From Crossaster papposus (taxonomy: Eukaryota; Echinodermata; Asteroidea; Velatida; Solasteridae), in assembly GCA_037893245.1 (NCBI GenBank), contig JBAIAA010000808.1, forward strand, positions 434,001 through 498,000: 64,000 nucleotides of DNA. The letters run 5' to 3'. Shown piece by piece: positions 1-64,000 of this stretch. The notes beneath the pieces are model-generated. The model was not told the DNA's origin and did no database searches. It worked only from the letters and a program-made list of their open reading frames with translations. Made by a program: the position numbers and the translations under genes. The first letter of the stretch is position 1. Every line of letters starts with the position of its first letter.

Positions 1-78
1 TAATGATGGTGATTATGATGATGATTATGATTATGATGATCGATGATGATTATGATTATGATGATGATCATGATCGTC
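1..78. repeat. GAT/GATT-type microsatellite
   Basis: Imperfect run of GAT, GATT and TGA triplets and quadruplets, starting at the window edge, so its true left end is not visible. The open frame across it reads as alternating Met and Ile and is a by-product of the repeat. The next ~150 bases (79-226) have no gene or repeat that I recognise. Confidence 0.85.
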
Positions 79-226
79 ATCCTCATCGTGTGGCCCATAT
101 GGTCGTCGTCGACGTCGTTGATGTACGTAATTGTTATATTTTGTGACATCGATATCATGCGGTGCGCCGGCGCGGCCTGGCTGGCCGCCTTCGTACAGCG
201 TGCATGCCATCGTTTATATTCAAACG

Positions 227-422
227 CTATGTTGGATGTTCTTGAAAGGTTTTCTGAACGTTCTGAATAGGTTTTCTGAACGTTCTTAAAAGGTTTTCTA
301 GACGTTCTTAAAAGGTTTTCTGAACGTTCTTAAAAGGTTTTTTGAACGTTTTTAAAAGGTTTTCTAGACGTTCTTAAAAGGTTTTTTAAACGTCTAAAGG
401 TTTTCTAGACGTCCTAAAAAGG
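227..422. repeat. 22-bp AACGTT minisatellite, left block
   Basis: About eight or nine degenerate head-to-tail copies of a ~22-bp unit, roughly AAAGGTTTTCTGAACGTTCTTA. Some copies carry TAGACGTT in place of TGAACGTT. Each unit centres on the palindrome AACGTT or a one-base variant. The block ends where the CACTGC terminal repeat of the next element begins. The same unit resumes at 1056, so the element at 423-1055 either inserted into the minisatellite or carries it as flanking sequence. Confidence 0.8.
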
Positions 423-1055
423 CACTGCAAAAACTGTGGTGTTAAAATTTTAACACCAATGTTTTTTTAATCTTTTGGAATGAACATTGGTGTTAAAATG
501 AAGTAAAATGATTCTTGAAGTATTAGTTTCAAATCAAGTACTGGTGTTACGTACTTTTGGTGTTAAATTTGACCTAGTGCGCATGCGTGTGTGAAATAAA
601 GCCCTCTGATTGGTCAATAAGGAATTATGGTATATGTTAACAATAGTCGATGTTAAATTGTTGTATTTAGTCCAAAAACCCATTTATTTTACCATAATAT
701 GTAATTATTTAAACGATTCCATGATTGAATTTTGATTTGTGTGCAAACATAGTTAAAAATTCGCGTTACATTTTATTCGTTTTCAAATTTTGACATTATT
801 CATAAAAACTAGCTGCGACTTCGTCGTGGACAAAAAAGCGTAGTATAAAACTAACAACGGCAATGGCTATGTGTGTAGTACGTATTCAGTAGGAATAGAT
901 TATTATTGTATATGGATGTGTAATGTGTAATAAGTCAGTTCTTTGTAATATTTCATTACGTAATTTGTCCATGCAGTTAATATGTACAAAATTATAGTGT
1001 TAAAACGGTATGATCCTCAAACTGGTGTTATTCAACACCCAAATTTTTTGCAGTG
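423..1055. mobile_element. Non-autonomous DNA transposon (MITE-like) with CACTGCAAAAA termini
   Basis: The left end reads CACTGCAAAAA followed by a GGTGTT motif. The right end is the inverted match, AACACC followed by TTTTTTGCAGTG ending at 1055. The motif TGGTGTTA recurs near both ends (about 438, 488, 541, 558 and 1022), as subterminal transposase-binding repeats commonly do. Positions 438-457 form a perfect 20-bp palindrome (GGTGTTAAAA followed by its complement). No open frame of useful length lies inside, so it would depend on a transposase encoded elsewhere. A target duplication cannot be read because both flanks are the AACGTT minisatellite. The superfamily is not assigned. Confidence 0.7.
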
Positions 1056-1260
1056 TAGACGTTCTTAAAGGGTTTTCTAAACGTTCTTAAAAGGTTTTCT
1101 AGACGTTCTTAAAGGTTTTAAATTGGTTTTTTAAACGTTCAATAAAAACGTTTTTTAAACGTCCAAAACCTACCACAAAAAAACGTTTAAAAAACGTTTT
1201 TTTTGAACGTTTAAAAAACCAATTTAAAACGTTTAAAAAACGTTCAGAAAACGTCCGATT
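1056..1260. repeat. AACGTT minisatellite, right block, with a foldback half
   Basis: The 22-bp AACGTT unit continues to about 1120 and then turns into an inverted arrangement. Units near 1115-1165 (TTAAATTGGTTTTTTAAACG) are mirrored at 1185-1235 (CGTTTAAAAAACCAATTTAA), with a short A-rich centre near 1165-1185. The block could form a long hairpin. It ends at GTTAGCTGGG (1261-1270), directly before the satellite. Confidence 0.7.
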
Positions 1261-1329
1261 GTTAGCTGGGCTTCTACCTCTGCTGTTCCTTCTGAGCAGG
1301 CTGAGTGAGGTGTAGATCAGACACGTGGA

Positions 1330-4300
1330 TATACTCTATCTCTGTATTCTATCTCTGCTGTTCCTTCTCAGCAGGCTGAGTGAGACACGTCGATATACTC
1401 TATCTCTGTCTTCTACATCTGCTGTTCCTTCTGAGCAGGCTGAGTAAGGTGTAGATCAGACACCTGGATATACTCTATCTCTGTATTCTACATCTGCTGT
1501 TCCTTCTGAGCAGGCTGAATGAGACACGTCGATATACTCTATCTCTGTCTTCTACATCTGCTGTTCCTTCTGAGCAGGCTGAGTGAGGTGTAGATCAGAC
1601 ACGTGGATATACTCTATCTCTGTCTTCTACCTCTGCTGTTCCTTCTGAGCAGGCTGAGTGAGGTGTAGATCAGACACGTCGATATACTCTATCTCTGTCT
1701 TCTATCTCTGATGTTCCTTCTGAGCAGGCTGAGTGAGGTGTAGATCAGACACGTGGATATACTCTATCTCTGTCTTCTACCTCTGCTGTTACTTCTGAGC
1801 AGGCTGAGTGAGACACGTGGATATACTCTATCTCTGTCTTCTACCTCTGCTGTTCCTTCTGAGCAGGCTGAGTGAGGTGTAGATCAGACACGTGGATATA
1901 CTCTATCTCTGTCTTCTACCTCTGCTGTTTCTTCTGAGCAGGCTGAGTGAGGTGTAGATCAGACACGTGGATATACTCTATCTCTGTCTTCTACATCTGC
2001 TGTTCCTTCTGAGCAGGCTGAATGAGACACGTGGATATACTCTATCTCTGTCTTCTACCTCTGCTGTTCCTTTTGAGCAGGCTGACTGAGGTGTAGAACA
2101 GACACGTGGATATACTCTATCTCTGTCTTCTACCTCTGCTGTTCCTTCTGAGCAGGCTGAGTGAGACACGTGGATATACTATATCTCCGTCTTCTACATC
2201 TGCTGTTCCTTCTGAGCAGGCTGAGTGAGGTGTAGATCAGACACGTGGATATACTCTATCTCTGTCTTCTACCTCTGCTGTTCCTTATGAGCAGGCTGAG
2301 TGAGACACGTGGATATACTCTATCTCTGTCTTCTACCTCTGCTGTTCCTACTGAGCAGGCTGAGTGAGGTGTAGATCAGACACGTCGATATACTCTATCT
2401 CTGTCTTCTACCTCTGCTGTTCCTTCTGAGCAGGCTGAGTGAGACACGTGGATATACTCTATCTCTGTCTTCTACCTCTGCTGTTCCTTCTGAGCAGGCT
2501 GAGTGAGGTGTAGATCAGACACGTCGATATACTCTATCTCTGTTTTCTACCTCTGCTGTTCCTTCTGAGCAGGCTGAGTGAGGTGTAGATCAGACACGTG
2601 GATATACTATATCTCTGTCTTCTACCTATGCTGTTCATTCTGAGCAGGCTGAGTGAGACACGTGGATATACTCTATCTCTGTCTTCTACCTATGCTGTTC
2701 CTTCTGAGCAGGCTGAGTGAGGTGTAGATCAGACACGTGGATATACTCTATCTCTGTCTTCTACCTCTGCTGTTCCTTCTGAGCAGGCTGAGTGAGACAT
2801 GTGGATATACTATATCTCCGTCTTCTACCTCTGCTGTTCCTTCTGAGCAGGCTGAGTGAGGTGTAGATCAGACACGTGGATATACTCTATCTCTGTATTC
2901 TATCTCTGCTGTTCCTTCTGAGCAGGCTGAGTGAGACACGTGGATATACTCTATCTCTGTCTTCTACCTCTGCTGTTCCTTCTAAACAGGCTGAGTGAGG
3001 TGTAGATCAGACACGTGGATATACTCTATATATGTCTTCTACCTCTGCTGTTCCTTCTGAGCAGGCTGAGTGAGACACGTGGATATACTCCATCTCTGTA
3101 TTCTACATTTGCTGTTCCTTTTGAGCAGGCTGAGTGAGGTGTAGATCAGACACGTGGATATACTCCATCTCTGTCTTCTACCTCTGCTGTTCCTTCTGAG
3201 CAGGCTGAGTGAGGTGTAGATCAGACACGTGGATATCCTCTATCTCTGTATTCTACCTCTGCTGTTCCTTCTGAGCAGGCTGAGTGAGACACGTGGATAT
3301 AGTCTATCTCTGTCTTCTACCTATGCTGTTCCTTCTGAGCAGGCTAAGTGAGGTGTAGATGAGACACGTCGATATACTCTATCTCTGTCTTCTACATCTG
3401 CTGTTCCTTCTGAGCAGGCTGAGTGAGGTGTAGATCAGACACGTGGATATACTCTATCTCTGTCTTCTACCTCTGCTGTTCCTTCTGAGCAGGCTGAGTG
3501 AGACACGTGGATATACTCTATCTCTGTCTTCTACCTCTGCTGTTCCTTCTGAGCAGGCTGAGTGAGGTGTAGATCAGACACGTCGATATACTCTATCTCT
3601 GTCTTCTATCTCTGATGTTCCTTCTGAGCAGGCTGAGTGAGGTGTAGATCAGACACGTGGATATACTCTATCTCTGTCTTCTACCTCTGCTGTTCCTTCT
3701 GAGCAGGCTGAGTGAGACACGTGGATATACTCTATCTCTGTCTTCTACCTCTGCTGTTCCTTCTGAGCAGGCTGAGTGAGGTGTAGATCAGACACGTCGA
3801 TATACTCTATCTCTGTATTCTATCTCTGCTGTTCCTTCTGAGCAGGCTGAGTGAGACACGTCGATATACTCTATCTCTGTCTTCTACATCTGCTGTTCCT
3901 TCTGAGCAGGCTGAGTAAGGTGTAGATCAGACACCTGGATATACTCTATCTCTGTATTCTACATCTGCTGTTCCTTCTGAGCAGGCTGAATGAGACACGT
4001 CGATATACTCTATCTCTGTCTTCTACATCTGCTGTTCCTTCTGAGCAGGCTGAGTGAGGTGTAGATCAGACACGTGGATATACTCTATCTCTGTCTTCTA
4101 CCTCTGCTGTTCCTTCTGAGCAGGCTGAGTGAGGTGTAGATCAGACACGTCGATATACTCTATCTCTGTCTTCTATCTCTGATGTTACTTCTGAGCAGGC
4201 TGAGTGAGGTGTAGATCAGACACGTGGATATACTCTATCTCTGTCTTCTACCTCTGCTGTTACTTCTGAGCAGGCTGAGTGAGACACGTGGATATACTCT

Positions 4301-6200
4301 ATCTCTGTCTTCTACCTCTGCTGTTCCTTCTGAGCAGGCTGAGTGAGGTGTAGATCAGACACGTGGATATACTCTATCTCTGTCTTCTACCTCTGCTGTT
4401 TCTTCTGAGCAGGCTGAGTGAGGTGTAGATCAGACACGTGGATATACTCTATCTCTGTCTTCTACATCTGCTGTTCCTTCTGAGCAGGCTGAATGAGACA
4501 CGTGGATATACTCTATCTCTGTCTTCTACCTCTGCTGTTCCTTTTGAGCAGGCTGACTGAGGTGTAGAACAGACACGTGGATATACTCTATCTCTGTCTT
4601 CTACCTCTGCTGTTCCTTCTGAGCAGGCTGAGTGAGACACGTGGATATACTATATCTCCGTCTTCTACATCTGCTGTTCCTTCTGAGCAGGCTGAGTGAG
4701 GTGTAGATCAGACACGTGGATATACTCTATCTCTGTCTTCTACCTCTGCTGTTCCTTATGAGCAGGCTGAGTGAGACACGTGGATATACTCTATCTCTGT
4801 CTTCTACCTCTGCTGTTCCTACTGAGCAGGCTGAGTGAGGTGTAGATCAGACACGTCGATATACTCTATCTCTGTCTTCTACCTCTGCTGTTCCTTCTGA
4901 GCAGGCTGAGTGAGACACGTGGATATACTCTATCTCTGTCTTCTACCTCTGCTGTTCCTTCTGAGCAGGCTGAGTGAGGTGTAGATCAGACACGTCGATA
5001 TACTCTATCTCTGTTTTCTACCTCTGCTGTTCCTTCTGAGCAGGCTGAGTGAGGTGTAGATCAGACACGTGGATATACTATATCTCTGTCTTCTACCTAT
5101 GCTGTTCATTCTGAGCAGGCTGAGTGAGACACGTGGATATACTCTATCTCTGTCTTCTACCTATGCTGTTCCTTCTGAGCAGGCTGAGTGAGGTGTAGAT
5201 GAGACATGTCGATATACTCTATCTCTGTCTTCTACCTCTGCTGTTCCTTCTGAGCAGGCTGAGTGAGGTGTAGATCAGACACGTGGATATACTCTATCTC
5301 TGTCTTCTACCTCTGCTGTTCCTTCTGAGCAGGCTGAGTGAGACATGTGGATATACTATATCTCCGTCTTCTACCTCTGCTGTTCCTTCTGAGCAGGCTG
5401 AGTGAGGTGTAGATCAGACACGTGGATATACTCTATATATGTCTTCTACCTCTGCTGTTCCTTCTGAGCAGGCTGAGTGAGACACGTGGATATACTCCAT
5501 CTCTGTATTCTACATCTGCTGTTCCTTTTGAGCAGGCTGAGTGAGGTGTAGATCAGACACGTGGATATACTCCATCTCTGTCTTATACCTCTGCTGTTCC
5601 TTCTGAGCAGGCTGAGTGAGGTGTAGATCAGACACGTGGATATCCTCTATCTCTGTATTCTACCTCTGCTGTTCCTTCTGAGCAGGCTGAGTGAGACACG
5701 TGGATATAGTCTATCTCTGTCTTCTACCTATGCTGTTCCTTCTGAGCAGGCTAAGTGAGGTGTAGATGAGACACGTCGATATACTCTATCTCTGTCTTCT
5801 ACATCTGCTGTTCCTTCTGAGCAGGCTGAGTGAGGTGTAGATCAGACACGTGGATATACTCTATCTCTGTCTTCTACCTCTGCTGTTCCTTCTGAGCAGG
5901 CTGAGTGAGACACGTGGATATACTCTATCTCTATCTTCTACCTCTGCTGTTCCTTCTGAGCAGGCTGAGTGAGGTGTAGATCAGACACGTCGATATACTC
6001 TATCTCTGTCTTCTATCTCTGATGTTCCTTCTGAGCAGGCTGAGTGAGGTGTAGATCAGACACGTGGATATACTCTATCTCTGTCTTCTACCTCTGCTGT
6101 TCCTTCTGAGCAGGCTGAGTGAGACACGTGGATATACTCTATCTCTGTCTTCTACCTCTCCTGTTCCTTCTGAGCAGGCTGAGTGAGGTGTAGATCAGAC
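1330..6200. repeat. Tandem duplication of a ~2.4-2.5-kb satellite block
   Basis: Rare variants line up at a constant offset of 2471 bp from about 1380 to 2700, for example CAGACACCTGG, GTTCATTC and TATATCTCCGTC. The second copy then gains one 75-bp monomer near 5190-5265 (offset 2546). It next lacks a 139-bp dimer, giving offset 2407, which holds at shared variants such as TATAGTCTATC at about 3298 and 5705. This is the pattern expected of unequal exchange in register with the monomers. Confidence 0.8.
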
Positions 6201-7299
6201 ACGTCGATATACTCTATCTCTGTCTTCTACCTCTGCTGTTTCTTCTGAGCAGGCTGAGTGAGGTGTAGATCAGACACGTGGATATACTCTATCTCTGTCT
6301 TCTACATCTGCTGTTCCTTCTGAGCAGGCTGAATGAGACACGTGGATATACTCTATCTCTGTCTTCTACCTCTGCTGTTCCTTTTGAGCAGGCTGACTGA
6401 GGTGTAGAACAGACACGTGGATATACTCTATCTCTGTCTTCTACCTCTGCTGTTCCTTCTGAGCAGGCTGAGTGAGACACGTGGATATACTATATCTCCG
6501 TCGTCTACATCTGCTGTTCCTTCTGAGCAGGCTGAGTGAGGTGTAGATCAGACACGTGGATATACTCTATCTCTGTCTTCTACCTCTGCTGTTCCTTATG
6601 AGCAGGCTGAGTGAGACACGTGGATATACTCTATCTCTGTCTTCTACCTCTGCTGTTCCTACTGAGCAGGCTGAGTGAGGTGTAGATCAGACACGTCGAT
6701 ATACTCTATCTCTGTCTTCTACCTCTGCTGGTCCTTCTGAGCAGGCTGAGTGAGGTGTAGATCAGACACGTGGATATACTCTATCTCTGTCTTCTACATC
6801 TGCTGTTCCTTCTGAGCAGGCTGAATGAGACACGTGGATATACTCTATCTCTGTCTTCTACCTCTGCTGTTCCTTTTGAGCAGGCTGACTGAGGTGTAGA
6901 ACAGACACGTGGATATACTCTATCTCTGTCTTCTACATCTGCTGTTCCTTCTGAGCAGGCTGAGTGAGACACGTGGATATACTATATCTCCGTCTTCTAC
7001 CTCTGCTGTTCCTTCTGAGCAGGCTGAGTGAGGTGTAGATCAGACACGTGGATATACTCTATCTCTGTATTATATCTCTGCTGTTCCTTCTGAGCAGGCT
7101 GAGTGAGACACGTGGATATACTCTATCTCTGTCTTCTACCTCTGCTGTTCCTTCTAAACAGGCTGAGTGAGGTGTAGATCAGACACGTGGATATACTCTA
7201 TATCTGTCTTCTACCTCTGCTGTTCCTTCTGAGCATGCTGAGTGAGGTGTAGATCAGACACGTGGATATACTCTATATATGTCTTCTACCTCTGCTGTT

Positions 7300-7303
7300 C
7301 CTT
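7300..7303. other. Target site duplication CCTT, left copy
   Basis: CCTT immediately precedes the left terminal repeat and CCTT immediately follows the right one (14455-14458). The uninterrupted satellite copy at 16355-16365 reads GTTCCTTCTGA with a single CCTT, so these four bases were duplicated on insertion. The next base is C on both sides (the first element base on the left, 14459 on the right), so a 5-bp CCTTC duplication cannot be excluded. Confidence 0.8.
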
Positions 7304-7318
7304 CACGGCTGTTTCAGC
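7304..7318 (+). repeat. Left terminal inverted repeat of the RAG1-like transposon
   Basis: CACGGCTGTTTCAGC, a perfect inverted match to 14440-14454; identity stops at base 16. The repeat overlaps a local hairpin, ACGGCTG-TTT-CAGCCGT (7305-7321), so the terminal motif appears in both orientations at this end. The CAC start fits the Transib/RAG class of ends. Confidence 0.9.
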
Positions 7319-8237
7319 CGTATTCATTGTGCGTATTAAAAGTATTGCCCATTCGTGGTTTGTGCTTTATCTACTCCAATTACGCACGTGACATCAGCAA
7401 ACATGGCAGCGTCCGAGGGCCCCAAAGTCGATGTAAACTGTACACAAACAAATCCACAAATTGAACAGTTGGTTTTTTTTTCTTTACTGTAAACGCATTA
7501 TTTTCATAAAGTAATTAAAGTTTGATGATATAAATGTATTAAACATGTGTTTATATGTGTCTTTAACGTGAATTTTGGTCACTTGTTTGAGTTTTTTTAG
7601 TGACGTTCTTTTAAGTCATCGTCGCAAAAGTAACTTATACGAGTAAAGATTCCCTCTTCTCCTCGGTGATTTTGAAGAAATAGAAGCCTTTACCTTAAAA
7701 TTCAAGGGGAGATTTAACTAAAAACGACCTTAGTATTTCTGGGCCCTAATCTATTCTTACAAAATCAGACGATAAATTTCGTCAAGTTCGCGTTTTTTGT
7801 TCGCTTTTTTACTACGCAACTTCGTGGGTTCACTGCTTATGCACTCACTTTACGTGTATAGCGCGGGGTACCAATACATGTAAACATGTATACGCGCTCA
7901 CACAGCCCGTGTGTATTGGGCGCTGGGAAGGTCTGATGCGCTTTGTGCTCTGATTGGATAGATTTTGTGACTGGGGAAATGGAGGTCACAAGTTCCGCGG
8001 CTCAGCTACGCTGCGTCCAGTTCGAAAGGTCATGGTATACAAACCAGAATGCAGTGCATTTCCTTTACATAAATATGTGAAGCGCTATAGTCCTTCCGAG
8101 CGCATGTATTATGGGTGGCGGGCACGAGCGGACGCTGTGGCGCGCTATACAAAATACACTTTCACTCATACAGCAAATGAAAACACAGCAGACTGTATAA
8201 TTCGTGTCTTTTAAAATGAAATTTTATTTCTATCATC
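7319..8237. promoter_or_regulatory. 5' non-coding region of the transposon
   Basis: About 920 bp between the left terminal repeat and the transposase start codon, presumably holding its promoter and 5' UTR (inference). A perfect palindrome, ATACATGT-AA-ACATGTAT, lies at 7874-7891. It is nested in a looser inverted pair (CCAATACA at 7871, TGTATTGG at 7912). A CCAAT-type element (TGATTGG) is near 7951. No convincing TATA box or initiator could be fixed. An 86-codon frame at 7954-8214 starts only at TTG, matches nothing I know, and is not called. Confidence 0.4.
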
Positions 8238-9257
8238 ATGAGTTTTAAATTTCACCAGGCATCATTAGAAAAAATATGTAGAATTTGCACACACAGATTA
8301 AATCCAGGAACTAAACTTTCAACAAGGAAGCCACTCTTTTGTGAGAATGTAAACAAGGACATTTTCAATGTTTTTGGAGTAAGTACTTGGGAAGACACGC
8401 CTGATCAGCATCCACAAAAACTGTGTGAGAAATGCGCCAGAAAAATTAGACACTACACTTTTGGAGAAAGAACCTACAGCGTGAGTAGCCTAAAACTACA
8501 CCAAACTGTGCAAAGTGAATGGCCAAAACATTCTCGGACAGGTAAATGCTTTGCTTGCACATTAGTACCTCAACAGACCAGGGGAGGAGGATCACATAAA
8601 CCACTCTCTGGAAGACAAGTAAAGAGTACTGACAAATGTGAAGTTCTTTGCTTTGAAGGAAAGGAGGACAACATTTTTACTCAGTTGCCTTCACAAACAT
8701 GTGTAGTGCCTCCAAGCATTGACATTCTTTGTCACCGAGGAGAAGAATTTGTGTTTATTTGTGTAATATGCCAATGCATTATCAGCCGACCAGCAGTGCA
8801 GACACCCTGCGAGCATATATTTTGTGCAACATGTTTGAGTAAATGTTTCCAGTATGCATCGTGTCATAAAATTAACTGTCCTACATGTAACCAAACTTTG
8901 GATTTACAGGAGGTTACAAAAATTCCCCGTATCTTGAATGTACAGCTTGACAACCTGACAGTGATTTGCAATGACTGTACAAAAATTGGCAAACTGTCCC
9001 AAGTTGTTGAGCATGACTGTTCCCCAAACACCAACAGGGTCCCGAACCCTAAAGTAACATTAATTGAAGCACCCATCCTTTCGCAAGATGACAAAGCGGC
9101 ACAGATAACAAATGCAGCAAGGATCCTTAAGGAGCTGGCATCTCAACACACTTATGGCACACAAATACCCCCTGAAGTTGAGGATGCTACAGATAAATGG
9201 ATGTGCCACAAATTAAAACAAGATAAATCTCTTGTAACAATCAAAACAGGTGGTCGG
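8238..9257 (+). other. RAG1L: RAG1L exon 1: zinc-binding N terminus and RING finger
   Basis: Codes for residues 1-340. It has the layout of the vertebrate RAG1 N-terminal region: CRIC, then HPQKLCEKC, then WPKH followed by CFAC, then a RING finger and a C/H finger. It ends at GGR in phase 0 with donor GTAAGT. The frame stays open for 50 codons into the intron, so an unspliced product would be a stand-alone 390-residue N-terminal protein. Confidence 0.88.
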
Positions 9258-12200
9258 GTAAGTCCAAATTTAATATTATTAGACTTAAAACTTGCTTTCT
9301 TCAAAAATTGTTCATTCAACATAAAACGAACAGTACAGTACATGTGCTTTCAGTTCTATATTTCAAAATTTTTAAACAATTTAACATGTGGCGTATTAAA
9401 CTCACTTTAATTGTTTTTAAGACAATTTTGTGAAATCAAATCACATATACTGAAGTAAAATGAGATATGGGATCAGGGATACCGGGTGTTTTTTAAGGTT
9501 GGGGTGTTGAAATATTAGGATGGCATAATTTCTCTTTTCAGATGTTTCTCCGGTCAGTATATAGTCTACATCCTTTCTTCAAATTCAGTTTTTGCATGAC
9601 TCACTAAGTTTTGGTTTTGCTTGTTCTCGTATTTGTTTGAAGTGAGTGCATTCAGTATCATTATTTTTTTTGATTAATTTTCCTAGCGGACCTATATCCA
9701 ACGAGTTGTGATGTCCAAACGTTGTGATGGCAAACCTTCCAAGAGTCTCGCAACTTCAGGAATGACGACAGAGAAATCCATGGCAATGATGCGTGACTGC
9801 AGCCTTGCCTGGAATCAGCTTCGGAAACTCAGAAGGTAACTGCAGAAGAAAGAAATGAAAAAAAAACCCACATTTCAATTTAAATTTCTATTTTTTACAT
9901 ACATACAATTTGTTAATTTACAACAGGTACATGAGTGGAACAAACATTCCTTCAGAACGGGCCATGCGCAAAACTCAGAAGATGCTACTCAAGGATAATC
10001 TAGCTGGTGAAAGGATCAAGCTCTTTTTCAACTCAAATAAAGCTGATGGGATCAATGGCATGCAGCTGAAGGAAACACCATTTGTGTATGTCAAGGATAT
10101 CGGAGCAATGATTCTGGACTACCTGGACCGCCATGAACAGTAAGATAATGCATCTCCTTCTAACTGTATTGTATTGTATTGTATTGTATTGATGTGTTGT
10201 AGAGAAAAGTACACCTAAATTAACCCAAGTCACGTGTCTAAGAATGTTTTTCCCTCCTCTATAGGCAAGGTACCCTGACATGGCACAATGGTGTCATACC
10301 AGAGACCGAAATATGGATTAAGGTGGGAGGAGACAAGGGAGGAAACTCCTTTAAAATGGATTTCCAAATCGTAAATGTAGTCCATCCCAACTCCATAAAA
10401 AACACTGTTGTGTTTTCCTGCTTTGAAGCCACTGACTCGATGGCCAACATACGAAGAACACTTCTCCCGATATTTGAGCAGCTTTCAGTGCTGTCCACAC
10501 TGAAGTGGTGGTAAGTTTTGGGGTCCTTAATCCCCATTATCTTTTGCATTTTATTTTAGATTGAGAGACAAAACAAGCAGGGGTGATTTTAATGTTCATA
10601 TTCAATCTGGATGAAACATTTGTCAAGCCTAAAAGCAACTCCATCAACTGAGGGGTTTATGACAATGATTCAAATGTTCTATTTCAGTGGAAGGTCCCTA
10701 CGTGTGTTCTTCTTTGGAGATTACGAACTGCTGAACAAGGTGTATGGAATATGTGGGTGTAATGGTAAGGCTTTCAACTCACCTTGTGGATCTTCCTTTA
10801 TTCCTGTTCAGCGAAAACAGCCTTTACGTTTTACTAGAAGGGTTGTTGGTGATGTATTCCATGCACGATCTAAAAAGGGAGAGTTTATTTAATTTAGACC
10901 TTATTATAAGGTTTGACAAGACTAGACCCTGTATGTAGTCAACTATGCTTTTAAAAAGTTTAACCTGCTTCTTTTTTGCACTTCAGCTCGATACTGCTGT
11001 GTTTATTGCTTGGCAAGCAAGAAGACAATGCAACTGCCCATCACAGACCGGGGTCCGAGCTTGCCTCGTAATCTTCAAAACATAAGAGAGCATCACCAGC
11101 TATTCCTTAATGATGGAGCACGCCCATCACGGGCAAAAGATGTTTCATACAGCATTGTGAACCCCTCCTTGATACCCATTGAGACTGATCATGTAAGTGA
11201 AACTTAATGCTGCTAATATGTCCCACATGTGCACGCGTGCCCCACATGTGCACGCGTGCCCACATGTGCACGCGTGCCCACATGTGCACGCGTGCCCACA
11301 TGTGCACGCGTGCCCACATGTGCACGCGTGCCCACATGTGCACGCGTGCCCACATGTGCACGCGTGCCCACATGTGCACGCGTGCCCACATGTGCACGCG
11401 TGCCCACATGTGCACGCGTGCCCACATGTGCACGCGTGCCCACATGTGCACGCGTGCCCACATGTGCACGCGTGCCCACATGTGCACGCGTGCCCACATG
11501 TGCACGCGTGCCCACATGTGCACGCGTGCCCACATGTGCTCGCGTGCCCACATGTGCACGCGTGTCCACATGTATGCTTGAGAATGATGTAAAAACCAAA
11601 TGGTTTTAACCTTTTTTTTTAGGTCGTAATTCCTACCTTGCATATTTCACTGGGCGTGTACAAAAAGCTGTTTGATCTGCTTGAGAGGGCCTGTCATAAT
11701 TTGGATGTCAAATTGCTCCAGCTGCGTGTCGAGTCTCAAGATCAGGAAGGGACAAACTTCGATGACCAGATAGCTGCGGAAATACAAAGGCAAGACAAGA
11801 TTCAGCAAGATCTCACTGAAAAGCGGTCTGCTCTGGAACAAGCAGAGGAAGAACTGCCCCTTCACGTCCTGAATAACGACTGCAAGTGTGACAAGATAGA
11901 TGAAGCTTTTCGTGATACAGCTTCATCTGTTTTTCAACTACGAGCAGACATCAGAGAATTGGTAATTACATGTACAATAAATATTTTCAGTAATTCTGTG
12001 ACAGTCATTTCACTGTGCATGGAGTAACACTTCATACAAATCCATTTGTTTTTGCAACGACAATTTCAGGAACTAGACGCTCTGTCAGCAAAGCTTACCT
12101 ACGCAACTGGTCCCATTGCTAGTGCCCTTGACAAAGTCCTCCATGAACACAAAGTCCAGCGACAGGCATACCATGGAAAAGCTTTCGTGGGTAATCATGT

Positions 12201-12890
12201 CCACAAATGCTGCCAGGTAAGAGTATAAAAGTACATGCGTTTAAAGATCAAAAAGAAAAGATGCATGGCTAAAAATGTATTATTATATTGCAGCCAAAGC
12301 TTATCGACGCCCTCACCAAAGTTCCCCAAGAAGAGCTTGAAAGACAGCTGACAGACGATATGCCCCTTGCTGCTCAAGAACGCCTCAGACGGCAGGCATT
12401 TCAGCATCGTGCAAATTTTAGAGAAGTTTTTATGAAATTTGCAGATGTCCATAAGGGCATTAACCATGCCCTTGCTTTGACTGACGAGGATGTCCTCCAC
12501 GTAGGTAAGGGCACAAACACTTACAACTTAATGTGTGATGTAACCCTACTTGTACAACCAAACAAACAAAAAACAAAACAAAGTTACCTATCAATTTTCA
12601 TACCCACAGATGTAAGTATTCGGGAGCTCCTGAGGACCTATCGTCAGCTTTTCCCGGGGGAAAACATTACTCCCAAGCTCCACCTGCTTGAAGATCATGC
12701 TGTGGATCAGCTACGGCGTTTCCGTGTTGGGCTTGGCCTGCTCAATGAACAGGGGGGAGAACTCATTCATGCAGAATTTAACAGAATCGGCCGAGTGGTT
12801 CAAGGAGTACGAGATGACTTGGACAGGCTCTGGGCAGTAATGCGACGACATCATGTCTCGACCTGTCCTGAAGTATCAGGAAGTGTTTGA
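8238..12890 (+). CDS. RAG1L: RAG1-like transposase, ten exons, 962 aa
   Basis: DDE transposase of the RAG1/Transib class, expected to act in the nucleus to cut at the element's CAC ends and reinsert it. Exons: 8238-9257, 9687-9835, 9927-10139, 10265-10510, 10688-10764, 10987-11192, 11623-11961, 12070-12216, 12294-12504, 12610-12890. All introns are GT-AG, and the phases join into one open frame. N terminus: CxxC pairs at 14/17, 63/66 and 104/107; a RING finger (C175-x2-C178-x12-C191-x-H193-x2-C196-x2-C199, C214-x2-C217); then C244/C247...H259/C261. Core: GGR at 338-340, catalytic D484, D554 and E920, zinc ligands C573/C576 and H894/H899. The D554-C573 spacing (19) equals that of vertebrate RAG1 D708-C727. 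The D484-D554 gap is shorter than in RAG1 (70 against 108). A charged probable coiled coil (about 684-714) follows the CxxC region. Vertebrate RAG1 is about 1,040 residues. The start is the first ATG of exon 1, 13 codons before the first zinc ligand. Confidence 0.9.
9687..9835 (+). other. RAG1L: RAG1L exon 2: start of the catalytic core
   Basis: Too short to stand out as an open frame, but recovered by splicing. The acceptor TTTTCCTAG at 9686 and donor AAG/GTAACT at 9836 give 49 codons plus two bases with no stop. It encodes residues 341-389, ending in AWNQLRKLRR. That segment resembles the helical DNA-binding part of the RAG1 core that leads into the next exon. Confidence 0.82.
9927..10139 (+). 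other. RAG1L: RAG1L exon 3
   Basis: Residues 390-460, from YMSGTNIPSERAMRKTQKML to the DYLDRHE segment. The first part parallels the RAG1 core segment that ends in an alternating Ala/Lys helix before the catalytic domain. The acceptor is CAACAG/G and the donor ACA/GTAAGA. The junction is in phase 2 and makes a Gln codon with exon 4. Confidence 0.83.
10166..10190. repeat. (GTATT)5 microsatellite in intron 3
   Basis: Five exact GTATT copies just after the exon 3 donor. They cause no coding change. Confidence 0.9.
10265..10510 (+). other. RAG1L: RAG1L exon 4: first catalytic aspartate
   Basis: Residues 461-542. The GGDKGG motif places the first catalytic Asp at residue 484 (codon at 10332-10334), at the end of a hydrophobic strand (EIWIKV), as RAG1 D600 is placed. 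Downstream, FEATDSMANIRRTLLPIFEQ matches the RAG1 segment with an ADESD motif and the following helix. Confidence 0.88.
10688..10764 (+). other. RAG1L: RAG1L exon 5: second catalytic aspartate
   Basis: Residues 543-568. LRVFFFGDYELLNKVYG carries the second catalytic Asp (residue 554, codon 10719-10721). It corresponds to RAG1 D708, which likewise follows a Phe-rich beta strand and precedes a Leu/Val helix. It is bounded by TTTCAG and GTAAGG. Confidence 0.88.
10987..11192 (+). other. RAG1L: RAG1L exon 6: CxxC zinc ligands
   Basis: Residues 569-637. YCCVYCLASKK supplies C573 and C576, equivalent to RAG1 C727 and C730. The exon continues through a basic region, with REHHQLFLNDGARPS parallel to the RAG1 stretch after its CTLCDAT motif. 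The donor CAT/GTAAGT is in phase 0, and the following intron carries the 18-bp minisatellite. Confidence 0.87.
11224..11573. repeat. 18-bp minisatellite in RAG1L intron 6
   Basis: Nineteen head-to-tail copies of CACATGTGCACGCGTGCC plus a partial one. The first copy has one extra C, and the last ones show single substitutions (CTCGCG, GTGTCC). Each unit is alternating purine-pyrimidine over 17 of 18 bases and contains two palindromes, CACATGTG and GCACGCGTGC. Because 18 is a multiple of three and the unit has no stop, several frames on both strands stay open. The resulting HVHACP, CTRAHM and HMWARV repeats are artefacts, lying wholly inside an intron. Confidence 0.95.
11623..11961 (+). other. 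RAG1L: RAG1L exon 7: core segment plus probable coiled coil
   Basis: Residues 638-750. It begins with LHISLGVYKKLFDLLERA, parallel to the RAG1 stretch around its LHCDIGN motif. It then departs from vertebrate RAG1 with a charged helix of Glu, Gln, Lys and Leu (about 684-714) that looks like a coiled coil, followed by a CKC motif (724-726). The donor TTG/GTAATT is weaker than the others. Confidence 0.8.
12070..12216 (+). other. RAG1L: RAG1L exon 8
   Basis: Residues 751-799. It ends in QAYHGKAFVGNHVHKCCQ. That segment lines up with the RAG1 core stretch around MNGNFARKLM and carries several His residues. Acceptor TTTCAG, donor CAG/GTAAGA, both in phase 0. Confidence 0.82.
12294..12504 (+). other. 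RAG1L: RAG1L exon 9
   Basis: Residues 800-869, a helix-rich segment rich in Leu, Glu and Arg with no single hallmark residue. The following intron (12505-12609, 105 bp) has no stop and is a multiple of three, so its retention would add 35 residues without breaking the frame. The GTAAGG donor and CCCACAG acceptor favour removal. Confidence 0.8.
12610..12890 (+). other. RAG1L: RAG1L exon 10: HxxxxH and catalytic glutamate
   Basis: Residues 870-962 and the TGA stop. LHLLEDHA gives H894-x4-H899, equivalent to RAG1 H937 and H942. NEQGGELIHAEFN gives the catalytic Glu at 920, 21 residues after the second His (20 in RAG1, H942 to E962). The C terminus ends shortly after RRHHV, without the longer vertebrate tail. 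Confidence 0.88.
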
Positions 12891-12904
12891 AAGGAAATCA
12901 TAAA

Positions 12905-12910
12905 AATAAA
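12905..12910 (+). terminator. Likely polyadenylation signal of RAG1L
   Basis: AATAAA 15 bases after the TGA stop. A second AATAAA lies at 13146-13151. Either could be used; the first would give a very short 3' UTR. Confidence 0.55.
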
Positions 12911-13383
12911 GAAGGGCTTTCAAATTAATTGGGGGACAATCTCCATCTTTCACTCTGCGTCACTGACAGTTTGGGTGCTGTACTGTATATGTACTCGCCC
13001 AGACTGAATAGCAGTTTTAGCACACATCAATCATTAATTATGTAATATTTCAGTAATATTTGTTAGCTCTGTCTATGTTAGTGTTTACTCAGGGTGCAGC
13101 TTCAGAATTTAAGTACAACAAGTAGGCCTAGGCCTAAATCGTGTAAATAAACGTGTTAATAATGTTATTGTTAAATTTATCAATCATTGTGCGTTGTTTT
13201 CTTTCGTTTATATTCTTCTGCTCAATTCAATTAATATACACAACTCACCAGCATGAAAAGTTGTATGGCCCCGCAGTTAGAGTAAGAGTACAATCTGTGC
13301 TATTGCTAATGTAAATGCGGCATACGTTCATCAGTAAAAAAAAACCAGGTATTTTTTTCACTTATTTTATGGAAATCATTCGG

Positions 13384-13803
13384 TCTCAAACTCAGCATGC
13401 AGGTTAATTTATAGTGCATCGATATTTCGCTAAAATTAGGACTTTTTCCGTCAGGTGTAATTTGTCTCTAAATCTGCGTTATAAATTTTCAAACAAATTC
13501 GCAATAAACGCAAAACAATAAGGCGGATCAAGTCTGCGCAGGCGCGGCGTGCGAAGCTCGTCGCACCGAACAACAGAGGCGCACGCTGTTGTTCGGTGTG
13601 ACGAACTGTGTACGCCTGCGCAAACTTGATCTGTCATATTGTTTTACGTTTATTGCGATTTTTTTTTGAAACTTCATAATAATTTATAAATTATAACGCA
13701 GATTTAAAGACAAATTACACCAGACGGAACCACCGAAAAGTCATAATTTTAGCGAAATATCGATGCGCTATAATAAACGAACTTGCATCCCAAATTTGAA
13801 AAA
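13384..13803. mobile_element. Nested foldback/MITE-like inverted repeat
   Basis: Two imperfect arms of about 190-200 bp face each other around a centre near 13581. Matching landmarks are GCATCGATATTTCGC (about 13417) with GCGAAATATCGATGC (about 13752), GCAATAAACG (13501) with CGTTTATTGCG (about 13647), and CGAACAACAG (13568) with CTGTTGTTCG (13586). The arms differ by scattered substitutions and small indels. The outer borders are approximate and no target duplication was found. It is non-coding and sits wholly inside the RAG1-like element. Confidence 0.78.
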
Positions 13804-14269
13804 TAGGGGCCCTATATAATACTGACATAATAAACTGAACTTACCGTGAAAACAATTTAGATTTGCCGACCATGCCGACGGCAAATATGGCGATTGCACG
13901 CACGCTACGTATTGTACATATACGGCGCGCATGCATGTACATGGGGGTGTACGTACGTGTTTGAATCCTTCGTTTTTCAGCAGCTTTTTGCTACGGAAAT
14001 AACAATGGCCCACAGAAGCTATGATTTTTAAGATGTTTAGTAAGCTTTGCAACGTCGACTAGTGAACAGTTTGTTAATAAATCCACCGGAGACAACGATT
14101 TATTTGCCATTTTATGAAGGGCCAAAAACGAACCCGCGCAATCTAACGGTTTTCGTTCGAATCGCTGGTACGTTCGCAAGACCACTCAAACTCGTATTTC
14201 CTCAAACACACGACACCAGCCAAGAAGTTTATAAATAATTCATGAGTTTCTTTGTTAAATGTCTTATTT

Positions 14270-14381
14270 GCATGACTCATGCCCGCCTCAGAAGGTCACG
14301 TGACCCTTGTTTTGGTGCTCTTGTTATTTAAAAACAAGACGCGCAAACAAAGTGTAATCACGCCCATTGAATGTGACGTCA
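14270..14381. promoter_or_regulatory. Palindrome cluster near the right end (AP-1, E-box and CRE-like)
   Basis: Within 112 bp there are three palindromic sites: GCATGACTCATGC (14270-14282, containing an AP-1 TGACTCA core), GGTCACGTGACC (14294-14305, containing an E-box CACGTG) and TGACGTCA (14374-14381, a full CRE consensus). The matches to bZIP and bHLH consensus sites are seen directly; any regulatory role, or role as transposase-binding sites, is inference. Confidence 0.4.
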
Positions 14382-14396
14382 TAAAACCTAAATTTC

Positions 14397-14454
14397 CGGC
14401 TGTTCATAGATGACCAACAGAGGGCGCACTTTTCACAACGCTGAAACAGCCGTG
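14397..14454. repeat. Inverted copy of the terminal motif at the right end
   Basis: CGGCTGTT at 14397-14404 is the inverse of AACAGCCG at 14445-14452 inside the right terminal repeat, giving an 8-bp stem with a 40-bp loop. The left end likewise carries its terminal motif in both orientations, but with only a 3-bp loop, so the two ends are asymmetric. Confidence 0.6.
14440..14454 (-). repeat. Right terminal inverted repeat of the RAG1-like transposon
   Basis: GCTGAAACAGCCGTG, the exact complement of the left 15 bp. The satellite resumes at the next base with CCTTCTGAGCAGG. Confidence 0.9.
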
Positions 14455-14458
14455 CCTT
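14455..14458. other. Target site duplication CCTT, right copy
   Basis: Matches 7300-7303. See the left copy for the ambiguity between 4 and 5 bp. Confidence 0.8.
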
Positions 14459-15298
14459 CTGAGCAGGCTGAGTGAGACACGTGGATATACTCCATCTCTG
14501 TATTCTACATCTGCTGTTCCTTTTGAGCAGGCTGAGTGAGGTGTAGATCAGACACGTGGATATACTCCATCTCTGTCTTCTACCTCTGCTGTTCCTTCTG
14601 AGCAGGCTGAGTGAGGTGTAGATCAGACACGTGGATATACTCTATCTCTGTCTTCCACCTCTGATGTTCCTTCTGAGCAGGCTGAGTGAGGTGTAGATCA
14701 GACACGTGGATATACTATATCTCTGTCTTTTACCTATGCTGTTCCTTCTGAGCAGGCTGAGTGAGAGACGTGGATATACTCAATCTCTGTCTTCTACCTC
14801 TGCTGTTCCTTCTGAGCAGGCTGAGTGAGACACGTGGATATACTCTATCTCTGTCTTCTACTTCTGCTGTTCCTTCTGAGCAGGCTGAGTGAGACACGTG
14901 GATATACTCTATCTCTGTATTCTACATCTGCTGTTCTTTTTGAGCAGGCTGAGTGAGGTGTAGATCAGACACTTGGATATACTCCATCTCTGTCTTCTAC
15001 CTCTGCTGTTCCTTTTGAGCAGGCTGAGTGAGGTGTATATCAGACACGTGGATATACTCTATCTCTGTCTTCTACCTCTGATGTTCCTTCTGAGCAGGCA
15101 GAGTGAGGTGTAGATCAGACACGTGGATATCCTCTATCTCTGTATTCTACCTCTGCTGTTCCTTCTGAGCAGGCTGAGTGAGACACGTGGATATACTCTA
15201 TCTCTGTCTTCTACCTCTGCTGTTCCTTCTGAGCAGGCTGAGTGAGGTTTAGATCAGACACGTCGATATACTCTATCTCTGTCTTCTACCTCTGCTGT

Positions 15299-16362
15299 TT
15301 CTTCTGAGCAGGCTGAGTGAGGTGTAGATCAGACACGTGGATATACTCTATCTCTGTCTTCTACATCTGCTGTTCCTTCTGAGCAGGCTGAATGAGACAC
15401 GTGGATATACTCTATCTCTGTCTTCTACCTCTGCTGTTCCTTTTGAGCAGGCTGACTGAGGTGTAGAACAGACACGTGGATATACTCTATCTCTGTCTTC
15501 TACCTCTGCTGTTCCTTCTGAGCAGGCTGAGTGAGACACGTGGATATACTATATCTCCGTCTTCTACATCTGCTGTTCCTTCTGAGCAGGCTGAGTGAGG
15601 TGTAGATCAGACACGTGGATATACTCTATCTCTGTCTTCTACCTCTGCGGTTCCTTATGAGCAGGCTGAGTGAGACACGTGGATATACTCTATCTCTGTC
15701 TTCTACCTCTGCTGTTCCTACTGAGCAGGCTGAGTGAGGTGTAGATCAGACACGTCGATATACTCTATCTCTGTCTTCTACCTCTGCTGGTCCTTCTGAG
15801 CAGGCTGAGTGGGGTGTAGATCAGACACGTGGATATACTCTATCTCTGTCTTCTACATCTGCTGTTCCTTCTGGGCAGGCTGAATGAGACACGTGGATAT
15901 ACTCTATCTCTGTCTTCTACCTCTGCTGTTCCTTTTGAGCAGGCTGACTGAGGTGTAGAACAGACACGTGGATATACTCTATCTCTGTCTTCTACATCTG
16001 CTGTTCCTTCTGAGCAGGCTGAGTGAGACACGTGGATATACTATATCTCCGTCTTCTACCTCTGCTGTTCCTTCTGAGCAGGCTGAGTGAGGTGTAGATC
16101 AGACACGTGGATATACTCTATCTCTGTATTATATCTCTGCTGTTCCTTCTGAGCAGGCTGAGTGAGACACGTGGATATACTCTATCTCTGTCTTCTACCT
16201 CTGCTGTTCCTTCTAAACAGGCTGAGTGAGGTGTAGATCAGACACGTGGATATACTCTATATCTGTCTTCTACCTCTGCTGTTCCTTCTGAGCATGCTGA
16301 GTGAGGTGTAGATCAGACACGTGGATATACTCTATATATGTCTTCTACCTCTGCTGTTCCTT
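15299..16362. repeat. Satellite copy of the transposon's left flank
   Basis: Positions 15299-16362 follow 6240-7303 at an offset of 9059, with the same rare variants (GCTGGTCC, TATTATATC, TCTAAACAGG, GAGCATGC, TATATATG). The copy continues past the insertion point without interruption. It is therefore a paralogous empty site whose junction (16355-16365) carries a single CCTTC. Confidence 0.85.
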
Positions 16363-17040
16363 CTGAGCAGGCTGAGTGAGACACGTGGATATACTCCATC
16401 TCTGTATTCTACATCTGCTGTTCCTTTTGAGCAGGCTGAGTGAGGTGTAGATCAGACACGTGGATATACTCCATCTCTGTCTTCTACCTCTGCTGTTCCT
16501 TCTGAGCAGGCTGAGTGAGGTGTAGATCAGACACGTGGATATACTCTATCTCTGTCTTCCACCTCTGATGTTCCTTCTGAGCAGGCTGAGTGAGGTGTAG
16601 ATCAGACACGTGGATATACTATATCTCTGTCTTTTACCTATGCTGTTCCTTCTGAGCAGGCTGAGTGAGAGACGTGGATATACTCAATCTCTGTCTTCTA
16701 CCTCTGCTGTTCCTTCTGAGCAGGCTGAGTGAGACACGTGGATATACTCTATCTCTGTCTTCTACTTCTGCTGTTCCTTCTGAGCAGGCTGAGTGAGACA
16801 CGTGGATATACTCTATCTCTGTATTCTACATCTGCTGTTCCTTTTGAGCAGGCTGAGTGAGGTGTAGATCAGACACTTGGATATACTCCATCTCTGTCTT
16901 CTACCTCTGCTGTTCCTTCTGAGCAGGCTGAGTGAGGTGTATATCAGACACGTGGATATACTCTATCTCTGTCTTCTACCTCTGATGTTCCTTCTGAGCA
17001 GGCAGAGTGAGGTGTAGATCAGACACGTGGATATACTCTA
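16359..17040. repeat. Satellite copy of the transposon's right flank
   Basis: Matches 14455 onward at an offset of 1904, sharing variants such as TCTTCCACC, TCTTTTACC, GAGAGACGTGG and CAGACACTTGG. Together with 15299-16362 it reconstructs the pre-insertion target. Confidence 0.82.
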
Positions 17041-17529
17041 TCTCTGTCTTCTACCTCTGCTGTTCCTTCTGTGCAGGCTGACTGAGGTGTAGATCAGACA
17101 CGTGGATATCCTCTATCTCTGTATTCTACCTCTGCTGTTCCTTCTGAGCAGGCTGAGTGAGACACGTGGATATAGTCTATCTCTGTCTTCTACCTATGCT
17201 GTTCCTTCTGAGCAGGCTAAGTGAGGTGTATATGAGACACGTCGATATACTCTATCACTGTCTTCTACATCTGCTGTTCCTTCTGAGCAGGCTGAGTGAG
17301 GTGTAGATCAGACACGTGGATATACTCTATCTCTGTCTTCTACCTCTGCTGTTCATTCTGAGCAGGCTGAGTGAGACACGTGGATATACTCTATCTCTGT
17401 CTTATACCTCTGCTGTTCCTTCTGAGCAGGCTGAGTGAGGTGTAGATCAGACACGTCGATATACTCTATCTCTGTCTCCTACCTCTGATGTTCCTTCTGA
17501 GCAGGCTGAGTGAGGTGTAGATCAGACAC

Positions 17530-20500
17530 GTGGATATACTCTATCTCTGTCTTCTACCTCTGCTGTTCCTTCTGAGCAGGCTGAGTGAGATACGTGGATA
17601 TACTCTATCTCTGTCTTCTACCTCTGCTGTTCCTTCTGAGCAGGCTGAGTTAGGTGTAGATCAGACACGTCGATATACTCTATCTCTGTCTTCTACCTCT
17701 GCTGTTTCTTTTGAGCAGGCTGAGTGAGGTGTAGGTCAGACACGTGGATATACTCTATCTCTGTCTTCTACATCTGCTGTTCCTTCTGAGCAGGCTGAAT
17801 GAGACACGTGGATATACTCTATCTCTGTCTTCTACCTCTGCTGTTCCTTTTGAGCAGGATGACTGAGGTGTAGAACAGACACGTGGATATACTCTATCTC
17901 TGTCTTCTACCTCTGCTGTTCCTTCTGAGCAGGCTGAGTGAGACACGTGGATATACTATATCTCCGTCTTCTACCTCTGCTGTTCCTTCTGAGCAGGCTG
18001 AGTGAGGTGTAGATCAGACACGTGGATATACTATATCTCTGTATTCTATCTCTGCTGTTCCTTCTGAGCAGGCTGAGTGAGACACGTGGATATACTCTAT
18101 CTCTGTCTTCTACCTCTGCTGTTCCTTCTGAGCAGGCTGAGTGAGGTGTAGATCAGACACGTCGATATACTCTATCTCTGTATTCTACCTCTGCTGTTCC
18201 TTCTGAGCAGGCTGAGTGAGGTGTAGATCAGACACGTGGATATACTCTATCTCTGTCTTCTACATCTGCTGTTCCTTCTGAGCAGGCTGAATGAGACACG
18301 TGGATATACTCTATCTCTGTCTTCTACCTCTGCTGTTCCTTTTGAGCAGGCTGACTGAGGTGTAGATCAGACACGTGGATATACTCTATCTCTGTCTTTT
18401 ACCTCTGCTGTTCCTTCTGAGCAGGCTGAGTGAGACACGTGGATATACTATATCTCCGTCTTCTACCTCTGCTGTTCCTTCTAAACAGGCTGAGTGAGGT
18501 GTAGATCAGACACGTGGATATACTCTATATCTGTCTTCTACCTCTGCTGTTCCTTCTGAGCATGCTGAGTGAGGTGTAGATCAGACACGTGGATATACTC
18601 TATATATGTCTTCTACCTCTGCTGTTCCTTCTGAGCAGGCTGAGTGAGACACGTGGATATACTCCATCTCTGTATTCTACATCTGCTGTTCCTTTTGAGC
18701 AGGCTGAGTGAGGTGTAGATCAGACACGTGGATATACTCCATCTATGTCTTCTACCTCTGCTGTTCCTTCTGAGCAGGCTGAGTGAGGTGTAGATCAGAC
18801 ACGTGGATATACTCTATCTCTGTCTTCCACCTCTGATGTTCCTTCTGAGCAGGCTGAGTGAGGTGTAGATCAGACACGTGGATATACTATATCTCTGTCT
18901 TTTACCTATGCTGTTCCTTCTGAGCAGGCTGAGTGAGAGACGTGGATATACTCCATCTCTGTCTTCTACCTCTGCTGTTCCTTCTGAGCAGGCTGAGTGA
19001 GACACGTGGATATACTCTATCTCTGTCTTCTACTTCTGCTGTTCCTTCTGAGCAGGCTGAGTGAGACACGTGGATATACTCCATCTCTGTCTTCTACCTC
19101 TGCTGTTCCTTCTGAGCAGGCTGAGTGAGGTGTATATCAGACACGTGGATATACTCTATCTCTGTCTTCTACCTCTGATGTTCCTTCTGAGCAGGCTGAG
19201 TGAGGTGTATATCAGACACGTGGATATACTCTATCTCTGTCTTCTACCTCTGATGTTCCTTCTGAGCAGGCAGAGTGAGGTGTAGATCAGACACGTGGAT
19301 ATACTCTATCTCTGTCTTCTACCTCTGCTGTTCCTTCTGTGCAGGCTGACTGAGGTGTAGATCAGACACGTGGATATCCTCTATCTCTGTATTCTACCTC
19401 TGCTGTTCCTTCTGAGCAGGCTGAGTGAGATACGTGGATATACTCTATCTCTGTCTTCTACCTCTGCTGTTCCTTCTGAGCAGGCTGAGTGAGGTGTAGA
19501 TCAGACACGTCGATATACTCTATCTCTGTCTCCTACCTCTGATGTTCCTTCTGAGCAGGCTGAGTGAGGTGTAGATCAGACACGTGGATATACTCTATCT
19601 CTGTCTTCTACCTCTGCTGTTCCTTCTGAGCAGGCTGAGTGAGATACGTGGATATACTCTATCTCTGTCTTCTACCTCTGCTGTTCCTTCTGAGCAGGCT
19701 GAGTTAGGTGTAGATCAGACACGTCGATATACTCTATCTCTGTCTTCTACCTCTGCTGTTTCTTCTGAGCAGGCTGAGTGAGGTGTAGGTCAGACACGTG
19801 GATATACTCTATCTCTGTCTTCTACATCTGCTGTTCCTTCTGAGCAGGCTGAATGAGACACGTGGATATACTCTATCTCTGTCTTCTACCTCTGCTGTTC
19901 CTTTTGAGCAGGCTGACTGAGGTGTAGAACAGACACGTGGATATACTCTATCTCTGTCTTCTACCTCTGCTGTTCCTTCTGAGCAGGCTGAGTGAGACAC
20001 GTGGATATACTATATCTCCGTTTTCTACCTCTGCTGTTCCTTCTGAGCAGGCTGAGTGAGGTGTAGATCAGACACGTGGATATACTATATCTCTGTATTC
20101 TACCTCTGCTGTTCCTTCTGAGCAGGCTGAGTGAGGTGTAGATCAGACACGTGGATATACTATATCTCTGTCTTCTACATCTGCTGTTCCTTCTGAGCAG
20201 GCTGAATGAGACACGTGGGTATACTTTATCTCTGTCTTCTACCTCTGCTGTTCCTTTTGAGCAGGCTGACTGAGGTGTAGAACAGACACGTGGATATACT
20301 CTATCTCTGTCTTCTACCTCTGCTGTTCCTTCTGAGCAGGCTGAGTGAGACACGTGGATATACTATATCTCCGTCTTCTACCTCTGCTGTTCCTTCTGAG
20401 CAGGCTGAGTGAGGTGTAGATCAGATACGTGGATATACTCTATCTCTGTATTCTATCTCTGCTGTTCCTTCTGAGCAGGCTGAGTGAGACACGTGGATAT

Positions 20501-22032
20501 ACTCTATCTCTGTCTTCTACCTCTGCTGTTCCTTCTAAACAGGCTGAGTGAGGTGTAGATCAGACACGTGGATATACTCTATATCTGTCTTCTACCTCTG
20601 CTGTTCCTTCTGAGCATGCTGAGTGAGGTGTAGATCAGACACGTGGATATACTCTATATATGTATTCTACCTCTGCTGTTCCTTCTGAGTAGGCTGAGTG
20701 AGAGACGTGGATATACTCTATCTCTGTCTTCTACCTCTGCTGTTCCTTCTGAGCAGGCTGAGTGAGACACGTGGATATACTCTATCTCTGTCTTCTACCT
20801 CTGCTGTTCCTTCTGAGCAGGCTGAGTGAGACACGTGGATATACTCCATCTCTGTATTCTACATCTGCTGTTCCTTTTGAGCAGGCTGAGTGAGGTGTAG
20901 ATCAGACACGTGGATATACTCCATCTCTGTCTTCTACCTCTGCTGTTCCTTCTGAGCAGGCTGAGTGAGGTGTAGATCAGACACGTGGATATACTCTATC
21001 TCTGTATTCTATCTCTGCTGTTCCTTCTGAGCAGGCTGAGTGAGACACGTGGATATACTCTATTTCTGTCTTCTACCTCTGCTGTTCCTTCTGAGCAGGC
21101 TGAGTGAGGTGTAGATCAGACACGTCGATATACTCTATCTCTGTCTTCTACCTCTGCTGTTCCTTCTGAGCAGGCTGAGTGAGGTGTATATCAGACACGT
21201 GGATATACTCTATCTCTGTCTTCTACCTCTGATGTTCCTTCTGAGCGGGCTGAGTGAGGTGTAGATCAGACACGTGGATATACTCTATCTCTGTCTTCTA
21301 CCTCTGCTGTTCCTTCTGAGTAGGCTGAGTGAGAGACGTGGATATACTCTATCTCTGTCTTCTACCTCTGCTGTTCCTTCTGAGCAGGCTGAGTGAGACA
21401 CGTGGATATACTCTATCTCTGTCTTCTACCTCTGCTGTTCCTTCTGAGCAGGCTGAGTGAGACACGTGGATATACTCCATCTCTGTATTCTACATCTGCT
21501 GTTCCTTTTGAGCAGGCTGAGTGAGGTGTAGATGAGACACGTCGATATACTCTATCTCTGTCTCCTACCTCTGATGTTCCTTCTGAGCAGGCTGAGTGAG
21601 GTGTAGATCAGACACGTGGATATACTCTATCTCTGTCTTCTACCTCTGCTGTTCCTTCTGAGCAGGCTGAGTGAGACACGTGGATATACTCTATCTCTGT
21701 CTTCTACTTCTGCTGTTCCTTCTGAGCAGGCTGAGTTAGGTGTAGATCAGACACGTCGATATACTCTATCTCTGTCTTCTACCTCTGCTGTTTCTTCTGA
21801 GCAGGCTGAGTGAGGTGTAGGTCAGACACGTGGATATACTATATCTCTGTCTTCTACATCTGCTGTTCCTTCTGAGCAGGCTGAATGAGACACGTGGATA
21901 TACTCTATCTCTGTCTTCTACCTCTGCTGTTCCTTTTGAGCAGGCTGACTGAGGTGTAGAACAGACACGTGGATATACTCTATCTCTGTCTTCTACCTCT
22001 GCTGTTCCTTCTGAGCAGGCTGAGTGAGACAC
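17530..22032. repeat. Three ~2.03-2.05-kb higher-order repeat copies
   Basis: The segment starting GTGGATATACTC...GAGTTAGGTG recurs at 17530, 19584 and 21616 (offsets 2054 and 2032). Each copy is followed by the GTGTAGGTCAGAC variant and the 63-codon cassette. The 22-bp difference in period cannot be a whole number of monomers alone; it fits exchange of long for short monomers (11 bp each). Confidence 0.75.
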
Positions 22033-25000
22033 GTGGATATACTATATCTCCGTCTTCTACCTCTGCTGTTCCTTCTGAGCAGGCTGAGTGAGGTGTAGAT
22101 CAGACACGTGGATATACTATATCTCTGTATTCTATCTCTGCTGTTCCTTCTGAGCAGGCTGAGTGAGACACGTGGATATACTATATCTCTGTCTTCTACC
22201 TCTGCTGTTCCTTCTGAGCAGGCTGAGTGAGGTGTAGATCAGACACGTCGATATACTCTATCTCTGTATTCTACCTCTGCTGTTCCTTCTGAGCAGGCTG
22301 AGTGAGGTGTAGATCAGACACGTGGATATACTCTATCTCTGTCTTCTACATCTGCTGTTCCTTCTGAGCAGGCTGAATGAGACACGTGGATATACTCTAT
22401 CTCTGTCTTCTACCTCTGCTGTTCCTTTTGAGCAGGCTGACTGAGGTGTAGAACAGACACGTGGATATACTCTATCTCTGTCTTCTACCTCTGCTGTTCC
22501 TTCTGAGCAGGCTGAGTGAGACACGTGGATATACTTTATCTCCGTCTTCTACCTCTGCTGTTCCTTCTGAGCAGGCTGAGTGAGGTGTAGATCAGACACG
22601 TGGATATACTCTATCTCTGTATTCTATCTCTGCTGTTCCTTCTGAGCAGGCTGAGTGAGATACGTGGATATACTCTATCTCTGTCTTCTACCTCTGCTGT
22701 TCCTTCTAAACAGGCTGAGTGAGGTGTAGATCAGACACGTGGATATACTCTATATCTGTCTTCTACCTCTGCTGTTCCTTCTGAGCATGCTGAGTGAGGT
22801 GTAGATCAGACACGTGGATATACTCTATATATGTCTTCTACCTCTGATGTTCCTTCTGAGTAGGCTGAGTGAGCGACGTGGATATACTCTATCTCTGTCT
22901 TCTACCTCTGCTGTTCCTTCTGAGCAGGCTGAGTGAGACACGTGGATATACTCTATCTCTGTCTTCTACCTCTGCTGTTCCTTCTGAGCAGGCTGAGTGA
23001 GACACGTGGATATACTCCATCTCTGTATTCTACATCTGCTGTTCCTTTTGAGCAGGCTGAGTGAGGTGTAGATCAGACACGTGTGGATATACTCCATCTC
23101 TGTCTTCTACCTCTGCTGTTCCTTCTGAGCAGGCTGAGTGAGGTGTAGATCAGACACGTCGATATACTCTATCTCTGTCTTCTACCTCTGCTGTTCCTTC
23201 TGAGCAGGCTGAGTGAGGTGTATATCAGACACGTGGATATACTCTATCTCTGTCTTCTACCTCTGATGTTCCTTCTGAGCGGGCTGAGTGAGGTGTAGAT
23301 CAGACACGTGGATATACTCTATCTCTGTCTTCTACCTCTGCTGTTCCTTCTGTGCAGGCTGACTGAGGTGTAGATCAGACACGTGGATATCCTCTATCTC
23401 TGTATTCTACCTCTGCTGTTCCTTCTGAGCAGGCTGAGTGAGACACGTGGATATACTCTATCTCTGTCTTCTACCTATGCTGTTCCTTCTGAGCAGGCTG
23501 AGTGAGGTGTAGATGAGACACGTCGATATACTCTATCTCTGTCTTCTACATCTGCTGTTCCTTCTGAGCAGGCTGAGTGAGGTGTAGATCAGACACGTGG
23601 ATATACTATATCTCTGTCTTCTACCTCTGCTGTTCCTTATGAGCAGGCTGAGTGAGACACGTGGATATACTCTATCTCTGTCTTCTACCTCTGCTGTTCC
23701 TTCTGAGCAGGCTGAGTGAGGTGTAGATCAGACACGTCGATATACTCTATCTCTGTCTTCTACCTCTGCTGTTCCTTCTGAGCAGGCTGAGTGAGGTGTA
23801 GATCAGACACGTGGATATACTCTATCTCTGTCTTCTACATCTGCTGTTCCTTCTGAGCAGGCTGAATGAGACACGTGGATATACTCTATCTCTGTCTTCT
23901 ACCTCTGCTGTTCCTTTTGAGCAGGCTGACTGAGGTGTAGAACAGACACGTGGATATACTCTATCTCTGTCTTCTACCTCTGCTGTTCCTTCTGAGCAGG
24001 CTGAGTGAGACACGTGGATATACTATATCTCCGTCTTCTACCTCTGCTGTTCCTTCTGAGCAGGCTGAGTGAGGTGTAGATCAGACACGTGGATATACTC
24101 TATCTCTGTATTCTATCTCTGCTGTTCCTTCTGAGCAGGCTGAGTAAGACACGTGGATATACTCTATCTCTGTCTTCTACCTCTGCTGTTCCTTCTAAAC
24201 AGGCTGAGTGAGGTGTAGATCAGACACGTGGATATACTCTATATCTGTCTTCTACCTCTGCTGTTCCTTCTGAGCATCCTGAGTGAGGTGTAGATCAGAC
24301 ACGTGGATATACTCTATATATGTCTTCTACCTATGCTGTTCCTTCTGAGCAGGCTGAGTGAGAGACGTGGATATACTCCATCTCTGTCTTCTACCTCTGC
24401 TGTTCCTTCTGTGCAGGCTGACTGAGGTGTAGATCAGACACGTGGATATCCTCTATCTCTGTATTCTACCTCTGCTGTTCCTTCTGAGCAGGCTGAGTGA
24501 GACACGTGGATATACTCTATCTCTGTCTTCTACCTATGCTGTTCCTTCTGAGCAGGCTGAGTGAGGTGTAGATGAGACACGTCGATATACTCTATCTCTG
24601 TCTTCTACATCTGCTGTTCCTTCTGAGCAGGCTGAGTGAGGTGTAGATCAGACACGTGGATATACTATATCTCTGTCTTCTACCTCTGCTGTTCCTTATG
24701 AGCAGGCTGAGTGAGACACGTGGATATACTCTATCTCTGTCTTCTACCTCTGCTGTTCCTTCTGAGCAGGCTGAGTGAGACACGTGGATATACTCCATCT
24801 CTGTATTCTACATCTGCTGTTCCTTTTGAGCAGGCTGAGTGAGGTGTAGATCAGACACGTGTGGATATACTCCATCTCTGTCTTCTACCTCTGCTGTTCC
24901 TTCTGAGCAGGCTGAGTGAGGTGTAGATCAGACACGTCGATATACTCTATCTCTGTCTTCTACCTCTGCTGTTCCTTCTGAGCAGGCTGAGTGAGGTGTA

Positions 25001-28000
25001 TATCAGACACGTGGATATACTCTATCTCTGTCTTCTACCTCTGATGTTCCTTCTGAGCGGGCTGAGTGAGGTGTAGATCAGACACGTGGATATACTCTAT
25101 CTCTGTCTTCTACCTCTGCTGTTCCTTCTGTGCAGGCTGACTGAGGTGTAGATCAGACACGTGGATATCCTCTATCTCTGTATTCTACCTCTGCTGTTCC
25201 TTCTGAGCAGGCTGAGTGAGACACGTGGATATACTCTATCTCTGTCTTCTACCTATGCTGTTCCTTCTGAGCAGGCTGAGTGAGGTGTAGATGAGACACG
25301 TCGATATACTCTATCTCTGTCTTCTACATCTGCTGTTCCTTCTGAGCAGGCTGAGTGAGGTGTAGATCAGACACGTGGATATACTATATCTCTGTCTTCT
25401 ACCTCTGCTGTTCCTTATGAGCAGGCTGAGTGAGACACGTGGATATACTCTATCTCTGTCTTCTACCTCTGCTGTTCCTTCTGAGCAGGCTGAGTGAGGT
25501 GTAGATCAGACACGTCGATATACTCTATCTCTGTCTTCTACCTCTGCTGTTCCTTCTGAGCAGGCTAAGTGAGGTGTAGATCAGACACGTGGATATACTC
25601 TATCTCTGTCTTCTACATCTGCTGTTCCTTCTGAGCAGGCTGAATGAGACACGTGGATATACTCTATCTCTGTCTTCTACCTCTGCTGTTCCTTTTGAGC
25701 AGGCTGACTGAGGTGTAGAACAGACACGTGGATATACTCTATCTCTGTCTTCTACCTCTGCTGTTCCTTCTGAGCAGGCTGAGTGAGACACGTGGATATA
25801 CTATATCTCCGTCTTCTACCTCTGCTGTTCCTTCTGAGCAGGCTGAGTGAGGTGTAGATCAGACACGTGGATATACTCTATCTCTGTATTCTATCTCTGC
25901 TGTTCCTTCTGAGCAGGCTGAGTAAGACACGTGGATATACTCTATCTCTGTCTTCTACCTCTGCTGTTCCTTCTAAACAGGCTGAGTGAGGTGTAGATCA
26001 GACACGTGGATATACTCTATATCTGTCTTCTACCTCTGCTGTTCCTTCTGAGCATCCTGAGTGAGGTGTAGATCAGACACGTGGATATACTCTATATATG
26101 TCTTCTACCTATGCTGTTCCTTCTGAGCAGGCTGAGTGAGAGACGTGGATATACTCCATCTCTGTCTTCTACCTCTGCTGTTCCTTCTGTGCAGGCTGAC
26201 TGAGGTGTAGATCAGACACGTGGATATCCTCTATCTCTGTCTTCTACCTATGCTGTTCCTTCTGAGCAGGCTGAGTGAGGTGTAGATGAGACACGTCGAT
26301 ATACTCTATCTCTGTCTTCTACATCTGCTGTTCCTTCTGAGCAGGCTGAGTGAGGTGTAGATCAGACACGTGGATATACTATATCTCTGTCTTCTACCTC
26401 TGCTGTTCCTTATGAGCAGGCTGAGTGAGACACGTGGATATACTCTATCTCTGTCTTCTACCTCTGCTGTTCCTTCTGAGCAGGCTGAGTGAGGTGTAGA
26501 TCAGACACGTCGATATACTCTATCTCTGTCTTCTACCTCTGCTGTTCCTTCTGAGCAGGCTGAGTGAGGTGTAGATCAGACACGTGGATATACTCTATCT
26601 CTGTCTTCTACATCTGCTGTTCCTTCTGAGCAGGCTGAATGAGACACGTGGATATACTCTATCTCTGTCTTCTACCTCTGCTGTTCCTTTTGAGCAGGCT
26701 GACTGAGGTGTAGAACAGACACGTGGATATACTCTATCTCTGTCTTCTACCTCTGCTGTTCCTTCTGAGCAGGCTGAGTGAGACACGTGGATATACTATA
26801 TCTCCGTCTTCTACCTCTGCTGTTCCTTCTGAGCAGGCTGAGTGAGGTGTAGATCAGACACGTGGATATACTCTATCTCTGTATTCTATCTCTGCTGTTC
26901 CTTCTGAGCAGGCTGAGTGAGACACGTGGATATACTCTATCTCTGTCTTCTACCTCTGCTGTTCCTTCTAAACAGGCTGAGTGAGGTGTAGATCAGACAC
27001 GTGGATATACTCTATATCTGTCTTCTACCTCTGCTGTTCCTTCTGAGCATCCTGAGTGAGGTGTAGATCAGACACGTGGATATACTCTATATATGTCTTC
27101 TACCTATGCTGTTCCTTCTGAGCAGGCTGAGTGAGAGACGTGGATATACTCCATCTCTGTCTTCTACCTCTGTTGTTCCTTCTGAGCAGGCTGAGTGAGG
27201 TGTAGATCAGACACGTCGATATACTCTATCTCTGTCTTCTACCTCTGATGTTCCTTCTGAGCAGGCTGAGTGAGGTGTAGATCAGACACGTGGATATACT
27301 CTATCTCTGTCTTCTACCTCTGCTGTTCCTTCTGAGCAGGCTGAGTGAGACACGTGGATATACTCTATCTCTGTCTTCTACCTCTGCTGTTCCTTCTGAG
27401 CAGGCTGAGTGAGGTGTAGATCAGACACGTCGATATACTCTATCTCTGTCTTCTACCTCTGCTGTTTCTTCTGAGCAGGCTGAGTGAGGTGTAGATCAGA
27501 CACGTGGATATACTCTATATCTGTCTTCTACCTATGCTGTTCCTTCTGAGCAGGCTGAGTGAGAGACGTGGATATACTCTATCTCTGTCTTCTACCTCTG
27601 CTGTTCCTTCTAAACAGGCTGAGTGAGGTGTAGATCAGACACGTGGATATACTCTATATCTGTCTTCTACCTCTGCTGTTCCTTCTGAGCATGCTGAGTG
27701 AGGTGTAGATCAGACACGTGGATATACTCTATATATGTCTTCTACCTCTGCTGTTCCTTCTGAGTAGGCTGAGTGAGAGACGTGGATATACTCTATCTCT
27801 GTCTTCTACCTCTGCTGTTCCTTCTGAGCAGGCTGAGTGAGACACGTGGATATACTCTATCTCTGTCTTCTACCTCTGCTGTTCCTTCTGAGCAGGCTGA
27901 GTGAGACACGTGGATATACTCCATCTCTGTATTCTACATCTGCTGTTCCTTTTGAGCAGGCTGAGTGAGGTGTAGATCAGACACGTGTGGATATACTCCA

Positions 28001-31000
28001 TCTCTGTCTTCTACCTCTGCTGTTCCTTCTGAGCAGGCTGAGTGAGGTGTAGATCAGACACGTCGATATACTCTATCTCTGTCTTCTACCTCTGCTGTTC
28101 CTTCTGAGCAGGCTGAGTGAGGTGTATATCAGACACGTGGATATACTCTATCTCTGTCTTCTACCTCTGATGTTCCTTCTGAGCGGGCTGAGTGAGGTGT
28201 AGATCAGACACGTGGATATACTCTATCTCTGTCTTCTACCTCTGCTGTTCCTTCTGTGCAGGCTGACTGAGGTGTAGATCAGACACGTGGATATCCTCTA
28301 TCTCTGTATTCTACCTCTGCTGTTCCTTCTGAGCAGGCTGAGTGAGACACGTGGATATACTCTATCTCTGTCTTCTACCTATGCTGTTCCTTCTGAGCAG
28401 GCTGAGTGAGGTGTAGATGAGACACGTCGATATACTCTATCTCTGTCTTCTACATCTGCTGTTCCTTCTGAGCAGGCTGAGTGAGGTGTAGATCAGACAC
28501 GTGGATATACTATATCTCTGTCTTCTACCTCTGCTGTTCCTTATGAGCAGGCTGAGTGAGACACGTGGATATACTCTATATCTGTCTTCTACCTCTGCTG
28601 TTCCTTCTGAGCAGGCTGAGTGAGGTGTAGATCAGACACGTCGATATACTCTATCTCTGTCTTCTACCTCTGCTGTTCCTTCTGAGCAGGCTGAGTGAGG
28701 TGTAGATCAGACACGTGGATATACTCTATCTCTGTCTTCTACATCTGCTGTTCCTTCTGAGCAGGCTGAATGAGACACGTGGATATACTCTATCTCTGTC
28801 TTCTACCTCTGCTGTTCCTTTTGAGCAGGCTGACTGAGGTGTAGAACAGACACGTGGATATACTCTATCTCTGTCTTCTACCTCTGCTGTTCCTTCTGAG
28901 CAGGCTGAGTGAGACACGTGGATATACTATATCTCCGTCTTCTACCTCTGCTGTTCCTTCTGAGCAGGCTGAGTGAGGTGTAGATCAGACACGTGGATAT
29001 ACTCTATCTCTGTATTCTATCTCTGCTGTTCCTTCTGAGCAGGCTGAGTGAGACACGTGGATATACTCTATCTCTGTCTTCTACCTCTGCTGTTCCTTCT
29101 AAACAGGCTGAGTGAGGTGTAGATCAGACACGTGGATATACTCTATATCTGTCTTCTACCTCTGCTGTTCCTTCTGAGCATCCTGAGTGAGGTGTAGATC
29201 AGACACGTGGATATACTCTATATATGTCTTCTACCTATGCTGTTCCTTCTGAGCAGGCTGAGTGAGAGACGTGGATATACTCCATCTCTGTCTTCTACCT
29301 CTGTTGTTCCTTCTGAGCAGGCTGAGTGAGGTGTAGATCAGACACGTCGATATACTCTATCTCTGTCTTCTACCTCTGATGTTCCTTCTGAGCAGGCTGA
29401 GTGAGGTGTAGATCAGACACGTGGATATACTCTATCTCTGTCTTCTACCTCTGCTGTTCCTTCTGAGCAGGCTGAGTGAGACACGTGGATATACTCTATC
29501 TCTGTCTTCTACCTCTGCTGTTCCTTCTGAGCAGGCTGAGTGAGGTGTAGATCAGACACGTCGATATACTCTATCTCTGTCTTCTACCTCTGCTGTTTCT
29601 TCTGAGCAGGCTGAGTGAGGTGTAGATCAGACACGTGGATATACTCTATCTCTGTCTTCTACATCTGCTGTTCCTTCTGAGCAGGCTGAATGAGACACGT
29701 GGAAATACTCTATCTCTGTCTTCTACCTCTGCTGTTCCTTTTGAGCAGGCTGACTGAGGTGTAGAACAGACACGTGGATATACTCTATCTCTGTCTTCTA
29801 CCTCTGCTGTTCCTTCTGAGCAGGCTGAGTGAGACACGTGGATATACTATATCTCCGTCTTCTACCTCTGCTGTTCCTTCTGAGCAGGCTGAGCGAGGTG
29901 TAGATCAGACACGTGGATATACTATATCTCTGTATTCTATCTCTGCTGTTCCTTCTGAGCAGGCTGAGTGAGACACGTGGATATACTCTATCTCTGTCTT
30001 CTACCTCTGCTGTTCCTTCTGAGCAGGCTGAGTGAGGTGTAGATCAGACACGTCGATATACTCTATCTCTGTATTCTACCTCTGCTGTTCCTTCTGAGCA
30101 GGCTGAGTGAGGTGTAGATCAGACACGTGGATATACTCTATCTCTGTCTTCTACATCTGCTGTTCCTTCTGAGCAGGCTGAATGAGACACGTGGATATAC
30201 TCTATCTCTGTCTTCTACCTCTGCTGTTCCTTTTGAGCAGGCTGACTGAGGTGTAGAACAGACACGTGGATATACTCTATCTCTGTCTTCTAACTCTGCT
30301 GTTACTTCTGAGCAGGCTGAGTGAGACACGTGGATATACTATATCTCCGTCTTCTACCTCTGCTGTTCCTTCTAAACAGGCTGAGTGAGGTGTAGATCAG
30401 ACACGTGGATATACTCTATATCTGTCTTCTACCTCTGCTGTTCCTTCTGAGCATGCTGAGTGAGGTGTAGATCAGACACGTGGATATACTCTATCTCTGT
30501 CTTCTACCTCTGCTGTTCCTTCTGAGCAGGCTGAGTGAGACACGTGGATATACTCTATCTCTGTCTTCTACCTCTGCTGTTCCTTCTGAGCAGGCTGAGT
30601 GAGGTGTAGATCAGACACGTCGATATACTCTATCTCTGTCTTCTACCTCTGCTGTTTCTTCTGAGCAGGCTGAGTGAGGTGTAGATCAGACACGTGGATA
30701 TACTCTATCTCTGTCTTCTACATCTGCTGTTCCTTCTGAGCAGGCTGAATGAGACACGTGGATATACTCTATCTCTGTCTTCTACCTCTGCTGTTCCTTT
30801 TGAGCAGGCTGACTGAGGTGTAGAACAGACACGTGGATATACTCTATCTCTGTCTTCTACCTCTGCTGTTCCTTCTGAGCAGGCTGAGTGAGACACGTGG
30901 ATATACTATATCTCCGTCTTCTACCTCTGCTGTTCCTTCTGAGCAGGCTGAGTGAGGTGTAGATCAGACACGTGGATATACTCTATCTCTGTGTTCTACA

Positions 31001-31729
31001 TCTGCTGTTCCTTCTGAGCAGGCTGAATGAGACACGTGGATATACTCTATCTCTGTCTTCTACCTCTGCTGTTCCTTTTGAGCAGGCTGACTGAGGTGTA
31101 GAACAGACACGTGGATATACTCTATCTCTGTCTTCTACCTCTGCTGTTCCTTCTGAGCAGGCTGAGTGAGGTGTAGATCAGACACGTGGATATACTCTAT
31201 CTCTGTCTTCTACATCTGCTGTTCCTTCTGAGCAGGCTGAATGAGACACGTGGATATACTCTATCTCTGTCTTCTACCTCTGCTGTTCCTTTTGAGCAGG
31301 CTGACTGAGGTGTAGAACAGACACGTGGATATACTCTATCTCTGTCTTCTAACTCTGCTGTTCCTTCTGAGCAGGCTGAGTGAGACACGTGGATATACTA
31401 TATCTCCGTCTTCTACCTCTGCTGTTCCTTCTAAACAGGCTGAGTGAGTTGTAGATCAGACACGTGGATATACTCCATCTCTGTCTTCTACCTCTGCTGT
31501 TCCTTCTGAGCAGGCTGAGTGAGGTGTAGATCAGACACGTGGATATACTCTATCTCTGTATTCTATCTCTGCTGTTCCTTCTGAGCAGGCTGAGTGAGAC
31601 ACGTGGATATACTCTATCTCTGTCTTCTACCTCTGCTGTTCCTTCTGAGCAGGCTGAGTGAGGTGTAGATCAGACACGTCGATATACTCTATCTCTGTCT
31701 TCTACCTCTGCTGTTCCTTCTGAGCAGGC

Positions 31730-34700
31730 TGAGTGAGGTGTATATCAGACACGTGGATATACTCTATCTCTGTCTTCTACCTCTGATGTTTCTTCTGAGC
31801 AGGCTGAGTGAGGTGTAGATCAGACACGTGGATATACTCTATCTCTGTCTTCTACCTCTGCTGTTCCTTCTGTGCAGGCTGACTGAGGAGTAGATCAGAC
31901 ACGTGGATATCCTCTATCTCTGTATTCTACCTCTGCTGTTCCTTCTGAGCAGGCTGAGTGAGACACGTGGATATACTCTATCTCTGTCTTCTACCTCTGC
32001 TGTTCCTTCTGAGCAGGCTGAGTGAGGTGTAGATCAGACACGTCGATATACTCTATCTCTGTCTTCTACCTCTGCTGTTCCTTCTGAGCAGGCTGAGTGA
32101 GGTGTATATCAGACACGTGGATATACTCTATCTCTGTCTTCTACCTCTGATGTTTCTTCTGAGCAGGCTGAGTGAGGTGTAGATCAGACACGTGGATATA
32201 CTCTATCTCTGTCTTCTACCTCTGCTGTTCCTTCTGTGCAGGCTGACTGAGGAGTAGATCAGACACGTGGATATCCTCTATCTCTGTATTCTACCTCTGC
32301 TGTTCCTTCTGAGCAGGCTGAGTGAGACACGTGGATATACTCTATCTCTGTATTCTACCTCTGCTGTTCCTTCTGAGCATGCTGAGTGAGGTGTAGATCA
32401 GACACGTGGATATACTCTATCTCTGTATTCTATCTCTGCTGTTCCTTCTGAGCAGGCTGAGTGAGACACGTGGATATACTCTATCTCTGTCTTCTACCTC
32501 TGCTGTTCCTTCTAAACAGGCTGAGTGAGGTGTAGATCAGACACGTGGATATACTCTATATCTGTCTTCTACCTCTGCTGTTCCTTCTGAGCATCCTGAG
32601 TGAGGTGTAGATCAGACACGTGGATATACTCTATATATGTCTTCTACCTATGCTGTTCCTTCTGAGCAGGCTGAGTGAGAGACGTGGATATACTCCATCT
32701 CTGTCTTCTACCTCTGCTGTTCCTTATGAGCAGGCTGAGTGAGGTGTAGATCAGACACGTCGATATACTCTATCTCTGTCTTCTACCTCTGATGTTCCTT
32801 CTGAGCAGGCTGAGTGAGGTGTAGATCAGACACGTGGATATACTCTATCTCTGTCTTCTACCTCTGCTGTTCCTTCTGAGCAGGCTGAGTGAGACACGTG
32901 GATATACTCTATCTCTGTCTTCTACCTCTGCTGTTCCTTCTGAGCAGGCTGAGTGAGGTGTAGATCAGACACGTCGATATACTCTATCTCTGTCTTCTAC
33001 CTCTGCTGTTTCTTCTGAGCAGGCTGAGTGAGGTGTAGATCAGACACGTGGATATACTCTATCTCTGTCTTCTACATCTGCTGTTCCTTCTGAGCAGGCT
33101 GAATGAGACACGTGGATATACTCTATCTCTGTCTTCTACCTCTGCTGTTCCTTTTGAGCAGGCTGACTGAGGTGTAGAACAGACACGTGGATATACTCTA
33201 TCTCTGTCTTCTACATCTGCTGTTCCTTCTGAGCAGGCTGAATGAGACACGTGGATATACTCTATCTCTGTCTTCTACCTCTGCTGTTCCTTTTGAGCAG
33301 GCTGACTGATGTGTAGAACAGACACGTGGATATACTCTATCTCTGTCTTCTACCTCTGCTGTTCCTTCTGAGCAGGCTGAGTGAGACACGTGGATATACT
33401 ATATCTCCGTCTTCTACCTCTGCTGTTCCTTCTGAGCAGGCTGAGTGAGGTGTATATCAGACACGTCGATATACTCTATCTCTGTCTTCTACCTCTGCTG
33501 TTCCTTCTGAGCAGGCTGAGTGAGGTGTAGATCAGACACGTGGATATACTCTATCTCTGTCTTCTACATCTGCTGTTCCTTCTGAGCAGGCTGAATGAGA
33601 CACGTGGATATACTCTATCTCTGTCTTCTACCTCTGCTGTTCCTTTTGAGCAGGCTGACTGAGGTGTAGAACAGACACGTGGATATACTCTATCTCTGTC
33701 TTCTACCTCTGCTGTTCCTTCTGAGCAGGCTGAGTGAGGTGTATATCAGACACGTGGATATACTCTATCTCTGTCTTCTACCTCTGATGTTTCTTCTGAG
33801 CAGGCTGAGTGAGGTGTAGATCAGACACGTGGATATACTCTATCTCTGTCTTCTACCTCTGCTGTTCCTTCTGTGCAGGCTGACTGAGGAGTAGATCAGA
33901 CACGTGGATATCCTCTATCTCTGTATTCTACCTCTGCTGTTCCTTCTGAGCAGGCTGAGTGAGACACGTGGATATACTCTATCTCTGTCTTCTACCTCTG
34001 CTGTTCCTTCTGAGCAGGCTGAGTGAGGTGTAGATCAGACACGTCGATATACTCTATCTCTGTCTTCTACCTCTGCTGTTCCTTCTGAGCAGGCTGAGTG
34101 AGGTGTATATCAGACACGTGGATATACTCTATCTCTGTCTTCTACCTCTGATGTTTCTTCTGAGCAGGCTGAGTGAGGTGTAGATCAGACACGTGGATAT
34201 ACTCTATCTCTGTCTTCTACCTCTGCTGTTCCTTCTGTGCAGGCTGACTGAGGAGTAGATCAGACACGTGGATATCCTCTATCTCTGTATTCTACCTCTG
34301 CTGTTCCTTCTGAGCAGGCTGAGTGAGACACGTGGATATACTCTATCTCTGTATTCTACCTCTGCTGTTCCTTCTGAGCATGCTGAGTGAGGTGTAGATC
34401 AGACACGTGGATATACTCTATCTCTGTATTCTATCTCTGCTGTTCCTTCTGAGCAGGCTGAGTGAGACACGTGGATATACTCTATCTCTGTCTTCTACCT
34501 CTGCTGTTCCTTCTAAACAGGCTGAGTGAGGTGTAGATCAGACACGTGGATATACTCTATATCTGTCTTCTACCTCTGCTGTTCCTTCTGAGCATCCTGA
34601 GTGAGGTGTAGATCAGACACGTGGATATACTCTATATATGTCTTCTACCTATGCTGTTCCTTCTGAGCAGGCTGAGTGAGAGACGTGGATATACTCCATC

Positions 34701-35730
34701 TCTGTCTTCTACCTCTGCTGTTCCTTATGAGCAGGCTGAGTGAGGTGTAGATCAGACACGTCGATATACTCTATCTCTGTCTTCTACCTCTGATGTTCCT
34801 TCTGAGCAGGCTGAGTGAGGTGTAGATCAGACACGTGGATATACTCTATCTCTGTCTTCTACCTCTGCTGTTCCTTCTGAGCAGGCTGAGTGAGACACGT
34901 GGATATACTCTATCTCTGTCTTCTACCTCTGCTGTTCCTTCTGAGCAGGCTGAGTGAGGTGTAGATCAGACACGTCGATATACTCTATCTCTGTCTTCTA
35001 CCTCTGCTGTTTCTTCTGAGCAGGCTGAGTGAGGTGTAGATCAGACACGTGGATATACTCTATCTCTGTCTTCTACATCTGCTGTTCCTTCTGAGCAGGC
35101 TGAATGAGACACGTGGATATACTCTATCTCTGTCTTCTACCTCTGCTGTTCCTTTTGAGCAGGCTGACTGAGGTGTAGAACAGACACGTGGATATACTCT
35201 ATCTCTGTCTTCTACATCTGCTGTTCCTTCTGAGCAGGCTGAATGAGACACGTGGATATACTCTATCTCTGTCTTCTACCTCTGCTGTTCCTTTTGAGCA
35301 GGCTGACTGATGTGTAGAACAGACACGTGGATATACTCTATCTCTGTCTTCTACCTCTGCTGTTCCTTCTGAGCAGGCTGAGTGAGACACGTGGATATAC
35401 TATATCTCCGTCTTCTACCTCTGCTGTTCCTTCTGAGCAGGCTGAGTGAGGTGTAGATCAGACACGTCGATATACTCTATCTCTGTCTTCTACCTCTGCT
35501 GTTCCTTCTGAGCAGGCTGAGTGAGGTGTAGATCAGACACGTGGATATACTCTATCTCTGTCTTCTACATCTGCTGTTCCTTCTGAGCAGGCTGAATGAG
35601 ACACGTGGATATACTCTATCTCTGTCTTCTACCTCTGCTGTTCCTTTTGAGCAGGCTGACTGAGGTGTAGAACAGACACGTGGATATACTCTATCTCTGT
35701 CTTCTACCTCTGCTGTTCCTTCTAAACAGG
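31730..35730. repeat. Tandem pair of 2,001-bp higher-order repeats with a nested 364-bp repeat
   Basis: Landmarks recur at an offset of 2001: the GAGGAGTAGATC variant at about 31887 and 32251 against 33888 and 34252, and the doubled cassette at 33059/33198 against 35060/35199. Within each copy a 364-bp block (four 75-bp plus one 64-bp monomers) is itself repeated twice. Related copies of the whole arrangement occur near 38290-40260 and 49180-51000. Confidence 0.78.
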
Positions 35731-38289
35731 CTGAGTGAGGTGTAGATCAGACACGTGGATATACTCTATATCTGTCTTCTACCTCTGCTGTTCCTTCTGA
35801 GCATGCTGAGTGAGGTGTAGATCAGACACGTGGATATACTCTATCTCTGTATTCTATCTCTGCTGTTCCTTCTGAGCAGGCTGAGTGAGACACGTGGATA
35901 TACTCCATCTCTGTCTTCTACCTCTGCTGTTCCTTCTGAGCAGGCTGAGTGAGGTGTAGATCAGACACGTCGATATACTCTATCTCTGTCTTCTACCTCT
36001 GATGTTCCTTCTGAGCAGGCTGAGTGAGGTGTAGATCAGACACGTGGATATACTCTATCTCTGTCTTCTACCTCTGCTGTTCCTTCTGAGCAGGCTGAGT
36101 GAGACACGTGGATATACTCTATCTCTGTCTTCTACCTCTGCTGTTCCTTCTGAGCAGGCTGAGTGAGGTGTAGATCAGACACGTCGATATACTATATCTC
36201 TGTCTTCTACCTCTGCTGTTTCTTCTGAGCAGGCTGAGTGAGGTGTAGATCAGACACGTGGATATACTCTATCTCTGTCTTCTACATCTGCTGTTCCTTC
36301 TGAGCAGGCTGAATGAGACACGTGGATATACTCTATCTCTGTCTTCTACCTCTGCTGTTCCTTTTGAGCAGGCTGACAGAGGTGTAGAACAGACACGTGG
36401 ATATACTCTATCTCTGTCTTCTACCTCTGCTGTTCCTTCTGAGCAGGCTGAGTGAGACACGTGGATATACTATATCTCCGTCTTCTACCTCTGCTGTTCC
36501 TTCTGAGCAGGCTGAGTGAGGTGTAGATCAGACACGTCGATATACTCTATCTCTGTCTTCTACCTCTGCTGTTCCTTCTGAGCAGGCTGAGTGAGGTGTA
36601 GATCAGACACGTGGATATACTCTATCTCTGTCTTCTACATCTGCTGTTCCTTCTGAGCAGGCTGAATGAGACACGTGGATATACTCTATCTCTGTCTTCT
36701 ACCTCTGCTGTTCCTTTTGAGCAGGCTGACTGAGGTGTAGAACAGACACGTGGATATACTCTATCTCTGTCTTCTACCTCTGCTGTTCCTTCTAAACAGG
36801 CTGAGTGAGGTGTAGATCAGACACGTGGATATACTCTATATCTGTCTTCTACCTCTGCTGTTCCTTCTGAGCATGCTGAGTGAGGTGTAGATCAGACACG
36901 TGGATATACTCTATCTCTGTATTCTATCTCTGCTGTTCCTTCTGAGCAGGCTGAGTGAGACACGTGGATATACTCTATCTCTGTCTTCTACCTCTGTTGT
37001 TCCTTCTAAACAGGCTGAGTGAGGTGTAGATCAGACACGTGGATATACTCTATATCTGTCTTCTACCTCTGCTGTTCCTTCTGAGCATCCTGAGTGAGGT
37101 GTAGATCAGACACGTGGATATACTCTATATATGTCTTCTACCTATGCTGTTCCTTCTGAGCAGGCTGAGTGAGAGACGTGGATATACTCCATCTCTGTCT
37201 TCTACCTCTGCTGTTCCTTCTGAGCAGGCTGAGTGAAGTGTAGATCAGACACGTCGATATACTCTATCTCTGTCTTCTACCTCTGATGTTCCTTCTGAGC
37301 AGGCTGAGTGAGGTGTAGATCAGACACGTGGATATACTCTATCTCTGTCTTCTACCTCTGCTGTTCCTTCTGAGCAGGCTGAGTGAGACACGTGGATATA
37401 CTCTATCTCTGTCTTCTACCTCTGCTGTTCCTTCTGAGCAGGCTGAGTGAGGTGTAGATCAGACACGTCGATATACTCTATCTCTGTCTTCTACCTCTGC
37501 TGTTCCTTCTGAGCAGGCTGAGTGAGACACGTGGATATACTATATCTCCGTATTCTACCTCTGCTGTTCCTTCTGAGCAGGCTGAGTGAGGTGTAGATCA
37601 GACACGTGGATATACTATATCTCTGTATTCTATCTCTGCTGTTCCTTCTGAGCAGGCTGAGTGAGACACGTGGATATACTCTATCTCTGTCTTCTACCTC
37701 TGCTGTTCCTTCTGAGCAGGCTGAGTGAGGTGTAGATCAGACACGTCGATATACTCTATCTCTGTATTCTACCTCTGCTGTTCCTTCTGAGCAGGCTGAG
37801 TGAGGTGTAGATCAGACACGTGGATATACTCTATCTCTGTCTTCTACATCTGCTGTTCCTTCTGAGCAGGCTGAATGAGACACGTGGATATACTCTATCT
37901 CTGTCTTCTACCTCTGCTGTTCCTTTTGAGCAGGCTGACTGAGGTGTAGAACAGACACGTGGATATACTCTATCTCTGTCTTCTAACTCTGCTGTTCCTT
38001 CTGAGCAGGCTGAGTGAGACACGTGGATATACTATATCTCCGTCTTCTACCTCTGCTGTTCCTTCTAAACAGGCTGAGTGAGGTGTAGATCAGACACGTG
38101 GATATACTCCATCTCTGTCTTCTACCTCTGCTGTTCCTTCTGAGCAGGCTGAGTGAGACACGTGGATATACTCTATCTCTGTCTTCTACCTCTGCTGTTC
38201 CTTCTGAGCAGGCTGAGTGAGGTGTAGATCAGACACGTCGATATACTCTATCTCTGTCTTCTACCTCTGCTGTTCCTTCTGAGCAGGCT

Positions 38290-40260
38290 GAGTGAGGTGT
38301 ATATCAGACACGTGGATATACTCTATCTCTGTCTTCTACCTCTGATGTTTCTTCTGAGCAGGCTGAGTGAGGTGTAGATCAGACACGTGGATATACTCTA
38401 TCTCTGTCTTCTACCTCTGCTGTTCCTTCTGTGCAGGCTGACTGAGGAGTAGATCAGACACGTGGATATCCTCTATCTCTGTATTCTACCTCTGCTGTTC
38501 CTTCTGAGCAGGCTGAGTGAGACACGTGGATATACTCTATCTCTGTCTTCTACCTCTGCTGTTCCTTCTGAGCAGGCTGAGTGAGGTGTAGATCAGACAC
38601 GTCGATATACTCTATCTCTGTCTTCTACCTCTGCTGTTCCTTCTGAGCAGGCTGAGTGAGGTGTATATCAGACACGTGGATATACTCTATCTCTGTCTTC
38701 TACCTCTGATGTTTCTTCTGAGCAGGCTGAGTGAGGTGTAGATCAGACACGTGGATATACTATATCTCTGTCTTCTACCTCTGCTGTTCCTTCTGTGCAG
38801 GCTGACTGAGGAGTAGATCAGACACGTGGATATCCTCTATCTCTGTATTCTACCTCTGCTGTTCCTTCTGAGCAGGCTGAGTGAGACACGTGGATATACT
38901 CTATCTCTGTCTTCTACCTCTGCTGTTCCTTCTGAGCATGCTGAGTGAGGTGTAGATCAGACACGTGGATATACTCTATCTCTGTATTCTATCTCTGCTG
39001 TTCCTTCTGAGCAGGCTGAGTGAGACACGTGGATATACTCTATCTCTGTCTTCTACCTCTGCTGTTCCTTCTAAACAGGCTGAGTGAGGTGTAGATCAGA
39101 CACGTGGATATACTCTATATCTGTCTTCTACCTCTGCTGTTCCTTCTGAGCATCCTGAGTGAGGTGTAGATCAGACACGTGGATATACTCTATATATGTC
39201 TTCTACCTATGCTGTTCCTTCTGAGCAGGCTGAGTGAGAGACGTGGATATACTCCATCTCTGTCTTCTACCTCTGCTGTTCCTTATGAGCAGGCTGAGTG
39301 AGGTGTAGATCAGACACGTCGATATACTCTATCTCTGTCTTCTACCTCTGATGTTCCTTCTGAGCAGGCTGAGTGAGGTGTAGATCAGACACGTGGATAT
39401 ACTCTATCTCTGTCTTCTACCTCTGCTGTTCCTTCTGAGCAGGCTGAGTGAGACACGTGGATATACTCTATCTCTGTCTTCTACCTCTGCTGTTCCTTCT
39501 GAGCAGGCTGAGTGAGGTGTAGATCAGACACGTCGATATACTCTATCTCTGTCTTCTACCTCTGCTGTTTCTTCTGAGCAGGCTGAGTGAGGTGTAGATC
39601 AGACACGTGGATATACTCTATCTCTGTCTTCTACATCTGCTGTTCCTTCTGAGCAGGCTGAATGAGACACGTGGATATACTCTATCTCTGTCTTCTACCT
39701 CTGCTGTTCCTTTTGAGCAGGCTGACTGAGGTGTAGAACAGACACGTGGATATACTCTATCTCTGTCTTCTACATCTGCTGTTCCTTCTGAGCAGGCTGA
39801 ATGAGACACGTGGATATACTCTATCTCTGTCTTCTACCTCTGCTGTTCCTTTTGAGCAGGCTGACTGAGGTGTAGAACAGACACGTGGATATACTCTATC
39901 TCTGTCTTCTACCTCTGCTGTTCCTTCTGAGCAGGCTGAGTGAGACACGTGGATATACTATATCTCCGTCTTCTACCTCTGCTGTTCCTTCTGAGCAGGC
40001 TGAGTGAGGTGTAGATCAGACACGTCGATATACTCTATCTCTGTCTTCTACCTCTGCTGTTCCTTCTGAGCAGGCTGAGTGAGGTGTAGATCAGACACGT
40101 GGATATACTCTATCTCTGTCTTCTACATCTGCTGTTCCTTCTGAGCAGGCTGAATGAGACACGTGGATATACTCTATCTCTGTCTTCTACCTCTGCTGTT
40201 CCTTTTGAGCAGGCTGACTGAGGTGTAGAACAGACACGTGGATATACTCTATCTCTGTCT
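38290..40260. repeat. Third copy of the ~2.0-kb higher-order repeat
   Basis: The paired GAGGAGTAGATC markers (about 38445 and 38808) and the doubled 63-codon cassette (39618/39757) keep the same order and spacing as the pair at 31730-35730, offset about 6559 from the first copy. Confidence 0.72.
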
Positions 40261-43200
40261 TCTACCTCTGCTGTTCCTTCTAAACAGGCTGAGTGAGGTG
40301 TAGATCAGACACGTGGATATACTCTATATCTGTCTTCTACCTCTGCTGTTCCTTCTGAGCATGCTGAGTGAGGTGTAGATCAGACACGTGGATATACTCT
40401 ATCTCTGTATTCTATCTCTGCTGTTCCTTCTGAGCAGGCTGAGTGAGACACGTGGATATACTCTATCTCTGTCTTCTACCTCTGCTGTTCCTTCTAAACA
40501 GGCTGAGTGAGGTGTAGATCAGACACGTGGATATACTCTATATCTGTCTTCTACCTCTGCTGTTCCTTCTGAGCATCCTGAGTGAGGTGTAGATCAGACA
40601 CGTGGATATACTCTATATATATGTCTTCTACCTATGCTGTTCCTTCTGAGCAGGCTGAGTGAGAGACGTGGATATACTCCATCTCTGTCTTCTACCTCTG
40701 CTGTTCCTTCTGAGCAGGCTGAGTGAGGTGTAGATCAGACACGTCGATATACTCTATCTCTGTCTTCTACCTCTGATGTTCCTTCTGAGCAGGCTGAGTG
40801 AGGTGTAGATCAGACACGTGGATATACTCTATCTCTGTCTTCTACCTCTGCTGTTCCTTCTGAGCAGGCTGAGTGAGACACGTGGATATACTCTATCTCT
40901 GTCTTATACCTCTGCTGATCCTTCTGAGCAGGCTGAGTGAGGTGTAGATCAGACACGTCGATATACTCTATCTCTGTCTTCTACCTCTGCTGTTCCTTCT
41001 GAGCAGGCTGAGTGAGACACGTGGATATACTATATCTCCGTCTTCTACCTCTGCTGTTCCTTCTGAGCAGGCTGATTGAGGTGTAGATCAGACACGTGGA
41101 TATACTATATCTCTGTATTCTATCTCTGCTGTTCCTTCTGAGCAGGCTGAGTGAGACACGTGGATATACTCTATCTCTGTCTTCTACCTCTGCTGTTCCT
41201 TCTGAGCAGGCTGAGTGAGGTGTAGATCAGACACGTCGATATACTCTATCTCTGTATTCTACCTCTGCTGTTCCTTCTGAGCAGGCTGAGTGAGGTGTAG
41301 ATCAGACACGTGGATATACTCTATCTCTGTCTTCTACATCTGATGTTCCTTCTGAGCAGGCTGAATGAGACACGTGGATATACTCTATCTCTGTCTTCTA
41401 CCTCTGCTGTTCCTTTTGAGCAGGCTGACTGAGGTGTAGAACAGACACGTGGATATACTCTATCTCTGTCTTCTAACTCTGCTGTTCCTTCTGAGCAGGC
41501 TGAGTGAGACACGTGGATATACTATATCTCCGTCTTCTACCTCTGCTGTTCCTTCTAAACAGGCTGAGTGAGGTGTAGATCAGACACGTGGATATACTCT
41601 ATATCTGTCTTCTACCTCTGCTGTTCCTTCTGAGCATGCTGAGTGAGGTGTAGATCAGACACGTGGATATACTCTATCTCTGTCTTCTACCTCTGCTGTT
41701 CCTTCTGAGCAGGCTGAGTGAGACACGTGGATATACTCTATCTCTGTCTTCTACCTCTGCTGTTCCTTCTGAGCAGGCTGAGTGAGGTGTAGATCAGACA
41801 CGTCGATATACTCTATCTCTGTCTTCTACCTCTGCTGTTTCTTCTGAGCAGGCTGAGTGAGGTGTAGATCAGACACGTGGATATACTCTATCTCTGTCTT
41901 CTACATCTGCTGTTCCTTCTGAGCAGGCTGAATGAGACACGTGGATATACTCTATCTCTGTCTTCTACCTCTGCTGTTCCTTTTGAGCAGGCTGACTGAG
42001 GTGTAGAACAGACACGTGGATATACTCTATCTCTGTCTTCTACCTCTGCTGTTCCTTCTGAGCAGGCTGAGTGAGACACGTGGATATACTATATCTCCGT
42101 CTTCTACCTCTGCTGTTCCTTCTGAGCAGGCTGAGTGAGGTGTAGATCAGACACGTCGATATACTCTATCTCTGTCTTCTACATCTGCTGTTCCTTCTGA
42201 GCAGGCTGAATGAGAGACGTGGATATACTCCATCTCTGTCTTCTACCTCTGCTGTTCCTTCTGAGCAGACTGAGTGAGGTGTAGAACAGACACGTGGATA
42301 TACTCTATCTCTGTCTTCTACCTCTGCTGTTCCTTCTGAGCAGGCTGAGTGAGACACGTGGATATACTATATCTCCGTCTTCTACCTCTGCTGTTCCTTC
42401 TGAGCAGGCTGAGTGAGGTGTAGATCAGACACGTCGATATACTCTATCTCTGTCTTCTACCTATGCTGTTCCTTCTGAGCAGGCTGAGTGAGAGACGTGG
42501 ATATACTCCATCTCTGTCTTCTACCTCTGCTGTTCCTTCTGAGCAGACTGAGTGAGGTGTAGATCAGACACGTGGATATACTCTATCTCTGTCTTCTACA
42601 TCTGCTGTTCCTTCTGAGCAGGCTGAATGAGACACGTGGATATACTCTATCTCTGTCTTCTACCTCTGCTGTTCCTTTTGAGCAGGCTGACTGAGGTGTA
42701 GAACAGACACGTGGATATACTCTATCTCTGTCTTCTACCTCTGCTGTTCCTTTTGAGCAGGCTGAGTGAGACACGTGGATATACTATATCTCCGTCTTCT
42801 ACCTCTGCTGTTCCTTCTGAGCAGGCTGAGTGAGGTGTAGATCAGACACGTGGATATACTCTATCTCTGTATTCTATCTCTGCTGTTCCTTCTGAGCAGG
42901 CTGAGTGAGACACGTGGATATACTCTATCTCTGTCTTCTACCTCTGCTGTTCCTTCTAAACAGGCTGAGTGAGGTGTAGATCAGACACGTGGATATACTC
43001 TATATCTGTCTTCTACCTCTGCTGTTCCTCTCTGAGCATGCTGAGTGAGACACGTGGATATACTCCATCTCTGTCTTCTACCTCTGCTGTTCCTTCTAAA
43101 CAGGCTGAGTGAGGTGTAGATCAGACACGTGGATATACTCTATATCTGTCTTCTACCTCTGCTGTTCCTTCTGAGCATCCTGAGTGAGGTGTAGATCAGA

Positions 43201-43648
43201 CACGTGGATATACTCTATATATGTCTTCTACCTATGCTGTTCCTTCTGAGCAGGCTGAGTGAGAGACGTGGATATACTCCATCTCTGTCTTCTACCTCTG
43301 CTGTTCCTTCTGAGCAGGCTGAGTGAGGTGTAGATCAGACACGTCAATATACTCTATCTCTGTCTTCTACCTCTGATGTTCCTTCTGAGCAGGCTGAGTG
43401 AGGTGTAGATCAGACACGTGGATATACTCTATCTCTGTCTTCTACCTCTGCTGTTCCTTCTGAGCAGGCTGAGTGAGACACGTGGATATACTCTATCTCT
43501 GTCTTCTACCTCTGCTGTTCCTTCTGAGCAGGCTGAGTGAGGTGTAGATCAGACACGTCGATATACTCTATCTCTGTCTTCTACCTCTGCTGTTTCTTCT
43601 GAGCAGGCTGAGTGAGGTGTAGATGAGACACGTGGATATACTCTATCT

Positions 43649-46600
43649 CTATCTTCTACATCTGCTGTTCCTTCTGAGCAGGCTGAATGAGACACGTGGA
43701 TATACTCTATCTCTGTCTTCTACCTCTGCTGTTCCTTTTGAGCAGGCTGACTGAGGTGTAGAACAGACACGTGGGTATACTCTATCTCTGTCTTCTACCT
43801 CTGCTGTTCCTTCTGAGCAGGCTGAGTGAGACACGTGGATATACTATATCTCCGTCTTCTACCTCTGCTGTTCCTTCTGAGCAGGCTGAGTGAGGTGTAG
43901 ATCAGACACGTCGATATACTCTATCTCTGTCTTCTATCTCTGCTGTTCCTTCTGAGCAGGCTGAGTGAGACACGTGGATATACTCTATCTCTGTCTTCTA
44001 CCTCTGCTGTTCCTTCTAAACAGGCTGAGTGAGGTGTAGATCAGACACGTGGATATACTCTATATCTGTCTTCTACCTCTGCTGTTCCTTCTGAGCATGC
44101 TGAGTGAGGTGTAGATCAGACACGTGGATATACTCTATATATGTCTTCTACCTCTGCTGTTCCTTCTGAGTAGGCTGAGTGAGAGACGTGGATATACTCT
44201 ATCTCTGTCTTCTACCTCTGCTGTTCCTTCTGAGCAGGCTGAGTGAGGTGTATATCAGACACGTGGATATACTCTATCTCTGTCTTCTACCTCTGATGTT
44301 CCTTCTGAGCAGGCTGAGTGAGGTGTAGATCAGACACGTGGATATACTCTATCTCTGTCTTCTACCTCTGCTGTTCCTTCTGAGCAGGCTGAGTGAGACA
44401 CGTGGATATACTATATCTCCGTCTTCTACCTCTGCTGTTCCTTCTGAGCAGGCTGAGTGAGGTGTAGATCAGACACGTGGATATACTATATCTCTGTATT
44501 CTATCTCTGCTGTTCCTTCTGAGCAGGCTGAGTGAGACACGTGGATATACTCTATCTCTGTCTTCTACCTCTGCTGTTCCTTCTGAGCAGGCTGAGTGAG
44601 GTGTAGATCAGACACGTCGATATACTCTATCTCTGTATTCTACCTCTGCTGTTCCTTCTGAGCAGGCTGAGTGAGGTGTAGATCAGACACGTGGATATAC
44701 TCTATCTCTGTCTTCTACATCTGATGTTCCTTCTGAGCAGGCTGAATGAGACACGTGGATATACTCTATCTCTGTCTTCTACCTCTGCTGTTCCTTTTGA
44801 GCAGGCTGACTGAGGTGTAGAACAGACACGTGGATATACTCTATCTCTGTCTTCTAACTCTGCTGTTCCTTCTGAGCAGGCTGAGTGAGACACGTGGATA
44901 TACTATATCTCCGTCTTCTACCTCTGCTGTTCCTTCTAAACAGGCTGAGTGAGGTGTAGATCAGACACGTGGATATACTCTATATCTGTCTTCTACCTCT
45001 GCTGTTCCTCTCTGAGCATGCTGAGTGAGACACGTGGATATACTCCATCTCTGTCTTCTACCTCTGCTGTTCCTTCTAAACAGGCTGAGTGAGGTGTAGA
45101 TCAGACACGTGGATATACTCTATATCTGTCTTCTACCTCTGCTGTTCCTTCTGAGCATCCTGAGTGAGGTGTAGATCAGACACGTGGATATACTCTATAT
45201 ATGTCTTCTACCTATGCTGTTCCTTCTGAGCAGGCTGAGTGAGAGACGTGGATATACTCCATCTCTGTCTTCTACCTCTGCTGTTCCTTCTGAGCAGGCT
45301 GAGTGAGGTGTAGATCAGACACGTCAATATACTCTATCTCTGTCTTCTACCTCTGATGTTCCTTCTGAGCAGGCTGAGTGAGGTGTAGATCAGACACGTC
45401 AATATACTCTATCTCTGTCTTCTACCTCTGCTGTTCCTTCTGAGCATGCTGAGTGAGGTGTAGATCAGACACGTGGATATACTCTATCTCTGTCTTCTAC
45501 CTCTGCTGTTCCTTCTGAGCAGGCTGAGTGAGACACGTGGATATACTCTATCTCTGTCTTCTACCTCTGCTGTTCCTTCTGAGCAGGCTGAGTGAGGTGT
45601 AGATCAGACACGTCGATATACTCTATCTCTGTCTTCTACCTCTGCTGTTTCTTCTGAGCAGGCTGAGTGAGGTGTAGATCAGACACGTGGATATACTCTA
45701 TCTCTGTCTTCTACATCTGCTGTTCCTTCTGAGCAAGCTGAATGAGACACGTGGATATACTCTATCTCTGTCTTCTACCTCTGCTGTTCCTTTTGAGCAG
45801 GCTGACTGAGGTGTAGAACAGACACGTGGATATACTCTATCTCTGTCTTCTACCTCTGCTGTTCCTTCTGAGCAGGCTGAGTGAGACACGTGGATATACT
45901 ATATCTCCGTCTTCTACCTCTGCTGTTCCTTCTGAGCAGGCTGAGTGAGGTGTAGATCAGACACGTCGATATACTCTATCTCTGTCTTCTACCTCTGCTG
46001 TTCCTTCTGAGCAGGCTGAGTGAGGTGTAGATCAGACACGTGGATATACTCTATCTCTGTCTTCTACATCTGCTGTTCCTTCTGAGCAGGCTGAATGAGA
46101 CACGTGGATATACTCTATCTCTGTCTTCTACCTCTGCTGTTCCTTTTGAGCAGGCTGACTGAGGTGTAGAACAGACACGTGGATATACTCTATCTCTGTC
46201 TTCTACCTCTGCTGTTCCTTCTGAGCAGGCTGAGTGAGACACGTGGATATACTATATCTCCGTCTTCTACCTCTGCTGTTCCTTCTGAGCAGGCTGAGTG
46301 AGGTGTAGATCAGACACGTGGATATACTCTATCTCTGTATTATATCTCTGCTGTTCCTTCTGAGCAGGCTGAGTGAGACACGTGTATATACTCTATCTCT
46401 GTCTTCTACCTCTGCTGTTCCTTCTAAACAGGCTGAGTGAGGTGTAGATCAGACACGTGGATATACTCTATATCTGTCTTCTACCTCTGCTGTTCCTCTC
46501 TGAGCATGCTGAGTGAGACACGTGTATATACTCTATCTCTGTCTTCTACCTCTGCTGTTCCTTCTAAACAGGCTGAGTGAGGTGTAGATCAGACACGTGG

Positions 46601-48073
46601 ATATACTCTATATCTGTCTTCTACCTCTGCTGTTCCTTCTGAGCATCCTGAGTGAGGTGTAGATCAGACACGTGGATATACTCTATATATGTCTTCTACC
46701 TATGCTGTTCCTTCTGAGCAGGCTGAGTGAGAGACGTGGATATACTCCATCTCTGTCTTCTACCTCTGCTGTTCCTTCTGAGCAGGCTGAGTGAGGTGTA
46801 GATCAGACACGTGGATATACTCTATCTCTGTCTTCTACATCTGCTGTTCCTTCTGAGCAGGCTGAATGAGACACGTGGATATACTCTATCTCTGTCTTCT
46901 ACCTCTGCTGTTCCTTTTGAGCAGGCTGACTGAGGTGTAGAACAGACACGTGGATATACTCTATCTCTGTCTTCTACCTCTGCTGTTCCTTCTGAGCAGG
47001 CTGAGTGAGACACGTGGATATACTATATCTCCGTCTTCTACCTCTGCTGTTCCTTCTGAGCAGGCTGAGTGAGGTGTAGATCAGACACGTGGATATACTC
47101 TATCTCTGTATTCCATCTCTGCTGTTCCTTCTGAGCAGGCTGAGTGAGACACGTGGATATACTCTATCTCTGTCTTCTACCTCTGCTGTTCCTTCTAAAC
47201 AGGCTGAGTGAGGTGTAGATCAGACACGTGGATATACTCTATATCTGTCTTCTACCTCTGCTGTTCCTCTCTGAGCATGCTGAGTGAGACACGTGGATAT
47301 ACTCCATCTCTGGCTTCTACCTCTGCTGTTCCTTCTAAACAGGCTGAGTGAGGTGTAGATCAGACACGTGGATATACTCTATATCTGTCTTCTACCTCTG
47401 CTGTTCCTTCTGAGCATCCTGAGTGAGGTGTAGATCAGACACGTGGATATACTCTATATATGTCTTCTACCTATGCTGTTCCTTCTGAGCAGGCTGAGTG
47501 AGAGACGTGGATATACTCCATCTCTGTCTTCTACCTCTGCTGTTCCTTCTGAGCAGGCTGAGTGAGGTGTAGATCAGACACGTCAATATACTCTATCTCT
47601 GTCTTCTACCTCTGATGTTCCTTCTGAGCAGGCTGAGTGAGGTGTAGATCAGACACGTGGATATACTCTATCTATGTCTTCTACCTCTGCTGTTCCTTCT
47701 GAGCAGGCTGAGTGAGACACGTGGATATACTCTATCTCTGTCTTCTACCTCTGCTGTTCCTTCTGAGCAGGCTGAGTGAGGTGTAGATCAGACACGTCGA
47801 TATACTCTATCTCTGTCTTCTACCTCTGCTGTTTCTTCTGAGCAGGCTGAGTGAGGTGTAGATCAGACACGTGGATATACTCTATCTCTATCTTCTACAT
47901 CTGCTGTTCCTTCTGAGCAGGCTGAATGAGACACGTGGATATACTCTATCTCTGTCTTCTACCTCTGCTGTTCCTTTTGAGCAGGCTGACTGAGGTGTAG
48001 AACAGACACGTGGGTATACTCTATCTCTGTCTTCTACCTCTGCTGTTCCTTCTGAGCAGGCTGAGTGAGACAC
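43649..48073. repeat. Repeat of a ~4.24-kb satellite block
   Basis: The cassette at 43649, marked by CTCTATCTTCTACATC and GTGGGTATAC, recurs at 47888 with the same marks and neighbours (offset 4239). The GTTCCTCTCTGAGCATGC two-base insertion variant recurs at about 43026, 45006, 46496 and 47267, tying the intervening blocks to one family. Confidence 0.7.
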
Positions 48074-49179
48074 GTGGATATACTATATCTCCGTCTTCTA
48101 CCTCTGCTGTTCCTTCTGAGCAGGCTGAGTGAGGTGTAGATCAGACACGTCGATATACTCTATCTCTGTCTTCTATCTCTGCTGTTCCTTCTGAGCAGGC
48201 TGAGTGAGACACGTGGATATACTCTATCTCTGTCTTCTACCTCTGCTGTTCCTTCTAAACAGGCTGAGTGAGGTGTAGATCAGACACGTGGATATACTCT
48301 ATATCTGTCTTCTACCTCTGCTGTTCCTTCTGAGCATGCTGAGTGAGGTGTAGATCAGACACGTGGATATACTCTATATATGTCTTCTACCTCTGCTGTT
48401 CCTTCTGAGTAGGCTGAGTGAGAGACGTGGATATACTCTATCTCTGTCTTCTACCTCTGCTGTTCCTTCTGAGCAGGCTGAGTGAGACACGTGGATATAC
48501 TCTATCTCTGTCTTCTACCTCTGCTGTTCCTTCTAAACAGGCTGAGTGAGGTGTAGATCAGACACGTGGATATACTCTATATCTGTCTTCTACCTCTGCT
48601 GTTCCTTCTGAGCATGCTGAGTGAGGTGTAGATCAGACACGTGGATATACTCTATATATGTCTTCTACCTCTGCTGTTCCTTCTGAGTAGGCTGAGTGAG
48701 AGACGTGGATATACTCTATCTCTGTCTTCTACCTCTGCTGTTCCTTCTGAGCAGGCTGAGTGAGACACGTGGATATACTCTATCTCTGTCTTCTACCTCT
48801 GCTGTTCCTTCTGAGCAGGCTGAGTGAGACACGTGGATATACTCCATCTCTGTATTCTACATCTGCTGTTCCTTTTGAGCAGGCTGAGTGAGGTGTAGAT
48901 CAGACACGTGGATATACTCCATCTCTGTCTTCTACCTCTGCTGTTCCTTCTGAGCAGGCTGACTGAGGTGTAGATCAGACACGTGGATATACTCTATCTC
49001 TGTATTCTATCTCTGCTGTTCCTTCTGAGCAGGCTGAGTGAGACACGTGGATATACTCTATCTCTGTCTTCTACCTCTGCTGTTCCTTCTGAGCAGGCTG
49101 AGTGAGGTGTAGATCAGACACGTCGATATACTCTATCTCTGTCTTCTACCTCTGCTGTTCCTTCTGAGCAGGCTGAGTG

Positions 49180-51000
49180 AGGTGTATATCAGACACGTGG
49201 ATATACTCTATCTCTGTCTTCTACCTCTGATGTTTCTTCTGAGCAGGCTGAGTGAGGTGTAGATCAGACACGTGGATATACTCTATCTCTGTCTTCTACC
49301 TCTGCTGTTCCTTCTGTGCAGGCTGACTGAGGAGTAGATCAGACACGTGGATATCCTCTATCTCTGTATTCTACCTCTGCTGTTCCTTCTGAGCAGGCTG
49401 AGTGAGACACGTGGATATACTCTATCTCTGTCTTCTACCTCTGCTGTTCCTTCTGAGCAGGCTGAGTGAGGTGTAGATCAGACACGTCGATATACTCTAT
49501 CTCTGTCTTCTACCTCTGCTGTTCCTTCTGAGCAGGCTGAGTGAGGTGTATATCAGACACGTGGATATACTCTATCTCTGTCTTCTACCTCTGATGTTTC
49601 TTCTGAGCAGGCTGAGTGAGGTGTAGATCAGACACGTGGATATACTCTATCTCTGTCTTCTACCTCTGCTGTTCCTTCTGTGCAGGCTGACTGAGGAGTA
49701 GATCAGACACGTGGATATCCTCTATCTCTGTATTCTACCTCTGCTGTTCCTTCTGAGCAGGCTGAGTGAGACACGTGGATATACTCTATCTCTGTCTTCT
49801 ACCTCTGCTGTTCCTTCTGAGCATGCTGAGTGAGGTGTAGATCAGACACGTGGATATACTCTATCTCTGTATTCTATCTCTGCTGTTCCTTCTGAGCAGC
49901 CTGAGTGAGACACGTGGATATACTCTATCTCTGTCTTCTACCTCTGCTGTTCCTTCTAAACAGGCTGAGTGAGGTGTAGATCAGACACGTGGATATACTC
50001 TATATCTGTCTTCTACCTCTGCTGTTCCTTCTGAGCATCCTGAGTGAGGTGTAGATCAGACACGTGGATATACTCTATATATGTCTTCTACCTATGCTGT
50101 TCCTTCTGAGCAGGCTGAGTGAGAGACGTGGATATACTCTATCTCTGTCTTCTACCTCTGCTGTTCCTTATGAGCAGGCTGAGTGAGGTGTAGATCAGAC
50201 ACGTCGATATACTCTATCTCTGTCTTCTACCTCTGATGTTCCTTCTGAGCAGGCTGAGTGAGGTGTAGATCAGACACGTGGATATACTCTATCTCTGTCT
50301 TCTACCTCTGCTGTTCCTTCTGAGCAGGCTGAGTGAGACACGTGGATATACTCTATCTCTGTCTTCTACCTCTGCTGTTCCTTCTGAGCAGGCTGAGTGA
50401 GGTGTAGATCAGACACGTCGATATACTCTATCTCTGTCTTCTACCTCTGCTGTTTCTTCTGAGCAGGCTGAGTGAGGTGTAGATCAGACACGTGGATATA
50501 CTCTATCTCTGTCTTCTACATCTGCTGTTCCTTCTGAGCAGGCTGAATGAGACACGTGGATATACTCTATCTCTGTCTTCTACCTCTGCTGTTCCTTTTG
50601 AGCAGGCTGACTGAGGTGTAGAACAGACACGTGGATATACTCTATCTCTGTCTTCTACCTCTGCTGTTCCTTCTGAGCAGGCTGAGTGAGACACGTGGAT
50701 ATACTATATCTCCGTCTTCTACCTCTGCTGTTCCTTCTGAGCAGGCTGAGTGAGGTGTAGATCAGACACGTCGATATACTCTATCTCTGTCTTCTACCTC
50801 TGCTGTTCCTTCTGAGCAGGCTGAGTGAGGTGTAGATCAGACACGTGGATATACTCTATCTCTGTCTTCTACATCTGCTGTTCCTTCTGAGCAGGCTGAA
50901 TGAGACACGTGGATATACTCTATCTCTGTCTTCTACCTCTGCTGTTCCTTTTGAGCAGGCTGACTGAGGTGTAGAACAGACACGTGGATATACTCTATCT
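49180..51000. repeat. Fourth, altered copy of the ~2.0-kb higher-order repeat
   Basis: The paired GAGGAGTAGATC markers are at about 49327 and 49690, followed by a single rather than doubled 63-codon cassette at 50503. One 139-bp dimer has been lost relative to the copies at 31730-40260. Confidence 0.65.
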
Positions 51001-51786
51001 CTGTCTTCTACCTCTGCTGTTCCTTCTAAACAGGCTGAGTGAGGTGTATATCAGACACGTGGATATACTCTATATCTGTCTTCTACCTCTGCTGTTCCTT
51101 CTGAGCATGCTGAGTGAGGTGTAGATCAGACACGTGGATATACTCTATCTCTGTATTCTATCTCTGCTGTTCCTTCTGAGCAGGCTGAGTGAGACACGTG
51201 GATATACTCTATCTCTGTCTTCTACCTCTGCTGTTCCTTCTAAACAGGCTGAGTGAGGTGTAGATCAGACACGTGGATATACTCTATATCTGTCTTCTAC
51301 CTCTGCTGTTCCTTCTGAGCATCCTGAGTGAGGTGTAGATCAGACACGTGGATATACTCTATATATGTCTTCTACCTATGCTGTTCCTTCTGAGCAGGCT
51401 GAGTGAGACACGTGGATATACTCTATCTCTGTCTTCTACCTCTGCTGTTCCTTCTAAACAGGCTGAGTGAGGTGTAGATCAGACACGTGGATATACTCTA
51501 TATCTGTCTTCTACCTCTGCTGTTCCTTCTGAGCATGCTGAGTGAGGTGTAGATCAGACACGTGGATATACTCTATATATGTCTTCTACCTATGCTGTTC
51601 CTTCTGAGCAGGCTGAGTGAGAGACGTGGATATACTCCATCTCTGTCTTCTACCTCTGCTGTTCCTTCTGAGCAGGCTGAGTGAGGTGTAGATCAGACAC
51701 GTCGATATACTCTATCTCTGTCTTCTACCTCTGATGTTCCTTCTGAGCAGGCTGAGTGAGGTGTAGATCAGACACGTGGATATACT

Positions 51787-54700
51787 CTATCTCTGTCTTC
51801 TACATCTGCTGTTCCTTCTGAGCAGGCTGAATGAGACACGTGGATATACTCTATCTCTGTCTTCTACCTCTGCTGTTCCTTTTGAGCAGGCTGACTGAGG
51901 TGTAGAACAGACACGTGGATATACTCTATCTCTGTCTTCTACCTCTGCTGTTCCTTCTGAGCAGGCTGAGTGAGACACGTGGATATACTATATCTCCGTC
52001 TTCTACCTCTGCTGTTCCTTCTGAGCAGGCTGAGTGAGGTGTAGATCAGACACGTCGATATACTCTATCTCTGTCTTCTACCTCTGCTGTTCCTTCTGAG
52101 CAGGCTGAGTGAGGTGTAGATCAGACACGTCGATATACTCTATCTCTGTCTTCTACCTCTGCTGTTCCTTCTGAGCAGGCTGAGTGAGGTGTAGATCAGA
52201 CACGTGGATATACTCTATCTCTGTCTTCTACATCTGCTGTTCCTTCTGAACAGGCTGAATGAGACACGTGGATATACTCTATCTCTGTCTTCTACCTCTG
52301 CTGTTCCTTTTGAGCAGGCTGACTGAGGTGTAGAACAGACACGTGGATATACTCTATCTCTGTCTTCTACCTCTGCTGTTCCTTTTGAGCAGGCTGAGTG
52401 AGACACGTGGATATACTATATCTCCGTCTTCTACCTCTGCTGTTCCTTCTGAGCAGGCTGAGTGAGGTGTAGATCAGACACGTGGATATACTCTATCTCT
52501 GTATTCTACCTCTGCTGTTCCTTCTGAGCAGGCTGAGTGAGGTGTAGATCAGACACGTGGATATACTCTATCTCTGTCTTCTACATCTGCTGTTCCTTCT
52601 GAGCAGGCTGAATGAGACACGTGGATTTACTCTATCTCTGTCTTCTACCTCTGCTGTTCCTTTTGAGCAGGCTGACTGAGGTGTAGAACAGACACGTGGA
52701 TATACTCTATCTCTGTCTTCTACCTCTGCTGTTCCTTCTGAGCAGGCTGAGTGAGACACGTGGATATACTATATCTCCGTCTTCTACCTCTGCTGTTCCT
52801 TCTGAGCAGGCTGAGTGAGGTGTAGATCAGACACGTGGATATACTCTATCTCTGTATTCTATCTCTGCTGTTCCTTCTGAGCAGGCTGAGTGAGACACGT
52901 GGATATACTCTATCTCTGTCTTCTACCTCTGCTGTTCCTTCTAAACAGGCTGAGTGAGGTGTAGATCAGACACGTGGATATACTCTATATCTGTCTTCTA
53001 CCTCTGCTGTTCCTTCTGAGCATGCTGAGTGAGGTGTAGATCAGACACGTGGATATACTCTATATATGTCTTCTACCTCTGCTGTTCCTTCTGAGTAGGC
53101 TGAGTGAGAGACGTGGATATACTCTATCTCTGTCTTCTACCTCTGCTGTTCCTTCTGAGCAGGCTGAGTGGGACACGTGGATATACTCTATCTCTGTCTT
53201 CTACCTCTGCTGTTCCTTCTGAGCAGGCTGAGTGAGACACGTGGATATACTCCATCTCTGTATTCTACATCTGCTGTTCCTTTTGAGCAGGCTGAGTGAG
53301 GTGTATATCAGACACGTGGATATACTCCATCTCTGTCTTCTACCTCTGCTGTTCCTTCTGAGCAGGCTGAGTGAGGTGTAGATCAGACACGTGGATATAC
53401 TCTATCTCTGTATTCTATCTCTGCTGTTCCTTCTGAGCAGGCTGAGTGAGACACGTGGATATACTCTATCTCTGACTTCTACCTCTGCTGTTCCTTCTGA
53501 GCAGGCTGAGTGAGGTGTAGATCAGACACGTCGATATACTCTATCTCTGTCTTCTACCTCTGCTGTTCCTTCTGAGCAGGCTGAGTGAGGTGTATATCAG
53601 ACACGTGGATATACTCTATCTCTGTCTTCTACCTCTGATGTTCCTTCTGAGCAGGCTGAGTGAGGTGTAGATCAGACACGTGGATATACTCTATCTCTGT
53701 CTTCTACCTCTGCTGTTCCTTCTGTGCAGGCTGACTGAGGTGTAGATCAGACACGTGGATATCCTCTATCTCTGTATTCTACCTCTGCTGTTCCTTCTGA
53801 GCAGGCTGAGTGAGACACGTGGATATACTCTATCTCTGTCTTCTACCTCTGCTGTTCCTTCTAAACAGGCTGAGTGAGGTGTAGATCAGACACGTGGATA
53901 TACTCTATATCTGTCTTCTACCTCTGCTGTTCCTTCTGAGCATGCTGAGTGAGGTGTAGATCAGACACGTGGATATACTCTATCTCTGTATTCTATCTCT
54001 GCTGTTCCTTCTGAGCAGGCTGAGTGAGACACGTGGATATACTCTATCTCTGTCTTCTACCTCTGCTGTCCCTTCTAAACAGGCTGAGTGAGGTGTAGAT
54101 CAGACACGTGGATATACTCTATATCTGTCTTCTACCTCTGCTGTTCCTTCTGAGCATCCTGAGTGAGGTGTAGATCAGACACGTGGATATACTCTATATA
54201 TGTCTTCTACCTATGCTGTTCCTTCTGAGCAGGCTGAGTGAGAGACGTGGATATACTCCATCTCTGTCTTCTACCTCTGCTGTTCCTTCTGAGCAGGCTG
54301 AGTGAGGTGTAGATCAGACACGTCGATATACTCTATCTCTGTCTTCTACCTCTGATGTTCCTTCTGAGCAGGCTGAGTGAGGTGTAGATCAGACACGTGG
54401 ATATACTCTATCTCTGTCTTCTACCTCTGCTGTTCCTTCTGAGCAGGCTGAGTGAGACACGTGGATATACTCTATCTCTGTCTTCTACCTCTGCTGTTCC
54501 TTCTGAGCAGGCTGAGTGAGGTGTAGATCAGACACGTCGATATACTCTATCTCTGTCTTCTACCTCTGCTGTTTCTTCTGAGCAGGCTGAGTGAGGTGTA
54601 GATCAGACACGTGGATATACTCTATCTCTGTCTTCTACATCTGCTGTTCCTTCTGAGCAGGCTGAATGAGACACGTGGATATACTCTATCTCTGTCTTCT

Positions 54701-55900
54701 ACCTCTGCTGTTCCTTTTGAGCAGGCTGACTGAGGTGTAGAACAGACACGTGGATATACTCTATCTCTGTCTTCTACCTCTGCTGTTCCTTCTGAGCAGG
54801 CTGAGTGAGACACGTGGATATACTATATCTCCGTCTTCTACCTCTGCTGTTCCTTCTGAGCAGGCTGAGTGAGGTGTAGATCAGACACGTCGATATACTC
54901 TATCTCTGTCTTCTACCTCTGCTGTTCCTTCTGAGCAGGCTGAGTGAGGTGTAGATCAGACACGTCGATATACTCTATCTCTGTCTTCTACCTCTGCTGT
55001 TCCTTCTGAGCAGGCTGAGTGAGGTGTAGATCAGACACGTGGATATACTCTATCTCTGTCTTCTACATCTGCTGTTCCTTCTGAACAGGCTGAATGAGAC
55101 ACGTGGATATACTCTATCTCTGTCTTCTACCTCTGCTGTTCCTTTTGAGCAGGCTGACTGAGGTGTAGAACAGACACGTGGATATACTCTTTCTCTGTCT
55201 TCTACCTCTGCTGTTCCTTTTGAGCAGGCTGAGTGAGACACGTGGATATACTATATCTCCGTCTTCTACCTCTGCTGTTCCTTCTGAGCAGGCTGAGTGA
55301 GGTGTAGATCAGACACGTGGATATACTCTATCTCTGTATTCTACCTCTGCTGTTCCTTCTGAGCAGGCTGAGTGAGGTGTAGATCAGACACGTGGATATA
55401 CTCTATCTCTGTCTTCTACATCTGCTGTTCCTTCTGAGCAGGCTGAATGAGACACGTGGATTTACTCTATCTCTGTCTTCTACCTCTGCTGTTCCTTTTG
55501 AGCAGGCTGACTGAGGTGTAGAACAGACACGTGGATATACTCTATCTCTGTTTTCTACCTCTGCTGTTCCTTCTGAGCAGGCTGAGTGAGACACGTGGAT
55601 ATACTATATCTCCGTCTTCTACCTCTGCTGTTCCTTCTGAGCAGGCTGAGTGAGGTGTAGATCAGACACGTGGATATACTCTATCTCTGTATTCTATCTC
55701 TGCTGTTCCTTCTGAGCAGGCTGAGTGAGACACGTGGATATACTCTATCTCTGTCTTCTACCTCTGCTGTTCCTTCTAAACAGGCTGAGTGAGGTGTAGA
55801 TCAGACACGTGGATATACTCTATATCTGTCTTCTACCTCTGCTGTTCCTTCTGAGCATGCTGAGTGAGGTGTAGATCAGACACGTGGATATACTCTATCT
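51787..55900. repeat. Tandem duplication of a 2,835-bp satellite block
   Basis: Cassettes at 51787, 52215 and 52568 recur at 54622, 55050 and 55403, all at offset 2835, with private variants carried over (TTCTGAACAGGCTGAATG; GTGGATTTAC). After about 55860 the second copy holds an extra ~495 bp before the shared order resumes at offset 3330. Confidence 0.78.
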
Positions 55901-57520
55901 CTGTCTTCTACATCTGCTGTTCCTTCTGAGCAGGCTGAATGAGACACGTGGATATACTCTATCTCTGTCTTCTAACTCTGCTGTTCCTTTTGAGCAGGCT
56001 GACTGAGGTGTAGAACAGACACGTGGATATACTCTATCTCTGTCTTCTACCTCTGCTGTTCCTTCTGAGCAGGCTGAGTGAGACACGTGGATATACTATA
56101 TCTCCGTCTTCTACCTCTGCTGTTCCTTCTGAGCAGGCTGAGTGAGGTGTAGATCAGACACGTGGATATACTCTATCTCTGTATTCTATCTCTGCTGTTC
56201 CTTCTGAGCAGGCTGAGTGAGACACGTGGATATACTCTATCTCTGTCTTCTACCTCTGCTGTTCCTTCTAAACAGGCTGAGTGAGGTGTAGATCAGACAC
56301 GTGGATATACTCTATATCTGTCTTCTACCTCTGCTGTTCCTTCTGAGCATGCTGAGTGAGGTGTAGATCAGACACGTGGATATACTCTATATATGTCTTC
56401 TACCTCTGCAGTTCCTTCTGAGTAGGCTGAGTGAGAGACGTGGATATACTCTATCTCTGTCTTCTACCTCTGCTGTTCCTTCTGAGCAGGCTGAGTGAGA
56501 CACGTGGATATACTCTATCTCTGTCTTCTACCTCTGCTGTTCCTTCTGAGCAGGCTGAGTGAGACACGTGGATATACTCCATCTCTGTATTCTACATCTG
56601 CTGTTCCTTTTGAGCAGGCTGAGTGAGGTGTAGATCAGACACGTGGATATACTCCATCTCTGTCTTCTACCTCTGCTGTTCCTTCTGAGCAGGCTGAGTG
56701 AGGTGTAGACCAGACACGTGGATATACTCTATCTCTGTATTCTATCTCTGCTGTTCCTTCTGAGCAGGCTGAGTGAGACACGTGGATATACTCTATCTCT
56801 GTCTTCTACCTCTGCTGTTCCTTCTGAGCAGGCTGAGTGAGGTGTAGATCAGACACGTCGATATACTCTATCTCTGTCTTCTACCTCTGCTGTTCCTTCT
56901 GAGCAGGCTGAGTGAGGTGTATATCAGACACGTGGATATACTCTATCTCTGTTTTTTACCTCTGATGTTCCTTCTGAGCAGGCTGAGTGAGGTGTAGATC
57001 AGACACGTGGATATACTCTATCTCTGTCTTCTACCTCTGCTGTTCCTTCTGTGCAGGCTGACTGAGGTGTAGATCAGACACGTGGATATCCTCTATCTCT
57101 GTATTCTACCTCTGCTGTTCCTTCTGAGCAGGCTGAGTGAGACACGTGGATATACTCTATCTCTGTCTTCTACCTCTGCTGTTCCTTCTAAACAGGCTGA
57201 GTGAGGTGTAGATCAGACACGTGGATATACTCTATATCTGTCTTCTACCTCTGCTGTTCCTTCTGAGCATGCTGAGTGAGGTGTAGATCAGACACGTGGA
57301 TATACTCTATCTCTGTATTCTATCTCTGCTGTTCCTTCTGAGCAGGCTGAGTGAGACACGTGGATATACTCTATCTCTGTCTTCTACCTCTGCTGTTCCT
57401 TCTAAACAGGCTGAGTGAGGTGTAGATCAGACACGTGGATATACTCTATATCTGTCTTCTACCTCTGCTGTTCCTTCTGAGCATCCTGAGTGAGGTGTAG
57501 ATCAGACACGTGGATATACT

Positions 57521-59960
57521 CTATCTCTGTCTTCTACATCTGCTGTTCCTTCTGAGCAGGCTGAATGAGACACGTGGATTTACTCTATCTCTGTCTTCTA
57601 CCTCTGCTGTTCCTTTTGAGCAGGCTGACTGAGGTGTAGAACAGACACGTGGATATACTCTATCTCTGTATTCTATCTCTGCTGTTCCTTCTGAGCAGGC
57701 TGAGTGAGACACGTGGATATACTCTATCTCTGTCTTCTACCTCTGCTGTTCCTTCTAAACAGGCTGAGTGAGGTGTAGATCAGACACGTGGATATACTCT
57801 ATCTCTGTCTTCTACATCTGCTGTTCCTTCTGAGCAGGCTGAATGAGACACGTGGATATACTCTATCTCTGTCTTCTACCTCTGCTGTTCCTTTTGAGCA
57901 GGCTGACTGAGGTGTAGAACAGACACGTGGATATACTCTATCTCTGTCTTCTACCTCTGCTGTTCCTTCTGAGCAGGCTGAGTGAGACACGTGGATATAC
58001 TATATCTCCGTCTTCTACCTCTGTTGTTCCTTCTGAGCAGGCTGAGTGAGGTGTAGATCAGACACGTGGATATACTCTATCTCTGTATTCTATCTCTGCT
58101 GTTCCTTCTGAGCAGGCTGAGTGAGACACGTGGATATACTCTATCTCTGTCTTCTACCTCTGCTGTTCCTTCTAAACAGGCTGAGTGAGGTGTAGATCAG
58201 ACACGTGGATATACTCTATATCTGTCTTCTACCTCTGCTGTTCCTTCTGAGCATGCTGAGTGAGGTGTAGATCAGACACGTGGATATACTCTATATATGT
58301 CTTCTACCTCTGCTGTTCCTTCTGAGTAGGCTGAGTGAGAGACGTGGATATACTCTATCTCTGTCTTCTACCTCTGCTGTTCCTTCTGAGCAGGCTGAGT
58401 GAGACACGTGGATATACTCTATCTCTGTCTTCTACCTCTGCTGTTCCTTCTGAGCAGGCTGAGTGAGACACGTGGATATACTCCATCTCTGTATTCTACA
58501 TCTGCTGTTCCTTTTGAGCAGGCTGAGTGAGGTGTAGATCAGACACGTGGATATCCTCTATCTCTGTATTCTACCTCTGCTGTTCCTTCTGAGCAGGCTG
58601 AGTGAGACACGTGGATATACTCTATCTCTGTCTTCTACCTCTGCTGTTCCTTCTAAACAGGCTGAGTGAGGTGTAGATCAGACACGTGGATATACTCTAT
58701 ATCTGTCTTCTACCTCTGCTGTTCCTTCTGAGCATGCTGAGTGAGGTGTAGATCAGACACGTGGATATACTCTATCTCTGTATTCTATCTCTGCTGTTCC
58801 TTCTGAGCAGGCTGAGTGAGACACGTGGATATACTCTATCTCTGTCTTCTACCTCTGCTGTTCCTTCTAAACAGGCTGAGTGAGGTGTAGATCAGACACG
58901 TGGATATACTCTATATCTGTCTTCTACCTCTGCTGTTCCTTCTGAGCATCCTGAGTGAGGTGTAGATCAGACACGTGGATATACTCTATCTCTGTCTTCT
59001 ACATCTGCTGTTCCTTCTGAGCAGGCTGAATGAGACACGTGGATTTACTCTATCTCTGTCTTCTACCTCTGCTGTTCCTTTTGAGCAGGCTGACTGAGGT
59101 GTAGAACAGACACGTGGATATACTCTATCTCTGTATTCTATCTCTGCTGTTCCTTCTGAGCAGGCTGAGTGAGACACGTGGATATACTCTATCTCTGTCT
59201 TCTACCTCTGCTGTTCCTTCTAAACAGGCTGAGTGAGGTGTAGATCAGACACGTGGATATACTCTATCTCTGTCTTCTACATCTGCTGTTCCTTCTGAGC
59301 AGGCTGAATGAGACACGTGGATATACTCTATCTCTGTCTTCTACCTCTGCTGTTCCTTTTGAGCAGGCTGACTGAGGTGTAGAACAGACACGTGGATATA
59401 CTCTATCTCTGTCTTCTACCTCTGCTGTTCCTTCTGAGCAGGCTGAGTGAGACACGTGGATATACTATATCTCCGTCTTCTACCTCTGTTGTTCCTTCTG
59501 AGCAGGCTGAGTGAGGTGTAGATCAGACACGTGGATATACTCTATCTCTGTATTCTATCTCTGCTGTTCCTTCTGAGCAGGCTGAGTGAGACACGTGGAT
59601 ATACTCTATCTCTGTCTTCTACCTCTGCTGTTCCTTCTAAACAGGCTGAGTGAGGTGTAGATCAGACACGTGGATATACTCTATATCTGTCTTCTACCTC
59701 TGCTGTTCCTTCTGAGCATGCTGAGTGAGGTGTAGATCAGACACGTGGATATACTCTATATATGTCTTCTACCTCTGCTGTTCCTTCTGAGTAGGCTGAG
59801 TGAGAGACGTGGATATACTCTATCTCTGTCTTCTACCTCTGCTGTTCCTTCTGAGCAGGCTGAGTGAGACACGTGGATATACTCTATCTCTGTCTTCTAC
59901 CTCTGCTGTTCCTTCTGAGCAGGCTGAGTGAGACACGTGGATATACTCCATCTCTGTATT
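57521..59960. repeat. Tandem duplication of a 1,465-bp satellite block
   Basis: The cassettes at 57521 and 57799 recur at 58986 and 59264, including the rare GTGGATTTAC and CTCTGTTGTTCC variants. Confidence 0.78.
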
Positions 59961-60953
59961 CTACATCTGCTGTTCCTTTTGAGCAGGCTGAGTGAGGTGT
60001 AGATCAGACACGTGGATATACTCCATCTCTGTCTTCTACCTCTGCTGTTCCTTCTGAGCAGGCTGAGTGAGGTGTAGATCAGACACGTGGATATACTCTA
60101 TCTCTGTATTCTATCTCTGCTGTTCCTTCTGAGCAGGCTGAGTGAGACACGTGGATATACTCTATCTCTGTCTTCTACCTCTGCTGTTCCTTCTGAGCAG
60201 GCTGAGTGAGGTGTAGATCAGACACGTCGATATACTCTATCTCTGTCTTCTACCTCTGCTGTTCCTTCTGAGCAGGCTGAGTGAGGTGTATATCAGACAC
60301 GTGGATATACTCTATCTCTGTCTTCTACCTCTGCTGTTCCTTCTGAGCAGGCTGAGTGAGACACGTGGATATACTCTATCTCTGTCTTCTACCTCTGCTG
60401 TTCCTTCTAAACAGGCTGAGTGAGGTGTAGATCAGACACGTGGATATACTCTATATCTGTCTTCTACCTCTGCTGTTCCTTCTGAGCATCCTGAGTGAGG
60501 TGTAGATCAGACACGTGGATATACTCTATATATGTCTTCTACCTATGCTGTTCCTTCTGAGCAGGCTGAGTGAGAGACGTGGATATACTCCATCTCTGTC
60601 TTCTACCTCTGCTGTTCCTTCTGAGCAGGCTGAGTGAGGTGTAGATCAGACACGTCGATATACTCTATCTCTGTCTTCTACCTCTGATGTTCCTTCTGAG
60701 CAGGCTGAGTGAGGTGTAGATCAGACACGTGGATATACTCTATCTCTGTCTTCTACCTCTGCTGTTCCTTCTGAGCAGGCTGAGTGAGACACGTGGATAT
60801 ACTCTATCTCTGTCTTCTACCTCTGCTGTTCCTTCTGAGCAGGCTGAGTGAGGTGTAGATCAGACACGTCGATATACTCTATCTCTGTCTTCTACCTCTG
60901 CTGTTTCTTCTGAGCAGGCTGAGTGAGGTGTAGATCAGACACGTGGATATACT

Positions 60954-63900
60954 CTATCTCTGTCTTCTACATCTGCTGTTCCTTCTGAGCAGGCTGAATG
61001 AGACACGTGGATATACTCTATCTCTGTCTTCTACCTCTGCTGTTCCTTTTGAGCAGGCTGACTGAGGTGTAGAACAGACACGTGGATATACTCTATCTCT
61101 GTCTTCTACCTCTGCTGTTCCTTCTGAGCAGGCTGAGTGAGACACGTGGATATACTATATCTCCGTCTTCTACCTCTGCTGTTCCTTCTGAGCAGGCTGA
61201 GTGAGGTGTAGATCAGACACGTCGATATACTCTATCTCTGTCTTCTACCTCTGCTGTTCCTTCTGAGCAGGCTGAGTGAGGTATAGATCAGACACGTGGA
61301 TATACTCTATCTCTGTCTTCTACATCTGCTGTTCCTTCTGAGCAGGCTGAATGAGACACGTGGATATACTCTATCTCTGTCTTCTACCTCTGCTGTTCCT
61401 TTTGAGCAGGCTGACTGAGGTGTAGAACAGACACGTGGATATACTCTATCTCTGTCTTCTACCTCTGCTGTTCCTTCTAAACAGGCTGAGTGAGGTGTAG
61501 ATCAGACACGTGGATATACTCTATATCTGTCTTCTACCTCTGCTGTTCCTTCTGAGCATGCTGAGTGAGGTGTAGATCAGACACGTGGATATACTCTATC
61601 TCTGTATTCTATCTCTGCTGTTCCTTCTGAGCAGGCTGAGTGAGACACGTGGATATACTCTATCTCTGTCTTCTACCTCTGCTGTTCCTTCTAAACAGGC
61701 TGAGTGAGGTGTAGATCAGACACGTGGATATACTCTATATCTGTCTTCTACCTCTGCTGTTCCTTCTGAGCATCCTGAGTGAGGTGTAGATCAGACACGT
61801 GGATATACTCTATATATGTCTTCTACCTATGCTGTTCCTTCTGAGCAGGCTGAGTGAGAGACGTGGATATACTCCATCTCTGTCTTCTACCTCAGCTGTT
61901 CCTTCTGAGCAGGCTGAGTGAGGTGTAGATCAGACACGTCGATATACTCTATCTCTGTCTTCTACCTCTGATGTTCCTTCTGAGCAGGCTGAGTGAGGTG
62001 TAGATCAGACACGTAGATATACTCTATCTCTGTCTTCTACCTCTGCTGTTCCTTCTGAGCAGGCTGAGTGAGAAACGTGGATATACTCTATCTCTGTCTT
62101 CTACCTCTGCTGATCCTTCTGAGCAGGCTGAGTGAGGTGTAGATCAGACACGTCGATATACTCTATCTCTGTCTTCTACCTCTGCTGTTTCTTCTGAGCA
62201 GGCTGAGTGAGGTGTAGATCAGACACGTTGATATACTCTATCTCTGTATTCTATCTCTGCTGTTCCTTCTGAGCAGGCTGAGTGAGACACGTGGATATAC
62301 TCTATCTCTGTCTTCTACCTCTGCTGTTCCTTTTGAGCAGGCTGACTGAGGTGTAGAACAGACACGTGGATATACTCTATCTCTGTCTTCTACCTCTGCT
62401 GTTCCTTCTGAGCAGGCTGAGTGAGACACGTGGATATACTATATCTCCGTCTTCTACCTCTGCTGTTCCTTCTGAGCAGGCTGAGTGAGGTGTAGATCAG
62501 ACACGTCGATATACTCTATCTCTGTCTTCTACCTCTGCTGTTCCTTCTGAGCAGGCTGAGTGAGGTGTAGATCAGACACGTGGATATACTCTATCTCTGT
62601 CTTCTACATCTGCTGTTCCTTCTGAGCAGGCTGAATGAGACACGTGGATATACTCTATCTCTGTCTTCTACCTCTGCTGTTCCTTTTGAGCAGGCTGACT
62701 GAGGTGTAGAACAGACACGTGGATATACTCTATCTCTGTCTTCTACCTCTGCTGTTCCTTCTAAACAGGCTGAGTGAGGTGTAGATCAGACACGTGGATA
62801 TACTCTATATCTGTCTTCTACCTCTGCTGTTCCTTCTGAGCATGCTGAGTGAGGTGTAGATCAGACACGTGGATATACTCTATCTCTGTATTCTATCTCT
62901 GCTGTTCCTTCTGAGCAGGCTGAGTGAGACACGTGGATATACTATATCTCTGTCTTCTACCTCTGCTGTTCCTTCTAAACAGGCTGAGTGAGGTGTAGAT
63001 CAGACACGTGGATATACTCTATATCTGTCTTCTACCTCTGCTGTTCCTTCTGAGCATCCTGAGTGAGGTGTAGATCAGACACGTGGATATACTCTATATA
63101 TGTCTTCTACCTATGCTGTTCCTTCTGAGCAGGCTGAGTGAGAGACGTGGATATACTCCATCTCTGTCTTCTACCTCTGCTGTTCCTTCTGAGCAGGCTG
63201 AGTGAGGTGTAGATCAGACACGTCGATATACTCTATCTCTGTCTTCTACCTCTGATGTTCCTTCTGAGCAGGCTGAGTGAGGTGTAGATCAGACACGTGG
63301 ATATACTCTATCTCTGTCTTCTACCTCTGCTGTTCCTTCTGAGCAGGCTGAGTGAGACACGTGGATATACTCTATCTCTGTCTTCTACCTCTGCTGATCC
63401 TTCTGAGCAGGCTGAGTGAGGTGTAGATCAGACACGTCGATATACTCTATCTCTGTCTTCTACCTCTGCTGTTTCTTCTGAGCAGGCTGAGTGAGGTGTA
63501 GATCAGACACGTGGATATACTCTATCTCTGTATTCTATCTCTGCTGTTCCTTCTGAGCAGGCTGAGTGAGACACGTGGATATACTCTATCTCTGTCTTCT
63601 ACCTCTGCTGTTCCTTTTGAGCAGGCTGACTGAGGTGTAGAACAGACACGTGGATATACTCTATCTCTGTCTTCTACCTCTGCTGTTCCTTCTGAGCAGG
63701 CTGAGTGAGACACGTGGATATACTATATCTCCGTCTTCTACCTCTGCTGTTCCTTCTGAGCAGGCTGAGTGAGGTGTAGATCAGACACGTGGATATACTC
63801 TATCTCTGTATTCTATCTCTGCTGTTCCTTCTGAGCAGGCTGAGTGAGACACGTGGATATACTCTATTTCTGCCTTCTACCTCTGCTGTTCCTTCTAAAC

Positions 63901-64000
63901 AGGCTGAGTGAGGTGTAGATCAGACACGTGGATATACTCTATATCTGTCTTCTACCTCTGCTGTTCCTTCTGAGCATGCTGAGTGAGGTGTAGATCAGAC
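60954..64000. repeat. 1,284-bp higher-order repeat, up to three copies
   Basis: Cassettes at 60954, 62238 and 63522 are spaced exactly 1284 bp apart. The last two share the CTGCTGATCC and TATTCTATC variants that the first lacks. The same 1284-bp spacing separates the cassettes at 50503 and 51787. Confidence 0.78.

Follow-up and report, generated by a model that had tools for sequence, protein, structure and literature searches.

A highly probable Chapaev-group transposon with a RAG1-like N-terminal zinc domain and RING finger in the sea star Crossaster papposus

RAG1 is the enzyme that cuts antibody genes. The element N-RAG-TP of Aplysia, reportedly described by Panchin and Moroz in 2008, is mobile and encodes a protein similar to the N-terminal part of RAG1 (PMC8355894, PMC2996935). 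The origin of the RAG1 N-terminus has been explained in two ways: as an old inheritance held in common with Chapaev transposons (PMC4411706), or as the outcome of a Transib fusing late with N-RAG-TP (PMC8355894). The hallmarks given for Chapaev in the cited part of PMC4079192 are CAC/GTG ends, target duplications of 3–4 bp and the motifs C(2)C, LH and H(4)H, and DUF1280 has been equated with Chapaev transposases (PMC3985635, in the part cited). According to the relevant section of PMC4411706, Chapaev elements are known from lancelet and sea anemone, and the combination of a Chapa domain and a RING finger was known to Kapitonov and Koonin in 2015 from two Chapaev subgroups. N-terminal zinc fingers and a RING are likewise ascribed to the RAG1L proteins of amphioxus and molluscs (PMC7204232, in the part cited).

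The window, i.e., the whole stretch of 64,000 nucleotides analysed here (contig JBAIAA010000808.1, positions 434,001 to 498,000), contains the features collected in Table 1. We consider it highly probable that together they form a complete, autonomous cut-and-paste transposon of the Chapaev group whose transposase has, ahead of its DDE core, a RING finger and an N-terminal zinc domain like that of RAG1. A DUF1280 core, CAC..GTG termini, a 4-bp duplication and the C(2)C, LH and H(4)H motifs are all present, and it is this Pfam model and these published hallmarks that point to Chapaev membership. With the Chapaev elements carrying Chapa and RING, as far as described in the pertinent section of PMC4411706, the element shares the DUF1280 core, the termini, the length of the duplication and a zinc N-terminus followed by a RING in one protein; it differs, in this comparison by description, in its 10 exons and in the abundance of such families in its host. 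Chapaev3 (Merrow, Garfield, Conan) has the same CAC ends and C(2)C, LH and H(4)H motifs but, in the cited part of PMC4079192, 3-bp TWA duplications, one or two exons and, in silkworm, a transposase of 556 aa. The layout is already known, and the element is another member of the Chapa-plus-RING kind of Chapaev.

Table 1. Coordinates of the element and its features within the window.
Feature	Position	Strand	Remarks
Whole element, highly probable Chapaev-type transposon	7304..14454	+	7,151 bp; six further copies in host genome
Left target-site duplication, CCTT	7300..7303	.	
Right target-site duplication, CCTT	14455..14458	.	
Left terminal inverted repeat, CACGGCTGTTTCAGC	7304..7318	+	15 bp, perfect
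Right terminal inverted repeat	14440..14454	-	
Transposase gene, 10 exons, 962 aa	8238..12890	+	Exon joins and relatives
Exons 1–5 of transposase gene	8238-9257, 9687-9835, 9927-10139, 10265-10510, 10688-10764	+	
Exons 6–10 of transposase gene	10987-11192, 11623-11961, 12070-12216, 12294-12504, 12610-12890	+	
N-terminal zinc domain, residues 6–107	8253..8558	+	Related to RAG1 N-terminal domain
RING finger, residues 172–233	8751..8936	+	Pfam RING models and solved-chain match
DUF1280/Chapaev transposase domain, residues 363–537, exons 2–4	9753..10493	+	Pfam
Proposed first catalytic Asp, D484, GGDKGG	10332..10334	+	Invariant in A1; putative role
Proposed second catalytic Asp, D554, FGDYE	10719..10721	+	Invariant in A1; putative role
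C(2)C motif, C573-C576	10998..11009	+	Invariant in five A1 proteins
H(4)H motif, H894-H899	12681..12698	+	Invariant in five A1 proteins
Proposed catalytic Glu, E916 or E920, NEQGGE	12747..12761	+	Both invariant in A1; putative role
18-bp minisatellite, intron 6	11222..11573	.	Region differing most among copies
414-bp imperfect palindrome, 3' non-coding	13386..13799	.	In three other aligned copies; part deleted in L017

The initial annotation had described one 7.15-kb unit with perfect inverted CAC ends and a target duplication, lying inside a satellite array, and all of this was confirmed. Beyond the terminal inverted repeat (TIR), both ends have GTGCG in common at element positions 26–30. Given CAC/GTG ends, the 4-bp CCTT was the sole flanking duplication among lengths of 1–11 bp. 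Fusing the flanks with a single CCTT restored an intact satellite 28-mer that occurs 333 times in the window, whereas the 28-mer obtained by assuming a 5-bp duplication had a count of 0. Satellite occupies either side of the element (1271–7304 and 14475–64000), and no further occurrence of the TIR was found within the window when up to two mismatches were allowed. A 5-bp target, CCTTC, was rejected, as it would require the element to read ACGG...CCGTG and would spoil the symmetry of the ends.

The part of the protein that most resembles RAG1 is its front. The N-terminal zinc domain, presumably the Chapa domain, matched RAG1 chain 21wb_A at E 5.2e-5 as a family profile, and RAG1 at just E 0.12 as a single sequence. 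For the RING finger, RAG1 was the top match among solved structures (6e-8), and the Pfam RING models matched the window copy under their curated cut-offs. At sequence level the RING and, through the family profile, the zinc domain are significantly related to RAG1; the combination is not diagnostic of RAG1 or RAGL, as some Chapaev share both. The core was matched by PF06918 (DUF1280) at E 1.2e-19 with 71 bits (cut-off 25), and this domain was present in all five proteins of alignment A1 (the window protein and the four relatives yielding all ten exons), in which the LH motif (L643-H644) was invariant as well. The description of the gene as RAG1-like therefore stood for the zinc domain and the RING but not for the core, which is DUF1280 and gave no significant RAG1 match. 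The core motifs do follow one another as in RAG1 (D-D-E, C(2)C, H(4)H), in keeping with the first reading by eye, but this order is general to the CACTA-Mirage-Chapaev-Transib clade.

When the core was searched as a single sequence against solved chains, RAG1, RAG1L and Transib chains were all absent up to E 10, and PF12940 (RAG1) was unlisted for the 962-aa protein up to the same value. As controls, PF12940 matched the mouse RAG1 core at 1.8e-250, and the mouse RAG1 core as query in the same library retrieved 6b40, which we take to be the RAG1L chain of ProtoRAG, at 4e-68 and 6pqn, presumably the Transib transposase and unmatched by our core, at 0.003. In pairwise comparison of our core with the mouse RAG1 core, the score was equalled by 132 of 500 shuffles, and with a five-family core profile by 14 of 40, i.e., both fell within the shuffles. 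A profile of 14 sequences (the five family proteins and nine intronless ORFs) scored the mouse RAG1 core higher: in hhalign the score was reached by 0 of 40 and then 10 of 300 shuffles (290 below), and in HMMER by one of 300 (299 below; 199 scored). Set in the solved-chain library, this signal would correspond to about E 120, and it may be read as a weak hint of kinship between the core and RAG1 rather than as a match. The segment that includes the second Asp of the D-D-E set and C(2)C, picked once the motifs were known, stood out, its score being reached by two of 2000 shuffles, unlike the C-terminal stretch (1130 of 2000).

These results bear on the alternative that the element is a RAG1-like transposon in the strict sense (RAGL/ProtoRAG or Transib), perhaps one that has lost RAG2L. 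With ProtoRAG/RAGL and vertebrate RAG1 it shares the zinc domain, the RING, the D-D-E core order, C(2)C, H(4)H and CAC ends, and the amphioxus and mollusc proteins, the N-terminal likeness and the 14-sequence profile also speak for such an origin. RAGL elements differ in having 5-bp duplications and another TIR after CAC; the protostome RAGL consensus has AAA at TIR positions 8–10, which the TIR here lacks. Transib has the CAC ends, a single transposase and the core motif order in common with the element, and is described in the cited part of PMC4411706 as lacking a RING and as making duplications of typically 5 bp. RAG2L was not found: positions 12891–14454 hold no ORF of at least 120 aa, a criterion that a gene of very short exons could escape, and kelch, PHD and RAG2 had no match in the 10 scanned of the 15 longest open stretches there. 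PF12940 and PF03089 had no match on the host genome, where the positive controls were equally without match. With a core unmatched to RAG1, RAG1L or Transib and 4-bp duplications, we regard a strict RAG1-like transposon as very unlikely. The initial annotation had called the element RAG1-type and proposed a profile search with the RAG1 core as top match; the core gave DUF1280 instead and no significant similarity to RAG1, Transib or ProtoRAG, the kind of outcome that the annotation itself had named as refuting, and that assignment of the core was abandoned.

The element matters chiefly as a clean example of where the front part of RAG1 may come from. A family profile ties its N-terminal domain significantly to the one in RAG1. 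Like N-RAG-TP (PMC8355894, PMC2996935, in the parts cited), it is a mobile element with a protein resembling the RAG1 N-terminus, and we infer that N-RAG-TP may itself be a Chapaev. A more tentative proposal, which we think rather doubtful, is that the host has a still-active, RAG2-independent transposase that combines every part of the RAG1 layout, from the N-terminal zinc domain and the RING to a D-D-E core with C(2)C and H(4)H. Were this true, the layout as a whole would be older than the branch of RAG and Transib, and the N-terminal part of RAG1 would have been inherited along with the core rather than gained by fusing two transposons. With its four intact copies and numerous sister families in a single genome, this recently mobile element offers material to test a RAG2-free transposase. 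On its own, it does not alter the accepted account of how V(D)J recombination arose.

DUF1280 was located at 104 places in the host genome, eight of them as short loci, and six copies of the same family and 16 relatives were fetched from these. The six copies beyond the window were 96–98% identical to the element over their main segments. Because four of the seven copies retain the whole reading frame, the family has been mobile recently. Target duplications were 4 bp in all six two-ended copies (CCTT, GCCG, CTAT, CCTA, AGGC and TGCT), the count covering these six as the right end of the seventh (C553) was not found in the search, and three related families likewise had 4-bp duplications (AGTG, GCCT and GATG). 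The window copy differed from three others by 0.52–0.76% in the CDS, 0.6–2.1% in the remaining parts and 4–14% in the minisatellite. The palindrome was weighed as a nested foldback insertion; its arms were located, and a clear duplication was not seen by eye. A search for paired element ends found a pair in six of 21 loci and none in the other 15, including L034, L036 and the nine intronless loci. In viral contigs, the six loci obtained with the exon 4 query were rejected as chance matches around one octapeptide, and the exon 10 and exon 1 queries found no relatives; nor did the exon 4 query in the genome contigs collection.

The single transposase would most likely bind the CAC ends and excise the element through an RNase H-like D-D-E core, with the residues in Table 1 as candidates for catalysis. 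Insertion through a 4-bp staggered cut would leave the CCTT duplication seen in the window. The RING probably acts as a ubiquitin ligase and so adjusts protein level, as in RAG1, and a partner protein would presumably not be required.

A domesticated host gene that has retained transposon ends would fit the lower rate of protein-changing than of silent changes per site in the reading frame (pN/pS 0.25–0.34 against three other copies, from just 15–22 changes per pair). Seven near-identical copies in different places, insertion within satellite DNA and a separate duplication at each of the six two-ended copies argue against it, and we hold domestication to be extremely improbable.

The spliced, lesion-free gene of the initial annotation was upheld: 962 residues and a stop were read without lesion, with GT-AG in nine of nine introns. 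Seven relatives bear introns, of which six were modelled and L032, matching only residues 390–541, was left out. Four gave the same ten-exon model free of stops (47–57% identity), L031 gave nine exons and L033 seven. In the four, 66 of 72 internal exon borders lay exactly where the alignment predicted, with AG, GT and phase demanded within 45 bases. A chance joining of exons can be dismissed with near certainty: the splicing was originally done by eye, the Pfam model covers part of the protein only and exons 2, 4, 5 and 6 taken singly have no significant codon-position signal, but the relatives reproduce the exons and borders and both other frames carry stops in every exon. The predicted structure of exon 1 alone had a mean pLDDT of 35 and was set aside. 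Residues 538–962, beyond the Pfam match, are backed by the relatives from the same genome.

The transposon is a further member of the already described Chapaev type with a Chapa domain and RING. Pfam DUF1280, which PMC3985635 equates with Chapaev transposases, matched residues 363–537 of its 962-residue transposase (E 1.2e-19). According to the consulted part of PMC4079192, Chapaev elements end in CAC/GTG, generally duplicate 3–4 bp of target, and encode the motifs C(2)C, LH, and H(4)H; all of these hallmarks were present here. The initial annotation had read the motif order as RAG1-like; the motifs are there, but C(2)C and H(3–4)H are common to EnSpm, Mirage, Chapaev, Transib, and RAG1, as far as the section of PMC12730594 consulted describes them, so the order is not specific to RAG1.

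Significant similarity of the transposase core (residues 341–962) to RAG1, Transib, or ProtoRAG, the check proposed for that assignment, did not materialize: a single-sequence search of solved chains returned no RAG1, RAG1L, or Transib chain up to E 10. As a positive control, the mouse RAG1 core in the same library matched RAG1L chain 6b40, which we take to be ProtoRAG, at 4.1e-68 and transposase 6pqn, presumably Transib, at 0.0031. The score of the pairwise alignment of the core with the mouse RAG1 core was equalled or exceeded by 132 of 500 shuffles, and that of a core profile of five families (the window protein and those of related families L030, L034, L035, and L036) by 14 of 40. For a larger profile of these five families and nine distant intronless ORFs, 1 of 300 shuffles equalled or exceeded the HMMER score and 10 of 300 did so for the hhalign score; E would be about 120 at the size of the solved-chain library. 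This weak signal is consistent with the published remote kinship of the cores and is not a match.

The likeness to RAG1 lies at the front of the protein. The five-family profile matched the RAG1 N-terminal domain 21wb_A (E 5.2e-5, profile positions 5–108), and its top RING match was the RAG1 RING 3jbw_A (6.1e-8), presumably from zebrafish. BRCA1 and TRIM RINGs ranked close behind, so the RING by itself says little; that of the window copy scored under the Pfam curated cut-offs. Pfam RAG1_imp_bd was matched singly by two of the five members (best 0.0013), neither being the window protein. As a single query, the window N-terminus had RAG1 as its top match, yet at E 0.12; its alignment score was reached by 1 of 5000 shuffles, or 29 of 5000 with Cys and His fixed. 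In two Chapaev subgroups, described and linked to RAG1 by Kapitonov and Koonin (PMC4411706, in the part consulted), a Chapa domain likewise precedes a RING, and the same front parts are present in amphioxus and mollusc RAG1L (PMC7204232, likewise in part). A literature search, not by host name, recognized no publication on this element family.

The lesion-free, spliced gene of the initial annotation stands: it has 10 open exons and 9 introns, all GT-AG, and in each exon the other two frames contain stops. Codon-position composition was strongly non-uniform over the entire CDS (chi2 76, p 2e-14) and not significant for exons 2, 4, 5, and 6 taken singly. Relatives in the host genome are the better evidence. 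With AG, GT, and an unchanged phase required no more than 45 bases from where the protein match places the border, all ten exons were found without a stop in four of six relatives (L030, L034, L035, and L036; 47–57% identity), with 66 of 72 internal borders exactly at the expected place. The models of L031 and L033 were incomplete (nine and seven exons).

The annotated position was exact, and the perfect inverted ends, target duplication, and satellite setting were likewise confirmed. The element has ends, target duplications, an intact conserved gene, and recent copies. Its terminal inverted repeats are 15 bp long (CACGGCTGTTTCAGC), and its target duplication is CCTT; fusing the flanks with a single CCTT gave a satellite 28-mer occurring 333 times in the window. 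A 5-bp duplication was rejected, the corresponding count being zero. In the right-hand array, 75- and 64-bp monomers accounted for 425 and 261 of 694 spacings.

Positions of the element and of repeats in the window
Feature	Position	Size or copies	Setting
Whole element	7304–14454	7,151 bp	embedded in satellite
18-bp minisatellite CCCACATGTGCACGCGTG	11222–11573	~19.5 copies	intron 6
Imperfect palindrome	13386–13799	414 bp	3' non-coding part of the element
Short arrays, 22-bp unit GTTCTTAAAAGGTTTTCTGAAC	238–422 and 1059–1119		left of satellite

In the 1.02-Gb host genome, the left 600 bp of the element was found at seven places and the right 600 bp at six places plus one fragment. Six copies possess both ends, and in each of them the duplication is 4 bp long (CCTT, GCCG, CTAT, CCTA, AGGC, and TGCT); searching with the right 600 bp did not find the right end of the seventh. 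When 3 to 8 bp were allowed, duplications in three related families (L030, L033, and L035) were also 4 bp. The frame is intact in the window copy and in L015, L016, and L017; L020 carries a single frame shift, and L018 and L019 have broken frames. The window copy differed from the other intact ones by 0.52–0.76% in the CDS and 1.1–2.1% in introns, with pN/pS of 0.25–0.34 from 15–22 changes. The intron 6 minisatellite, which contains many self-complementary words, varies most among the aligned copies. Three other aligned copies share the palindrome, partly deleted in L017.

Chapaev transposases carry out D-D-E strand transfer. The D-D-E core here would act likewise, with D484, D554, and E916 or E920 as predicted catalytic residues; a single protein would suffice for transposition, and the RING may be a ubiquitin ligase. 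The part of the element downstream of the gene contains no ORF of at least 120 aa, and a Pfam scan of 10 of its 15 open stretches of at least 45 aa on both strands gave a few weak matches, none related to RAG2. Among related elements compared by eye, a second conserved block, AAAAGTRCGCCCTCTGTTG, follows CACGGCTGTTTCA at the right end in three of four, and a G+C-rich word and then TAAAAG or TAAAG follow it at the left end in all four. These blocks look like a candidate two-box recognition site; the ends gave no sign of a 12/23 rule.

At least 104 exon-level DUF1280 matches in the host genome point to a large, diverse Chapaev population. A distant intronless DUF1280 lineage (L021–L029) in this genome has ORFs of 940–986 aa. 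In the two scanned (L021 and L023), the N-terminus matched Pfam FAM60A above cut-off (3.4e-9 and 1.1e-6), and no RING matched up to E 0.1. A literature search found no publication combining FAM60A, SINHCAF, and transposon; a possible link between the FAM60A host gene and Chapaev may be worth a look.
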